From Candidatus Moraniibacteriota bacterium (GTDB lineage: Bacteria > Patescibacteriota > Minisyncoccia > Moranbacterales > UBA2206), in assembly GCA_030679995.1 (NCBI GenBank), contig JAUXSK010000016.1, forward strand, positions 1 to 50,108: a DNA stretch of 50,108 bases, given 5' to 3'. A model generated the notes under the pieces. It did no database searches. It was not told the origin of the DNA and saw nothing but the letters and a program-made list of their open reading frames with translations. Positions 1-50,108 of the stretch are shown one piece after another; within the stretch, counting starts at the first letter, position 1, and every line of letters begins with the position of its first letter. The translations under genes and the position numbers were made by a program.

Positions 1-71
1 GTCATCGGATAATCCATAACGTCATAATAAACTAGGGTCGTAAGGATGTGCTTAGAAAGATTGCTGGACAC
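1..71 (-). CDS. Partial protein leaving the left edge (N-terminus only)
   Basis: An open frame starts at a GTG (71-69) and runs off the left edge after 23 codons with no stop. It reads (M)SSNLSKHILTTLVYYDV, followed by MDYPMT. The pattern I-L-x-T-L-x-Y-Y-D-x-x-D-Y-P resembles the start of a recurrent CPR protein family whose N-terminal helical segment carries 'YFDVFDYPLT'-like residues, often annotated as hypothetical or nucleotidyltransferase-like. This is recognition from memory and only the first residues are visible. No Shine-Dalgarno precedes the GTG; the leader is AT-only. The function cannot be stated. Confidence 0.45.
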   Translation of the reverse strand, partial: MSSNLSKHILTTLVYYDVMDYPM

Positions 72-178
72 AATTTTATAATTTTTAATTTTATAATTTT
101 TTAAATAATGTTTTAATTTTTAATACCTAAAATATCGATTGAATAAATATAGGTTTAAAAAATTTAAAATTTATGATT

Positions 179-199
179 CCCGCCTACCGGCAGGCAGGT
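179..199. repeat. GC-rich palindromic repeat, intergenic copy
   Basis: The sequence CCCGCCTACCGGCAGGCAGG is a near-palindrome (CCTxCCGGCAGG core) in an otherwise A/T-only spacer. Similar elements lie at 3724-3739 (inside uvrC), 18179-18199 (inside the RNase J gene), 48994-49011 (rpoB leader) and, degenerate, at 33166-33194. Palindromic elements of this kind are common in CPR genomes; the function is unknown. Confidence 0.6.
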
Positions 200-204
200 A
201 TTTA

Positions 205-233
205 TAAAATTAAAAATTGGAAATTAAAAATTT
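205..233. repeat. AT-rich repeat, copy 1
   Basis: AAAATTAAAAATTGG followed by AAATTAAAAATTT. The reverse complement matches 45295-45324 between rpoB and rpoC almost base for base. It may be a dispersed low-complexity element. Confidence 0.5.
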
Positions 234-3086
234 CTAGAGATATTTTCCCGTCCAACTCCTTTTGGCGTTTTTCAATTTGTCCGGAGTTCCGGAAAAAACG
301 ACTTCCCCGCCTTTGTCGCCGCCATCCGGTCCGAGATCAATCACCCAATCGGAATTACGGATAACATCGATATTATGCTCGACCACCAGAACCGAATTGC
401 CCTTGTCCACCAGCGCGTCCAGGACGCCCAACAACCTCTTCACGTCTTCAAAATGCAGACCGATGGTCGGTTCATCCAAGATATATAATGTCTTGCCGGT
501 CGATTTCCGGGAAAGTTCGGTAGCCAGCTTGATTCTTTGCGCCTCGCCACCCGACAGATTGGTCGCGCTCTGGCCTAATTTGAGATAGCCCAGACCGACC
601 TGTTCGAGAGTCCGCAGTTTTTCCACCACCAAAGGTGATTTTTTAAAAAAACATAGCGCGTATGAAACGCTCATATCCAGCACTTCGGCGATATTCACTC
701 CCTGATATTCGACATCAAGCGTTTTTTGGTTATATCTCGTGCCGCCGCAGGATTCGCATTTGACATACATATCCGGCAAAAGATGCATTTCTATTTTCTT
801 GGTTCCATCCCCCTGGCAGACTTCACATCGTCCGCCTTTCATATTGAAACTGAACCGGCTCGGAGTATATCCCCGGCTATTGGCTTCTTCCGTCGAAACG
901 AACAGTTCGCGGATCAAAGAGAACACGCCCGTGTAGGTCGCGGCATTGGAACGCGGGGTCCGGCCGATCGGGGACTGGTTGATGCTGATGACTTTATCGA
1001 TATTATTCAATCCCTTGATCTTATTGTGCGCTCCCGGTATGTCTTTCGCGCCGAAAAAATGCCTTGCCAACGCTTTAGCCAGGATATCCGAAACCAAAGT
1101 CGATTTGCCTGAACCTGATACGCCGGTAATGGAAACGAATTTTCCCAGCGGTATTTCCACGTCTATTTTTTTCAAATTATGTTCTCTGGCTCCGATAATT
1201 TCGATTGATTTATTATTGCCCTTACGGAAAGATTTTTTATCCGCGACCTTTTTCTTGCCGGTCAGATATTGGGCGGTCAAGTTTTTGGAATTCAACAATT
1301 TTTTAAAATCGCCCTGGAAAATGACCTGCCCACCTTCTTCTCCCGCACCCGGCCCCATATCGATTATCCAGTCAGCCTTGCGGATGATGTCATCATCATG
1401 TTCCACTACGATCAATGAATTGCCAGCTTCTTTCAGAGCCTGCATCGTGCTGATTAATTTTTCCGTATCACGGTTATGTAATCCGATGGACGGTTCATCC
1501 AGGACATAGGTGATGCCCATCAATTCAGAACCGATTTGGGTTGCCAGCCTGATCCGCTGGGCTTCGCCGCCTGAAATCGAGTTAGCTCCGCGGGAAAGCG
1601 AAAGATATTCCAATCCGACATTTATAAGCGCCTCAGTTTTCAACTTCATCTCCTTGATCAAAGGCGCGGCGATATCCCTCTTGGACCTGTCAGCCTTCGA
1701 ATCGCCGGCCAGTTCCTCTAAAAATGCCACGAATTTAACCAAATCCATCTTCACCACATCATCGATCGATTTTCCTTTGACCATCACTGCCAAAAATTTA
1801 TCCTTCAGTCTTTGGCCGGCGCAGACCGGACAGGTTTTTTCCAGCATATATTTTTCCAAATCATTCCGGACATAATCCGAACTGGCTTCCTGATATTTCC
1901 TTTTAAGAATCGTGACCACGCCATCAAACATCACCCGCACTTCTTTCACGCCGCCCATATCATCCTTCTGCTCCACCAAGAGCTCTTTTTTTTCCGGGCC
2001 GTAAAAAATGATTTCCAGCGCCTCCGGTGAAAGTTTCTTGACCGGCAATACTACTGAAAAGCCATACTCCTTTCCCAAAACTTCCAATATATGGAGGTAA
2101 TTATTATGCCCGTTGCCGCGGCCATTCGTTTTGCTCCACGGCAAAATCGCCCCTTCCGCAAGCGTCAGATTTTTATTAGGCATCACCAGGTCGATATCGA
2201 CTTCCTTAGTGATACCCAACCCGGAACAGTGGGCGCAAGCCCCTTCCGGACTATTGAAAGAAAAATGGCGGGGGGTTATTTCTGAAATCCGCGTATGACA
2301 ATCATGGCAGACGAAATCCTTATTATATACCCGGTCTTCGACATTATTGATTGAAACTATGATGGAACCGTTGCCGACTTTCAAAGCCGTTTCAATCGAA
2401 TCCAAAATCCTTTCGCTATCCGGATTCTTGTGTTTGACAGCTACCCGGTCCACCACGACTTCGATCGCATTTTCAATCTGCTCGCTGGCAATCATCAAGG
2501 CTTCACTGACCAGCATTATCTTGCCATTGAGGCGCGCACGCGCATAACCAAGCTGGCTTACGCCGCGCAAAATCTCTTTGGAACTTTTACCATCATCTTT
2601 TATCTTAGCTAGGATCGATACTTGCGTTTGATCCGGCAATCCCAAAAGCTCATCCAGCATTTCCTGATTGCTCTTGCGCGTCATTACAGTACCGCATTTC
2701 GGACAATGCGGTGCGCCGATTTTAGCGAACAGTACGCGCAAATAATCATAAATTTCCGTCAGCGTCCCGACCGTCGACCGCGGACTGCGGCTCAAGCTTT
2801 TTTGGTCGATGGAAATCGTCGGACTCAGGTTTTCCACTTTATCCACATCGGGCTTTGCTCCCACATCCAAAAATTGCCGCGCATATGAAGACATACCTTC
2901 CAAATACCGCCGATTGCCCTCGGCATAAATCACATCGAACGCCAAAGATGATTTTCCCGATCCGGATAAGCCCGTCACGACCACCAATTGGTCCCGTGGA
3001 ACATCTATATCCACGTTTTTCAGATTATTGACCCGAGCGCCTCTGATGATGATCTTATCCCTGACTTTTGGAGTAACTTTGGCCAT
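234..3086 (-). CDS. uvrA: Excinuclease ABC subunit A, divergent paralogue
   Basis: UvrA is the ABC-type ATPase dimer that scans DNA for damage and loads UvrB in nucleotide excision repair. This 950-residue protein has the full family layout. A first Walker A (GLSGSGKSS) lies near residues 39-47 and a CPKC zinc motif near 130. There is a signature plus Walker B ([20 protein letters not shown]) near 500-545 and a second Walker A (GVSGSGKST) near 660. The zinc module CEVC...CESC lies near 770-795, and the second signature ([23 protein letters not shown]) is in the last 110 residues. It differs from the other UvrA in the window around the first ATP site ([13 protein letters not shown] instead of RQFLGQMDKPDVD). 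It is therefore a paralogue, not a recent duplicate. All key residues look intact. The ATG start follows the promoter at 3134-3162 by about 40 bp, with no Shine-Dalgarno. Confidence 0.95.
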
Positions 3087-3089
3087 ATT

Positions 3090-3098
3090 TGTGAATAA
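3090..3098 (-). promoter_or_regulatory. DnaA-box-like 9-mer in the uvrA leader
   Basis: TGTGAATAA on the plus strand reads TTATTCACA on the minus strand and matches the TTATNCACA DnaA-box consensus. It lies directly upstream of the uvrA start codon. A single box can occur by chance in AT-rich DNA. Confidence 0.3.
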
Positions 3099-3133
3099 TT
3101 ATTAGAAGTAAAAAAACGATATTCTAAATAATT

Positions 3134-3162
3134 ATTTTAGAGCATTCCAGGGTCTTTGTAAA
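3134..3162 (-). promoter_or_regulatory. Promoter of the first uvrA
   Basis: TTTACA, 17-bp spacer, TAAAAT on the minus strand, about 40 bp upstream of the ATG at 3086. It matches the sigma-70 consensus well. Confidence 0.6.
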
Positions 3163-3232
3163 GGAAGCGCGCCGCTTGGAGCTTCAGTCCCGGTTTCCGG
3201 AATAAACGCATATTTACGCGGCTAGGAAAAGG

Positions 3233-4600
3233 TTAGATAAACTCGCTCTTCCTCACCTTACGATGATAAGTGACCGCGAAACGGTGCGCTTCATCCATAA
3301 TATTTTTAAGTAAACGATCGTTATGCAATATTTCCTCCGCTTCTTTGGAAAAACCGGATATCGGATCGGACGGGGTCCTGACTTCGATTTTTTTCCTGGT
3401 CGGGCCTTTCGCCACTGCCGCCAGCGGAATCGCCAACCCCAGATTATGCGAAAGTTTTTGCGCCATATTCAAATGTCCTTGTCCGCCATCCAAAAGAACC
3501 AGATCCGGCTGCCGCCACGCGTTTTTGAACCGTCGCAGCAGGACTTCGGCCATCATCGCCACATCGTTGGCGCCTTCCACGGTCTTTATCCGGAATTTTC
3601 GATATTCGTCCTTATTCGGCTCGCCGTTTTCAAATACGATCATCGAACCCACCGCCTGCTGGCCGGAAATATTGGAGATATCATAAGCTTCCACTCGAAA
3701 GAGTTTTGAATTTATTCTGGATTCCTGCCCGCCAGCAGGCCAAGTGTGATTTTGAATTTGCAATTTATCATCTTCGGATGAGATAAGCGCCACATCCTGG
3801 ATATGTTTCAAGGCAAAAATCTTGTTTCTCAATCCGACAGCTTTTTCAAATTCGTTATTTTCCGCCAATGATTGCATTTCTTTCCCTAACTTGCCGAGCA
3901 AATTATTTTTCTTGCCCTCCAAAATCATCTTGATGCCACGGATATTTTTCCGGTAATCCGCCTTGAAAATCGCCCCCGCGTACGGCCCCGGACATCGGCC
4001 CAGCTGGAAATCCAAGCAGCCCTTTTCCGTTTTTTGTTTATTCGAATGGAAAGGAAAAATTTTCCTGATTATCTTCAGTGCGATTTCCATCTGCTTCTTT
4101 GAAGTGTATGGTCCGAAAATATGAGAAGTTTGATATTTGATATTTGAGATTTGAGATTTTTTTGCATCTTGTATCTTGTTTTTTGTATTTTTCTCCAGAT
4201 CTGTCTTACGCAATATTAAAACTCGCGGAAATTCTTCCTTAGTAATTACAAAATAACTAAACGACTTATCGTCTTTTTCTTTCACATTATACTTGGGCTG
4301 GTGCTTTTTAATAAGATTGGACTCCAAAATCAAAGCTTCCAGCACGCTCTCAGTTTCTTGCACTTCAATATCCACCACTTGCGCAATCATCATCTCAATC
4401 GGCCTCGATTGCTGTTCAGGAACTAAGTCCCCATTATGGTGACTTAGTTCCCTTAAGGCTCTAAAGTATGAAGAAACCCGGCTCCTCAAATCCGTCGCTT
4501 TGCCAATATATATAATTCTGCCTTCCACATCACGGAAAAGATAGACCCCCGGAGTTTGGGGTAATTTTTGGATTTTAGATTTTAAGATTGACAAATTCAT
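3233..4600 (-). CDS. uvrC: Excinuclease ABC subunit C, short form without HhH domain
   Basis: UvrC makes both incisions around a lesion after UvrB loading. The 455-residue product starts with a GIY-YIG nuclease (GVYLF near 18, YIGKATDLRSRVSSYF near 30). It has a UVR helix pair (EKAVGLRNKI) and an RNase H-like nuclease with YDISNISG, LVLLDGGQGHL and the DEAHRFAVTYHRKVR histidine segment. It stops right there, so the C-terminal (HhH)2 DNA-binding domain of the roughly 600-residue bacterial enzyme is missing. Two stretches look inserted: residues about 133-157 (TKNKIQDAKKSQISNIKYQ, translated AT repeats) and about 278-298 (containing TWPAGGQE, translated palindromic repeat). The ATG at 4600 follows GGGGAAAATT, one of the few Shine-Dalgarno-like sites here; an in-frame TTG lies 12 nt upstream. 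It sits between two uvrA genes. Confidence 0.95.
   Translation of the reverse strand: MNLSILKSKIQKLPQTPGVYLFRDVEGRIIYIGKATDLRSRVSSYFRALRELSHHNGDLVPEQQSRPIEMMIAQVVDIEVQETESVLEALILESNLIKKHQPKYNVKEKDDKSFSYFVITKEEFPRVLILRKTDLEKNTKNKIQDAKKSQISNIKYQTSHIFGPYTSKKQMEIALKIIRKIFPFHSNKQKTEKGCLDFQLGRCPGPYAGAIFKADYRKNIRGIKMILEGKKNNLLGKLGKEMQSLAENNEFEKAVGLRNKIFALKHIQDVALISSEDDKLQIQNHTWPAGGQESRINSKLFRVEAYDISNISGQQAVGSMIVFENGEPNKDEYRKFRIKTVEGANDVAMMAEVLLRRFKNAWRQPDLVLLDGGQGHLNMAQKLSHNLGLAIPLAAVAKGPTRKKIEVRTPSDPISGFSKEAEEILHNDRLLKNIMDEAHRFAVTYHRKVRKSEFI
3700..3765 (-). repeat. Repeat insertion translated inside uvrC, carrying a palindrome
   Basis: Within the uvrC frame, a palindromic CCTGCCCGCCAGCAGG (3724-3739) is flanked by AT-rich TTTGAATTT copies. 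It encodes a linker containing TWPAGG just before the conserved RNase H strand (LFRVEAYDISN). UvrC homologues normally need only a short linker here. The insertion keeps the frame. Confidence 0.5.
4128..4200 (-). repeat. Low-complexity AT repeat translated inside uvrC
   Basis: Tandem-like TTTGATATTTGA and GAGATTTGAGATTT units lie inside the uvrC frame. They encode the polar segment around SQISNIKYQTS between the GIY-YIG domain and the conserved FGPY motif. The DNA resembles intergenic filler more than coding sequence. Confidence 0.5.
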
Positions 4601-4636
4601 AATTTTCCCCAATAATACAACATTACCTTAACAAAC

Positions 4637-4651
4637 ACTACATAATGTAGT
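4637..4651. promoter_or_regulatory. Inverted repeat overlapping the likely uvrC -35 element
   Basis: ACTACATAATGTAGT is a 7-1-7 inverted repeat. On the minus strand it overlaps a TTGACT hexamer (4649-4654) about 50 bp upstream of the uvrC start. It could be an operator, but the matching -10 is weak and no second copy was found at other repair genes. Confidence 0.3.
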
Positions 4652-4820
4652 CAACCATAAAAAACGTTGGGAGAAACCCATGAGCAAGAAAAATTATCCA
4701 ACAAAAGTCAAGAATTCTGCAAAAATAGAAAGCATTTTGAGGCGACGCTATTATCTATTAAAATAAGCTATCCGGAATATTTCTAATTCAACTTCATTCT
4801 TAAAATTGCTAAGTCATCAA

Positions 4821-4857
4821 GTCACAAGAAAATAGTCACTTTCCTTGTGGCTTTTTT
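4821..4857 (+). terminator. Plus-strand terminator-like hairpin without an obvious gene
   Basis: GTCACAAG pairs with CTTGTGGC (8 bp, one wobble) and is followed by six T. It points along the plus strand although both flanking genes are on the minus strand. It would therefore end an unannotated plus-strand or antisense transcript. Confidence 0.4.
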
Positions 4858-4902
4858 ATTTTTTAAAAATACCTGTTCAAATGCTTATTTCAGCAAATAT
4901 TA

Positions 4903-7821
4903 TCACTTCTTCAAAAACTCTCGCAAATATCTCGCGGTATGACTTTCTTCATAGTAGGTGGAGACATCTTCCGGCGAACCGGTCACGATGACGCGACCGC
5001 CCTGGTCGCCGCCTTCCGGCCCCAGATCGATGATCCAATCGGCCGTCTTGATGACATCCATATTATGCTCGATCACGATTACCGTATTGCCCGCGTCCAC
5101 CAGACGATTCAGGACGATCAATAATTTCTTTATATCATCGAAATGCAGACCAGTCGTCGGCTCGTCCAAAATATAGAGCGTATCGCCGGTGGCGCGCCGT
5201 GAAAGTTCAGTAGCCAACTTGATCCGTTGCGCTTCTCCGCCGGATAACGTAGTGGCCGATTGGCCCAAATGGATATAGCCTAGGCCGACATCCTCCAATA
5301 CTGCCAACTTGTCATAGATGTCATGGAAGCTCTGAAAAAAATCCTTAGCTTCCGAAACGGTCATATTCAAAACCTCGGAAATGTTTTTTTCCTTATATTT
5401 GACTTCCAAGGTTTCCCGGTTATACCGCTTGCCTTTACACACGTCGCACGGCAAATACACATCCGGCATAAATTGCATCTCTATCTTGATATAGCCCTCG
5501 CCCTGGCAGTTGTCGCACCGCCCGCCCTTCACATTGAAAGAAAACCGGCCCGGACCATAGCCTTTGCCCTTGGCCCCCTTGGTCGAAGCGAATAGTTCAC
5601 GGATCGGCGTGAAAAGCCCGGTATAAGTCGCAGGGTTTGATCTGGGTGTGCGGCCGATCGGCGACTGGTCGATCATAATCACTTTGTCGATATGTTGCAG
5701 ACCGATGATTTCCGAATATTTGCCCGGTTTTTCCAAAGAACGCATCAGTTTGCTCGACAAGGTTTTATATAATATATCTTCCACCAAAGTCGATTTGCCT
5801 GAACCGGACACTCCGGTCACCACCGTCAAAACTTTCAGAGGGAATTCCACCGTCACGTTTTTCAGATTGTTTTCCCGCGCCCCGCGCACTACCAGCCATT
5901 TCTTGTTTTTTACGCCGCGCCGCGCCGCCGGCAATTCTATTTTGAGTTCATGGTTCAGATATTTGGCCGTCAAAGATTTCTTGTTTTCCATCACTTCCTC
6001 CGGCGTGCCTTGGGCTACGATTTCCCCGCCCAGACGTCCCGCGCCTGGACCGATATCCACCAGGTAATCCGCCGCACGCATCGTTTCCTCGTCATGTTCG
6101 ATTACGATCAAAGTATTGCCGATATCACGCAGTTGCAAAAGCGTGTTGAGAAGCTTGGTATTGTCCCGCGCGTGCAGTCCGATGGACGGCTCATCCAGGA
6201 TATATAGGACGCCCACCAGTTGCGAACCGATTTGCGAAGCCAAGCGGATCCGCTGCGATTCACCGCCCGCCAAAGTAGCTGCGGAACGTGACAAAGTCAG
6301 ATAACCCAATCCGACATTTTCCAAAAATCCGAGCCGCACTTGGATTTCTTTCAAAATCCTGCCCGCTATCAATTCTTCAGTTTTATTTGTTTTTAATTTT
6401 TTAAAAAAATCCAATGAATCAGCCACGCTCACGTCTGAAACGTCAGCGATATTCTTATTGCCGACCGTCACCAATAACACTTCCGGCTTATATCTTTTCC
6501 CTTTGCAAACCGAACAAGGATTCTGCGACATATATTTTTCAATACCTTCGCGCACCGCTTCCGATTCAGTCTTGAAATAACGGTCTTGCAAAAAACCGGT
6601 CACTCCGCGCCAGCGCATAAAAAAGCTCCAGCTCGTGCCGGTCTTGGCCCGCACCTTGATCGGCACTTCCTCAGCCTCTTCTTCCGCGATCATATCATCC
6701 GCATCCGCCGCGCCGAACAACAGGATATCCAACTGGCGTTCAGGCAAATCTTTTATCCGCACATTGTCCGGAATATGGAAATACTTGCATACCGACAACA
6801 GCACGCCACCGTAATAATTGTTTTTCTTAAAATTCCACGGAAAAACCCCGCCCTCCGCGATAGTTTTGGTCTTATCGGGAATGACCAGGTCAGGATCGAT
6901 TTCTTTTTTCGTGCCCAAGCCTTCGCAAGCGGGACACGCACCATAAGGCGAATTGAAAGAAAACAGCCGCGGCTCCAGCGCCGGGAATTCCACTTCATGG
7001 ATCGGACAAGCTAAATTTTGATTATAAACGAAATCCTCTTGTATCTGAATTTTAGAATTTTTTATTTCAGATTTATTCGTTATCCGGGTTTTTGGATCTT
7101 GGATTTTTATCTTAACAAGCCCATCCGCCAATTTTAAAGCCTTCTCCGCATCTTCAAAAATACGCGAAATATTCCCATCCTGGATTTTAACCACGTCGAC
7201 TACGATATCGATATTGTGTTTCTTATATCTTTCCAATTTTATCGATGCCCCGGCTTTCAAAGACAACTCGATTTTTTTCCCATTCACATAGGCGCTGGAA
7301 AATCCCCGCTTCCACATTTCCTCCAACAGCGAAGAATATTCGCCTTTTCTTTGCCGCACGACCGGCGCTAAAATTTCAATATCTTTCCCCTCCCCGATGC
7401 CGATTATGCGATCCACGATTTCATCAGTGGAAAGTTTGGTGATTTCGCGCCCGCAAAGCTGGCAATGCGGGATACCGATCTTGGCGAAAAGCAGACGCAA
7501 ATAATCATGTATTTCCGTCACCGTACCGACAGTCGAGCGCGGATTCTGTGAAGAGGCTTTTTGCGAAATGGAAATCGCCGGCGACAAACCCTCGATATAA
7601 TCCACATCAGGTTTATCCATCTGGCCTAAGAATTGGCGCGCATACGAAGACAGACTCTCCAAATATCGCCTCTGACCTTCGGCAAAAATCGTATCAAAAG
7701 CCAAGGTCGATTTGCCCGACCCGCTGATACCCGTAAAAACTATGAACTTATCCCGTGGCAATTCCAGGTCTATATTCTTAAGGTTATGCTCCCTGGCTCC
7801 CTTGATGATTATTTTATCCAT
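4903..7821 (-). CDS. uvrA: Excinuclease ABC subunit A, canonical form
   Basis: This is the damage-recognition ATPase of nucleotide excision repair, 972 residues. It has the first Walker A GISGSGKST near 38 and the UvrB-interaction region with CQLCG near 125. The CPIH...CPAC zinc module adjoins EPRLFSFNSPYGAC, and the first ABC signature is LAGGESQRIRLASQIGS. The second Walker A is GVSGSGKST, the second zinc module CDNCQGEGYIKIEM...CDVC, and the final signature [18 protein letters not shown]. It is closer to the textbook sequence than the other UvrA and is probably the main repair enzyme. Residues about 237-265 (TRITNKSEIKNSKIQIQE) look like a translated AT-rich repeat placed just before the zinc module. 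The start follows AGGGAAATTTT, a usable Shine-Dalgarno, downstream of a good promoter. Confidence 0.96.
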   Translation of the reverse strand: MDKIIIKGAREHNLKNIDLELPRDKFIVFTGISGSGKSTLAFDTIFAEGQRRYLESLSSYARQFLGQMDKPDVDYIEGLSPAISISQKASSQNPRSTVGTVTEIHDYLRLLFAKIGIPHCQLCGREITKLSTDEIVDRIIGIGEGKDIEILAPVVRQRKGEYSSLLEEMWKRGFSSAYVNGKKIELSLKAGASIKLERYKKHNIDIVVDVVKIQDGNISRIFEDAEKALKLADGLVKIKIQDPKTRITNKSEIKNSKIQIQEDFVYNQNLACPIHEVEFPALEPRLFSFNSPYGACPACEGLGTKKEIDPDLVIPDKTKTIAEGGVFPWNFKKNNYYGGVLLSVCKYFHIPDNVRIKDLPERQLDILLFGAADADDMIAEEEAEEVPIKVRAKTGTSWSFFMRWRGVTGFLQDRYFKTESEAVREGIEKYMSQNPCSVCKGKRYKPEVLLVTVGNKNIADVSDVSVADSLDFFKKLKTNKTEELIAGRILKEIQVRLGFLENVGLGYLTLSRSAATLAGGESQRIRLASQIGSQLVGVLYILDEPSIGLHARDNTKLLNTLLQLRDIGNTLIVIEHDEETMRAADYLVDIGPGAGRLGGEIVAQGTPEEVMENKKSLTAKYLNHELKIELPAARRGVKNKKWLVVRGARENNLKNVTVEFPLKVLTVVTGVSGSGKSTLVEDILYKTLSSKLMRSLEKPGKYSEIIGLQHIDKVIMIDQSPIGRTPRSNPATYTGLFTPIRELFASTKGAKGKGYGPGRFSFNVKGGRCDNCQGEGYIKIEMQFMPDVYLPCDVCKGKRYNRETLEVKYKEKNISEVLNMTVSEAKDFFQSFHDIYDKLAVLEDVGLGYIHLGQSATTLSGGEAQRIKLATELSRRATGDTLYILDEPTTGLHFDDIKKLLIVLNRLVDAGNTVIVIEHNMDVIKTADWIIDLGPEGGDQGGRVIVTGSPEDVSTYYEESHTARYLREFLKK
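7026..7110 (-). repeat. Low-complexity AT repeat translated inside uvrA
   Basis: TTTAGAATTTTTTATTTCAG and TTTTTGGATCTTGGATTTTT-like units inside the gene encode a polar K/N/S/I-rich stretch absent from typical UvrA. It parallels the repeat insertions in uvrC. Confidence 0.45.
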
Positions 7822-7877
7822 AAAATTTCCCTGAGTTGCTCAAAAATTTAATTTTTAGCCGTTTTTAAATTCACTTG

Positions 7878-7906
7878 ATTATAATACAAACAGCGGCAAT
7901 AATCAA
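7878..7906 (-). promoter_or_regulatory. Promoter of the canonical uvrA
   Basis: TTGATT, 17 bp, TATAAT on the minus strand, about 57 bp upstream of the ATG at 7821. This is a strong sigma-70 match. Confidence 0.75.
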
Positions 7907-7917
7907 TGCGGAATAGA

Positions 7918-7944
7918 AAAAGAGCTTGGATTAGAAGCTCTTTT
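7918..7944. terminator. Bidirectional terminator after the thioredoxin-fold gene
   Basis: AAAAGAGCTT, 7-nt loop, AAGCTCTTTT: a perfect 10-bp stem with A/T tails on both sides. It serves the minus-strand gene ending at 7969 and sits just upstream of the uvrA promoter. Confidence 0.75.
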
Positions 7945-7968
7945 CGCCTATTCGTTATGAAACCATTC

Positions 7969-9012
7969 CTAATTGCCGCAACTTCCACCTTGGGATGTAG
8001 CCGCTTGCGTGCTTAATTTTTTCGCGCATTCGGCCGGAGCCTTGTTGAAAGCGTCGCAAATGACTTGTTTGTACGAATCTGAGTTGCCATATTGATATAC
8101 CGTCTTGGTCGGGACTCCGTTGACCAGCATCGTCGGTGATCCCTGGGCACCGGCTTCCGTCGAAGCCTTTTCATTTTCCTTCATCAAAGCCGGACCTTCG
8201 GAAGCTACGCAATCCGATATCTTAGTGGTCGATATTCCCCAGTTTTTAGCTCCCGTCTCCCAACAAGCCCCGTCACTGCCGCAATTTTTGTTAACATATT
8301 CCACAAAAGCGAACCATTTATCCTTACCATAATTCTTCAATACGCAAGCCTCCCGTTTATTCTGCGCGACCTCCTTCGGACCATGGAGCGATAGGATTTC
8401 TTCACCGTTCGAGCTTACGATATAATGGAAATTGAAATCGACTTTTTTCTTCAATAGATCATACGCCGACTTCAAGGTATCTTCCGCCTTGTTTCCAAAA
8501 GGACAAAAACTCATAACATACAGATCGACAACCGGTTTGTCTGATTTGGGAATTTCCTTTACCTCCTCAGGTTGCTTTTCGGCGACTTCCTTTTTTTCAA
8601 CATCGGTATCCATCGCTTCCGGAAAAAATTTCTTACCGTCTTTCGACAAATAAGTCACTACCTTCTGTTTTCCGGCAATATTTATGGTTATTTTATATAA
8701 ACCATTCTCCACTGATGCGTCTTCTATGGTAGCAGTCGTTCCGGCTTGCAAAAGATTGCCGTTCACGAAATCAGCAACCTTGCTCTTGGCGCCCTCCAGA
8801 CCGATATCCGCAGTCCTAAATTTATAAAAATACGCGCCGACTCCGATCGCAATGACCAACACAACGACTAAACCGGCTATAATCGGCCGTTTTTTCTCAC
8901 AAACGATTTTTTGGCATTTGTTTCTGATCGCCCGCAACCGCGTTTCCCTAGCACTGATTCCATCAGTTTCAGTTTTTTCAACTTTTGCTTCTTCTTCCAT
9001 AATCTTATCCAT
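7969..9012 (-). CDS. Membrane-anchored thioredoxin-fold (DsbA-like) protein
   Basis: The protein has about 347 residues. A short charged cytoplasmic N-terminus is followed by one membrane helix (RPIIAGLVVVLVIAIGVGAYF), a small alpha/beta domain, and a C-terminal thioredoxin-fold domain. That domain begins VDLYVMSFCPFGNKAED and carries SLHGPKEVAQN, several cysteines and the cis-proline loop GSPTMLVNG. It resembles extracytoplasmic DsbA/GILT-like proteins. The active site is CPFG, so only the first cysteine of CxxC is kept; reducing, glutathionylation-like or holdase roles are possible. The tail GGSCGN adds another cysteine. The frame extends to a TTG at 9030, but ATG 9012 or ATG 9000 (after GGGATGG) is more likely. 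It has its own promoter and terminator. Fold call confident, reaction unknown. Confidence 0.8.
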   Translation of the reverse strand: MDKIMEEEAKVEKTETDGISARETRLRAIRNKCQKIVCEKKRPIIAGLVVVLVIAIGVGAYFYKFRTADIGLEGAKSKVADFVNGNLLQAGTTATIEDASVENGLYKITINIAGKQKVVTYLSKDGKKFFPEAMDTDVEKKEVAEKQPEEVKEIPKSDKPVVDLYVMSFCPFGNKAEDTLKSAYDLLKKKVDFNFHYIVSSNGEEILSLHGPKEVAQNKREACVLKNYGKDKWFAFVEYVNKNCGSDGACWETGAKNWGISTTKISDCVASEGPALMKENEKASTEAGAQGSPTMLVNGVPTKTVYQYGNSDSYKQVICDAFNKAPAECAKKLSTQAATSQGGSCGN

Positions 9013-9095
9013 CCCGGCAATCCATCGCAAGCGTCAAAACACTTTGGACATCTTTAACGGGATTAATTTATTTTTAGTTAGTTATTTATTTACCT

Positions 9096-9124
9096 ATTTT
9101 ACACCGCTATCCGCTTTTGCACAA
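9096..9124 (-). promoter_or_regulatory. Promoter of the thioredoxin-fold gene
   Basis: TTGTGC, 17 bp, TAAAAT on the minus strand, about 85 bp upstream of the start. Confidence 0.5.
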
Positions 9125-9166
9125 TACGCGCCTATCGGGCAATCCAAGCAGGCCCTTGTGAAATCA

Positions 9167-10552
9167 TTATGGTCTGACATCCCTTATCCCGATCTGTTTA
9201 TCAGGAAAAATCCCGGCTTTCAGGAATCTTGCGGCATTTTTCCGGCTGGCATACCTCTTTTTGGAATATCCGCTGGCCTCTATCTCAACTAAAAAATTGT
9301 GCTTGAGATATTCCTTTATTTTTTCAGCGGAAATTCCCACCCCCGCCTCCGCCTCACTACAGACGATATTCAGATATTTATCGGTAAAAGAACCAAATAA
9401 TTTCGTAACGGCCGCAAGTTTTTTAGTCGCGTCATACACATAGTGGTTAGAAAAGCCCGTTTCATTGTCATTGTCGACAAGGACTATCTGGATTTCGAAT
9501 TGCCTCCGCATCTTCATCCCATCGACATCGCCTTTCATAGGAACACCCAGCTGACCATTTATTTTGAAAGCCCTGAAATTCTTATTGGAATACACGTTCT
9601 TATCCTCCTTCACGAAAAGCGATTCCTCCCCCAACGCGACAAGCTGTTTTTCGCTTTCTTTCTCAACCTCATCCACCTCATTGGAAGCCAAAAGTTTGGT
9701 ATTTTCAAAAATAAAATTACCGGCTTCAAAATTTTTCTTGAAATATCTTGAGACTATCGGGATAATCCTTTTTAAGTCCGCTATGGACTTAACTTCGAAC
9801 TTGAAACCGATTCCGTCCTTAGCAGCCTCTTCAGCTGTAGCTTCAGGTTTGTTTACGAATTTTGAAATCAAACTAGCCTCATCCTTGCCCCGGAAATATG
9901 AATTGCCGAACAGCATATTATGATTGACATCATCATACACGGCGACCTTATCATATCCGTTTTTTTCTTTTTGCAAGCAATGGAAATTCTGGATTCCCGT
10001 GTCCCCATCGGGCTCGAATATCGCATCATAGATATATTCGCTTTCTTTCATCAATCCGTCCATCTCTTTTTTCCTCAGTTCGAAAGATGCCACAAAAACT
10101 TTAACCAGCGCGCAATACGCCGGGGACAAGCCGATATTATCACCTTCCTTCGATGCCGCGGTCTTCCTAAATATTTTTATCACGTCCGCAGCGCTTTTGA
10201 CATCGCTTAAATTTCTTATTTCTTTAGGAAGATCCCTATGCAGATAATTCTCAATATAGTTCTTGGATGTCTTCAAGGCCATATTGATATCTTCTAAATT
10301 GTTTTCCAATTTTTCCACATCAAGATACCCTTCGATCACTTCGACTATTTCATCATCCGGTAGATCCGGACTGGTCGCGAAAAAATCCAGCGGCGTGATA
10401 TTCTCTCCGTTGATGTTTATCCCGCCCTTTTTCATCGCATCTATGAATTTTTTCTTGTCCGGAGCATTTCTGAAAATATCCGTAATCGGATACCATTGCT
10501 GATACGGCAATTTTTCCGGGCTATTCGTTATTGTCGGCAATTTTTCCGCCAT
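9167..10552 (-). CDS. Unknown soluble protein, possible distant RelA/SpoT-type fold
   Basis: The protein has 461 residues, no signal peptide or membrane segment, and a charged helical N-terminal half. I do not recognise it firmly. The C-terminal half shows a weak resemblance to the (p)ppGpp synthetase fold. A KDGIGFKFEVKSIADLKRI segment is reminiscent of the 'D-x-x-G-x-R-x-x...DL' strand. RRQFEIQIVLVDN, followed by SNHYVYDATKKL, recalls the 'EVQIRT...HWxYK' block. Catalytic residues cannot be confirmed by eye, so this is only a hint. The gene has its own promoter and sits between thioredoxin-fold and uvrB genes without clear coupling. The ATG at 10552 has no Shine-Dalgarno. Confidence 0.6.
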   Translation of the reverse strand: MAEKLPTITNSPEKLPYQQWYPITDIFRNAPDKKKFIDAMKKGGININGENITPLDFFATSPDLPDDEIVEVIEGYLDVEKLENNLEDINMALKTSKNYIENYLHRDLPKEIRNLSDVKSAADVIKIFRKTAASKEGDNIGLSPAYCALVKVFVASFELRKKEMDGLMKESEYIYDAIFEPDGDTGIQNFHCLQKEKNGYDKVAVYDDVNHNMLFGNSYFRGKDEASLISKFVNKPEATAEEAAKDGIGFKFEVKSIADLKRIIPIVSRYFKKNFEAGNFIFENTKLLASNEVDEVEKESEKQLVALGEESLFVKEDKNVYSNKNFRAFKINGQLGVPMKGDVDGMKMRRQFEIQIVLVDNDNETGFSNHYVYDATKKLAAVTKLFGSFTDKYLNIVCSEAEAGVGISAEKIKEYLKHNFLVEIEASGYSKKRYASRKNAARFLKAGIFPDKQIGIRDVRP

Positions 10553-10587
10553 AATTTATATGTGATCCTATATATAACCTGCAGTTA

Positions 10588-10615
10588 ATTTTACCACGGA
10601 TGTTTTCCGGCGCAA
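10588..10615 (-). promoter_or_regulatory. Promoter of the 461-residue unknown gene
   Basis: TTGCGC, 16 bp, TAAAAT on the minus strand, about 36 bp upstream of the ATG at 10552. Confidence 0.5.
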
Positions 10616-10647
10616 AACTACCTTCGGCACTAGCACCGACCGCGTTG

Positions 10648-12606
10648 TCATTTCAACTGCAATTTCCGCAACTCGATGATTTCATCCCGGATAATGGCGG
10701 CTTTTTCAAATTGCAAAGACCGGGAAGCTTCTTTCATTTCCCGCTCTTTCTGCCTGATATAACCCTGGATGTCTTCCAATGATTCCAGTTCAGCGAAATC
10801 GCGCGAAATTTCCGGTTTGATTTCATGGTCCACGATCGACTCGATATTCTTCTTGATCGTTTTTGGCGTGATATGATGTTTTTTATTATACGCCACCTGC
10901 ACCGCCCGGCGGCGATCAGTCTCCGAAATCGCCCGCTTCATCGAACCGGTGATCTGGTCCGCATATAGGATTACCTTGCCTGAAACATTGCGCGCCGCCC
11001 GCCCGATGGTCTGGATTAGCGAAGTTTCACTGCGCAAGAAACCCTCTTTGTCCGCGTCCAAAATCGCGACCAGAGAAACTTCCGGCAAATCCAAGCCTTC
11101 CCGCAAAAGGTTCACACCCACCAGCACATCAAATTCCCCGCGCCGCAGATTCTCCAGAATGCGGATGCGATCCAAAGTCTCGACCGAAGAGTGCAGATAT
11201 TCAGCTTTGATCTTATTTTCCAGCAGGAACTCCGACAAGTCTTCCGCCATTTTTTTCGTCAGCGTCGTAATCAGGACCCTTTCTTGTTTCGCGATGACTT
11301 TTTCGATTTCCACCAGAACATTTTTCACTTGGCCCTTGGCCGGCTTGATGATAATTTCCGGATCAATAAGTCCGGTCGGCCGGATAATCTGTTCCACCAC
11401 TTGCTCCGAATGTTCCTTTTCATAGATGGACGGCGTAGCTGAAGTGAAAATCAACTGTTTTATTTTTTTCTCAAATTCCGGAAATTTCAACGGACGGTTG
11501 TCAAAGGCGCTCGGCAAGCGGAAACCGTTATCCACCAAGGATTTTTTCCGCGAATAGTCCCCATTGAACATCCCGCCGATTTGCGGAATCGTCACGTGAG
11601 ATTCATCTACGATCATTAGGAAATCTTTAGGGAAATAATCTATCAGAGTGTCCGGCGCCTCCCCGGCATCGCGCCCTGTCAGATAGCGCGAATAATTCTC
11701 AATCCCGTTACAATAGCCGATTTCCCTCATCATTTCGATATCCTGGCGCGTCCGCCGGTTCAACCGCTCCGCCTCCAGCAGCTTGCCAGCATTTTTCAGA
11801 AGTGCGACTTGCTTTTCCAAATCTTTCTCAATCGCGCTTTGCGCTTCTTGCATAATCGGTTCCGGCACCACGAAATGCTTGGCCGGAAAAATCATCGCTT
11901 GTTCAAGCCGGCCCAATTCGCTACCGGTCAAAAAATCATATTCAAAAATTCTCCTGACTTGCCCCTCATTGAGTTCGATGCGCGTCACGATTTCCCGCGC
12001 CGGAGACATCACTTCGATCGTCTCCCCGGTCATACGGAATTTGCTGCGACCCAGAATATCCGTACGCAAATATTGCATATCGACAAGCTCTTGCGCGACC
12101 TCGTCGCGTGAAATTTTCTGTCCGACTTTTATTTCCAAAGAAATATCGCGATAATACTCCGGGGAACCCAGTCCATAAATGCAAGATACCGACGCCACGA
12201 TAATCACATCTTCCCGCGACAGCAGGGCCGCCGTAGAAGCATGGCGCAACCGGTCGATTTCTTCATTGATCTGCGACTCCTTTTCTATATAGGTATCACT
12301 GGAAGTGATGTAGGCTTCCGGTTGGTAATAGTCATAGTATGATACGAAATACTCCACCGCGTTTTTCGGGAAAAAAGTCCGGAATTCTTGGACCAGTTGT
12401 GCCGCCAAAGTCTTATTGGGCGCGATTACCAAAGTCGGCTTTTGCACTCTTTCGATCACATTGGCGATCGTGAAAGTCTTACCCGACCCCGTCACGCCCA
12501 AAAGCGTCTGGAACTTCTTCCCAGCTTCGAGTCCAGCTACCAGTTTCTCGATTGCCTGCGGCTGGTCCCCGGCCGGCTTATATTTCGAATTTATCTTGAA
12601 TTTCAT
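10648..12606 (-). CDS. uvrB: Excinuclease ABC subunit B
   Basis: UvrB is the helicase-like core of nucleotide excision repair. It receives DNA from UvrA, inserts a beta-hairpin to verify the lesion, and recruits UvrC. The 652-residue protein shows Walker A GVTGSGKTFT near 40 and the hairpin region (YYDYYQPEAYITSSDTYIEK) near 92-110. It also has DESH (IVDESHVTIPQ), the helicase motifs GVNLLREGLDLPEVSLVAI and QTIGRAARN, and a C-terminal UVR domain (REMKEASRSLQFEKAAIIRD) that contacts UvrC. The length is normal for the family. The ATG at 12606 is preceded by AGAGTTAAATT, a poor Shine-Dalgarno. With the two uvrA genes and uvrC it completes the repair set. Confidence 0.97.
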   Translation of the reverse strand: MKFKINSKYKPAGDQPQAIEKLVAGLEAGKKFQTLLGVTGSGKTFTIANVIERVQKPTLVIAPNKTLAAQLVQEFRTFFPKNAVEYFVSYYDYYQPEAYITSSDTYIEKESQINEEIDRLRHASTAALLSREDVIIVASVSCIYGLGSPEYYRDISLEIKVGQKISRDEVAQELVDMQYLRTDILGRSKFRMTGETIEVMSPAREIVTRIELNEGQVRRIFEYDFLTGSELGRLEQAMIFPAKHFVVPEPIMQEAQSAIEKDLEKQVALLKNAGKLLEAERLNRRTRQDIEMMREIGYCNGIENYSRYLTGRDAGEAPDTLIDYFPKDFLMIVDESHVTIPQIGGMFNGDYSRKKSLVDNGFRLPSAFDNRPLKFPEFEKKIKQLIFTSATPSIYEKEHSEQVVEQIIRPTGLIDPEIIIKPAKGQVKNVLVEIEKVIAKQERVLITTLTKKMAEDLSEFLLENKIKAEYLHSSVETLDRIRILENLRRGEFDVLVGVNLLREGLDLPEVSLVAILDADKEGFLRSETSLIQTIGRAARNVSGKVILYADQITGSMKRAISETDRRRAVQVAYNKKHHITPKTIKKNIESIVDHEIKPEISRDFAELESLEDIQGYIRQKEREMKEASRSLQFEKAAIIRDEIIELRKLQLK

Positions 12607-12738
12607 AATTTAACTCTAATCCAATCCACTATTAATTACAAGAAAACCCCTCTGATAATTTCCACTTACAAAAAATAGGTAACCGCACTGGTCTAATGGC
12701 TTGGGTGGAGTTTTTACAGCACGCGACAGGACATTTTA

Positions 12739-12747
12739 TGCTATAAT
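12739..12747 (+). promoter_or_regulatory. Extended -10 element giving a nearly leaderless transcript
   Basis: TGCTATAAT is a perfect extended -10 (TGn plus TATAAT). The expected start of transcription, about 7 nt downstream, coincides with the ATG at 12754. No good -35 is present, which extended -10 promoters tolerate. Confidence 0.5.
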
Positions 12748-12753
12748 TCAGAT

Positions 12754-12897
12754 ATGAAAGTACGGACAAAAATCAAAGCTGAAACCCGTGAAACTAAAAG
12801 GAAACTAAAAATGAAAGTTTCCGGCAAAAGCGTCTTCGGACTCAAAACCATCATCACGAAAAAGTCCGATCCGACAGGATTGACCAAACGCGCTTGA
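12754..12897 (+). CDS. Possible leaderless 47-residue basic peptide
   Basis: An ATG lies 6 nt after a perfect extended -10 and opens a 47-codon frame. The product is very basic (MKVRTKIKAETRETKRKLK..., ending SDPTGLTKRA) with no membrane segment or cysteine. I recognise no family. It could bind nucleic acid. The promoter fit is the main support, and the ORF could still be chance. Its 3' end overlaps the -35 of the next gene's promoter. Confidence 0.35.
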   Translation: MKVRTKIKAETRETKRKLKMKVSGKSVFGLKTIITKKSDPTGLTKRA

Positions 12898-12908
12898 TGT
12901 GATAGACT
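12880..12908 (+). promoter_or_regulatory. Promoter of the 4-TM protein and secG
   Basis: TTGACC, 17 bp, TAGACT, about 25 bp upstream of the ATG at 12934. It begins inside the end of the 47-codon ORF. Confidence 0.5.
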
Positions 12909-12933
12909 GCCATAAGTCTTATTTATCAAACAT

Positions 12934-13296
12934 ATGTATATATTACTTAGGATTTTAGCCAATTGCGTAGCGATTTTGATAGCCACGAAGCTCATTCCGG
13001 GCTTTATTTTCAGCGGATCATCGATCGACCTGTTGACGGCCGGCATAGTAATCGGCCTTATTAACGCACTGGTCAAGCCCATAATCGAAATTATCGCCCT
13101 GCCCGTCGTCTTTCTGACCCTCGGGCTTTTCAATATAGTCATCAACGTCGGCCTCCTGCTTCTGGCCGACAAATTTCTCACGCAACTGACGATCCGAGGT
13201 TTTTGGCCGGCTTTTTGGGGAGTAATCATATTAAGCATAATGAATCATCTTATATCCCACCTACATAGGGATAAAACTGATTCCAATAAATTTTAA
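12934..13296 (+). CDS. Small 4-TM membrane protein (YvlD / phage-holin-4 family)
   Basis: The protein has 120 residues with four hydrophobic segments and the family features NCVAILIATKLIPGF near the N-terminus, GLINALVKPI in the second helix, PVVFLTLGLFNIVINVGLLLLAD in the third and FWGVIILSI in the fourth. These match the YvlD/'mycobacterial 4TMS phage holin' family of small inner-membrane proteins, whose function is not established. The stop is 4 bp before the secG start, so the two are co-transcribed. A 165-codon minus-strand frame overlapping this region is only its shadow. Confidence 0.85.
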   Translation: MYILLRILANCVAILIATKLIPGFIFSGSSIDLLTAGIVIGLINALVKPIIEIIALPVVFLTLGLFNIVINVGLLLLADKFLTQLTIRGFWPAFWGVIILSIMNHLISHLHRDKTDSNKF

Positions 13297-13300
13297 GTTT

Positions 13301-13531
13301 ATGTTAAAACTCATCAACATCAGCGAAATTATCATCGCCATCCTGCTTATCCTATCCATCCTGATGCAAAACCGCGGCGCCGGCTTGTCTTCAAGTTTCG
13401 GCGGAGATTTCGGAGGATATTACAGCAAAAGAGGCTTTGAAAAATTCTTAGTCGCATTTTCTTCAGTGCTTGCCGCAATCTTCATCATCCTAGCGATCAC
13501 CAACCTTATAATAGTCAATAAAATCCCTTAA
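13301..13531 (+). CDS. secG: Preprotein translocase subunit SecG
   Basis: SecG is the small accessory subunit of the SecYEG channel that helps SecA-driven export. The 76-residue protein has two membrane helices. The conserved middle contains LSILMQNRGAGLSSSFGG, the SecG hallmark, followed by YYSKRGFEK and a second helix. The length is typical. It begins 4 bp after the preceding gene and has no Shine-Dalgarno (TTTTAAGTTTATG). It would serve export of the secreted proteins encoded nearby. Confidence 0.92.
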   Translation: MLKLINISEIIIAILLILSILMQNRGAGLSSSFGGDFGGYYSKRGFEKFLVAFSSVLAAIFIILAITNLIIVNKIP

Positions 13532-13607
13532 TCCGTAACGCAAACATATAAATAACAACCGCAGAAACCGTTGGCCCTCGCTCACGCAATGGCCGAAAAT
13601 AGTCCAA

Positions 13608-15254
13608 GTGCTTAATCTGAAAGAAAAAGTCCTTTTTTATGCCCTTTTTTTAATCCTGATCGGTTCGGCAATCAGCTGGGGCAGCATCTATTATTATTCC
13701 AAAACCGAAGCTATCGCCGCTTATGGTGGGGAATATATCGAGGGAATCGTAGGCCAGCCGATGCATATTAACCCGGTTATCTCCGCATCCAATGACACCG
13801 ATGACGATTTGGCACAAATGATTTTCAGCAGCTTGTTCAAATATGACGATCAGGGCAAACTGTCCAATGATTTGATTGACAGTTACGAAGCTTCCGACGA
13901 TAAAACCCAGTATATTATCCGTCTCAAGAAAGGCGTCTTTTGGCACGATGGCCAGCCACTGACAGCTTCCGACATATTATTCACTATAAACCTCATCTCC
14001 GATCCGGCCTACAAAAGCCCGCTGCGTTCGAACTGGCAAGGCATCGAGACTGATATCCTTGATGACTATTCCTTGGAATTTAAAATAAAAACACCTTACG
14101 TCGGCTTCTTGAATAATCTGACATTCGGGGTTTTGCCGAAACATATTTGGGAATCGGTCGGACCTGACAAATTTTCCTTGACCGACCTGAATCTTGAGCC
14201 GATCGGCAGCGGCCCCTACAAATACGGCTCTTTTCAAAAAGATTCGAACGGCAACATCCTTTCCTATAGATTAGTTGCCAATCCAAACTATTTCGCGGGC
14301 AAACCCTATATTTCAAAAATAACCTTTGACTTCTATCCTGATGACGAGTCGGTCATCGCCGCTTACAACACCAAGGAAATTATGGGCATCAATAACACCT
14401 CCCCGAAAAAACTTTCCGAAATAAAATTGCAACAAAGCACCGCGATACATAAATTCAATATTCCAAGATATTTCGCGGTCTTTTTCAACCAATCAAAAAG
14501 CGTGCCTGTCGCTACCGATGAAGTGCGCGAAGCTCTGGCCTATGCCACTGACCGCCAAGAAATAATCAATGCCGTCCTGGATGGCAACGGCAACCCGGTT
14601 TATTCCCCCATCCTGCCCGGTATGATCGGCTACGATGAAAATATGGACAAAAGAAATTTCGATCTGGACAAAGCCAATCAATTATTGGACTCCAATGATT
14701 GGCAACGCGGCGAAGACGGCATCCGCGCCAAAAATGACGTGCGTTTGGAAATCAACCTGATTACTACCGATTGGCCGGAATTATCGCAAACAGCTGAAAT
14801 TTTGAAAAGCCAGTGGGGCAAAATCGGCATTATGGTCAATATCAATAATCTATCCGTTTCCGATATCCAGCAGAATTATATCCGTCCGCGGGAATATGAC
14901 GCGCTTCTGTTCGGCCAGGTCCTCGGCGCCGATCCCGATCCGTATTCATTTTGGCACTCTTCGCAAAAAAGGGATCCGGGCCTAAACCTGTCACTCTTCG
15001 GCGATTCCGAAACTGACAAATTGATTGAAGATGGAAGGATAGAATTCGATACGACTAAAAGGACTTCCCTCTACGCCGATTTCCAGAAAAAATTGAACGC
15101 TGAAATCCCCGCTATTTTCCTCTATAGCCCGGACTACGTCTACCCGGTAAACAAAAAAGTCCAAGGTATCGATGTTACGAATCTCATCCTGCCAAGCGAA
15201 CGCTTTGCCAATATAGATAAATGGTACATCGCAACTAAGCGGATTTGGAAATGA
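13608..15254 (+). CDS. Peptide-type ABC transporter substrate-binding protein
   Basis: The 548-residue protein is of the SBP_bac_5 (OppA/DppA) family, which captures peptides or other small ligands outside the membrane. An N-terminal hydrophobic helix (VLFYALFLILIGSAISWGSIYYY) acts as an uncleaved anchor or signal; no lipobox cysteine follows it. Family features are VGQPMHINPV near 50, LAQMIFSSLFKYD, a VFWHDGQPLTASDILFTI block near 110, GSGPYKYGSF, ATDRQEIINAVLDG and LLDSNDW. It starts at GTG (13608); no in-frame ATG is nearby. No permease or ATPase genes lie in the window, so it may be an orphan or work with a transporter elsewhere. It ends at a strong terminator. Confidence 0.88.
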   Translation: MLNLKEKVLFYALFLILIGSAISWGSIYYYSKTEAIAAYGGEYIEGIVGQPMHINPVISASNDTDDDLAQMIFSSLFKYDDQGKLSNDLIDSYEASDDKTQYIIRLKKGVFWHDGQPLTASDILFTINLISDPAYKSPLRSNWQGIETDILDDYSLEFKIKTPYVGFLNNLTFGVLPKHIWESVGPDKFSLTDLNLEPIGSGPYKYGSFQKDSNGNILSYRLVANPNYFAGKPYISKITFDFYPDDESVIAAYNTKEIMGINNTSPKKLSEIKLQQSTAIHKFNIPRYFAVFFNQSKSVPVATDEVREALAYATDRQEIINAVLDGNGNPVYSPILPGMIGYDENMDKRNFDLDKANQLLDSNDWQRGEDGIRAKNDVRLEINLITTDWPELSQTAEILKSQWGKIGIMVNINNLSVSDIQQNYIRPREYDALLFGQVLGADPDPYSFWHSSQKRDPGLNLSLFGDSETDKLIEDGRIEFDTTKRTSLYADFQKKLNAEIPAIFLYSPDYVYPVNKKVQGIDVTNLILPSERFANIDKWYIATKRIWK

Positions 15255-15300
15255 TATCGATAAAAAAAGCTCTCCACGCGGAGAGCTTTTTTTATCGATA
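15255..15300. terminator. Bidirectional terminator between convergent genes
   Basis: A perfect 21-bp stem with a 4-nt loop (core AAAGCTCTCC, loop acgc, GGAGAGCTTT) has seven A and seven T built into the stem. It ends the substrate-binding gene (+) and the SIS isomerase gene (-). Confidence 0.92.
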
Positions 15301-15307
15301 GGAAAGA

Positions 15308-16228
15308 CTATATTTGATTGCCTGGCACTATCACGTCAAACGGTTTATCTTTGCCATAGGCTTTCGGCCCGTAGTCATTGCAATAGTTCGCGATATTTTC
15401 TTTGAAGTATGGACGATTGTTCGCCTGGATTTTTCCCACCAGATAGTAGGTTACGCACAGAATCGTTCCGAAACCGGCATTTTCAGGCAAATCGATAGTC
15501 CAGCGATGTTTAGATTTTCCAAAATACTCATTTTTACTATTGATACTGATGACCAATTCTTCTTCGGAGGGAATAACGAATTTTGCGTGCCGCGCGTGTC
15601 CTTCGGAAAAAGCGCGCAAAGAAAGATGCGAACCGAACAATTCATTTTTCTTGATATCCAGCATCGGGCAGATATTCAAAAATCTGTCCGGCAAAATGAA
15701 GGAAAAACTTTTATGGCTCGAGAAGGATTTCGGCAACCGCAATCCCTTGACGATCTTCCTGATTTCCTCAGGGTTTTCCTTGGTCGCGGACAATACCATT
15801 CCGAGATAAGTCGAAACGTTATAAGTGTACGGTTCAGCGATTTTTTGGTAAACAAGCACCTCATCCGCTATTTTAGCCGCGGACGATCCGGCGTCGCAAG
15901 TCAGCAAGGTCGTTTTTAGTTTATGCTTTTTTGCCAGTGCCACCTCCCAAACCGAATCTTTTTCTCCTGAGGCGGAAATGATGATCGCTTGAGTTATCAA
16001 ACCCTTCCTAATAACCGCATCGTAAGATTTGATAATACTCTTGAAATTACTCTCATCGGCAAAAATAGCCGCCTTATCGGAAAAAATTATCGTGCCGGCG
16101 TTATACGCGTTTCCACTGCCGACCACGAATGGCAAATTGAATTTTTTCAGGTCGAACTTGGGTACTTTGTTTTCCACAAAAAAATCCAACGCCCGCATGA
16201 CATTCTCGTCGAGATTGATAAGCTCCAT
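15308..16228 (-). CDS. SIS-domain sugar isomerase-like protein
   Basis: The 306-residue protein has a double SIS fold. The first phosphosugar loop is VVGSGNAYNAG near 35 and the second is IIISASGEKDSVWEVA near 105. A C-terminal half follows with HLSLRAFSEGHARHAKFV, placed where related phosphoglucose/phosphomannose isomerases carry their catalytic 'ENHNE' region. It looks like a divergent relative of archaeal/bacterial bifunctional PGI/PMI enzymes that interconvert Fru-6-P with Glc-6-P or Man-6-P. The usual HNE signature is altered, so activity and substrate are uncertain. It is divergently arranged with manC across about 127 bp holding both promoters, which suggests a shared mannose-supply role. 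Confidence 0.72.
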   Translation of the reverse strand: MELINLDENVMRALDFFVENKVPKFDLKKFNLPFVVGSGNAYNAGTIIFSDKAAIFADESNFKSIIKSYDAVIRKGLITQAIIISASGEKDSVWEVALAKKHKLKTTLLTCDAGSSAAKIADEVLVYQKIAEPYTYNVSTYLGMVLSATKENPEEIRKIVKGLRLPKSFSSHKSFSFILPDRFLNICPMLDIKKNELFGSHLSLRAFSEGHARHAKFVIPSEEELVISINSKNEYFGKSKHRWTIDLPENAGFGTILCVTYYLVGKIQANNRPYFKENIANYCNDYGPKAYGKDKPFDVIVPGNQI

Positions 16229-16255
16229 TTGATTCTAAATAATGATTATGGCTTT

Positions 16256-16283
16256 ATTTTAGCATATTTTACAAAACCGGCAA
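16256..16283 (-). promoter_or_regulatory. Promoter of the SIS isomerase gene
   Basis: TTGCCG, 16 bp, TAAAAT with an upstream TGC (extended -10), on the minus strand about 28 bp from the ATG at 16228. Confidence 0.6.
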
Positions 16284-16291
16284 AAAGCCAT

Positions 16292-16320
16292 TTGACCCAT
16301 CCACCCATTTCCCATAAAAT
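16292..16320 (+). promoter_or_regulatory. Promoter of manC
   Basis: TTGACC, 17 bp, TAAAAT, about 35 bp upstream of the ATG at 16356. Confidence 0.65.
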
Positions 16321-16355
16321 ACTAATGTAGACTTTATCATTAAAAAAACACGATT

Positions 16356-17741
16356 ATGTACAGCGTAATTCTTTGCGGCGGTTCAGGCACCCGGCTTTGG
16401 CCTCTTTCCCGCAAAAGTTTCCCTAAGCAATTTTTAAGCTTATATTCAGACAAATCCCTCATCCAGGAAACTTTTTTGCGGATGCAAAAAATAATGCCGG
16501 CCGAAAACATATTTTTCATAACCAACCAGGCCAATCGTTTCAATGTCCTGGATCAAATCAAAGAAATTTATCCTGGACTGGAAAATGATCATATCATAAT
16601 CGAACCGGATTCCTTGAACACCGCCCCGGCCATCGCGTTGGCCTTGAAATATCTCGTGGAAAAAAAGGGCGTCCACAATGACGAACCGGTGATCATCCTG
16701 CCGTCAGACCATAGCGTCGGAAAAATCGACATCTTTGTCAGTCTCGTGCAAACAGCGATGAAAGAGGTTTCCGACAATATCGGCACCATCGGCATCACTC
16801 CGACAGCGCCGGAAACAGGTTACGGATACATCCGGAAGGGTGAAAAAATAGGATCTTTCCGCAAGGCGCTGGAATTCAAAGAAAAGCCTGATCGAAAAAC
16901 AGCCGAACGGTATATCGCCACTGGCGAATACGTCTGGAACGGCGGGATATATATTTTCAATGAAAAAACTTTCGCGGAAGAACTGCAAAAATACGCACCG
17001 GAAATATATGCCAATTACTCGCAAGGCTACGCCAAATTCGAACAGGATTTCAAGAGCCTCCCTTCCATTTCCATCGATTTCGCCATCTCAGAAAAATCCC
17101 AAAAGGTGGTCGTTTTCGAGGGTGATTTCGGTTGGAGTGATATCGGATCTTTCGACGCCCTTTCAGATATAATGAAAGAAAAGGATATCACGCAAAAAAA
17201 CCATGTCCTGATCGATTCGAAGAATATTTTTATCCACTCCGCCACTGACCGACTAGTCGCTACCTCGGATGTCGAAGATCTGATTATTATCGAAAATGAC
17301 GATTGTATTTTGGTCCAGAAAAAAGGCAAAAGCGATAATGTTAAAAAGGTCGTGGATTACCTAAAGGCGAATTCCTACAAGGAAGTCGACCACAAGATAA
17401 TGGGCTACCGTCCATGGGGCAAATACAGAGTCTTAGTCGATGATGCTAACCACAAAGTCAAAAAATTGATCGTTTATCCGGGTGCCACCCTTTCCCTGCA
17501 GTCCCACAACCGCCGTTCCGAACACTGGATCGTAGTCCGGGGAATAGCCCGAGTAATAAACGGCGACCAGGAAATAGACCTTCAGGAAAATGAAAGCACC
17601 TATATCCCAGCCACCCACAAACATCGTCTTTCTAATCCTGGCAAAACGGATTTGGAAATCATCGAGGTGCAAACCGGGGACTACTTCGAAGAGGATGACA
17701 TCGTCCGCTACGACGATATCTACAACCGCATCAAACAATAA
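16356..17741 (+). CDS. manC: Mannose-1-phosphate guanylyltransferase / mannose-6-phosphate isomerase
   Basis: This is a bifunctional type II enzyme. The N-terminal nucleotidyltransferase makes GDP-mannose from Man-1-P and GTP, and the C-terminal cupin isomerises Fru-6-P and Man-6-P. The 461-residue protein starts YSVILCGGSGTRLWPLSR, the nucleotide-binding signature, followed by KSFPKQFL. It contains EFKEKPDRKTAERYI, VWNGGIYIF and GDFGWSDIGSF. The cupin domain from about residue 350 has RPWGKYRVL, LQSHNRRSEHWIVVRG, and IPATHKHRLSNPG with the metal-site histidines. Full length for the family. No Shine-Dalgarno. The SIS isomerase across the divergent promoter and the phosphomannomutase at 30267 supply the neighbouring steps. 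Confidence 0.95.
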   Translation: MYSVILCGGSGTRLWPLSRKSFPKQFLSLYSDKSLIQETFLRMQKIMPAENIFFITNQANRFNVLDQIKEIYPGLENDHIIIEPDSLNTAPAIALALKYLVEKKGVHNDEPVIILPSDHSVGKIDIFVSLVQTAMKEVSDNIGTIGITPTAPETGYGYIRKGEKIGSFRKALEFKEKPDRKTAERYIATGEYVWNGGIYIFNEKTFAEELQKYAPEIYANYSQGYAKFEQDFKSLPSISIDFAISEKSQKVVVFEGDFGWSDIGSFDALSDIMKEKDITQKNHVLIDSKNIFIHSATDRLVATSDVEDLIIIENDDCILVQKKGKSDNVKKVVDYLKANSYKEVDHKIMGYRPWGKYRVLVDDANHKVKKLIVYPGATLSLQSHNRRSEHWIVVRGIARVINGDQEIDLQENESTYIPATHKHRLSNPGKTDLEIIEVQTGDYFEEDDIVRYDDIYNRIKQ

Positions 17742-17819
17742 ACTGGAATCTTTCAGGCTGATTTTATGCCTTATTCAAGCCAAAAAATCTCATATTACCC
17801 CTAAAACAGATTGGGAGGG

Positions 17820-17848
17820 TTGACTTTTTCCCCCAAATAGTGTACCAT
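17820..17848 (+). promoter_or_regulatory. Promoter of the RNase J gene
   Basis: TTGACT, 17 bp, TACCAT. It implies a leader of about 300 nt. Confidence 0.5.
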
Positions 17849-18004
17849 CAATCCATAACATACTTCTTGATCAATTTATCCTTCTAACTTTTTCTAGATT
17901 TATCAGTTCAATTTTGGCTTTTTTGCCTTTTATTAAGGCGCCCTCTTATCTATTTCCAGACTATCCGTCCGCCACTCCGCCCTATTCAAACCATCCGACC
18001 GACC

Positions 18005-18083
18005 ATCGATCTTATCATCCCGGGATTTTCTACTGCAAGTTATATTTTTTCCAGTTATGAAAATCATGGGTGATAAGACCGAT
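18005..18083 (+). promoter_or_regulatory. Three-tier hairpin in the RNase J leader
   Basis: Outer stem: ATCGATCTTATCATCCC (18005-18021) pairs with GGGTGATAAGACCGAT (18068-18083), with one mismatch and one bulge. Middle stem: GATTTTC (18024-18030) with GAAAATC (18059-18065). Inner stem: ACTG (18032-18035) with CAGT (18052-18055). The nested pairing is too long to be likely by chance. It has no T-run, so it is not a terminator. Confidence 0.6.
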
Positions 18084-18157
18084 ACGATATTAATTTTAAA
18101 AAACCAATAAATTTGTTTATTTTGTAATTATAAGTTACAGACAGATTTAAAAAAACC

Positions 18158-20065
18158 ATGTTAAACAAAACAAACTTGCCCGCCCATCCGGCAGGCGGGT
18201 CGCCAAACAGGCAAACTAAGCCGCCGCTTCATACCCGAAGCTCGGCTCGTCCGGCATATGCCAAGACCGAAGCGAAACCGCTTCCAGCCAAAGACCAGAG
18301 TGCCCCGATAAAAAACCGCGACAGGTCCCGGATGAACCACGCGCAAATAAAAATTAAACCGACCGTCATCCAGACCAAGCCGATCATCCACTCCAAAGAC
18401 ACTCTGCGTATCATTCCGCTGGGCGGCCAAGAAGAAGTCGGACGCAATATGACCCTCTTCGAATACGACGGCGATATCGTCATATTGGATATGGGAATGA
18501 TGTTTCCAGAAGAAGATATGCCCGGCATCGACTACATCATCCCGAATATCAGTTATTTGAAAGGCAAGGAAAAACAAGTGCGCGGCGTGATTCTCAGCCA
18601 TGGCCATCTTGACCATATCGGAGCCGCTCCCCTCCTGCTCAAACAACTCGGTTATCCGGTTGTCGTCGGACGCGATATGACTATCGCGATGGTCAAAAAG
18701 AAAATGGAAGATTTCGATAAAGGCTCAGCCGAAAATCTCAAAACGATCCGGGTCGGATCAGTAACTGATAAGATAACTCTGGGCAAATTCAGAATTGAAT
18801 TTTTCGAAGTGGAACACTCCATTATGGATGCGGTCGGAGTCATTATCCGGACGCCCCACGGCACAGTCATCCATCCTGGCGACTGGACGATGGAAAAAGA
18901 TCCGACCGGCAAATCACTCACTGATTATACCGGGTTATCCGCATTGCCAAGTCCGCGGATATTGATGCTCGAGAGCCTAGGCGCGATCGTCACCAATCCG
19001 AGCCGCACGACCGAAGAAGAAATGTATGCCAATTTGGAAAAATTGATTGATGACGCGCCAGGAAAAATCATCATCGGAACTTTTTCCTCCCAGATCAGGC
19101 GGATCGGCCACATCCTGGAATACGCCGAACAGATCGGCAAGAAAGTGGCCTTGGACGGCTACAGCATGAAAATGAACGTTGAAATCGCCAAAGAACTGGG
19201 CTATATCAAGATGCACAAGACGACCTTGATTCCCGTTTCCGATATCTCCAAATATCCTAAGAATAAAATCGTCATCATCTGCACCGGCGCCCAAGGCGAA
19301 GGCAATGCCGTACTCTCGCGCATCGTAAACGGCGAACACCGCCATATCCAGATCCAGAAAGATGACACCATCATCTTCTCATCCTCCATAATTCCCGGCA
19401 ACGAGCGCACCATCCAAAGACTGAAAGATAACCTCTATCGCAAATGCGACAATGTCATCCATAGTGACATCCTGGACGTGCATACCAGCGGACATTGCAG
19501 CGCCCTAGATATTCAGAATATTATGCGCCAAGTCCAGCCGGATTTCTTCCTGCCGGTCTATGCCAATCACTATATGCTGAAAGAGGCCGAGAAACTGGCT
19601 ATCAGGATCGGTTTCCGCCGCGATAACATATTCGTATTGGACAATGGTAATATATTGGAGATACAAAATAACAAAGCCAAGCTTCTGCCGAACAAAGTTG
19701 ATACGAGCTATGTCATGGTTGACGGGCTCGGCGTCGGCGATATCGGCCAAGTGGTATTGCGCGACCGCCAATTACTGGCGCAAGACGGGATGTTCGTCAT
19801 CACGGTCATCATCGACAGCAAAACCAAGAAAATTATCGGTAAACCGCAAGTCACCTCGCGCGGATTCATCTTCGTCAAAGAAAATTTCGACTTGGTGAAT
19901 GCCACCAAGAAGAAAGTCGAGGAAATCGTCGAGAAAAAAACTTCGCCCGATACGTCTATCAACTGGGATTATGTGAAAAACAACATCCGCGAAACTGTCG
20001 GATCGTTCCTCTATTCAAAAACCCAAAGAAGACCGATGGTCTTGCCGGTCGTGATAGAAGTCTAA
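18158..20065 (+). CDS. rnj: Ribonuclease J
   Basis: This is a metallo-beta-lactamase/beta-CASP RNase with 5'-3' exonuclease and endonuclease activity, acting in mRNA decay and rRNA maturation. The 635-residue protein has LRIIPLGGQEEVGRNMTLFEY from about 83, the zinc motif LSHGHLDHIGAAP near 146-158, VEHSIMDAVG and HPGDWTM. The beta-CASP segments include GTFSSQIRRI, TGAQGEGNAVLSRI, SSSIIPGNE and HTSGHCSALD. The C-terminal domain runs to about 630. The first 80 residues are a basic, proline-rich extension absent from typical RNase J of about 555 residues. Residues 8-15 (PAHPAGGS) are a translated copy of the palindromic repeat. A later start at Met59 is possible. The long structured leader suggests self-regulation. 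Confidence 0.95.
   Translation: MLNKTNLPAHPAGGSPNRQTKPPLHTRSSARPAYAKTEAKPLPAKDQSAPIKNRDRSRMNHAQIKIKPTVIQTKPIIHSKDTLRIIPLGGQEEVGRNMTLFEYDGDIVILDMGMMFPEEDMPGIDYIIPNISYLKGKEKQVRGVILSHGHLDHIGAAPLLLKQLGYPVVVGRDMTIAMVKKKMEDFDKGSAENLKTIRVGSVTDKITLGKFRIEFFEVEHSIMDAVGVIIRTPHGTVIHPGDWTMEKDPTGKSLTDYTGLSALPSPRILMLESLGAIVTNPSRTTEEEMYANLEKLIDDAPGKIIIGTFSSQIRRIGHILEYAEQIGKKVALDGYSMKMNVEIAKELGYIKMHKTTLIPVSDISKYPKNKIVIICTGAQGEGNAVLSRIVNGEHRHIQIQKDDTIIFSSSIIPGNERTIQRLKDNLYRKCDNVIHSDILDVHTSGHCSALDIQNIMRQVQPDFFLPVYANHYMLKEAEKLAIRIGFRRDNIFVLDNGNILEIQNNKAKLLPNKVDTSYVMVDGLGVGDIGQVVLRDRQLLAQDGMFVITVIIDSKTKKIIGKPQVTSRGFIFVKENFDLVNATKKKVEEIVEKKTSPDTSINWDYVKNNIRETVGSFLYSKTQRRPMVLPVVIEV
18179..18199 (+). repeat. Palindromic repeat translated at the N-terminus of RNase J
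   Basis: CCCGCC, 9 nt, GGCGGG lies inside codons 8-15 and encodes PAHPAGG. It resembles the intergenic element at 179-199 and the one inside uvrC, whose translation also contains PAGG. Confidence 0.55.
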
Positions 20066-20087
20066 CAGTTTGATCCAAAAAAAACAT

Positions 20088-20123
20088 ACAAAAAAAGACT
20101 GTTCCTGGACAGTCTTTTTTTGT
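20088..20123. terminator. Bidirectional terminator between RNase J and LytR_C genes
   Basis: ACAAAAAAAGACTGT, loop tcctgg, ACAGTCTTTTTTTGT: a perfect 15-bp stem with seven A and seven T, placed between converging genes. Confidence 0.92.
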
Positions 20124-20145
20124 TAACAAAATATTTTGTCTCTGA

Positions 20146-21297
20146 TTATAAATCCAGATTGGATCCGCTTCCGCCGATGATCAGAATGTCCGCTTCCGGT
20201 TTTGTTTCCCCGTCCGGCAAATTTCCGATTTCCCCGCCCAATGACTCAGCTATTTTCTTGGCCAACTCAGGATGGCTTCCGGAAACATCGATTATTAAAG
20301 TCTTACCATAATCCCCGTTGGCATTGATCGCCTGCACGACTGAAACTTCCGGCATCGATGAAATCGTTTCACCAATTTTTTTCGCCAATCCTTTTATTTT
20401 CGAACCGTTATAAATCGCCACTTTTGCGGGAGATTCCACAGCCAACACCCCATCTTCAGCCGCCTGCTTCGCGTCTCCGCCGGCGGTTTGGGCAACCGGA
20501 GTCGTATCTACCACTTGGGCTTGATCATCCATTTCTGAGGTCGACGAAAATTCGATTATTTTGTTTATTGTCGGGCGGTATAGGACGACCTTTTTGTTTT
20601 CTTTATATATCAGCACCCGGTCGCCGTTTTGCGCGCTATTGAAAAACTTCTGCGCCTTGATTTTGTCGGCGTCCGTCACCGTAGCGATTACCGGATCTTC
20701 TCCGATCGGCAGTTCGACAAGCCTCTCGACAGCCGATCTAATCATCTGGACATCGTCTTGCCCTGCGTTATCTAACATCTGGGCCGCGCCATCTTCCCGC
20801 CCGGATCCTGCCCTGATATGCTTAGTATAAAAAAAGTAGGCAATGGCAGCGCAGACTACGCAGATTCCAACAATGCCCATCCAAACAAACCGTTTGGATT
20901 TTTTCGCTTTCATACGCTTATAGGACGCCGGATCAGCATTATCCACCCATTCCATCTCATCCATTTTTTCAGATTTGGCCGGCCTGGCTATTCTCTTGGA
21001 TGCTGTTTTTTTAATTCCAGCTACCACCTTCTTTTTGCCAGTTTTTATTGCCACTCCCACAGATCTATCCTGATTCTTCTTATTCTCCGCACCTTGACTG
21101 CCTTTCCTTGAAAAACTTATCCGCTCCACTTCCACCGCGGGCTTCTCTTGCGCGATGGCTTCAGTCGCCGGCTCAATCGCGTGTTTCATTCTCCCTTCCT
21201 CCTGTTTCTTCCCTGCGGATTTTCTAATCGGTTTTTTTTTCGCGAACAATTTATCGATCGTTTCTATTTTTGATTTTTCTTTTTCAATTTTTTCCAT
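20146..21297 (-). CDS. Membrane protein with C-terminal LytR_C domain
   Basis: The 383-residue protein has a long K/E-rich cytoplasmic N-terminus (about 130 residues) and one membrane helix (RFVWMGIVGICVVCAAIAYFF, about 135-155). The extracytoplasmic part ends in a LytR/CpsA/Psr C-terminal domain: VAIYNGSKIKGLAKKIGETI near 290, then YGKTLIIDVSG and ADILIIGG. LytR_C domains accompany wall-polymer ligases, but the catalytic LytR-CpsA-Psr domain is absent here, so a binding or structural envelope role is more likely. The basic cytoplasmic tail might contact nucleic acid or ribosomes. It has its own TTGACA-type promoter placed directly after the terminator of the giant surface gene. Confidence 0.8.
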   Translation of the reverse strand: MEKIEKEKSKIETIDKLFAKKKPIRKSAGKKQEEGRMKHAIEPATEAIAQEKPAVEVERISFSRKGSQGAENKKNQDRSVGVAIKTGKKKVVAGIKKTASKRIARPAKSEKMDEMEWVDNADPASYKRMKAKKSKRFVWMGIVGICVVCAAIAYFFYTKHIRAGSGREDGAAQMLDNAGQDDVQMIRSAVERLVELPIGEDPVIATVTDADKIKAQKFFNSAQNGDRVLIYKENKKVVLYRPTINKIIEFSSTSEMDDQAQVVDTTPVAQTAGGDAKQAAEDGVLAVESPAKVAIYNGSKIKGLAKKIGETISSMPEVSVVQAINANGDYGKTLIIDVSGSHPELAKKIAESLGGEIGNLPDGETKPEADILIIGGSGSNLDL

Positions 21298-21347
21298 AAC
21301 ACAAAGTTGATGAAAATTAATGTATGGTTAGATATTATCACAAATTT

Positions 21348-21375
21348 ATTTTATGCACAACAAAAAAAATGTCAA
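21348..21375 (-). promoter_or_regulatory. Promoter of the LytR_C gene
   Basis: TTGACA, 16 bp, TAAAAT on the minus strand, about 50 bp from the ATG at 21297. The -35 starts 2 bp after the T-tail of the preceding terminator. Confidence 0.75.
21351..21359 (+). promoter_or_regulatory. DnaA-box-like 9-mer over the LytR_C -10 element
   Basis: TTATGCACA matches TTATNCACA and overlaps the -10 and spacer of the promoter. DnaA binding there would block transcription, but chance occurrence is possible. Confidence 0.3.
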
Positions 21376-21376
21376 A

Positions 21377-21411
21377 ATAAAAAATCCCGCCAGGAAATCG
21401 GGATTTTTTAT
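21377..21411 (-). terminator. Terminator of the giant surface-protein gene
   Basis: ATAAAAAATCCCG pairs with CGGGATTTTTTAT (13 bp) around a 9-nt loop, 30 bp after the stop at 21441. The T-tail runs into the next promoter. Confidence 0.88.
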
Positions 21412-21440
21412 TTTTTCTATCTGAATATTCTTTTGTCTTA

Positions 21441-24400
21441 TTATGGCATCACCGTTCCAACGGCAACTTCATCGCCGCTCATCACTGGATCAGCTTTCAC
21501 TATCTCCGCGCTTTCCACGCTTGGAACATCATCTTCCAGCATAATTTGTGCGGAATCTTCAGATCTTATATCTTCAGATCCATCCGATTTTTCCATCGTG
21601 GCATATTCTTGGTTATTTTTCGAATCTTTATCTTTACTGTCACTGATGGATGTTTTCGCATCCTTAACCGCCAGCGCCTGCCAGGAAAATGTGATTTCTG
21701 ATATAGCCTTCTGGTCGATGCGGATTTCAAAACCATTCTCCGTAACATCGGTAATTATGAATTTGATGCCGCTTAACAGCAATAGTTCCTCAGAAGCCCG
21801 ACGCACCTCATCATCCTCGATCTGCTGCAATGACAAGCTGGCATTGACCACTGGCGCCTCGGAATATTCTTTTTCAAACTTTATTTTGACGCTGTCCTGC
21901 CCGTCATTTATCACCGCATAGCCGGCCGTATCCTGATTGAATACCGTTTGCCCGGCGAATTCGACGTCTTTGCGGAAAATAACCTTATCCATAAATTCCG
22001 CAACGGATTTGAATGTTGCTCGTCCGCGGAATTCGACCAAGCTGCTTATTATAAAGTTGCCGGATTTATCGTTCCAAGACTGGATTGTTTTTTGGATACG
22101 GGCGATTTTTTGTCCCAAACTGTCCACTTCATTCGCATTATCCGTAGCGGCATCCTGCGCGTCTTGGATTCCGGTTTCCATAATTTCCAAGCCCTCGATA
22201 TGTTCAGCCTTGATGGTTTTCGCGATGATGCTATCCGCCACTATTTGTGGCGTCACCACTTCCAAGCCGGCCACGATCCTATCACTCACGACTTCACTGA
22301 CCGGTGCCGCGGCATCGATCTGCGCCTTGTCCAGTAAAAGTTTTTGCAAAAGATCCATTCCGGATAATACTTCGTTTTCACTGTCGACGATTTGCGTTCC
22401 ATTGAAATAGGCGTTTTTCACGAAAGTCAACACCAATCCGACCGTATCGTCAGCATAACTGAAATCCTGCAAGGCTTGCCCGACTACCAAACCGGCTTTA
22501 GTCGCTTTCATCGCCACACCCGGCACGGAAGAAGCGGTCAAATAATCACCGGCTTTTACCCGCCCGTTTTCACTGGAAACCTTGACCGGGATGCGGCCGG
22601 CCAGCGCCACAGCTACCGGACGACCCTGTCCGATTCCGATTGCGTCATCCAAGGTGATGCCAGGATTGGTCGAAATCACTCCGATCACATTCTGGTCATA
22701 AATTTTCTCCGATTTTTTAATTCCCGCCGATATCTCCCCGTTGATCGCTACGACATCGCCCGCTTCAATTGATTCATCTTGCGTATAATAATTTTCCGCC
22801 AAGTCGGCGCCAAGTTCGGCCAATTCCACGATGACTTGTTCAGGCGTATCCGTCGCCGTACCGGCCGAATCAGCGCTGGTACATACGGTATATCTGATCG
22901 TGCCTGTTGTAGCCGGACTATCGATGAATGTTCCGACTATCTGCCAAGGCTGCGAAGTGGAGGTCGTGAAATTGCCGATTATAGGAACACCGACATTGGT
23001 CGCTGAAGCGCAAGAAGGGTTAGTCCCATCGGTCGTCCGTACGATCCGCGCCGCTAGAATCGTATCAGCATTGGTATTGGACGCTTGTCCATAAACTTGG
23101 ACATGCACCAAAACCGTCGAACTCGTTGAATCAGTCGTGATATTCGGTTTAGTCGCGTCATTGAAAACTTCCGTAGTATTAGAATCCGTCCAGGCCGCCG
23201 GTGTCACATCAGTGAAAACCGCCGTGTCAGGCAAGGAAGACGCAGAAGTAGAAATGCAATCTTTCCAAGCGCCGCCCTCATAACATCTGAATTTGCCCAA
23301 AGCAGTCGAATAATACATCGCGCCGTCCGTTCCAGCCGGCTCCGCAGACCCAGCATCCAAAACCAGCATATCCGGAGTTGCCGAGGCTGCGCCACCATCG
23401 CCGATCTGCACATTGCCAGTCGCGGCTCCGTTCACATTGATCGCCATCGCCGATTGATTACTGGTTATTCCGGCCGCGTTATTAATAGCCAGAGCGCCAC
23501 CATTGATAACGATTCCTCCGGAGCCCACTGAGATACCGGTAGTCAAACCGGTGCCGATGGAAATTCCAGTGCCGATGTTATTGCCAATGTTGATTCCAGT
23601 AGAAATCGCGCCGGCTGTTTCCAAAATATTGATGGCGTTGGTAACCGATCCCGCGCCGGTCTGCTCGAAAAGCAAGCCATTAGTCAAAGTGCCCGATGCG
23701 ATAGAATTGGAAATACGCTCCGCCGAAACTCCGGCCGTATCCTGGTTTTCAATCGTGAAAGTAGTCGGCGTAACCGCTTCGCCCAAAGTGAACGCGATAT
23801 CCCTACCGGTAGTGGTCGTAATCGTATTGCCACCAACTGTGTCATATGAACTTTGCAAAGTCGATGAACCGCCGGCCGCCCCATCGATCTGCTCCCAAGT
23901 CGCCGCTCCGACTGACACGCTAGTCGCGATATAAGCATTCGATGTAGCCGTATTGACCCAAACCGTCCCGACCACATAACCATCCGCACTATCGTCACTC
24001 GCAGTCGGATTGGCCGCGGCATCATGTTGGGCTACGTTTAACTGGGTCGCCACGCCGGCATCAGCTACTGTCGCGGTCGTATTGATAAACGCGTTTTTAC
24101 CTATGAAATTGCGCTCAGCCGTATTGGAAACGACATTGATTCCGGTATCCCAAGCATTATTGATTCCATTTACGGAGTTGTTGGAAAAATTATTATCATC
24201 CGCATTGCCCGTAATCCTGATTGCCACGGTTACCAAGTCGGAAGCGCCATTGATTATATTATTCGTGAACAGATTGCGATGGAATCCGGTATTGGCCGCC
24301 GCTCCGATACTCACGCCAGTTGCGAATCCTACTCCGCCATTGGCCGAACCATCGACCGTATTGGAAGTGAACGCCGAATCGGTCATTTGTTTCAAACTGC

Positions 24401-26972
24401 CGGAATCCAGGCCATCGATGACGATTCCGGAAGAAGCTGTCGAGAGAGAAGTACTGACCACGTTAGCCGTCATATTAACATTGGACGCGTTGCCCATAAA
24501 CACTCCGAAAGCTCCGCCACCGCCCGCGCCCATACGCGTAAACCGGTTATTGAAAAGCGAACTATTGTTAGTTCCGACAAAAACCGCTACCGTTTCCCGC
24601 ACATAATCAATATAGTTTCCATCCACCAAAGCTCCGTCAACGCCCTGGCCGTTGGTCCACACGCCCGATCCGACGCCATAACTCGCGCCACCGGTCACAT
24701 GGATTCCGTCCGTAAAATACGCCGTCACTGCGGAGTCGCCCAAAACGCGGCAGCCTTTGATTACCGGACGGACTAATTTTTCAGCGGTTCCGTCAATCAT
24801 AAAAATACCGATTCTGGCTCCGGCTGCCGTACCGCTGGCTCCGGCTATTTTGACGACGGATATGTTCATAATCTGATTATCTTCTCCTCCAGCTACCCGG
24901 ATTCCATGGATATCGCTGGCACCGGTACCGGAAACTTCCAAGCGGAAATCCTTCAGTACCACGCCATCTTGGGGAACAGTGCCATCCAAAGATCCAATGT
25001 GGAATGCGGCCACCTGATCGCCGCCGACAAAACCTGCCGCGCGCACGATCGAAGAATCGCCATAGCCCTGAATTTGTATATCGCTGCGGCTGATCAAAAG
25101 CGTACTGGAAATATTATGCACCCCGGGTAACAAAGTTATCACTCCTCCGCTTGAAACGCTGTTAATAGCGGCTTGGATATTCATACCCGGATAAACATAT
25201 ATAGTACTGGCTGGGATAGTCGTGATAGTCCCAGAAGTTTTTACATTGGATGATCCAGCAATCTTGACATCCCAATCTTCCAAATCCAATGCGCCACTGC
25301 CGCCTTGCGACTCGACAAAGTTAGTCGAACTCGCATCGATATTAGAAGAAGCTTTCGGCAATAATATTTTCTGCGTGCCGGAAGTGGCGGAAACACTGAT
25401 AAATCTTGTCCTGATAACCGGACTTGTGGCCTCGGAACTGTCCAATAAGACTTTAGTACCATTAGTTATGAAATCAACCCATTCAAAAATAACCGAAGTC
25501 GTAGTCGCGGCGTCATATTTAGCATCGATACCGGATGAAGCAGTGATAGCGCTATCGACATAAATGGTCAATGATTTGAATTGCGTTTCCTTGACCCGCA
25601 AAACCCCGGCTCCTGTGATATTTATACGGGTGTCTCCGGTATTTGCGCCGATCAGATTGATATTGGACAAATCCACGGAACTAGTGACATTATGCGTTTC
25701 CGGAGTCAACAAAATTATTCCTCCGCCAAGAGTATTTAAATAAGCCGCTCCAGCCGCAAGCGTAGAATAATCCCCGCCCGTTCCGACCGTTACCACCTTA
25801 TTCGAATAGACGGAAGTCGCGGTATAATCAAACCAACCATACACGCTCGGCGCTGTTTCTATACAGACAAAGGCTGAATCAGCATTGGTGTCATAATACA
25901 TCCTTCCCTGGTTGGACGCATCGCAATCCGGAGTCAATACGCTGCCATCGGCATTCTCTACCCGAAAATTCTTAGCTTCATTATGATTGAAGTCGGCATC
26001 CCCGCTATTAAGCAACGATAACGCTGTGGTAGCTCCGCCGTTTCCGACATTAAATACTATATTACTATTTCCAGCCGTATTGCCACTGGCACTATTGCCC
26101 TGCAAAACCAGCGTATCGTTATCTGCGTCACCGCCGATCAATATCTGTCCGCCGTTACGCCCGTCCAACAAAGCATACTGGCTGAAATAATCCGTCGCGG
26201 CTGCCGTCCAAACCGGTGCGGCCGAACCAGTCGAAGTTAAAAAGCCAGCCGAACCAGCCAAACGGGTCGGTGCGCCGGATGCTCCGCCATACACGATATC
26301 GCCCAAAGCTGACATCGGATTTACCAGATAATCCGACGTATCCCAAGAGAGCATACCCCCGGTGTTTTTTAAAAGTCCGTTATCCGCTATCGCCGGCAAA
26401 GTATATGTGATATCCGCCGCTTGATCCGCCGCTTGGAAAATAGTTTTATAAATAGGCGATATTCCTCCCTCCAAAATTCCAAGTGTCGTGAATGAACCGG
26501 TATTCGGCGTAACCGATCCGATCGCGCCCGGAACGCTCCAATCCTGCCCATCCAATTTATCGGCATTGAAAGCATACGGCGCGGCTGTGAATTGTACGCG
26601 CGGCGCCATCTCCCCATTGCTATTGAATTCAACGCCTAAATAAATATTATCCGTATTGAAATCGACCGAACCGGGCAAAGCAGACACATCACCCAAATTA
26701 GTTTGAAAAATACCGTCATTCACCGCCAATGATTTGCTTTCAGTCCAGATAAGGGTTCCACCTGGGGCTTGCTGGTCATAAATCCGGAAAACAAAATCAT
26801 AATTTGCATCAACCACGTTTGTTCCATCCGTATTGACGACTTTGCCCTGGAAATTTATTTGCTTATTGATTCCGACTGCCGCCAAAGCGCTTTTTTGAAA
26901 AACAAAAACTCCCCCTAGCATAATCAGCATAGCGGTTAAAAATATTTTTATTTTTAGGTTTCCTGGACCCAT
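21441..26972 (-). CDS. Giant secreted beta-helix surface protein (1843 residues)
   Basis: The signal peptide is about residues 6-31 (LKIKIFLTAMLIMLGGVFVF... SALA|AVG). The mature N-terminus (INKQINFQGKVVNTDGTNV, then FRIYDQQAPGG) is a module recurrent in CPR surface proteins. Two right-handed beta-helix stretches follow, the second starting near 594 with YPGMNIQAAINSVSSGGVI, rich in N/G/S/T/V strands to about 1000. Tail-fibre-like low-complexity repeats come next. A domain near 1385-1500 (LAENYYTQDESIEAGDVVAI, then GRVKAGDYLTASSVPGVAM) recalls the chaperone/intramolecular cleavage ends of phage tail fibres; this is inference. A helical segment and an acidic Ser/Asp tail end the chain. No LPxTG or membrane anchor is seen. 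It likely forms fibres or an adhesive surface layer. The leader is unusual: promoter, then terminator-like hairpin, then ATG. Confidence 0.85.
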   Translation of the reverse strand: MGPGNLKIKIFLTAMLIMLGGVFVFQKSALAAVGINKQINFQGKVVNTDGTNVVDANYDFVFRIYDQQAPGGTLIWTESKSLAVNDGIFQTNLGDVSALPGSVDFNTDNIYLGVEFNSNGEMAPRVQFTAAPYAFNADKLDGQDWSVPGAIGSVTPNTGSFTTLGILEGGISPIYKTIFQAADQAADITYTLPAIADNGLLKNTGGMLSWDTSDYLVNPMSALGDIVYGGASGAPTRLAGSAGFLTSTGSAAPVWTAAATDYFSQYALLDGRNGGQILIGGDADNDTLVLQGNSASGNTAGNSNIVFNVGNGGATTALSLLNSGDADFNHNEAKNFRVENADGSVLTPDCDASNQGRMYYDTNADSAFVCIETAPSVYGWFDYTATSVYSNKVVTVGTGGDYSTLAAGAAYLNTLGGGIILLTPETHNVTSSVDLSNINLIGANTGDTRINITGAGVLRVKETQFKSLTIYVDSAITASSGIDAKYDAATTTSVIFEWVDFITNGTKVLLDSSEATSPVIRTRFISVSATSGTQKILLPKASSNIDASSTNFVESQGGSGALDLEDWDVKIAGSSNVKTSGTITTIPASTIYVYPGMNIQAAINSVSSGGVITLLPGVHNISSTLLISRSDIQIQGYGDSSIVRAAGFVGGDQVAAFHIGSLDGTVPQDGVVLKDFRLEVSGTGASDIHGIRVAGGEDNQIMNISVVKIAGASGTAAGARIGIFMIDGTAEKLVRPVIKGCRVLGDSAVTAYFTDGIHVTGGASYGVGSGVWTNGQGVDGALVDGNYIDYVRETVAVFVGTNNSSLFNNRFTRMGAGGGGAFGVFMGNASNVNMTANVVSTSLSTASSGIVIDGLDSGSLKQMTDSAFTSNTVDGSANGGVGFATGVSIGAAANTGFHRNLFTNNIINGASDLVTVAIRITGNADDNNFSNNSVNGINNAWDTGINVVSNTAERNFIGKNAFINTTATVADAGVATQLNVAQHDAAANPTASDDSADGYVVGTVWVNTATSNAYIATSVSVGAATWEQIDGAAGGSSTLQSSYDTVGGNTITTTTGRDIAFTLGEAVTPTTFTIENQDTAGVSAERISNSIASGTLTNGLLFEQTGAGSVTNAINILETAGAISTGINIGNNIGTGISIGTGLTTGISVGSGGIVINGGALAINNAAGITSNQSAMAINVNGAATGNVQIGDGGAASATPDMLVLDAGSAEPAGTDGAMYYSTALGKFRCYEGGAWKDCISTSASSLPDTAVFTDVTPAAWTDSNTTEVFNDATKPNITTDSTSSTVLVHVQVYGQASNTNADTILAARIVRTTDGTNPSCASATNVGVPIIGNFTTSTSQPWQIVGTFIDSPATTGTIRYTVCTSADSAGTATDTPEQVIVELAELGADLAENYYTQDESIEAGDVVAINGEISAGIKKSEKIYDQNVIGVISTNPGITLDDAIGIGQGRPVAVALAGRIPVKVSSENGRVKAGDYLTASSVPGVAMKATKAGLVVGQALQDFSYADDTVGLVLTFVKNAYFNGTQIVDSENEVLSGMDLLQKLLLDKAQIDAAAPVSEVVSDRIVAGLEVVTPQIVADSIIAKTIKAEHIEGLEIMETGIQDAQDAATDNANEVDSLGQKIARIQKTIQSWNDKSGNFIISSLVEFRGRATFKSVAEFMDKVIFRKDVEFAGQTVFNQDTAGYAVINDGQDSVKIKFEKEYSEAPVVNASLSLQQIEDDEVRRASEELLLLSGIKFIITDVTENGFEIRIDQKAISEITFSWQALAVKDAKTSISDSKDKDSKNNQEYATMEKSDGSEDIRSEDSAQIMLEDDVPSVESAEIVKADPVMSGDEVAVGTVMP

Positions 26973-27000
26973 AAAAATAGATTTTTAACGTAAATAAAAA

Positions 27001-27029
27001 AGAAAACGGGCGTTGTTCACCCGCTTTCT
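27001..27029 (-). terminator. Terminator-like hairpin inside the giant gene's leader
   Basis: On the minus strand AGAAAGCGGG pairs with CCCGTTTTCT (10 bp; the G-T wobble works only on this strand) and is followed by a T-rich tail. It can end the DUF916-like transcript. However, it lies downstream of the promoter at 27047-27075, so the giant gene's own mRNA must pass it. Confidence 0.75.
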
Positions 27030-27046
27030 TCAAGCTTTATAAATTC

Positions 27047-27075
27047 ATTATACACTATTCAAAGACAAAAGTCAA
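27047..27075 (-). promoter_or_regulatory. Promoter of the giant surface-protein gene
   Basis: TTGACT, 17 bp, TATAAT on the minus strand. The -35 overlaps the stop codon of the DUF916-like gene. The expected start is near 27040, about 10 nt before the hairpin. It is similar in sequence to the promoter at 36892-36920. Confidence 0.8.
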
Positions 27076-28031
27076 GATTTTCCGTCCTTCATTTGAGCCT
27101 TTTTGTCCTTATTTTTTATTTTACGCCATAAAATGCGGATTACAGCAATAATAACCGCTGTTATGGCAATGATGATAATTGCCGAACCCATCGGAATCAG
27201 ATTAAAACCGGTTTTCCGCATTGCGAAATCATCCCGTCCATCAAAACGATATTCTACCGAAAGGGTATAGCGTCCGGGAAAAATAATCGCGGATAATTTT
27301 TGGAACGTTACCGGAAAAGACCTGGTGGTTTCCGGCAAGATGATCGCTGACTCAGGATTGATTATCCCCCTCAACACTTCCCGGCCGAAAAAATCAACCA
27401 CCCTCACGATTCCCCGCGGAACCAGATGGGTGTTGCCGGTGTTTTGAAAAAATAATTTTATTCCATCCGGATTTTTCAGAAACCGTGTCTGCAATTCCTG
27501 CCCTTGCAATTCCATTTTCGATTCTTCCCCGCCCGCCTTCCGCGCAAAAACTAAAGAGGCTAATTTGAAAGCCACCGGTGAAGATCCCGATGCGCCCTCC
27601 ATCCTAAAAACGATCGCGCCATAATGTCCTCCGACGGACAACGATTCATCATTTTTAAGCGTAACGATCACATCTTTTTTTTCTCGTGGACCGAGAACCA
27701 GTACATCCGGTTCCAATTCCATCCAAGCCGCCAAGCCGTATTTCCTCGGCTGGCCATCCGCCGCCAAAAAAGTCACGCCCCCGGAATCATCCCTTGCCGT
27801 AAAATCAAGCGCCAAAACGCGGAAGTCCGCCTCCGCCTCCGTCGTATTTTCTATCGAAACGGAAAATTCAGTTTCTTGCTGCCCAGGTTCAAGAATTATT
27901 TCCTGTGAAAAAGGCGAAAGCGTAAAGCCTGGATTCCCTTCCCCCGCCAAAACCGGCTGGCTCGCAAAAAACAGCCCACAAGCGGACGCCAAAAATGAAT
28001 ATATTTTTATTTTTTTGATAATCATTCGCAT
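27072..28031 (-). CDS. DUF916-like membrane-anchored surface protein
   Basis: The 319-residue protein has a signal peptide (IYSFLASACGLFFASQPVLA|GEG) and two immunoglobulin-like beta domains. The first begins FTLSPFSQEIILEPGQQ and continues with SVSIENTTEAEADFRVLALD and GGHYGAIVFR. The second includes FFQNTGNTHLVPRGIVRVVD. A C-terminal membrane helix (SAIIIIAITAVIIAVIRIL, about 282-300) and a K-rich tail follow. This layout matches DUF916/WxL-binding-type proteins that hold other proteins at the cell surface. It lies 28 bp after the 364-residue secreted gene (one operon) and just upstream of the giant gene, so it may anchor either partner. GGGGAAAT precedes the start. Confidence 0.8.
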   Translation of the reverse strand: MRMIIKKIKIYSFLASACGLFFASQPVLAGEGNPGFTLSPFSQEIILEPGQQETEFSVSIENTTEAEADFRVLALDFTARDDSGGVTFLAADGQPRKYGLAAWMELEPDVLVLGPREKKDVIVTLKNDESLSVGGHYGAIVFRMEGASGSSPVAFKLASLVFARKAGGEESKMELQGQELQTRFLKNPDGIKLFFQNTGNTHLVPRGIVRVVDFFGREVLRGIINPESAIILPETTRSFPVTFQKLSAIIFPGRYTLSVEYRFDGRDDFAMRKTGFNLIPMGSAIIIIAITAVIIAVIRILWRKIKNKDKKAQMKDGKS

Positions 28032-28059
28032 ATTTCCCCAAAACCCGGACCAGGAAAGA

Positions 28060-29121
28060 TTAAAAATTCACCGTAGCCGTCAATGTCAAAATCTCGCCAT
28101 AATCAATGCCGGAAGGTGTTTCCCTGGCCGTTTTAACTTTCAATAGGAATGAACCTCGGCCGCCGGAAACCGGACTGGCCGATGAAAATATTTCCCTGTC
28201 AGCCGCATCCGCGATACCCACGATATTCCCGGTCTGTTCATATAGGGCATCCATAATGAACGGGCCGCCGGAAATCTGGGCGATTGAAGACCCCTGTACG
28301 CCGAAACCCTCATCTACCGGATCAAGGTCTCCCGACAATGAACTGACCAAATGGCCGGCAGACGGACTCAAAAGTCCGGCATTGGCTCCGCTTATCGTCA
28401 CATTGCCGCCCAGCTCGCCGTTGGTTGCAAAATCTACCCAGGCTTTGTCCGGACTGTCGACTACACTGCCGTATGTCACACTGCCCAAATCGATCGCATA
28501 GGGAGCGCTGGTTTCCAAATCTGTCGCAGAAATATCCAAATCGAAGGAAAGCGCCTGAGGATCGGTAGCAGCAGTCGCGCTTGGCCCATAATCAGTTTCT
28601 GAAAATCTGCCGTGCATCGCCTTGACTTTTACTTTGTAGGTCGTATCGGCTGCCAGGCCGATTGCAAAAAAACCGCTGGCACCGCCCCAAAGATCGTATG
28701 TCTGATAATCCTCCGTGCCTAAAGACGCGCCGACCGTATTATCATTCTGCACATATCCGGTCGTCACGAAATCATCATCACTGATGGCGATGGCAAATTT
28801 AGTGTCACTGGCATTATTGGAGGGATTAAGGATGATCCGCAATTTGTTATAATAATTGCCGGGATTATCGAAAGTCGGCGCCGCCGGCACATTAGCTTGT
28901 CCCGTAAAAACCATCCCCGGACCGATTTTGTAATCCGCGCTTGAAGACTGGTTGCCGCTCAACTCGCCCGTGATCGCTTCCAATGAATAGTCAGCCGAAG
29001 AAGACTTATCCGTCCCGCCGGTCCCGAAGCCATAATCCTTCAACTGATAATTCGTACTAGCCGGCAAGACCAGAAAAAACATCCAAGCGAAAGTCGTAAT
29101 GATTTTTTTATTTGTTTTCAT
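28060..29121 (-). CDS. Secreted beta-sandwich surface protein
   Basis: The product has about 353 residues with a signal peptide (MKTNKKIITTFAWMFFLVLPAST). The mature start contains SSSADYSLEAITGELSGN, with a second partial copy SSSADYKIGPG. A fibronectin-III-like domain (PAAPTFDNPGNYYNKLRI..., YKVKVKAMHGRFS) and a final beta domain ending YGEILTLTATVNF follow. Both the 'SSxxY...GELxG' start and the 'Y..xLTLTxTxxF' end are recurrent in CPR surface proteins. An upstream in-frame ATG (29154) lies within the promoter, so the start at 29121 is chosen. That ATG is 12 nt after TATAAT, which makes the transcript almost leaderless. It is co-transcribed with the DUF916-like gene. Confidence 0.78.
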   Translation of the reverse strand: MKTNKKIITTFAWMFFLVLPASTNYQLKDYGFGTGGTDKSSSADYSLEAITGELSGNQSSSADYKIGPGMVFTGQANVPAAPTFDNPGNYYNKLRIILNPSNNASDTKFAIAISDDDFVTTGYVQNDNTVGASLGTEDYQTYDLWGGASGFFAIGLAADTTYKVKVKAMHGRFSETDYGPSATAATDPQALSFDLDISATDLETSAPYAIDLGSVTYGSVVDSPDKAWVDFATNGELGGNVTISGANAGLLSPSAGHLVSSLSGDLDPVDEGFGVQGSSIAQISGGPFIMDALYEQTGNIVGIADAADREIFSSASPVSGGRGSFLLKVKTARETPSGIDYGEILTLTATVNF

Positions 29122-29133
29122 ATCAATGGATTT

Positions 29134-29142
29134 ATTATACCA
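29134..29142 (-). promoter_or_regulatory. Extended -10 promoter of the secreted-protein operon
   Basis: TGGTATAAT on the minus strand is a perfect extended -10. A TTGCAA lies 20 bp upstream, a poor distance. The expected start is only about 5 nt before the ATG at 29121. Confidence 0.6.
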
Positions 29143-29159
29143 CAAAAAAAACATTCCAT

Positions 29160-29188
29160 TTGCAAAAGAAGGCTTTTAATGCTAATTT
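29160..29188 (+). promoter_or_regulatory. Promoter of trpS
   Basis: TTGCAA, 17 bp, TAATTT preceded by TGC. It lies 28 bp upstream of the ATG at 29216. Confidence 0.5.
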
Positions 29189-29215
29189 TTATATATAAAA
29201 GCTAAAGGAAATTTT

Positions 29216-30199
29216 ATGAAGCAACGGATTTTTTCCGGCATCCAGCCATCAGGCAACCTGCACCTCGGCAACTATTTGGGCGCCATCAAAAACTGGGTCA
29301 AATTGCAAGAAGAATATGACTCGATTTTTTGCGTAGTGGATCTGCACGCCATCACCGTGCCGCAAGATCCGGAAATTCTCCGCCAAAAAACTATCGAGGT
29401 CGCCAAAATCTATCTGGCCGCCGGTATCGACCCGGAAAAATCAGCGATTTTTATCCAATCCCATATTTCTGAGCATACGGAACTAGCTTGGATTTTAAAC
29501 ACCATCGCCAAAATTCCAGAATTGGAAAAAATGACCCAATTCAAAGACAAATCGCAAAAAAATGGACGTGAAAGCGCCAGTGTCGGACTATTTGTTTATC
29601 CGGTCTTAATGGCTGCTGACATTCTCCTATATAACACTGAAACTGTCCCGGTCGGCGAAGACCAATTGCAACATATCGAACTGGCCCGGGATTTAGCCGC
29701 CCGTTTCAACAAAAAATTCGGTGAAACATTCATCGTGCCGAAGCACTTCGTCAAGGAAGAAGGAATGAGGATTATGGGCTTGGATGACCCGAGAAAAAAG
29801 ATGAGCAAGTCCGCCGCGTCCGAATACAATTACATCGCTTTGACCGACCCGGAAGAAACCATCCGCAAGAAAATCAAAAAAGCCGTGACGGATTCCGGTT
29901 CAGAAATCATCTACTGCGACGACAAACCGGCCTTGAAAAACCTGATTAACATCCATTCCCTCCTGACCGACCAAACTCCGGCTGAAATTGAAAAAATGTA
30001 CGCGGGCAAGGGTTATGGAGACTTTAAAAACGGATTAGCTGACGCGATAGTCAATTTCCTGAAACCGCTACAAGAAAGGATAGGCGCCATCAGCGACGCC
30101 GAAGTCCTGGACATCCTTGAGAAAGGCGCCGCCAAAGTCCGCCCGATCGCCATCCAAAAGATATTCGACGTGAAACAGAAGCTCGGTTTTATAATTTAG
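29216..30199 (+). CDS. trpS: Tryptophan-tRNA ligase
   Basis: This class I aminoacyl-tRNA synthetase charges tRNA-Trp. The 327-residue protein carries the HIGH-like PSGNLHLGNYLGAI near 12-25, LNTIAKIPELEKMTQFKDK, ADILLYNTETVPVGEDQLQHIEL and the KMSKS loop (DDPRKKMSKSAAS) near 190-202. Length and order are normal. It has a clear Shine-Dalgarno (AAAGGAAATTTT), unlike most genes here, and is a single-gene unit ending at a strong terminator. Confidence 0.97.
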   Translation: MKQRIFSGIQPSGNLHLGNYLGAIKNWVKLQEEYDSIFCVVDLHAITVPQDPEILRQKTIEVAKIYLAAGIDPEKSAIFIQSHISEHTELAWILNTIAKIPELEKMTQFKDKSQKNGRESASVGLFVYPVLMAADILLYNTETVPVGEDQLQHIELARDLAARFNKKFGETFIVPKHFVKEEGMRIMGLDDPRKKMSKSAASEYNYIALTDPEETIRKKIKKAVTDSGSEIIYCDDKPALKNLINIHSLLTDQTPAEIEKMYAGKGYGDFKNGLADAIVNFLKPLQERIGAISDAEVLDILEKGAAKVRPIAIQKIFDVKQKLGFII

Positions 30200-30213
30200 A
30201 CATCGCCCTATAT

Positions 30214-30244
30214 AAAAACATCCCCCGGACTAGGGGATGTTTTT
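30214..30244. terminator. Bidirectional terminator between trpS and the phosphomannomutase
   Basis: AAAAACATCCCC, 7-nt loop, GGGGATGTTTTT: a perfect 12-bp stem between converging genes. Confidence 0.9.
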
Positions 30245-30266
30245 GCGTTTATTTGCGCTATGGATT

Positions 30267-31625
30267 TTATTTGGCCAATTCCAGCAATTCTTTCGTCTTT
30301 TGCTCCATCAATTCCTGCGACTTAGCTTCGACATTCAAGCGGATGAGCGGTTCGGTGTTGGATCCGCGGAAGTTGAAACGCCAGTCCGTATGATCGATCG
30401 AAATGCCATCCGTCTCATCAACTTTCACCGCACCGGGCATATAAATTTCTTTAGCTTTAGCGACGACCGCCTGCACATCATTGACATATGTGTTGATCTC
30501 GCCGCTGACAAAATATTTCTGCCAAAACATCTCGTGCATGACTTCCGACAAGGTTTTTTTCTGCGCGGACAAGAATTCCATCATCATAACCAGCGGGATC
30601 ATCCCGTTATCACAGAAGAAATAATCACGGAAATAATAATGGGCGCTCATTTCACCACCGAACACGGCATTCTCCTTGCGCATCCTCTCCTTGATGAAAG
30701 AATGGCCGGCTTTGGATGGAACATCGATACCTTCGTTCCTAGCCACGATATCCTCAATCGCCCAAGTCAGGCGCGTATCATGGATTATCTTATCGCCTTT
30801 GCGCCTTTGTAAAAATATCTTAGCCAAAAGCGCCGTCACGAAATAACCCTCGATAAATTCGCCCTTTTCCGTAAAGAAAAAACAGCGGTCCGCATCAGCG
30901 TCCCAAGCCACCCCGAAATCCGCCCGGAATGCACGCACTAAATTCGAAGTTTCTCCCCGGTTTTCCGGAATCAACGGATCCGGCCGCCCCTTGGGAAAAC
31001 TGCCATCCGGTTTGTAATTCAGTTTTTCAACTGAAATATCCGTACCATCTAAAAGCTTGTCCAGCGCCAGACCAGCCAAACCGAAATTCGGATTAGCTAC
31101 GATCTTGAAATTATTGAATTTGGAAAAGTCGGCAAAAGTCTTGATCTTAGCGACATAATCATCAAGAATGTCCTTTTTTTCCACCAATTTTTCATCTATT
31201 TCACCTCGCAAAACCTCCGGATCGACTTCCAATCCCATCGCTATATCGCGGATTTCAAATAAGCCGCTATCCGATGAGATCGGCTTCGATTCTTCCCGCA
31301 CGCATTTCATACCATTGTATTCGCGGGGATTATGTGAGGCCGTTAATGAGAAACCACCATCATAACCGTAGTTGGCTACGGAAAAATATAACATATCCGT
31401 CGAAATCTCACCCACATCAATCACCTTGACACCCGCGTCCGTCACCGCTTTTATAGCGGCCCGCTTAAGCAAAGGTGAAGACAACCGTACGTCCGAACCG
31501 ACCACCACCGTGCTGGGCTTCACGAACTTGCAATAAGCTTGAGCGATCTTATAAACCTCCAACTCCCCGATTTCACTCGGGTAAAGTCCCCGGATATCAT
31601 AGGCTTTGAAAATTGATTCTTTCAT
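30267..31625 (-). CDS. Phosphomannomutase / phosphoglucomutase
   Basis: This alpha-D-phosphohexomutase interconverts Man-6-P and Man-1-P (or the glucose forms). The 452-residue protein shows AYDIRGLYPSEI at the start and the phosphoserine loop LTASHNPREYNGMK near 97-110. It has the metal loop WDADADRCFF near 240, the sugar loop GGEMSAHYYFRDYFF near 325 and the phosphate-binding RFNFRGSNTEPLIRLNVE at the end. With ManC it would make GDP-mannose, although the genes are separated. The family often acts on both sugars, so the substrate is an inference. It is divergent from ychF. Confidence 0.92.
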   Translation of the reverse strand: MKESIFKAYDIRGLYPSEIGELEVYKIAQAYCKFVKPSTVVVGSDVRLSSPLLKRAAIKAVTDAGVKVIDVGEISTDMLYFSVANYGYDGGFSLTASHNPREYNGMKCVREESKPISSDSGLFEIRDIAMGLEVDPEVLRGEIDEKLVEKKDILDDYVAKIKTFADFSKFNNFKIVANPNFGLAGLALDKLLDGTDISVEKLNYKPDGSFPKGRPDPLIPENRGETSNLVRAFRADFGVAWDADADRCFFFTEKGEFIEGYFVTALLAKIFLQRRKGDKIIHDTRLTWAIEDIVARNEGIDVPSKAGHSFIKERMRKENAVFGGEMSAHYYFRDYFFCDNGMIPLVMMMEFLSAQKKTLSEVMHEMFWQKYFVSGEINTYVNDVQAVVAKAKEIYMPGAVKVDETDGISIDHTDWRFNFRGSNTEPLIRLNVEAKSQELMEQKTKELLELAK

Positions 31626-31654
31626 ATGTTTTTAATTATTTTATTTATAGCCCC

Positions 31655-31683
31655 ATTCTAGCACTATATTCGGGAGCATTCAA
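31655..31683 (-). promoter_or_regulatory. Promoter of the phosphomannomutase gene
   Basis: TTGAAT, 17 bp, TAGAAT with TGC before it, on the minus strand. It stands back to back with the ychF promoter, 4 bp apart. Confidence 0.6.
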
Positions 31684-31687
31684 GCTA

Positions 31688-31716
31688 TTGATTTAACCCT
31701 GCTATTGCGGTAAGAT
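31688..31716 (+). promoter_or_regulatory. Promoter of ychF
   Basis: TTGATT, 17 bp, TAAGAT. The whole element including the spacer matches the rpsF promoter at 32996-33024 at about 23 of 29 positions. Confidence 0.65.
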
Positions 31717-31768
31717 TCGTATATTCGCAATTTTACAGCTTTGTAATTAATTCGTAATTTCGTAGCAT
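31714..31768 (+). repeat. Partial copy of the TTCGTAGATTCGCA element in the ychF leader
   Basis: It contains ATTCGTATATTCGCAATTTT and ATTCGTAATTTCGTAGCAT just before the ATG. It resembles the 3' half of the element found in the rpsF-ssb-rpsR-efp spacers. Confidence 0.5.
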
Positions 31769-32815
31769 ATGGAAATCGGAATCGTCGGACTGCCCAATGT
31801 CGGTAAATCCACCCTTTTCAAAGCCCTGACGAGGACCCAGGTAGATATCAATAACTACCCTTTTTGCACCATAGAGCCCAATATCGGCATCGTCAAAGTG
31901 CCGGATGAGCGTCTGGACAAGCTTTCGGCGATGAGCCAAACCAAACGGATAATCCCGGCTATCGTGGAATTCGTCGACATCGCCGGCATTGTCAAAGGCG
32001 CCTCGACCGGCGAAGGCTTAGGCAATAAGTTTCTAGCCAATATCCGCGAAGTGGATGCTATCGCCCAAGTGGTGCGGGTTTTTGACAATTCCCAAATCAT
32101 CCACGTAAATAACAAGGTTGATCCGGAAGGCGATATTGAAACTATCAACACGGAACTGATTTTAGCTGATATGGAAACAGTCCAAAAAGTCAAAATCCGT
32201 CTGGAAAAAGATGTACGTGGTAATAAAAAAAATGCGGCTGAACAATTGGAAATTCTCAATAAAATAAATACCAACCTGGAAGCTGGCCGGCCGGCCAATG
32301 AAACTGTTTTGGACCTAGAAGATGAGAATGCTAAAATAGTCGTGCGGGAACTGTCGCTCTTGACTATGAAACCTTTTCTATACATCTACAATGTCGCCGA
32401 TATCAACCAGCCATTGTCCGATAATTTGGAAAAACGCAGCCACATCAAGTTGGACATTAAAATTGAAGAGGAACTGCTGGATATGACCAAAGAAGAAGCG
32501 GCTGAACTGGATATCCATTCCAATATTGATACGCTAATCGTGCGCGCCTACGAAATCCTTGGCCTCATCACCTACTTCACTACGGGAGTGGAAGAAACCC
32601 GCGCCTGGACCATCCAGAAAGGTTGGACCGCTCCTCTGGCCGGCACCGCCATTCACAATGACTTCAAAGACAAGTTCATCCGCGCTGAAATCATCCACTG
32701 GGACAAGCTCCTGGAAGCCGGCAGTTGGAGCAAAGCCCGTGAACTCGGCACCCTCCGCACCGAAGGCAAGGATTATGTGATGCAAGACGGGGATGTGGTG
32801 GAATTCAAAATTTAG
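31769..32815 (+). CDS. ychF: Ribosome-binding ATPase YchF (Obg family)
   Basis: This universally conserved P-loop NTPase prefers ATP and binds ribosomes. The 348-residue protein has G1 GLPNVGKST near 7-15, CTIEPNIG, G3 FVDIAGIVKGAS near 68-78 and GLGNKFLANIREVDA. It has the altered G4 YNVADINQ near 210 that explains ATP preference in the family. The C-terminal TGS domain ends GKDYVMQDGDVVEFKI. No Shine-Dalgarno; the ATG follows a TTCGTAG-type repeat. Its promoter resembles that of rpsF, suggesting co-regulation with ribosomal genes. Confidence 0.96.
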   Translation: MEIGIVGLPNVGKSTLFKALTRTQVDINNYPFCTIEPNIGIVKVPDERLDKLSAMSQTKRIIPAIVEFVDIAGIVKGASTGEGLGNKFLANIREVDAIAQVVRVFDNSQIIHVNNKVDPEGDIETINTELILADMETVQKVKIRLEKDVRGNKKNAAEQLEILNKINTNLEAGRPANETVLDLEDENAKIVVRELSLLTMKPFLYIYNVADINQPLSDNLEKRSHIKLDIKIEEELLDMTKEEAAELDIHSNIDTLIVRAYEILGLITYFTTGVEETRAWTIQKGWTAPLAGTAIHNDFKDKFIRAEIIHWDKLLEAGSWSKARELGTLRTEGKDYVMQDGDVVEFKI

Positions 32816-32995
32816 CATAACTTCGTATTTTAAACCCGCAAAAACCACTCAGTATTTTTTGCCCACTCGATAAAAAGTATGTACAATTTTTGCATATGCA
32901 AGAATTTAACATACACACGAAAAAACAGTTTTTTTTGTAAATTTAAAAAGCCATATACATTCCTAAGTCCAGCACGAGCAACTTAGCCACTAACC

Positions 32996-33024
32996 TTGAC
33001 TTAACCCTGATACTGCGCTAAACT
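32996..33024 (+). promoter_or_regulatory. Promoter of the rpsF leader RNA
   Basis: TTGACT, 17 bp, TAAACT. Its spacer (TAACCCTGATACTGCGC) is nearly the same as the ychF promoter spacer. Confidence 0.7.
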
Positions 33025-33030
33025 AAACAC

Positions 33031-33126
33031 AACTTAGAAAGTCCGAATATCCTCTCGCTCCAGCGCTTAACCGGAGATAAGAGGGTAAAAATCCGCAAGG
33101 AAAGGCTTTCTTTGGCGGTTTTTTTT
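33031..33126 (+). ncRNA. Structured leader or small RNA ending in an intrinsic terminator
   Basis: Transcription from the promoter above would start near 33031. The RNA has hairpin A (33051-33084: CCTCT/AGAGG, internal loop, CTCC/GGAG). It ends with a terminator at 33093-33126: CCGC/GCGG outer pairs, AAGGAAAG/CTTTCTTT inner pairs, then eight T. AGAAAG at 33036-33041 is complementary to CTTTCT at 33106-33111 inside the terminator, so a competing antiterminator fold is possible. It could be an attenuator of rpsF (for instance sensing bS6:bS18) or an independent small RNA of about 95 nt. I do not recognise a known riboswitch. Confidence 0.55.
33093..33126 (+). terminator. Intrinsic terminator upstream of rpsF
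   Basis: A GC-rich stem with one bulge is followed by eight consecutive T (33119-33126), about 100 bp before the rpsF ATG. ychF ended 280 bp earlier with a separate promoter between, so it does not simply belong to ychF. Confidence 0.75.
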
Positions 33127-33163
33127 GTTTCTTCTCAAAATCTTTGATTTTGCCAGAAGAAAC
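33127..33163 (+). repeat. Long hairpin after the rpsF-leader terminator
   Basis: GTTTCTTCT pairs with AGAAGAAAC (9 bp) and AAAATC with GATTTT inside it. It abuts the terminator's T-run and is followed by the palindromic repeat remnant. Confidence 0.5.
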
Positions 33164-33165
33164 AA

Positions 33166-33194
33166 ACCCCCGCAGCCGTAGGTGGAGGTGGGTA
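33166..33194. repeat. Degenerate GC-rich palindromic repeat
   Basis: CCCCCGCAGCCGTAGG followed by TGGAGGTGGGTATT has the layout of the 179-203 element (CCCGCCTACCGGCAGG then CAGGTATT) with several changes. Relationship by eye only. Confidence 0.35.
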
Positions 33195-33225
33195 TTAAGT
33201 CATTAATTAAACTAAAAATAACCAA

Positions 33226-33753
33226 ATGAAGTATGAACTGTTCTATCTAGTCGCAGCTTCCAAGGAAGCTGAGCTGGAAGCGATCAAGGCCGGGGCGCAA
33301 GAAATCGTGACTGCCGAAGGCGGAGTTTTTGACGAAAAAGAAGTCGTCGAAAAAAGAAAATTGGCTTACCAGGTCAAGCATGAAACCCACGGGATTTATG
33401 TAGCACACCGCTTTGAGATTGAAGATCCGACCAAAATCCAAGCTATCACGCGCAAACTCAACCTCCACACCAGTATCTTACGCTCAGTCATCAGCCGAGC
33501 TTCGGAATTGCCGGAATTAAAAACCAAGGAGGAAAGGATCGGTGCAGCCAGCGCCGTATCGGAAAGAAAATCCAAGACGACCAAGGAGCCTGCCACCGCT
33601 CCGGCCAAACCAGCGGAATCCAAAACAGCCCCAATAGCAACGGCACCCGCTAAAACTGAGAAGGCCGAAGAGTTGATCGGGAAAAAACCCGTCCAAAAAG
33701 AAAAAACCACTGAAGATATCGACAAAAAATTAGAAGAAATCCTAAATATCTAA
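33226..33753 (+). CDS. rpsF: Small ribosomal subunit protein bS6 with C-terminal extension
   Basis: bS6 binds with bS18 to the platform of the 30S subunit. Residues 1-95 form the S6 domain (MKYELFYLVAASKEAE, VVEKRKLAYQVKHETHGIYVAHRFEIED, LNLHTSILRSVISR). A further 80 residues follow, rich in A, P, K, T and E (TAPAKPAESKTAPIATAPAK), ending in a short helix (DIDKKLEEILNI). At 175 residues it is far longer than the usual 95-135; such tails recur in CPR bS6. It heads the rpsF-ssb-rpsR order typical of bacteria. No Shine-Dalgarno (AAATAACCAAATG). Confidence 0.93.
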   Translation: MKYELFYLVAASKEAELEAIKAGAQEIVTAEGGVFDEKEVVEKRKLAYQVKHETHGIYVAHRFEIEDPTKIQAITRKLNLHTSILRSVISRASELPELKTKEERIGAASAVSERKSKTTKEPATAPAKPAESKTAPIATAPAKTEKAEELIGKKPVQKEKTTEDIDKKLEEILNI

Positions 33754-33755
33754 TA

Positions 33756-33857
33756 TCGGTTCGCAACTACGAAAATATTTCGAATCTTCGGACGGACTAT
33801 TTCAAAAATTTCGCAGATTCGCATTTCAATTAGTAGCTTCGCATCGGCATAAAACAA
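33756..33857 (+). repeat. Operon spacer element, copy 1 (rpsF-ssb)
   Basis: ATCGGTTCGCAACTACGAAA begins a roughly 100-bp element homologous along its length to the next two spacers of the operon. It contains CGAATCTTCGGA pairing imperfectly with TTCGCAGATTCG and ends close to the ssb ATG. Confidence 0.7.
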
Positions 33858-34340
33858 ATGAATCTTAACAAAGTGATGTTGGTCGGACGTTTGACCCGCG
33901 ACCCGGAAATCCGCAACACGACCGGCGGACAATCCGTCGCGACACTGAGCCTTGCCACCAACCGTTTTTGGAAAGACAAAAGCGGACAAAAACAAGACAA
34001 GACGGAATTTCACAATGTCGTCCTTTGGGGCAGGCTTGCCGAAATCGCCGGCCAATATCTGACCAAGGGCCAAGAAGCTTTCATCGAAGGCAGGATAGAA
34101 ACAAGGAAATACACGGCCAAGGACGGATCCGAACGGAGAGTTACCGAAGTGATCGCGGAAAATATGCAATTAGGTTCGCGCGCCGCCGGAACATCCAACG
34201 CGCCTGGATCATTCAACAAACCGGTCTCACCGCAACAGCGACCGCAAAATGACCGGCCGCAGCAAGCCGAAGAAGAAATCCCGACCATCAACCTTGATGA
34301 AGAGCAGGATGAGATCAGGCTTGAAGACGTACCCTTTTAA
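33858..34340 (+). CDS. ssb: Single-stranded DNA-binding protein
   Basis: SSB coats single-stranded DNA in replication, repair and recombination and recruits partners by its C-terminal tip. The 160-residue protein has an OB fold (MNLNKVMLVGRLTRDPEIR, ATLSLATNRFWKD, TEFHNVVLWGRLAEIAGQYL, KGQEAFIEGRIETRKY, TEVIAENMQLG). A Q/P-rich linker (SPQQRPQNDRPQQ) and the acidic tip EIRLEDVPF follow. Normal family length. The order with rpsF and rpsR is conserved in bacteria. No Shine-Dalgarno before the ATG (GGCATAAAACAAATG). Confidence 0.97.
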   Translation: MNLNKVMLVGRLTRDPEIRNTTGGQSVATLSLATNRFWKDKSGQKQDKTEFHNVVLWGRLAEIAGQYLTKGQEAFIEGRIETRKYTAKDGSERRVTEVIAENMQLGSRAAGTSNAPGSFNKPVSPQQRPQNDRPQQAEEEIPTINLDEEQDEIRLEDVPF

Positions 34341-34348
34341 ACACTAAC

Positions 34349-34447
34349 CCGGTTCGAAACTACGGACACATTTTGGATCTACGGACAATCATTTTTGAAA
34401 AATCCGTAAATCCGCCTCCGATCCGCAGTTCCATATCGGAAAAATTT
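34349..34447 (+). repeat. Operon spacer element, copy 2 (ssb-rpsR)
   Basis: CCGGTTCGAAACTACGGA begins the second copy. The hairpin arms here are GGATCTACGGA and TCCGTAAATCC. Relative to copy 3, two A-T pairs are replaced by G-C pairs. Confidence 0.7.
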
Positions 34448-34687
34448 ATGAAGATATACAACAACAACGAACCCACCAAAGTCGAAAAGAAAGTCTGCCA
34501 TTTCTGTGATATAAAAATGGATCAGATAGATTTTAAGGACGTTTACCTGATCAAACGCTTTACCAATTCCCAGGGCAAGATTTATCCGCCCAAAAGACAT
34601 GGCACCTGCACCAAACATCAAAGAGCGTTAGCGGCCGCTATCAAAAAAGCCCGTGTTATGGCGCTGGTACCATTCGTAGTAAAATAA
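34448..34687 (+). CDS. rpsR: Small ribosomal subunit protein bS18 (zinc-type)
   Basis: The 79-residue protein binds next to bS6 on the 30S platform. It reads MKIYNNNEPTKVEKKVCHFC, then DFKDVYLIKRFTNSQGKIYPP, then KRHGTCTKHQRALAAAIKKARVMALVPFV. The pair CHFC and CTKH makes a Cx2C...Cx2H set, so this looks like the zinc-binding 'C+' form of bS18. The frame is open upstream to 34373, but the upstream residues derive from the spacer repeat. The ATG at 34448 aligns with the family start. Confidence 0.93.
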   Translation: MKIYNNNEPTKVEKKVCHFCDIKMDQIDFKDVYLIKRFTNSQGKIYPPKRHGTCTKHQRALAAAIKKARVMALVPFVVK

Positions 34688-34790
34688 AATCCGATTCGAA
34701 ACTACGAAACATCGACGAATCTACGAACAAACAGTTTCGAAAATTTCGTAGATTCGCATTATCATTCGTAGATTCGCACCGGCAAAAAAT
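34688..34790 (+). repeat. Operon spacer element, copy 3 (rpsR-efp)
   Basis: This is the best-preserved copy. CCGATTCGAAACTACGAAA starts it, and CGAATCTACGAA pairs perfectly (12 bp) with TTCGTAGATTCG. ATTCGTAGATTCGCA is repeated once more just before the efp ATG. Confidence 0.75.
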
Positions 34791-35348
34791 ATGCTAAGCA
34801 TAAGCGATATCAAGACAGGCAAAAATATCGTCCATGAAAAAGCCCCTTATGCGGTCCTTTTCCATGAACAATCCAAAACCGGGCGCGCCGGATCAGTCCT
34901 GCGCACCAAACTCAAAAACCTGATCACCGGCGCAGTCCTGGAAAAAACTTTCCAAGGCGCCGACCAGGTCGAGGAAGCCGATATCCGGAAATCCAAAGCG
35001 CAATTCCTCTATCAGGAAGGCGACAATTACGCTTTTATGGATAATGGTTCTTACGAACAATTTTCCTTACCAAAGATTGTTTTAGGCTCAGACACCGATT
35101 ATCTGATTGAAGGCACGGAAATCATCGTTTTAAATTTCAATGATACGCCGATCAATATCGAACTTCCGGTCAAAGTGGTTTTAACAGTCGTGGAAGCTCC
35201 GCCAGGAATCAAAGGCAACACCGTTTCGACCGGTGGCAAAGTCGTCACCCTTGAAACCGGCCTCAAAGTGTCCGCTCCGCTTTTTGTGAACGAAGGCGAT
35301 AAGATAATCGTCAATACCGAAAGAGGAGAATATGTCGGCCGGGCATAA
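34791..35348 (+). CDS. efp: Elongation factor P
   Basis: EF-P enters the ribosomal E site and rescues stalling at proline runs. The 185-residue protein has the KOW-like domain I (MLSISDIKTGKNIVHEKAPYAV, SVLRTKLKNLITGAVLEKTF) and two OB domains (PVKVVLTVVEAPPGIKGNT, TLETGLKVSAPLFVNEGDKIIVNTERGEYVGR). The residue at the tip of the domain I loop, where E. coli has the modified lysine (PGKGQ), is arginine here: SKTGRAGS, Arg32 by my count. Arg32-type EF-P is rhamnosylated by EarP in some proteobacteria. No earP-like or epmA-like gene is seen in this window. It follows rpsR after the third spacer copy and ends at a terminator. Confidence 0.96.
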   Translation: MLSISDIKTGKNIVHEKAPYAVLFHEQSKTGRAGSVLRTKLKNLITGAVLEKTFQGADQVEEADIRKSKAQFLYQEGDNYAFMDNGSYEQFSLPKIVLGSDTDYLIEGTEIIVLNFNDTPINIELPVKVVLTVVEAPPGIKGNTVSTGGKVVTLETGLKVSAPLFVNEGDKIIVNTERGEYVGRA

Positions 35349-35389
35349 AACAACTCCGGATATCGACTAAAAAAATGTTCAGCCATATA

Positions 35390-35415
35390 AAAAAGCCCGG
35401 ATAAGCGGGCTTTTT
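35390..35415. terminator. Bidirectional terminator between efp and the 48-residue gene
   Basis: AAAAAGCCCG, 6-nt loop, CGGGCTTTTT: a 10-bp stem between converging genes. Confidence 0.9.
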
Positions 35416-35441
35416 ATATTTATTCGGATCTTATCCTTCTA

Positions 35442-35588
35442 TTAGAATAGACCGACATTAGACAATAGAGTGAGCGTCATAGCCGGCATCAGCATAATCA
35501 GGATTGCCAACCCCATCTCATCGTGTCGCGCCGCTTCGTGCGCCCTTTTGACGCACTCCGGACACTCGCATTTTTTGATCTCTTCCAT
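35442..35588 (-). CDS. 48-residue membrane peptide with a CxCxxC motif
   Basis: The frame encodes MEEIKKCECPECVKRAHEAA, then RHDEMGLAILIMLMPAMTLTLLSNVGLF. A CxCxxC cluster in a charged N-terminal part is followed by one membrane-spanning segment. The cysteines could bind zinc or a metal cluster; the peptide would sit in the membrane with the cysteine head probably inside. I recognise no named family. Support is the clean start, the composition, the fit between the upstream spacer and the terminator, and membership of a minus-strand cluster of three small genes. It is too short for standard ORF cut-offs. Confidence 0.6.
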   Translation of the reverse strand: MEEIKKCECPECVKRAHEAARHDEMGLAILIMLMPAMTLTLLSNVGLF

Positions 35589-35643
35589 ATTTTTGTTTTT
35601 GTCCCGCTGTTTTTTTAGCGGAAATAAAATTATTAATTAGCTT

Positions 35644-35652
35644 TGTGAATAA
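35644..35652 (-). promoter_or_regulatory. DnaA-box-like 9-mer downstream of the 125-residue gene
   Basis: TGTGAATAA reads TTATTCACA on the minus strand and lies in the 71-bp spacer ahead of the 48-residue gene. It may be chance. Confidence 0.25.
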
Positions 35653-35659
35653 CTCCGCC

Positions 35660-36037
35660 TCATCCGCCTATAGAATTCATTATGGATTTAATTTTGATGT
35701 CATCTATTTCTTTGGCGGTTTTATCTTCGAGGCCGTCCATCTCCCCCGCTATCTCATCCATCGATGAGCTGAATTCTTTTGCAGCAGCGTCTATCTCACC
35801 AGCCATCTGCTGATACTGTTTTTTATATTCAGGATTATTCTCATCCAATTTCACCCCGGCGCCGGCGTAAACATCATCAACTTTGCCTTGTATGTCATCC
35901 TCCAATTCATCCAGGATTTCATTGACTTCAATTTTAGTGACATCCGGAGAGGATAATATCTGCAGATAACCTTCTTTTTTCGATTGATCAACTTCCGGAT
36001 TATTTTGGATATGCTCTATTATGGATCCAGTGTTCAT
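35660..36037 (-). CDS. Unknown acidic helical protein
   Basis: The 125-residue protein has no signal peptide or membrane segment and is rich in D, E, K and I. It begins MNTGSIIEHIQNNPEVDQSK and is predicted mostly helical (EILDELEDDIQGKVDDVYAG, AAAKEFSSSMDEIAGEMDGL). I recognise no family. It starts 17 bp after the stop of the 251-residue LEA-like gene and is very likely co-transcribed with it. Both have low-complexity amphipathic helices and may interact. Confidence 0.65.
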   Translation of the reverse strand: MNTGSIIEHIQNNPEVDQSKKEGYLQILSSPDVTKIEVNEILDELEDDIQGKVDDVYAGAGVKLDENNPEYKKQYQQMAGEIDAAAKEFSSSMDEIAGEMDGLEDKTAKEIDDIKIKSIMNSIGG

Positions 36038-36054
36038 TTTTTTATTTTTAAAAA

Positions 36055-36810
36055 TTAAACCGCATACTCCGACCGGAGCAAGGCTATCTTTTCCTTTTCC
36101 CCTCTAAGCCTCCTTATCTCACTTTGCGCTTCTTGCATCTTAGATTCTTGTCCGGCGATCTGTTCATTTAATTTTCTCTCCTTCATCGCATTTATGAATT
36201 CAGAGAATCTGTTTTTGGCGCCTCTGACCCTTCCTCGTAAATTTTCATACGCGGCTTGTCCCTTGCCTCTCAATTCGTTATATTTTTCCCCAGCGGATGT
36301 TGCGACTTCATTGACTTTATTTCTTGTCCCTTCCACCGCAGCCACTCCCAATCCCAATCCAGCTTCACCGACAGCTTTGGCGCCGCCGACCACTTTTTCT
36401 TTGGCATTTCTAACGCCGCCTTTTACATATTCGACGCCTTTGCCGATTTCCTCGCCGACTTCCGACCGCAATTCACTTGCTCCGGATTTTATATCATCAA
36501 TTGATTCTCCGACAGTATTTTTAATATTTCCGGAAACCTCCCCGATAGTATCCTTCCCTCTCTGATACGCTTCCGGAGCCGCAAAAGCATAATCGACCGT
36601 AGTGGACATTTTTTTAGCCAGCCATTCCTTGCCAGCAGAAAATTTGTTTTTCAGATTGCTGAACATATTTTTGCCGCTATTCAAGACACTCTCCCGCCTC
36701 GCAGCGCCGATTTCCGCCAAACTTTTTTCTTTATGGCCGGCATCCACAGCACCTTCGACATCTCTAGGGGGTTCAAGATTCTCGACTTTATTTCGTTTTT
36801 CCATATCCAT
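36055..36810 (-). CDS. LEA-like amphipathic helical protein
   Basis: The 251-residue protein is charged and without a signal peptide. The middle (about 80-190) is built from repeating amphipathic helices with periodic K/E/G/A/V: DTIGEVSGNIKNTVGESIDD, KGVEYVKGGVRNAKEKVVGG, EVATSAGEKYNELRGKGQAA. This is typical of LEA group 3 / apolipoprotein-like or YtxH-type proteins linked to desiccation or membrane association. A C-terminal coiled coil (LNEQIAGQESKMQEAQSEIR) follows. The function is not known. The gene has a strong promoter and a leader with a terminator-like hairpin resembling that of the giant surface gene. It heads an operon with the 125-residue gene. Confidence 0.7.
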   Translation of the reverse strand: MDMEKRNKVENLEPPRDVEGAVDAGHKEKSLAEIGAARRESVLNSGKNMFSNLKNKFSAGKEWLAKKMSTTVDYAFAAPEAYQRGKDTIGEVSGNIKNTVGESIDDIKSGASELRSEVGEEIGKGVEYVKGGVRNAKEKVVGGAKAVGEAGLGLGVAAVEGTRNKVNEVATSAGEKYNELRGKGQAAYENLRGRVRGAKNRFSEFINAMKERKLNEQIAGQESKMQEAQSEIRRLRGEKEKIALLRSEYAV

Positions 36811-36851
36811 AAAAATTAATTTAAGAATTTAAATTTGTTTTTTAAAAAAAG

Positions 36852-36879
36852 AAAAAGGCGGGAATTCACCCGTCTTTTT
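36852..36879 (-). terminator. Terminator-like hairpin in the LEA-like gene's leader
   Basis: AAAAAGACGGG, loop TGAATT, CCCGCCTTTTT on the minus strand (11 bp, one wobble) followed by C and seven T. It lies 72 bp after the recA stop and can terminate recA, but it also lies downstream of the promoter at 36892-36920. Confidence 0.8.
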
Positions 36880-36891
36880 ACTTATATACCC

Positions 36892-36920
36892 ATTATACCC
36901 CATACGTCATCAAAAGTCAA
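36892..36920 (-). promoter_or_regulatory. Promoter of the LEA-like operon
   Basis: TTGACT, 17 bp, TATAAT on the minus strand, 31 bp after the recA stop. The expected start near 36885 is only about 6 nt before the hairpin. Confidence 0.8.
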
Positions 36921-36950
36921 ACTGGAACGATACTGCCACCCTGTTTTGAT

Positions 36951-37970
36951 TTACGCCAACGCCTCAAGTTCCTTGATTTTCTTATTGATTTCCTTAGTAA
37001 TTTCTTTGATCAACTTCGGATCATCTTTGATAGCTTGTTTGGCAGCCTCGCGACCGACTCCTAATTTAATCTCACCGAATGCATATGAATTGCCTTTTTT
37101 GGCAATCACTTCGTACTTCACCGCCGTGTCGAGCGCATCGCCGGAAGCCGAGATCCCTTCGTTGTACATAATATCGAATTCCGTCGCCTTAAAAGGCGGC
37201 GCCACCTTGTTTTTCACGATCTTCACTTTCACGCGATTGCCTACGATTTCTTCGCCTTTTTTGATTTGCGCCGCCTTGCGCACTTCGATCCGCACGGATG
37301 AATAGAATTTCAAAGCGTTACCGCCCGTGGTCGTTTCCGGATTGCCAAAAACCACGCCAATCTTCATACGGATCTGATTGATGAAAATCACCGTGCAGTT
37401 AGACTTAGCCACGATCGAAGTCAGCTTGCGTAAAGCTTGCGACATCAGGCGCGCCTGTCTTCCCATATGTTGATCGCCCATATCGCCTTCGATTTCCGCT
37501 TTCGGCACAAGAGCCGCTACGGAATCGATCACGATCACGCTGATCGCTCCGGAATTGACCAATGCTTCTACGATATCCAAAGCCTGCTCACCATTATCCG
37601 GCTGGGAAATCAACAGATCATTTATACTCACTCCGATTTTTCTAGCATATTCCGGATCAAGCGCGTGTTCCGCGTCGATAAAAGCCGCCACTCCACCTGC
37701 CTTCTGCGCGTTGGCGATGATATGCAAAGTCAACGTGGTTTTCCCGGATGATTCAGGACCATAGATCTCGATTACGCGGCCGCGCGGAATGCCTCCGATA
37801 CCCAAAGCGATATCCAAAGACACGGATCCGGTCGGAATCGATTCGACATCGACCCGCTTTACGTCACCCAACTTCATTATTATCCCTTCTCCGAATTTTT
37901 CCTTAATGGAATCAACGACCGTTTCGATCGCCTTATTGTTCTCTCCGGCTTTCTTATTCTCTTCTTTCAT
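36951..37970 (-). CDS. recA: Recombinase A
   Basis: RecA drives DNA strand exchange and, in many bacteria, triggers SOS responses. The 339-residue protein has [20 protein letters not shown], Walker [10 protein letters not shown] near 67-75 and the loops [21 protein letters not shown] and [21 protein letters not shown]. It also has KYYSSVR-type [14 protein letters not shown] and the C-terminal domain ending in an E/K-rich helix. Length and motifs are normal. The promoter has its -10 inside a palindrome and a DnaA-box-like site just upstream. No Shine-Dalgarno (ATATAAAAAAATG). Confidence 0.98.
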
Positions 37971-38022
37971 TTTTTTATATTTTATTATTTATATCCGGGA
38001 CATTCCTTTATCCCTTGATGAT

Positions 38023-38051
38023 ATTATATCACCAAACATATTTATTGCCAA
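38023..38051 (-). promoter_or_regulatory. Promoter of recA
   Basis: TTGGCA, 17 bp, TATAAT on the minus strand. The -10 sits inside the palindrome TGATATAATATCA (6-1-6), which could be an operator. Confidence 0.7.
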
Positions 38052-38060
38052 TACGCAGCC

Positions 38061-38069
38061 TGTGGATAA
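38061..38069 (-). promoter_or_regulatory. Perfect DnaA box upstream of recA
   Basis: TGTGGATAA reads TTATCCACA on the minus strand, the strongest DnaA-box sequence, ending about 10 bp upstream of the recA -35 (around -45 to -55). The position suits an activator or roadblock. Confidence 0.45.
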
Positions 38070-38091
38070 CTTTTCCTTCCCTTGGCACCTC

Positions 38092-39084
38092 TCAATATTT
38101 CGTATCCCGGGTGAAAGTGACGCCGCGAATAGCGACCGCATCCGTACCCAAAGCGCCGATATCCTTGCCGCCGAACCTGACATATGTCGCATTCGCTTTG
38201 CCTGAATTCACTACGATCTTATCATCAGCCACGAATGATTGCACCGCGCCTGCCAGCATCGTTCCGCTGAAAACCAGATTGCCATCCGCTTCCACACTGA
38301 TCCAGACCGGACCGGGATCGACCCGCACATCGATGGACACATTGTTTTGCTCCAATAAGATATCTTTCTGTCCATCTTCAACCGGATTTTCAATTTGTTC
38401 GGATTTATAGTTGGATTGGATGATTATGTTCTGGACATTAGTTTTATCAAAACGGTTGACGGCCCTTATATTGATTGCATTAGCGCCTGATTGCAAAGCC
38501 AAACTCTCACTGAACCGTCCTTCATCAGAAACCAGAATCGGCTGGTTGTTGATGAACACTTTCGCATCCTTATCCGTAACCCCTTCCACAACCACCGAAT
38601 TTCCATCTTCGACCGCGTTTTGTCCAGGATTAAGGATAACCAATTTGGGCGTATTGGCGAAAGCGCCGATTTCTTTATATAAATAAAAAAGTCCGCCAAA
38701 AACGAACAGCGCGCCCAGCGTGATAGCGATAATTTTCGGCGTAATCAAAAAAGGCGACATATTTATATTCTCTTTTTTTTCAGCCATATTATCCGCGACC
38801 TTTTCCAGATTTTTTTTTATGCCCTTTTCCTTTTCATACAAACGGATCAATATGTTTTCATCCACTCCGAGAAACTCGGCGTAGCCGCGCAAAAAACCTT
38901 TGACATACACGTCTGCCGGCAATTTTTTGTAATCCCCAGCTTCCAAATATTCCAGATATTTCAACTGGATCCGGGTGCTTCGTGAAATTTCATTCAGACT
39001 GATTCTTCTTTCACCGCGAAGATTCATAAGCTTTTCGCCCAAAGTCAGAGTGCGTACGCTTTTTTTAACAAAACCTCCCCGCAT
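38092..39084 (-). CDS. RodZ-like HTH membrane protein
   Basis: The 330-residue protein begins with a Cro/Xre-type helix-turn-helix (TLGEKLMNLRGERRISLNEISRSTRIQLKYLEYLEAGDY, about 14-52, and YVKGFLRGYAEFLGVD). A single membrane helix follows (IIAITLGALFVFGGLFYLY, about 113-132). An extracytoplasmic Ig-like domain (KVFINNQPILVSDEGRF, SLALQSGANAINIRAVNRFD) and a C-terminal RodZ-type domain (VWISVEADGNLVFSGTMLAG) complete it. RodZ links MreB to the cell-wall machinery; whether MreB is present cannot be seen here. It stands between ftsK and recA on the same strand with its own promoter. Confidence 0.85.
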   Translation of the reverse strand: MRGGFVKKSVRTLTLGEKLMNLRGERRISLNEISRSTRIQLKYLEYLEAGDYKKLPADVYVKGFLRGYAEFLGVDENILIRLYEKEKGIKKNLEKVADNMAEKKENINMSPFLITPKIIAITLGALFVFGGLFYLYKEIGAFANTPKLVILNPGQNAVEDGNSVVVEGVTDKDAKVFINNQPILVSDEGRFSESLALQSGANAINIRAVNRFDKTNVQNIIIQSNYKSEQIENPVEDGQKDILLEQNNVSIDVRVDPGPVWISVEADGNLVFSGTMLAGAVQSFVADDKIVVNSGKANATYVRFGGKDIGALGTDAVAIRGVTFTRDTKY

Positions 39085-39097
39085 AAATTAAAATAAA

Positions 39098-39160
39098 AAT
39101 TCAAAAGATCATATCCGGCAGCAATTTACGTTCGCAAAAATGCCGGATGACTTTTGAATT
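39098..39160. repeat. Long imperfect inverted repeat around the RodZ promoter
   Basis: AATTCAAAAG-A-TCAT-AT-CCGGCA on the left is matched by TGCCGGATGACTTTTGAATT on the right (39141-39160). This is about 20 paired positions with two small bulges around a 20-nt loop. On the minus strand the rodZ -10 and -35 lie inside it. It may also end ftsK transcripts, although the T-tail is weak. Confidence 0.65.
39108..39137 (-). promoter_or_regulatory. Promoter of the RodZ-like gene
   Basis: TTGCGA, 18 bp, TATGAT on the minus strand, about 24 bp from the ATG at 39084. It is embedded in the inverted repeat. Confidence 0.5.
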
Positions 39161-39204
39161 TGATTGTTTTTTTATTTATTAGACTTGCTCGTAGCGGAAA
39201 ATCC

Positions 39205-41544
39205 CTATAATTGCCATTTATCCCTTTCCCCTTGATCGACATCCGTCTCCTCATAATGAGGCTTGTTTTCAGCCGTATATACTTCTCTTGGCTTGGCTCC
39301 GTCTGCCTGACCGACAATGCCTTTATCCTCCAAAATATCCAACAGCCTGGCGGCGCGCGCGTAACCTACCCGCAACCTTCTTTGTAAAAGCGATGCCGAA
39401 GCCTTACCAGCCCTCTCAACTTCCGTCTTAGCCGCCTCATATAATTCATCTTCATTCGCATTGCCACTATCGCCCATATTTTTGAAATCCAACGATCCGC
39501 CTTGCGTCGGTCGCGTGATATCCTCGCCGATTTCTTCTTCCATTCCAGATTTTTGATCTTTTATGAACTGTACTATCTTCTTGACTTCGGCCTCGCTCAC
39601 GAAAAATCCCTGGATCCGCTTCGGTTTCGGCGAATCCGCCGATAGATATAACATATCACCCTTGCCTAAAAGCTTTTCCGCCCCGCCCATATCGATGATA
39701 GTCCGCGAATCAATCTGCGTCGCCACCTGGAAAGAAATTCTGGTGGTGATATTGGCCTTGATTAGACCAGTAATGACTTCGACGGACGGACGTTGTGTGG
39801 AAACGATCAGGTGGATGCCCACCGCCCGCGCCATCTGCGCCAAGCGCACGATCGCACCTTCGACCTCCTTGCCATGCGTCCCCATCAGATCGGCCAACTC
39901 ATCGATGATGATCACGATGTATGGCAATTTTTCCAACTCGATTTCGGATATCTCGCCTGTTTCCGGATCCGTGACTTTCCTGGTTTTTTCAATGGCTACC
40001 TTTTCGTTATACGAATTGATATCGCGCGATCCAGTATCTTGCAATTGGCGATATCTCCTTTCCATTTCTCCTACCGCCCAGCGCAAAGCGCTGATGACTT
40101 TGCCGTTGTCCACGATGACTTCACTCAAAAGATGCGGAATCCCGTTATATAAAGACAGTTCGACGCGCTTCGGATCAACCATAATCATTTTCAAATCTTT
40201 CGGTGAATTCTGGTATAGCAGTGCCGTGATAATCGCGTTTATTCCTACTGATTTTCCGGTGCCGGTCGCCCCCGCCACCATCAAGTGCGGCATCTTATCC
40301 AAATTTCCAAAGACATACTTTCCACTGACATCTTCCCCTAAAGCGATGGTCAGTTTGGATTTTTGATTTTTGAATTCAGCACTTTCCAAAACCTCCCGCA
40401 TACACACCGTAGCCGAGTTCTTATTGGGAACTTCGATTCCGATTAAGGACTTGCCTGGAATCGGCGCCTCAATCCTGATCGGATGTTTCGCCAAAGCCAA
40501 AGCCAGATTGTCCTGTAATGCCAGGATCCTGGAAATCTTCACCCCGACTGCCGGACTGAAACTATATTGCGTCACTGACGGACCGGTCAATGTTTCGCCA
40601 CGCTCAACTTCGATACCGAAAGATTGCAAAGTTTTTTTGATGATTTCCGCATTTTTTTCAATATCTCCACCTCTCGCCACTCCGGTCTTTTTTTCCAAAA
40701 GACTCGTGGGCGGCAATTCCCAATTATCCACTTGCGCTTTATTTTTCGACAAAGACTTTTTCGCTTTTAAAACTCCATTGGTAATCTTATCGAAAAGTTT
40801 CTCATCCACATAACGGTCCGGCCCTTCGACAAATTCAATCTTGCCGATATTCTCGTCCTCTTTGCTTTTTTTAACTTTCTTTTCCATAACCATCTCCTCC
40901 GCCGGAATAATATCCGCTTCATCGACATCATCCCCATTCACATCCTCTTCCGAATATTCCCTGTTTTTGTCTGGATGGGTTTTTTTCAATAGCTTATCGA
41001 TGAAATGCACGATGGAAAAATTAAATGCTACGATAACCCCGATCAAAAGTAAAGCGACTATCGCGACCATTCCGCCCGCCACACCCATAAATTTTACCGC
41101 CGCGTAAGCCACCGCGTAACCTAGGTATCCGCCACCCGATCCGGCATCGGCCGCTTTTTCCATTTTTTCCACATCTGTGAACCAATGGAAAAATCCGGTC
41201 AAACTGACAAACGTCAGGACCAGACCGATAAGTTTGGTTATATAAAAAGAAGTTTCTTTGCGCAATAACAATATGACGCTGGCCACGATCAAGAAAAACG
41301 GGAAGACCCATTTGGCCCAGCCGATCGATACGGCTGTAGCATTGCCCAGTGATTCCCCTACGATACCGCCTTGGCCGAAAAATCCCAACAAAATCACCAC
41401 CGCCATCGCAAACAAAAAAACAGCCATAACGCTCCTTTTGGCATCTCCTGCTATATCGAATTCGAGCCGGCTGTTTGATTCCCCGGCCTCTTCATCCTCT
41501 TCTCCGATATATTTCTTATTTTTTGACCCTTTCGTCCTCCCCAT
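39205..41544 (-). CDS. ftsK: DNA translocase FtsK/SpoIIIE
   Basis: This ATP-driven motor moves chromosome ends through the closing septum. The 779-residue protein has an N-terminal region with four membrane helices (about 36-175) and a charged linker. The motor domain has Walker A AGATGTGKSVGINAI near 430, DLKMIMVDPKRVELSLYNGIPHLL, Walker B YIVIIIDELADLM, and ARAVGIHLIVSTQRPSVEVITG. A C-terminal winged-helix gamma domain (KASASLLQRRLRVGYARAARLLDILEDKGIV) normally reads KOPS-type polarity sites. Family-normal length. The ATG has no upstream Shine-Dalgarno. Confidence 0.97.
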   Translation of the reverse strand: MGRTKGSKNKKYIGEEDEEAGESNSRLEFDIAGDAKRSVMAVFLFAMAVVILLGFFGQGGIVGESLGNATAVSIGWAKWVFPFFLIVASVILLLRKETSFYITKLIGLVLTFVSLTGFFHWFTDVEKMEKAADAGSGGGYLGYAVAYAAVKFMGVAGGMVAIVALLLIGVIVAFNFSIVHFIDKLLKKTHPDKNREYSEEDVNGDDVDEADIIPAEEMVMEKKVKKSKEDENIGKIEFVEGPDRYVDEKLFDKITNGVLKAKKSLSKNKAQVDNWELPPTSLLEKKTGVARGGDIEKNAEIIKKTLQSFGIEVERGETLTGPSVTQYSFSPAVGVKISRILALQDNLALALAKHPIRIEAPIPGKSLIGIEVPNKNSATVCMREVLESAEFKNQKSKLTIALGEDVSGKYVFGNLDKMPHLMVAGATGTGKSVGINAIITALLYQNSPKDLKMIMVDPKRVELSLYNGIPHLLSEVIVDNGKVISALRWAVGEMERRYRQLQDTGSRDINSYNEKVAIEKTRKVTDPETGEISEIELEKLPYIVIIIDELADLMGTHGKEVEGAIVRLAQMARAVGIHLIVSTQRPSVEVITGLIKANITTRISFQVATQIDSRTIIDMGGAEKLLGKGDMLYLSADSPKPKRIQGFFVSEAEVKKIVQFIKDQKSGMEEEIGEDITRPTQGGSLDFKNMGDSGNANEDELYEAAKTEVERAGKASASLLQRRLRVGYARAARLLDILEDKGIVGQADGAKPREVYTAENKPHYEETDVDQGERDKWQL

Positions 41545-41664
41545 AAACGATCTTTATAACTTTTCTATTTTAACACATTTTTATTCAAATAAAAAGTCGG
41601 TTTAAAACCGTTTCCGCCTAAGCATAGCTATTTTTTAAAAAAGCGAGTATCCCACCCGGTCAAA

Positions 41665-41697
41665 CATAAAACCGCCCATTACCGGAGCGGTTTTATG
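41665..41697 (-). terminator. Terminator of rpoC
   Basis: CATAAAACCGC pairs with GCGGTTTTATG (11 bp) around an 11-nt loop, 15 bp after the rpoC stop. The T-tail is short, so it may be leaky into ftsK. Confidence 0.7.
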
Positions 41698-41711
41698 TTG
41701 ATATCTGAAAA

Positions 41712-44700
41712 TTATTTCGCCTCCCTGTAACCGGTTCCCGCCGGAATCAATTTCCCGATAATGACATTTTCTTTGAGTCCTCGCAGATGGTCGACCTTGC
41801 CTTCGACCGCCGCATTGATGAGGACGCGGGCAGTCTCTTGAAAGGAAGCTGCTGATAAGAAACTTTCGGTTGAGAGCGCCACCTTGGTGATTCCCATCAA
41901 AAGTTCTTCTCCAGTCGCCTGCTCGCCACCGTTCGCCTTGGCAATCACATTCACTTCCCTGAATTGGTCCTTCTCAATGATGTCTCCGCCCATCAAACTG
42001 GTCGAACCGGATTCGATGATTTGCAACCGGCTGAACATCTGTTTGATAATGACTTCGATGTGTTTATCATTGATTCCTTCACCCTGGGAGGCATAGATTT
42101 CCTGGATTTCTTTAACTATGTATCGATGGACAGCTTCCCAACCCATCGTCTTATATAGTTTTTTAAGATCGATATTCCCCTCGGAAAGTTTCGACCCTTT
42201 GCCGATCAAATCGCCTTGCGCGACCTTGACCGTGCTGCCCAACGGAATTTCATATTCTTTGACTACCTTGGTCTTACCTTCCACTTCGATTTTGATGTTG
42301 ATCGTCTTATCGCCGGTCGAAATCTCCATTACTTTACCATCGACTTCGGAAATGACCGCTTCTCCCTTCGGAGGCCGTGCTTCGAAAATTTCTTCCACAC
42401 GCGGCAGACCTTGGGTGATATCGGTTCCAGCCACACCTCCGACATGGAAGGTACGCATCGTCAACTGGGTTCCAGGCTCTCCGATAGCTTGCGCCGCCAC
42501 GATTCCGACCGCTTGTCCCATTTGGACCAAATGTCCGCGTCCAAGATCGAGTCCATAACATTTCTGGCAAACTCCGCGCGGAGTCTTGCAAGTCACCAAT
42601 GATCTGATTTTGATTTGGGAAATATTGGCCTTCTCAATCATTTCTCCCTGTTTTTTATTGATGAGCGCTCCCGTTTCAACGATAATTTCTCCGGTCTTAG
42701 GATCGGCAATATCCTCTATAACAACCCTTCCGATTACGCGGGTTGCGAAACTCTGACCGATCCTGTCTGAATCTTCCTTGTACAAATACGAACCGACCGT
42801 ATCTTTGCAATCTTCTTCGCGGATTATAATGTCTTGTGAAACATCCACCAATCTTCTGGTCAGATAACCGGCTGTCGCGGTTCGCAGGGCGGTATCAGCC
42901 ATACCCTTTCTGGCGCCATGGGTAGAAATGAAATATTCCAACACGTTCAAACCTTCTTTGAAACAGCTCTTGATCGGCAATTCGATAGTTTCTCCGGTCG
43001 GACCGGCCATCAGACCTTTCATACCTGACATCTGGACTACTACGGATTCGGAACCCCGGGCTTTGGAATAAACCATCGAATATACCGGACCTTCCTTATC
43101 GAATCCGGCACGCACCGCATCCGTAATCTTATTCTTAGCGTTATTCCAAATTTCGATAACTTGGCCTTTTCTCTCACTTTCCGTCAAAAGTCCCATATTG
43201 AATTGTTGTTTGATGACTTCGACTCCCGCCTCGGCATCATTCATAATATCCTTTTTTGACGCAGGGACAGTCAAGTCATCCATACCCCAGGAAATTCCGG
43301 ATTTGGTGACTGAAGCGAATCCGAGATTCTTGATTTCATCAGCAAACAACGCGGTTTCCTCCGCCCCGCAAGTTTCCAAAACTTTAGCCACAAGCATTTT
43401 CAATTCCTTCTTGGTCATTTCATAATTGACATATTCTATTCCGTCCGGAATGATTTCATTGAGTTTGATCCTGCCAATGGAAGTTTCCAAAATTTTACCT
43501 TCATACAGGACTTTGATTGCCGACCGCACATCGACCTGGCCCAATTCATAGGCCATAATAGCTTCATCAAAACTTGAGAAAGCCCGGCCTTCGCCCTTGG
43601 CGCCCTTCAGGATGTGCGTAATATAATAACATCCCAATACCATATCCAAAGTTGGAGAAATGATCGGTTCACCGCTCGCCGGTTTTAGTAGATTCCTCTT
43701 AGAAAGCATCAGGTTTTCACTTTCCCACCTAGCTTTATCCGTCAACGGGACATGTACCGCCATCTGGTCACCATCGAAGTCGGCATTGAAAGCTGAACAA
43801 ACCATCGGATGTAGCTGTATAGCCTTGCCTTCGATCAAAACCGGCTGGAAGGCCTGGATTGAAAGCCTGTGCAAGGTCGGGGCGCGGTTCAACATCACAT
43901 AGTGATGGGAAATAATTTCATCTAGAATTTCATAAGCCTCTTCACTTTCGCCCTCCACCATCTTGCCGGCACTGCGGACATTATACGCCAATTCCCTTTC
44001 GATAAGCTTATTGATGATAAACGGTTTGAAAAGTTCCAACGCCATCTTCTTTGGCAATCCGCACTGGTGCAATTTCAATTTCGGACCGACCACGATAACT
44101 GAACGACCGGAATAATCCACGCGCTTTCCCAGCAAATTCTGCCTGAAACGTCCTTGTTTTCCTTTCAGAGTGTCCGCCAAAGACCGCAAAGCCCTTCTTT
44201 GTCCGGTTGAGGCTGTCACACTGACCTGGCCGCGCCGCGCGCTGTTGTCAAACAAAGCATCCACCGCCTCCTGCAGCATCCTCTTTTCATTCCTAGTAAT
44301 CACTTCCGGCGCTCCGATTTCAATCAATTTTCGCAGACGGTTGTTCCGGTTGATAATCCTCCGATACAAATCATTCAAATCGGATGTCGCGAACCGTCCG
44401 CCATCTAAAGCCACCATCGGCCGCAAATCCGGCGGGATAACCGGTATGACCGTCGGTAACATCCATTCCAATCTAAGTTCGGCGTTGATAAATCCCTGGA
44501 ATAACTTGATTCTCTTGAGAATTTTTTTCTTGTCGACGATTTCATCATTAGCCAAGTCCTTTTTCAACAGATCGATTTCCGCTTTCATATCCAGATTTTC
44601 CAAAATTTTCCGGATCGCTTCCGCTCCGATGCTCGCTGAAAAAACCTGCCCGTATCTGGTCGACAGATTGAAATATTCGACTTCGGAAATGATTTGGAAC

Positions 44701-45287
44701 CTCTGCAATCCCTTGATTTCTTCTTTGGCAGTTCGGTAAATTCCTTTCAGCTCTTCCGTCTTGTTTTCTTTCGCGTCACCGTCAAGTTTGGAAATTTCTT
44801 TCTGTTTGGCCTTGAATTCTTGTTCCAATTGGGCCAAAGCTTTTTCTCGCGCTTCCTCATCCACGCTCAAAATGATGTAGTTTGAGAAATAAATCACTTT
44901 TTCCAATTCTTGTGGGCTCATTCCTAGAGCTAATCCGATTTTTGAAGGCACTCCGCGCAAAAACCAGATATGGGAAACAGGCACTGACAATTGGATATGG
45001 CCCATCCGCTCCCTTCGCACGCTGGAACGGGTGACTTCCACTCCGCACTTGTCACAAACGATACCCTTATACCGGATCCTCTTGTATTTTCCGCAGTAAC
45101 ATTCCCAATCACGGGACGGCCCGAAAATTTTCTCGCAGAAAAGACCGTCCTTTTCATAGCGCTGGGTCCGATAGTTGATTGTCTCCGGCTTGGTGATTTC
45201 CCCGTGGGACCATTCCAATATCTGGCTAGGACCAGCCAGCTTGAGCCGCACACTGTTGAAATCACTTACTTTTGTGATAGGATCCAT
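41712..45287 (-). CDS. rpoC: DNA-directed RNA polymerase subunit beta'
   Basis: This is the largest catalytic subunit of RNA polymerase. The 1191-residue protein has the N-terminal zinc ribbon CYCGKYKRIRYKGIVCDKC near 58-76, the clamp, and the LGKRVDYSGRSVIVVGP switch region. The catalytic NADFDGDQMAVHVPL near 497 holds the three magnesium-binding aspartates. The bridge/trigger elements include PIKSCFKEGLNVLEYFISTHGARKG and ATAGYLTRRLVDVSQD. The second zinc site (CKTPRGVCQKC) and VGIVAAQAIGEPGTQLTMRTFH are present. The length is typical of the short form without lineage inserts. It follows rpoB after 110 bp that carry a dispersed AT repeat. Confidence 0.98.
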   Translation of the reverse strand: MDPITKVSDFNSVRLKLAGPSQILEWSHGEITKPETINYRTQRYEKDGLFCEKIFGPSRDWECYCGKYKRIRYKGIVCDKCGVEVTRSSVRRERMGHIQLSVPVSHIWFLRGVPSKIGLALGMSPQELEKVIYFSNYIILSVDEEAREKALAQLEQEFKAKQKEISKLDGDAKENKTEELKGIYRTAKEEIKGLQRFQIISEVEYFNLSTRYGQVFSASIGAEAIRKILENLDMKAEIDLLKKDLANDEIVDKKKILKRIKLFQGFINAELRLEWMLPTVIPVIPPDLRPMVALDGGRFATSDLNDLYRRIINRNNRLRKLIEIGAPEVITRNEKRMLQEAVDALFDNSARRGQVSVTASTGQRRALRSLADTLKGKQGRFRQNLLGKRVDYSGRSVIVVGPKLKLHQCGLPKKMALELFKPFIINKLIERELAYNVRSAGKMVEGESEEAYEILDEIISHHYVMLNRAPTLHRLSIQAFQPVLIEGKAIQLHPMVCSAFNADFDGDQMAVHVPLTDKARWESENLMLSKRNLLKPASGEPIISPTLDMVLGCYYITHILKGAKGEGRAFSSFDEAIMAYELGQVDVRSAIKVLYEGKILETSIGRIKLNEIIPDGIEYVNYEMTKKELKMLVAKVLETCGAEETALFADEIKNLGFASVTKSGISWGMDDLTVPASKKDIMNDAEAGVEVIKQQFNMGLLTESERKGQVIEIWNNAKNKITDAVRAGFDKEGPVYSMVYSKARGSESVVVQMSGMKGLMAGPTGETIELPIKSCFKEGLNVLEYFISTHGARKGMADTALRTATAGYLTRRLVDVSQDIIIREEDCKDTVGSYLYKEDSDRIGQSFATRVIGRVVIEDIADPKTGEIIVETGALINKKQGEMIEKANISQIKIRSLVTCKTPRGVCQKCYGLDLGRGHLVQMGQAVGIVAAQAIGEPGTQLTMRTFHVGGVAGTDITQGLPRVEEIFEARPPKGEAVISEVDGKVMEISTGDKTINIKIEVEGKTKVVKEYEIPLGSTVKVAQGDLIGKGSKLSEGNIDLKKLYKTMGWEAVHRYIVKEIQEIYASQGEGINDKHIEVIIKQMFSRLQIIESGSTSLMGGDIIEKDQFREVNVIAKANGGEQATGEELLMGITKVALSTESFLSAASFQETARVLINAAVEGKVDHLRGLKENVIIGKLIPAGTGYREAK

Positions 45288-45294
45288 AATTTGT

Positions 45295-45324
45295 GAATTT
45301 TTAATTTCCGATTTTTAATTTTAA
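45295..45324. repeat. AT-rich repeat, copy 2 (rpoB-rpoC spacer)
   Basis: GAATTTTTAATTTCCG then ATTTTTAATTTTAA nearly equals the reverse complement of 205-233. It lies directly upstream of the rpoC ATG. Confidence 0.5.
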
Positions 45325-45397
45325 ACGATTCGCAATGAATGAGTTCTTAAAAAATAGGAAAGTAAAATATTTATTTATAAGTTAGGAAATTATAAAT

Positions 45398-48300
45398 TTA
45401 CCCTCGGGATGAGTGATAATCATCTTCAATATCCTCTTCTTCCTGTTTAACGCCGATGAGTTCTACATTCAATGCCAAACCTTTCAATTCATTCACCAAT
45501 ACGTTAAAAGAAGTCGGAAGATTGGGGCTCTTTATCATTTCACCTTTAATAATGGATTCGTAAGCTTTGCTTCTTCCCATCACATCGTCAGACTTGATCG
45601 TAAGCATTTCCTGCAAAGTGTAAGCCGCGCCATAACCTTCCAGCGCCCACACTTCCATTTCTCCGAATCTCTGTCCGCCAAACTGCGCCTTTCCTCCCAA
45701 CGGTTGCTGGGTAATCAGGGAGTATGGTCCGATTGAGCGCATATGGATCTTATCATCGACCAAATGATGCAATTTCATTATATATTGGACACCGACTGTC
45801 GATTCATTATCAAACTTTTCTCCAGTCCGTCCGTTAACCAATTTGATCTTTCCGCTTTCCGGCAATCCGGCCGCCCTAAGTTCATCCTTGATCTGTTCCT
45901 CAGTCACACCCTCCAGGGCCGGAGTAGCCACCGTATATCCCAATTTCAAAGCCGCCCAACCCAGATGGGTTTCCAAGATCTGTCCGATATTCATTCTGGA
46001 AGCGATACCCAACGGATTCAAAATCATATCCACTGGAGTTCCGTCCGGCAAATACGGCATATCTTCAACCGGCGCTATTCTTGAAATCACACCCTTGTTT
46101 CCATGACGTCCGGCTAATTTATCCCCCACTGAGATTTTTTTCAACTGAGCGACTGAAACTTGGATCTGTTGGATGACGCCTGTTGGAAGCTTATCCCCTT
46201 GTTCGCGGGAAAATATCTTGATATCGACAACCTTGCCATATTCCCCATGCGGCAGATAGAGCGAACTGTCTTTTACGTCACGCGATTTTTCTCCAAAAAT
46301 AGCACGCAACAATCTTTCTTCTGAAGTCAAATCACCTTCTCCCTTAGGAGAAATTTTTCCGATCAGGATATCCCCGGAGGAAACTTCCGCTCCGATGCGG
46401 ATAATTCCCGTTTCGTCCAAATTTTTCAATCTTTCCTCGCCGATATTCGGAATATCACGCGTAATCACTTCCGGTCCAAGCTTGGTATCGCGCACATCGA
46501 TGGAAAAATCCTCGATATGGATGGAGCTATACCGATCGTCTTGCACTAATTTTTCTGAAAGGATAATAGCATCTTCATAATTCGATCCTTCCCACGGAAT
46601 GAAAGCGATCGTAATATTCTGGCCCAAAGCCAATTCACCGTGATCAGTCGAAGCTCCGTCAGCTAATAATCCGCCCTTCTCAACCATTTGTCCTTTTCTT
46701 ACGCGCGGCACTTGGTTCATTGAAGTGAAAGCATTTGATTTCACAAAACTCTGCAAGCGATATTCCCGCTTAATAAAAGGTTTTTTAGCTGAAACGGGCG
46801 CCTCTTCCTTCACTATGATATGATCGGCATCGACTTCAACAACTTCTCCGGAGAATTTAGCAATCACAACCTGTCCAGAATCAGCCGCCGCTTTGTCTTC
46901 GATTCCAGTCCCGACCAATGGGGCTTGCGGTTTGACGCATGACACAGCCTGTCTCTGCATATTCGAACCCATCAAGGCCCGGTTGGCATCATCGTGCTCC
47001 AAGAAAGGGATAAGCGAAGTCGCCACGGAAATCATCTGCTTGGCTGACACATCGATATAGTCGAGCTTTATAGCTTCGATTTCAGTCGCATTTCCTTTCA
47101 CCCTAGCACCCACGACTTCATCCAAGATATTGCCGTGCGCATCGATATTGATATTGGCGTGCGCGATTGTCTTTCTGTCTTCTTTAGTAGCGTTCACATA
47201 TTCAATTTCACGACTGACCCATGGTTTTATTTTGACCGCTTTTATCTGCTTATTTTTGGCGATTTCAGCCGCCAATTTTTCATCGATCAAAGCTCCAGCC
47301 TTGGCGCCAGCCATATCTTCGCGCAAAATCCTATTCAAAAGTCTTTCCGCGTTATTTTCAATTTCGGTATACACATTGAGATACGGGGTTTCCAAGAAAC
47401 CATATTCGTTGATTTTGGCATAAGTCGCCAGATGGCCAACCAAACCGATGTTCGGACCTTCTGGAGTCTCTACCGGACAAATCCGTCCGTAGTGGGAATG
47501 ATGGACGTCGCGAACTTCGAATCCGGCCCGCTCCCGCGTAAGACCGCCTGGTCCCATAGCTGATAGACGGCGCTTATGCTCCAATTCCGCCAACGGATTG
47601 ACCTGGTCCATAAACTGTGATAATTGGGAACTGGCAAAAAATTCCTTGATAGCGGCCGCAATCGGGCGCGAATTGATCAATTGTCCCGGCACGACAGTCT
47701 CGATATCGCAAGTACTCATCCGGTCCTTGATATTCCGTGACATCCTGGCGAAACCGACGCGCAATTTGTTCTGCACCAATTCACCCACGGCCCGCACGCG
47801 ACGGTTACCCAAATGGTCAATATCATCCGCCTGCGCTGTCGGATCATTGTTTAGTTTGATGATTTCTTTAACGATCGCAATCAAATCATCGCGCAATAAA
47901 ACACGGTTTTCTTCATTATTTTCCAAATCGGTTTCCAACCGCTGATTTAAGCGATACCGGCCCACGCTGCCGAAATCATATTTCTCAAAATTGAAAAACA
48001 TCGAGTCAATCATCTGACGCGCATTCTCAGCAGTCGCCAAATCACCCGGCCTGATCCTTTTATATACTTCTTTATACCCTTCCAATTGATCTTTAGCGGC
48101 ATCCTTGCGGATAGATTCCGTGATATAGCTGATATCGCCCCTGTCAGCATCGGAAAAAATATCATGTAATTCCTTGTCAGTCGCATAACCGAAAGCCCTG
48201 AGCAATGAAGTCAGGGAAACCTTCCTTTTCCGATCTATTTTCACATACATCACGCCTTCAAAATCGGTTTCAATTTCAAGCCAAGCTCCCCGATTCGGAA

Positions 48301-48811
48301 TGATTTTCGCACCGAACAAACGACGGCCTTTCTGATAGTCCATCGTGAAGAAAACACCCGGACTGCGGATCAACTGGCTGACAACGACTCTTTCCACACC
48401 GTTAATAATGAATGTTCCGCGCTCAGTCATAATCGGGAAATCGCCTAAATAGATCTCCTGTTCCTTGATTTCTCCGGTCTTTTTGATAATTAGGCGAACC
48501 TTGCAACGCAGAGGCGCCTCATAGGAAATATTTTTGTTCTTGGCGGTCACCTCGTCATATTTCGGCTCATCCAGATAATAGTCTTCAAAAGACAACTCCA
48601 AGTCCTTGCCGGTGAAGTCGGTAATCGGATTTATTTCCAATAAAAGTTCCTTTATGCCTTTTTCCAACAACCAATCATATGAATTCAATTGGGCTTCGAT
48701 CAGGTTCGGTAGCGAAACCATCGCCATCGGTTTGAAGAATTTTCTTTTCGACAAAGAAGATCCTGAGCTGAAAGTGTCTTTCACCTTCAAAGTTTTTGGA
48801 ACTTTAAGCAT
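45398..48811 (-). CDS. rpoB: DNA-directed RNA polymerase subunit beta
   Basis: This is the second catalytic subunit of RNA polymerase. The 1137-residue protein has the rifampicin region [20 protein letters not shown], then [20 protein letters not shown] and [20 protein letters not shown]. It also has the [16 protein letters not shown] block, [20 protein letters not shown], the [11 protein letters not shown] catalytic-region motif and the C-terminal [24 protein letters not shown]. Within the rifampicin pocket the position equal to E. coli Asn518 is Val, as in some other phyla; the His526 and Ser531 equivalents are kept. rplJ and rplL, which usually precede rpoB, are absent here. Two promoters and a leader hairpin control it. 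Confidence 0.98.
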   Translation of the reverse strand: [1137 protein letters not shown]

Positions 48812-48835
48812 AAAAATACTCTCATTATTCTATCC

Positions 48836-48864
48836 CTTGTTCCGCTAAGAGTCTTAGGAACAAG
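48836..48864 (-). promoter_or_regulatory. Hairpin in the rpoB leader
   Basis: CTTGTTC pairs with GAACAAG, and CTAAG with CTTAG, with a 2-nt bulge. It starts about 20 nt into the transcript from the proximal promoter and ends about 25 nt before the ATG. It has no T-run. It may protect the 5' end or regulate translation. Confidence 0.55.
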
Positions 48865-48890
48865 TGATATGAATGAGATTTACGAGTTAT

Positions 48891-48919
48891 GTATTAAATT
48901 ATTAGATTGTCTTTTGCAA
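48891..48919 (-). promoter_or_regulatory. Proximal rpoB promoter
   Basis: TTGCAA, 17 bp, TAATAC on the minus strand, about 80 bp from the ATG. Confidence 0.6.
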
Positions 48920-48993
48920 GCCTTTTTCCTAATTACCCGTTTATTGCACGGAAATTATCACCCCTCGGACCTAGTTCATGAAGATAGGAGTCT

Positions 48994-49011
48994 TCCCGCG
49001 CTATGGCGGGA
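48994..49011. repeat. Palindromic element in the distal rpoB leader
   Basis: TCCCGC, 6 nt, GCGGGA. In the transcript from the distal promoter it would be a 6-bp hairpin about 10 nt from the 5' end, followed by GAAGA/TCTTC. It resembles the GC-rich palindromes elsewhere in the window. Confidence 0.5.
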
Positions 49012-49029
49012 TTGACAAATGTATTGCTA

Positions 49030-49057
49030 ATTATAACGGTTTTTCCAACCTTGTCAA
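49030..49057 (-). promoter_or_regulatory. Distal rpoB promoter with perfect consensus hexamers
   Basis: TTGACA, 16 bp, TATAAT on the minus strand. It is the only promoter in the window with both perfect hexamers. It gives a leader of about 210 nt. Confidence 0.8.
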
Positions 49058-49161
49058 GAAGAGAATCTCTTTTTTGGCGATAGTCAAGTCCCTAAATAAA
49101 AACGGCTTATTACAGCCATTTCATCCTAAAAAATCATTTTATTTACATTTCAATCGCCCAG

Positions 49162-49170
49162 TTATCCACA
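49162..49170 (+). promoter_or_regulatory. Perfect DnaA box upstream of rpoB
   Basis: TTATCCACA lies in the spacer about 105 bp upstream of the distal rpoB -35 and 44 bp after the TsaB-like gene. Confidence 0.4.
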
Positions 49171-49213
49171 GACTAGCCACAAAAATATTTATTTATCCGC
49201 GACTTTAATTATT

Positions 49214-49483
49214 TTATTGGTTCTTTATCGCCCAATTGAAAGCGTTAGTGACCGCGGCGGCGATGCGATGGGTAGTGAAATTTTCGCCCAAATCGGATTT
49301 TAAGACCATTTTGCCGATATTCCGCGCCTCCAGCTTGTTTTTTTTCAACAGATTGTCGATTGCCGGCAACAAATCTTCGGAAAGCCGGTATTCTTCGGCG
49401 ATAGCAACCTTATCCAAAAATTTCTTTCCTTCCAAAAGACCGATTTCCACAGTCTTGTTTTCAATTTTAATCTCGATGTCCAT
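49214..49483 (-). CDS. Truncated TsaB-like protein
   Basis: The protein has 89 residues. The segment EEYRLSEDLLPAIDNLLKKN, then KLEARNIGKMVLKSDLGENF, then TTHRIAAAVTNAFNWAIKNQ lines up by eye with TsaB (YeaZ). There 'HSExLLPxIxxLLxxxxLxLxDI...GPGSFTGLRIGVxTAxxLA' forms the helices of the TsaB-TsaD interface. TsaB helps TsaD make the t6A tRNA modification. Normal TsaB has about 220 residues; here the protein stops right after this region. The glycine-rich GPGSFTG is replaced by DLGENFTTH. Nothing downstream continues the homology. It is either a minimal scaffold version or a remnant. TATAAT at 49524-49529 is its likely -10. Confidence 0.55.
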   Translation of the reverse strand: MDIEIKIENKTVEIGLLEGKKFLDKVAIAEEYRLSEDLLPAIDNLLKKNKLEARNIGKMVLKSDLGENFTTHRIAAAVTNAFNWAIKNQ

Positions 49484-49571
49484 AATATTTTCAACAAATT
49501 ATGCGTCGATACTTTATCTTTTGATTATACTACATTCTTTCCAAAGCAACATCTGTTTTTTTAAAAAAACA

Positions 49572-49602
49572 GCCTTCGGCGAAAAAAATCTTCGCCGAAG
49601 GC
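49572..49602 (-). terminator. Terminator of the right-edge gene
   Basis: GCCTTCGGCGAA pairs with TTCGCCGAAGGC (12 bp) around a 7-nt loop, followed on the minus strand by TG and seven T. Confidence 0.92.
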
Positions 49603-49624
49603 CAATACATCACAAGCAGCATTC

Positions 49625-50108
49625 TCATTTCCGGGCAGACGCGATGCCCAAGACGATACTTTTAAAAGTGCGCCAGGAACTGCCGATAACCATACCATCA
49701 TCGGTAACTTCCCCGACATGCAGGGAATTACCGTTCAAGGTCGAAGCTGTCCGCACAAGGATATGTGGAAGAAGTTTGACATTATGCACCGCTTTGCAAG
49801 CGGCGACGCACCACATCATTTCTGCAAGGTTTGGCACGTGCTCAATTCCCAACAGAAGGGCCTTCTGATCATCCAGTACTTTATTCACGGAATCCCGATA
49901 AGGAATACCGCGGACCATAAACCAGTGTGTCGAGACTCTGTCTTGCACCCCTTTAAGCGCGGACGACATTCCATACTCTTGGGAAAACGTCCGTTTTCCG
50001 ATTCTCACCAGCCGAATCGGGACTCCAAGCGCTTGATAAATGCCTGATAGCAACATTGGCAAAGGCGGCCCAGAAATTAACACATAATCATTGTCCCGAA
50101 GCCAACAC
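49625..50108 (-). CDS. Unknown protein, C-terminal part, cut by the right edge
   Basis: The frame is open to the window edge: upstream of the GTG at 50083 it continues with ...CWLRDNDY and no stop. The real start therefore lies outside, and about 160 residues are visible. They include YVLISGPPLPMLLSGIYQAL, VPIRLVRIGKRTFSQEYGMS, two cysteines in EMMWCVAACKAVHN and a final strand-rich part (HVGEVTDDGMVIGSSWRTF). I recognise no family. It ends at a strong terminator, upstream of the TsaB-like gene on the same strand. Confidence 0.7.
   Translation of the reverse strand, partial: CWLRDNDYVLISGPPLPMLLSGIYQALGVPIRLVRIGKRTFSQEYGMSSALKGVQDRVSTHWFMVRGIPYRDSVNKVLDDQKALLLGIEHVPNLAEMMWCVAACKAVHNVKLLPHILVRTASTLNGNSLHVGEVTDDGMVIGSSWRTFKSIVLGIASARK

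Follow-up and report, generated by a model that had tools for sequence, protein, structure and literature searches.

The window analyzed here, 50,108 nucleotides of DNA from Candidatus Moraniibacteriota bacterium, is one contig of a draft genome of ~0.99 Mb (denoted G000 hereafter, with the relatives denoted G001 and so on). On the forward strand lie the genes rpsF (ribosomal protein S6, 33226–33753, named from sequence reading and synteny with the relatives), ssb (33858–34340), rpsR (ribosomal protein S18, 34448–34687) and efp (elongation factor P, 34791–35348), and each of the three gaps between them (33754–33857, 34341–34447 and 34688–34790) holds one ~95-nt copy of the same repeat, as had been claimed in the earlier note on this DNA. 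The copies, all in the forward orientation, span positions 33756–33850 (copy 1), 34349–34442 (copy 2) and 34691–34785 (copy 3), the limits being those of a covariance model. This model matches the three copies with E-values of 1e-18 to 1e-23, having been built from five copies in the genome that include these three. The consensus TTCGAAACTACGAA, given in the earlier note as the start of the element, is exact in copy 3 only. A terminator role was rejected because none of the three gaps contains a terminator-like site; the one convincing terminator, a hairpin with a T tail (35390–35415, forward strand), follows efp. Elsewhere in the window, a gap at 15255–15300 contains a perfect 21-nt inverted repeat with a 4-nt loop (TATCGATAAAAAAAGCTCTCC), by its context probably a terminator between converging genes.

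The element consists of two nested helices with 28 pairs, made of four copies of CGAATCTACGAA. The inner helix, CGAATCTACGAA paired with TTCGTAGATTCG (12 pairs), is the perfect hairpin previously noticed in copy 3, where 34716–34727 pairs with 34745–34756; the outer helix, CCGATTCGAAACTACGAA paired with TTCGTAGATTCGCATCGG (16 pairs), had been missed. Taken together, the two helices make the element a double palindrome of four related arms, in which one half contains a 12-mer twice in tandem, at a distance of ~19 nt, and the second half repeats these two units in inverted form beyond a short spacer. From the outer left through the inner left and inner right to the outer right, the arms are located at 33757–33773, 33781–33792, 33810–33821 and 33830–33847 in copy 1, at 34349–34366, 34374–34385, 34403–34414 and 34422–34439 in copy 2, and, with the inner arms already given, at 34691–34708 and 34765–34782 in copy 3. 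The termini, CCGAT...ATCGG, are inverted repeats such as those of MITEs. The fold z-scores of the RNA strand are –1.1, –4.1 and –5.6 for copies 1, 2 and 3, respectively, the first value indicating that copy 1 is decayed, the most so of the three.

The arms of the element covary. In copy 2, two A-T pairs are indeed replaced by G-C and one C-G by T-G, as had been reported; the same stem also contains a C-A mismatch, and the outer helix a third double change, neither of which had been mentioned. Among nine orthologous copies (the three gaps in three genomes), 6 pairs are changed on both sides, compared with a mean of 2.2 for shuffles and 0–2 for slid controls, so that the claimed covariation of the arms is real and agrees with the pair covariation expected of a structured cis-regulatory RNA. 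In copy 2, both left units have changed from CGAA to CGGA, and both right units show the complementary change (the CGGA/TCCG variant in all four). Given that the two left units are direct repeats and do not pair with each other, this fourfold recurrence is suggestive of copying between units; compensatory changes have been described to arise by template switching at hairpins (PMC8794818).

The element is by no means confined to this operon. Copies were gathered by search and by stretch. In G000, the covariance model detects further full copies before gatC (contig C4) and before another gene (C22) as well as a decayed copy (C26), and half copies are located before an iscU-like gene (C27), at C25 and C2, and in frame in polA (C21). 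Perfect arms are present in 28 of the 55 genomes searched, with up to 74 in one genome, and the full-element model finds matches in 19 of the 21 relatives searched; Moranbacteria are the largest named group among the matches from named genomes. The 93 distinct places, classified with a simple ORF caller, include 68 co-directional, 7 divergent and 5 convergent gaps, 9 overlaps with ORFs and 4 contig edges. In the co-directional gaps, the element usually starts a few bases from the stop codon and ends within ~10 bases of the next start, a tight packing that is predicted by tolerance in compact genomes. The matches in Chloroflexota, Latescibacterota and Bacteroidetes were set aside as mostly simple CGAATCTA-type tandem repeats, apparently of another architecture (eight loci inspected). 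A viral or phage origin was rejected as well: the tandem half has no exact match in viral contigs, and phage records contain no similar DNA. The element and 46 nt of its upstream flank are identical in contig C22 of G000 (L037:1–140) and contig C40 of G001 (L293), where the following gene differs; both contigs end beside the element. In addition, some copies contain a second, CCTGCCTGCCGGCAGGCAGG-like palindrome, located after ATTC in copies 1 and 2 of G001 (L058:1492–1609 and 2108–2222) and after TTTC in the copy at 29201 on contig C2 of G000, with similar copies in other loci.

Four of the 9 ORF overlaps are recognizable genes that carry full copies in frame. The insertion is located within the DNAG_N domain of DnaG, within the helicase N-terminal domain of UvrD/PcrA, within the IPPT domain of MiaA, and, in MutM, between the first two Pfam domains, N-terminal and H2TH; the full element is translated through as 33–37 added residues. 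DnaG of five congeners lacks the element at the insertion point, with other extra sequence there in two of the five, and so does MiaA of four other genomes. The DnaG site occupied by the element in G019 varies in length among the congeners, and G026 and G028 have other repeat-like sequences there (L352–L357). The linker of PolA contains the half copy in G000, G001 (decayed) and G003; at the same position, G006 has a different palindrome, GAGGACCGTCCTC. The protein insertions are mostly found at variable stretches.

The occupancy of the same operon varies among the relatives. G001, from the same genus, and G013, from another genus, have the element in all three gaps with similar junctions, and it occurs in two of the gaps in G029 and in one in G014. 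In G021, a congener of G013, the gaps contain no intact arms, only short remnant-like stretches; in G016, all the gaps, and in G023 two of the three, are empty or nearly so, and in G022 the rpsR-efp gap reads just 'taaAATATG', in contrast to a palindrome at this place in its congener G014. If the element were required, its loss in G021 and the empty gaps of other genomes would hardly be expected. Unrelated palindromes occupy these gaps in further genomes; at ten loci from different species, these are of the mutually unrelated types ACATG, TTAACATTTTAG, CACTAATCAACACGAAT and ACGAACTACGAAATTAACG. The operon was dismissed as a special hot spot: 46 of its 62 gaps of 45–300 nt in 30 genomes are structured (fold z ≤ –2), against 53 of 92 element-free co-directional gaps elsewhere in these genomes, so that the cluster is only mildly enriched.

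At the fourfold sites of the four host genes, G000 is 66% identical to G001 and 29.5% identical to G013 (saturation), and the element is ~80% identical in both comparisons; even at the unpaired positions of the element, the Jukes–Cantor distance between G000 and G013 is 0.39 vs 2.1 at fourfold sites. Within genomes, the copies are 93% identical in G013 and 70% in G000. Simple neutral decay of an ancient single insertion is ruled out by this identity in the face of saturation, which requires parallel insertion, purifying selection or renewal, the last by conversion or re-insertion. Of these, purifying selection acting on the element DNA can produce ~80% identity, and renewal would account for the conserved unpaired positions too.

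In the earlier note, the paired changes were interpreted as selection on RNA structure, with mRNA processing, translational start marking or a spreading element tolerated in gaps as the possible roles. A functional structure in the polycistronic mRNA, that is, a processing site (for RNase III, for example) or protection of gene ends, with the pairing kept by selection, would be compatible with the covariation among the orthologous copies, the prevalence of co-directional gaps, the strong folding of copies 2 and 3, and a slower change at paired than at unpaired positions. However, selection on the transcript would cause G-U pairs to be tolerated above A-C mismatches on the transcript strand, and the 67 co-directional copies show no such wobble preference, with 1684 Watson–Crick, 59 G-U and 61 A-C cells (binomial p = 0.93). 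By comparison, 27 tRNAs of these loci contain 14 G-U and 3 A-C in their acceptor and T stems (Fisher p = 0.017 for the difference, from element copies that are not fully independent and a small tRNA control). Conservation of place, as expected of a cis-regulatory RNA, is not seen either, given that the gaps are empty or filled with unrelated sequence in most genomes, and further evidence against this possibility comes from the copies within coding frames and in gaps of convergent or divergent orientation, from the half copies devoid of the hairpin, and from the Rfam search, in which no family exceeded its gathering score. There is therefore no support for selection on RNA structure, and a functional mRNA structure appears quite unlikely. 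Start marking fares no better because rpsF, too, lacks a Shine–Dalgarno-like sequence and yet has no element. The third role, a spreading element tolerated in gaps, is the one that fits best.

The symmetry of the G-U and A-C counts also fits a strand-neutral DNA structure, and the element might accordingly be under selection as a binding site or a cruciform for gyrase, a nucleoid protein or a repair protein, in line with the conservation of the sequence and the unpaired spacers across genera beyond synonymous saturation. Such a function is improbable, considering that some relatives have no intact arms at all or have empty gaps, that the copy number is extremely uneven (0 to 74 perfect arms), and that a positioned site is not expected to insert into proteins. 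A REP/REPIN-type element moved by a RAYT (a Y1/IS200-like transposase) of the same genomes is suggested by the dispersed palindromes composed of two inverted halves, the GTAG in the arms, and the Y1_Tnp genes detected in 34 of the 55 genomes. The linkage of the element to these genes was not borne out, however: none of the 29 Y1_Tnp loci scanned has an intact arm near the gene, and only one (L171) contains degenerate arms, at ~1.2 kb. In G001 and G023, elements are present and no Y1_Tnp was detected, and the only Y1_Tnp gene of G000, which is RAYT-like (C21:112235–112459, L035), has palindromes of a different type, GTCGAGGACCGTCCTCGAC, around and inside it. The latter palindrome type is also found in the PolA linker of G006. 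Furthermore, a REP is a 20–40-nt unit with a hairpin of its own, whereas the half of the element consists of two tandem direct units, the folding of which is weak (–2 to –5 kcal/mol) and does not produce the conserved helices. Movement by a RAYT is accordingly unlikely.

The best explanation, to which we assign a probability of roughly 70%, is that the spacers are copies of a mobile, selfish, non-coding palindromic repeat of the Rickettsia palindromic element (RPE) kind that is dispersed in Moranbacteria and other Patescibacteria. The likeness stems from three traits taken together: the palindrome of ~100 nt, its scattering over gaps, and its presence in frame in conserved proteins. Passages of PMC2229807 describe RPEs as palindromes of 105–146 bp, with terminal inverted arms, located between genes and in frame in conserved genes, with insertions in 19 reading frames. 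The present element, similarly, is a long stem-loop in the ~100–150-nt range with terminal inverted arms and occurs both in intergenic regions and in frame, in DnaG, MiaA, UvrD/PcrA and MutM (and as a half copy in PolA). No mobilizing enzyme for it was found among the Y1_Tnp genes checked in the draft genomes, and none is named for RPEs in those passages of PMC2229807. The differences are that the present element has another sequence, another host phylum, a four-unit nested architecture with two tandem units per half, and lone half copies. The element would work like an RPE, the analogy being one of form and placement. MITEs and other small repeats (RUP, Correia/NEMIS and ERIC) share with it the short length, the non-autonomous appearance, the terminal inverted repeats and the highly paired transcripts, and some of these small repeats fuse in frame with genes (PMC2229807). 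Visual inspection of the flanks revealed no target-site duplication, the empty sites being too diverged for an exact junction, and no cognate insertion sequence was found among the Y1_Tnp genes of the draft genomes.

Such an RPE-like element would be copied by machinery that acts in trans and would settle wherever the host tolerates it, in stop-to-start gaps and at in-frame sites in proteins. The arms would then probably stay paired because the DNA itself is rewritten, through template switching or conversion between the inverted arms, rather than because of selection on the mRNA. It is possible, albeit doubtful, that Patescibacteria carry an entire class of architecturally alike, sequence-unrelated palindromes (TTCGTAG, ACATG, CACTAATC, TTAACATTTTAG and others), with different species having different members in the same gaps and protein linkers. 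Their spread would then depend on machinery other than RAYTs and known insertion sequences. A word search of the open-access literature, with most subscription journals outside its scope, did not turn up any account of such elements from these bacteria.

Covariation is usually taken to prove functional RNA. In the present case, it is strong yet strand-symmetric, and the element is also found in proteins, so that this repeat family offers a natural case in which to test whether copying of DNA can create false covariation. The very small genomes of Patescibacteria are thought to be streamlined; under the RPE-like interpretation, these tiny genomes would nevertheless carry selfish palindromes in essential operons and in proteins of replication and repair, as is the case in Rickettsia.
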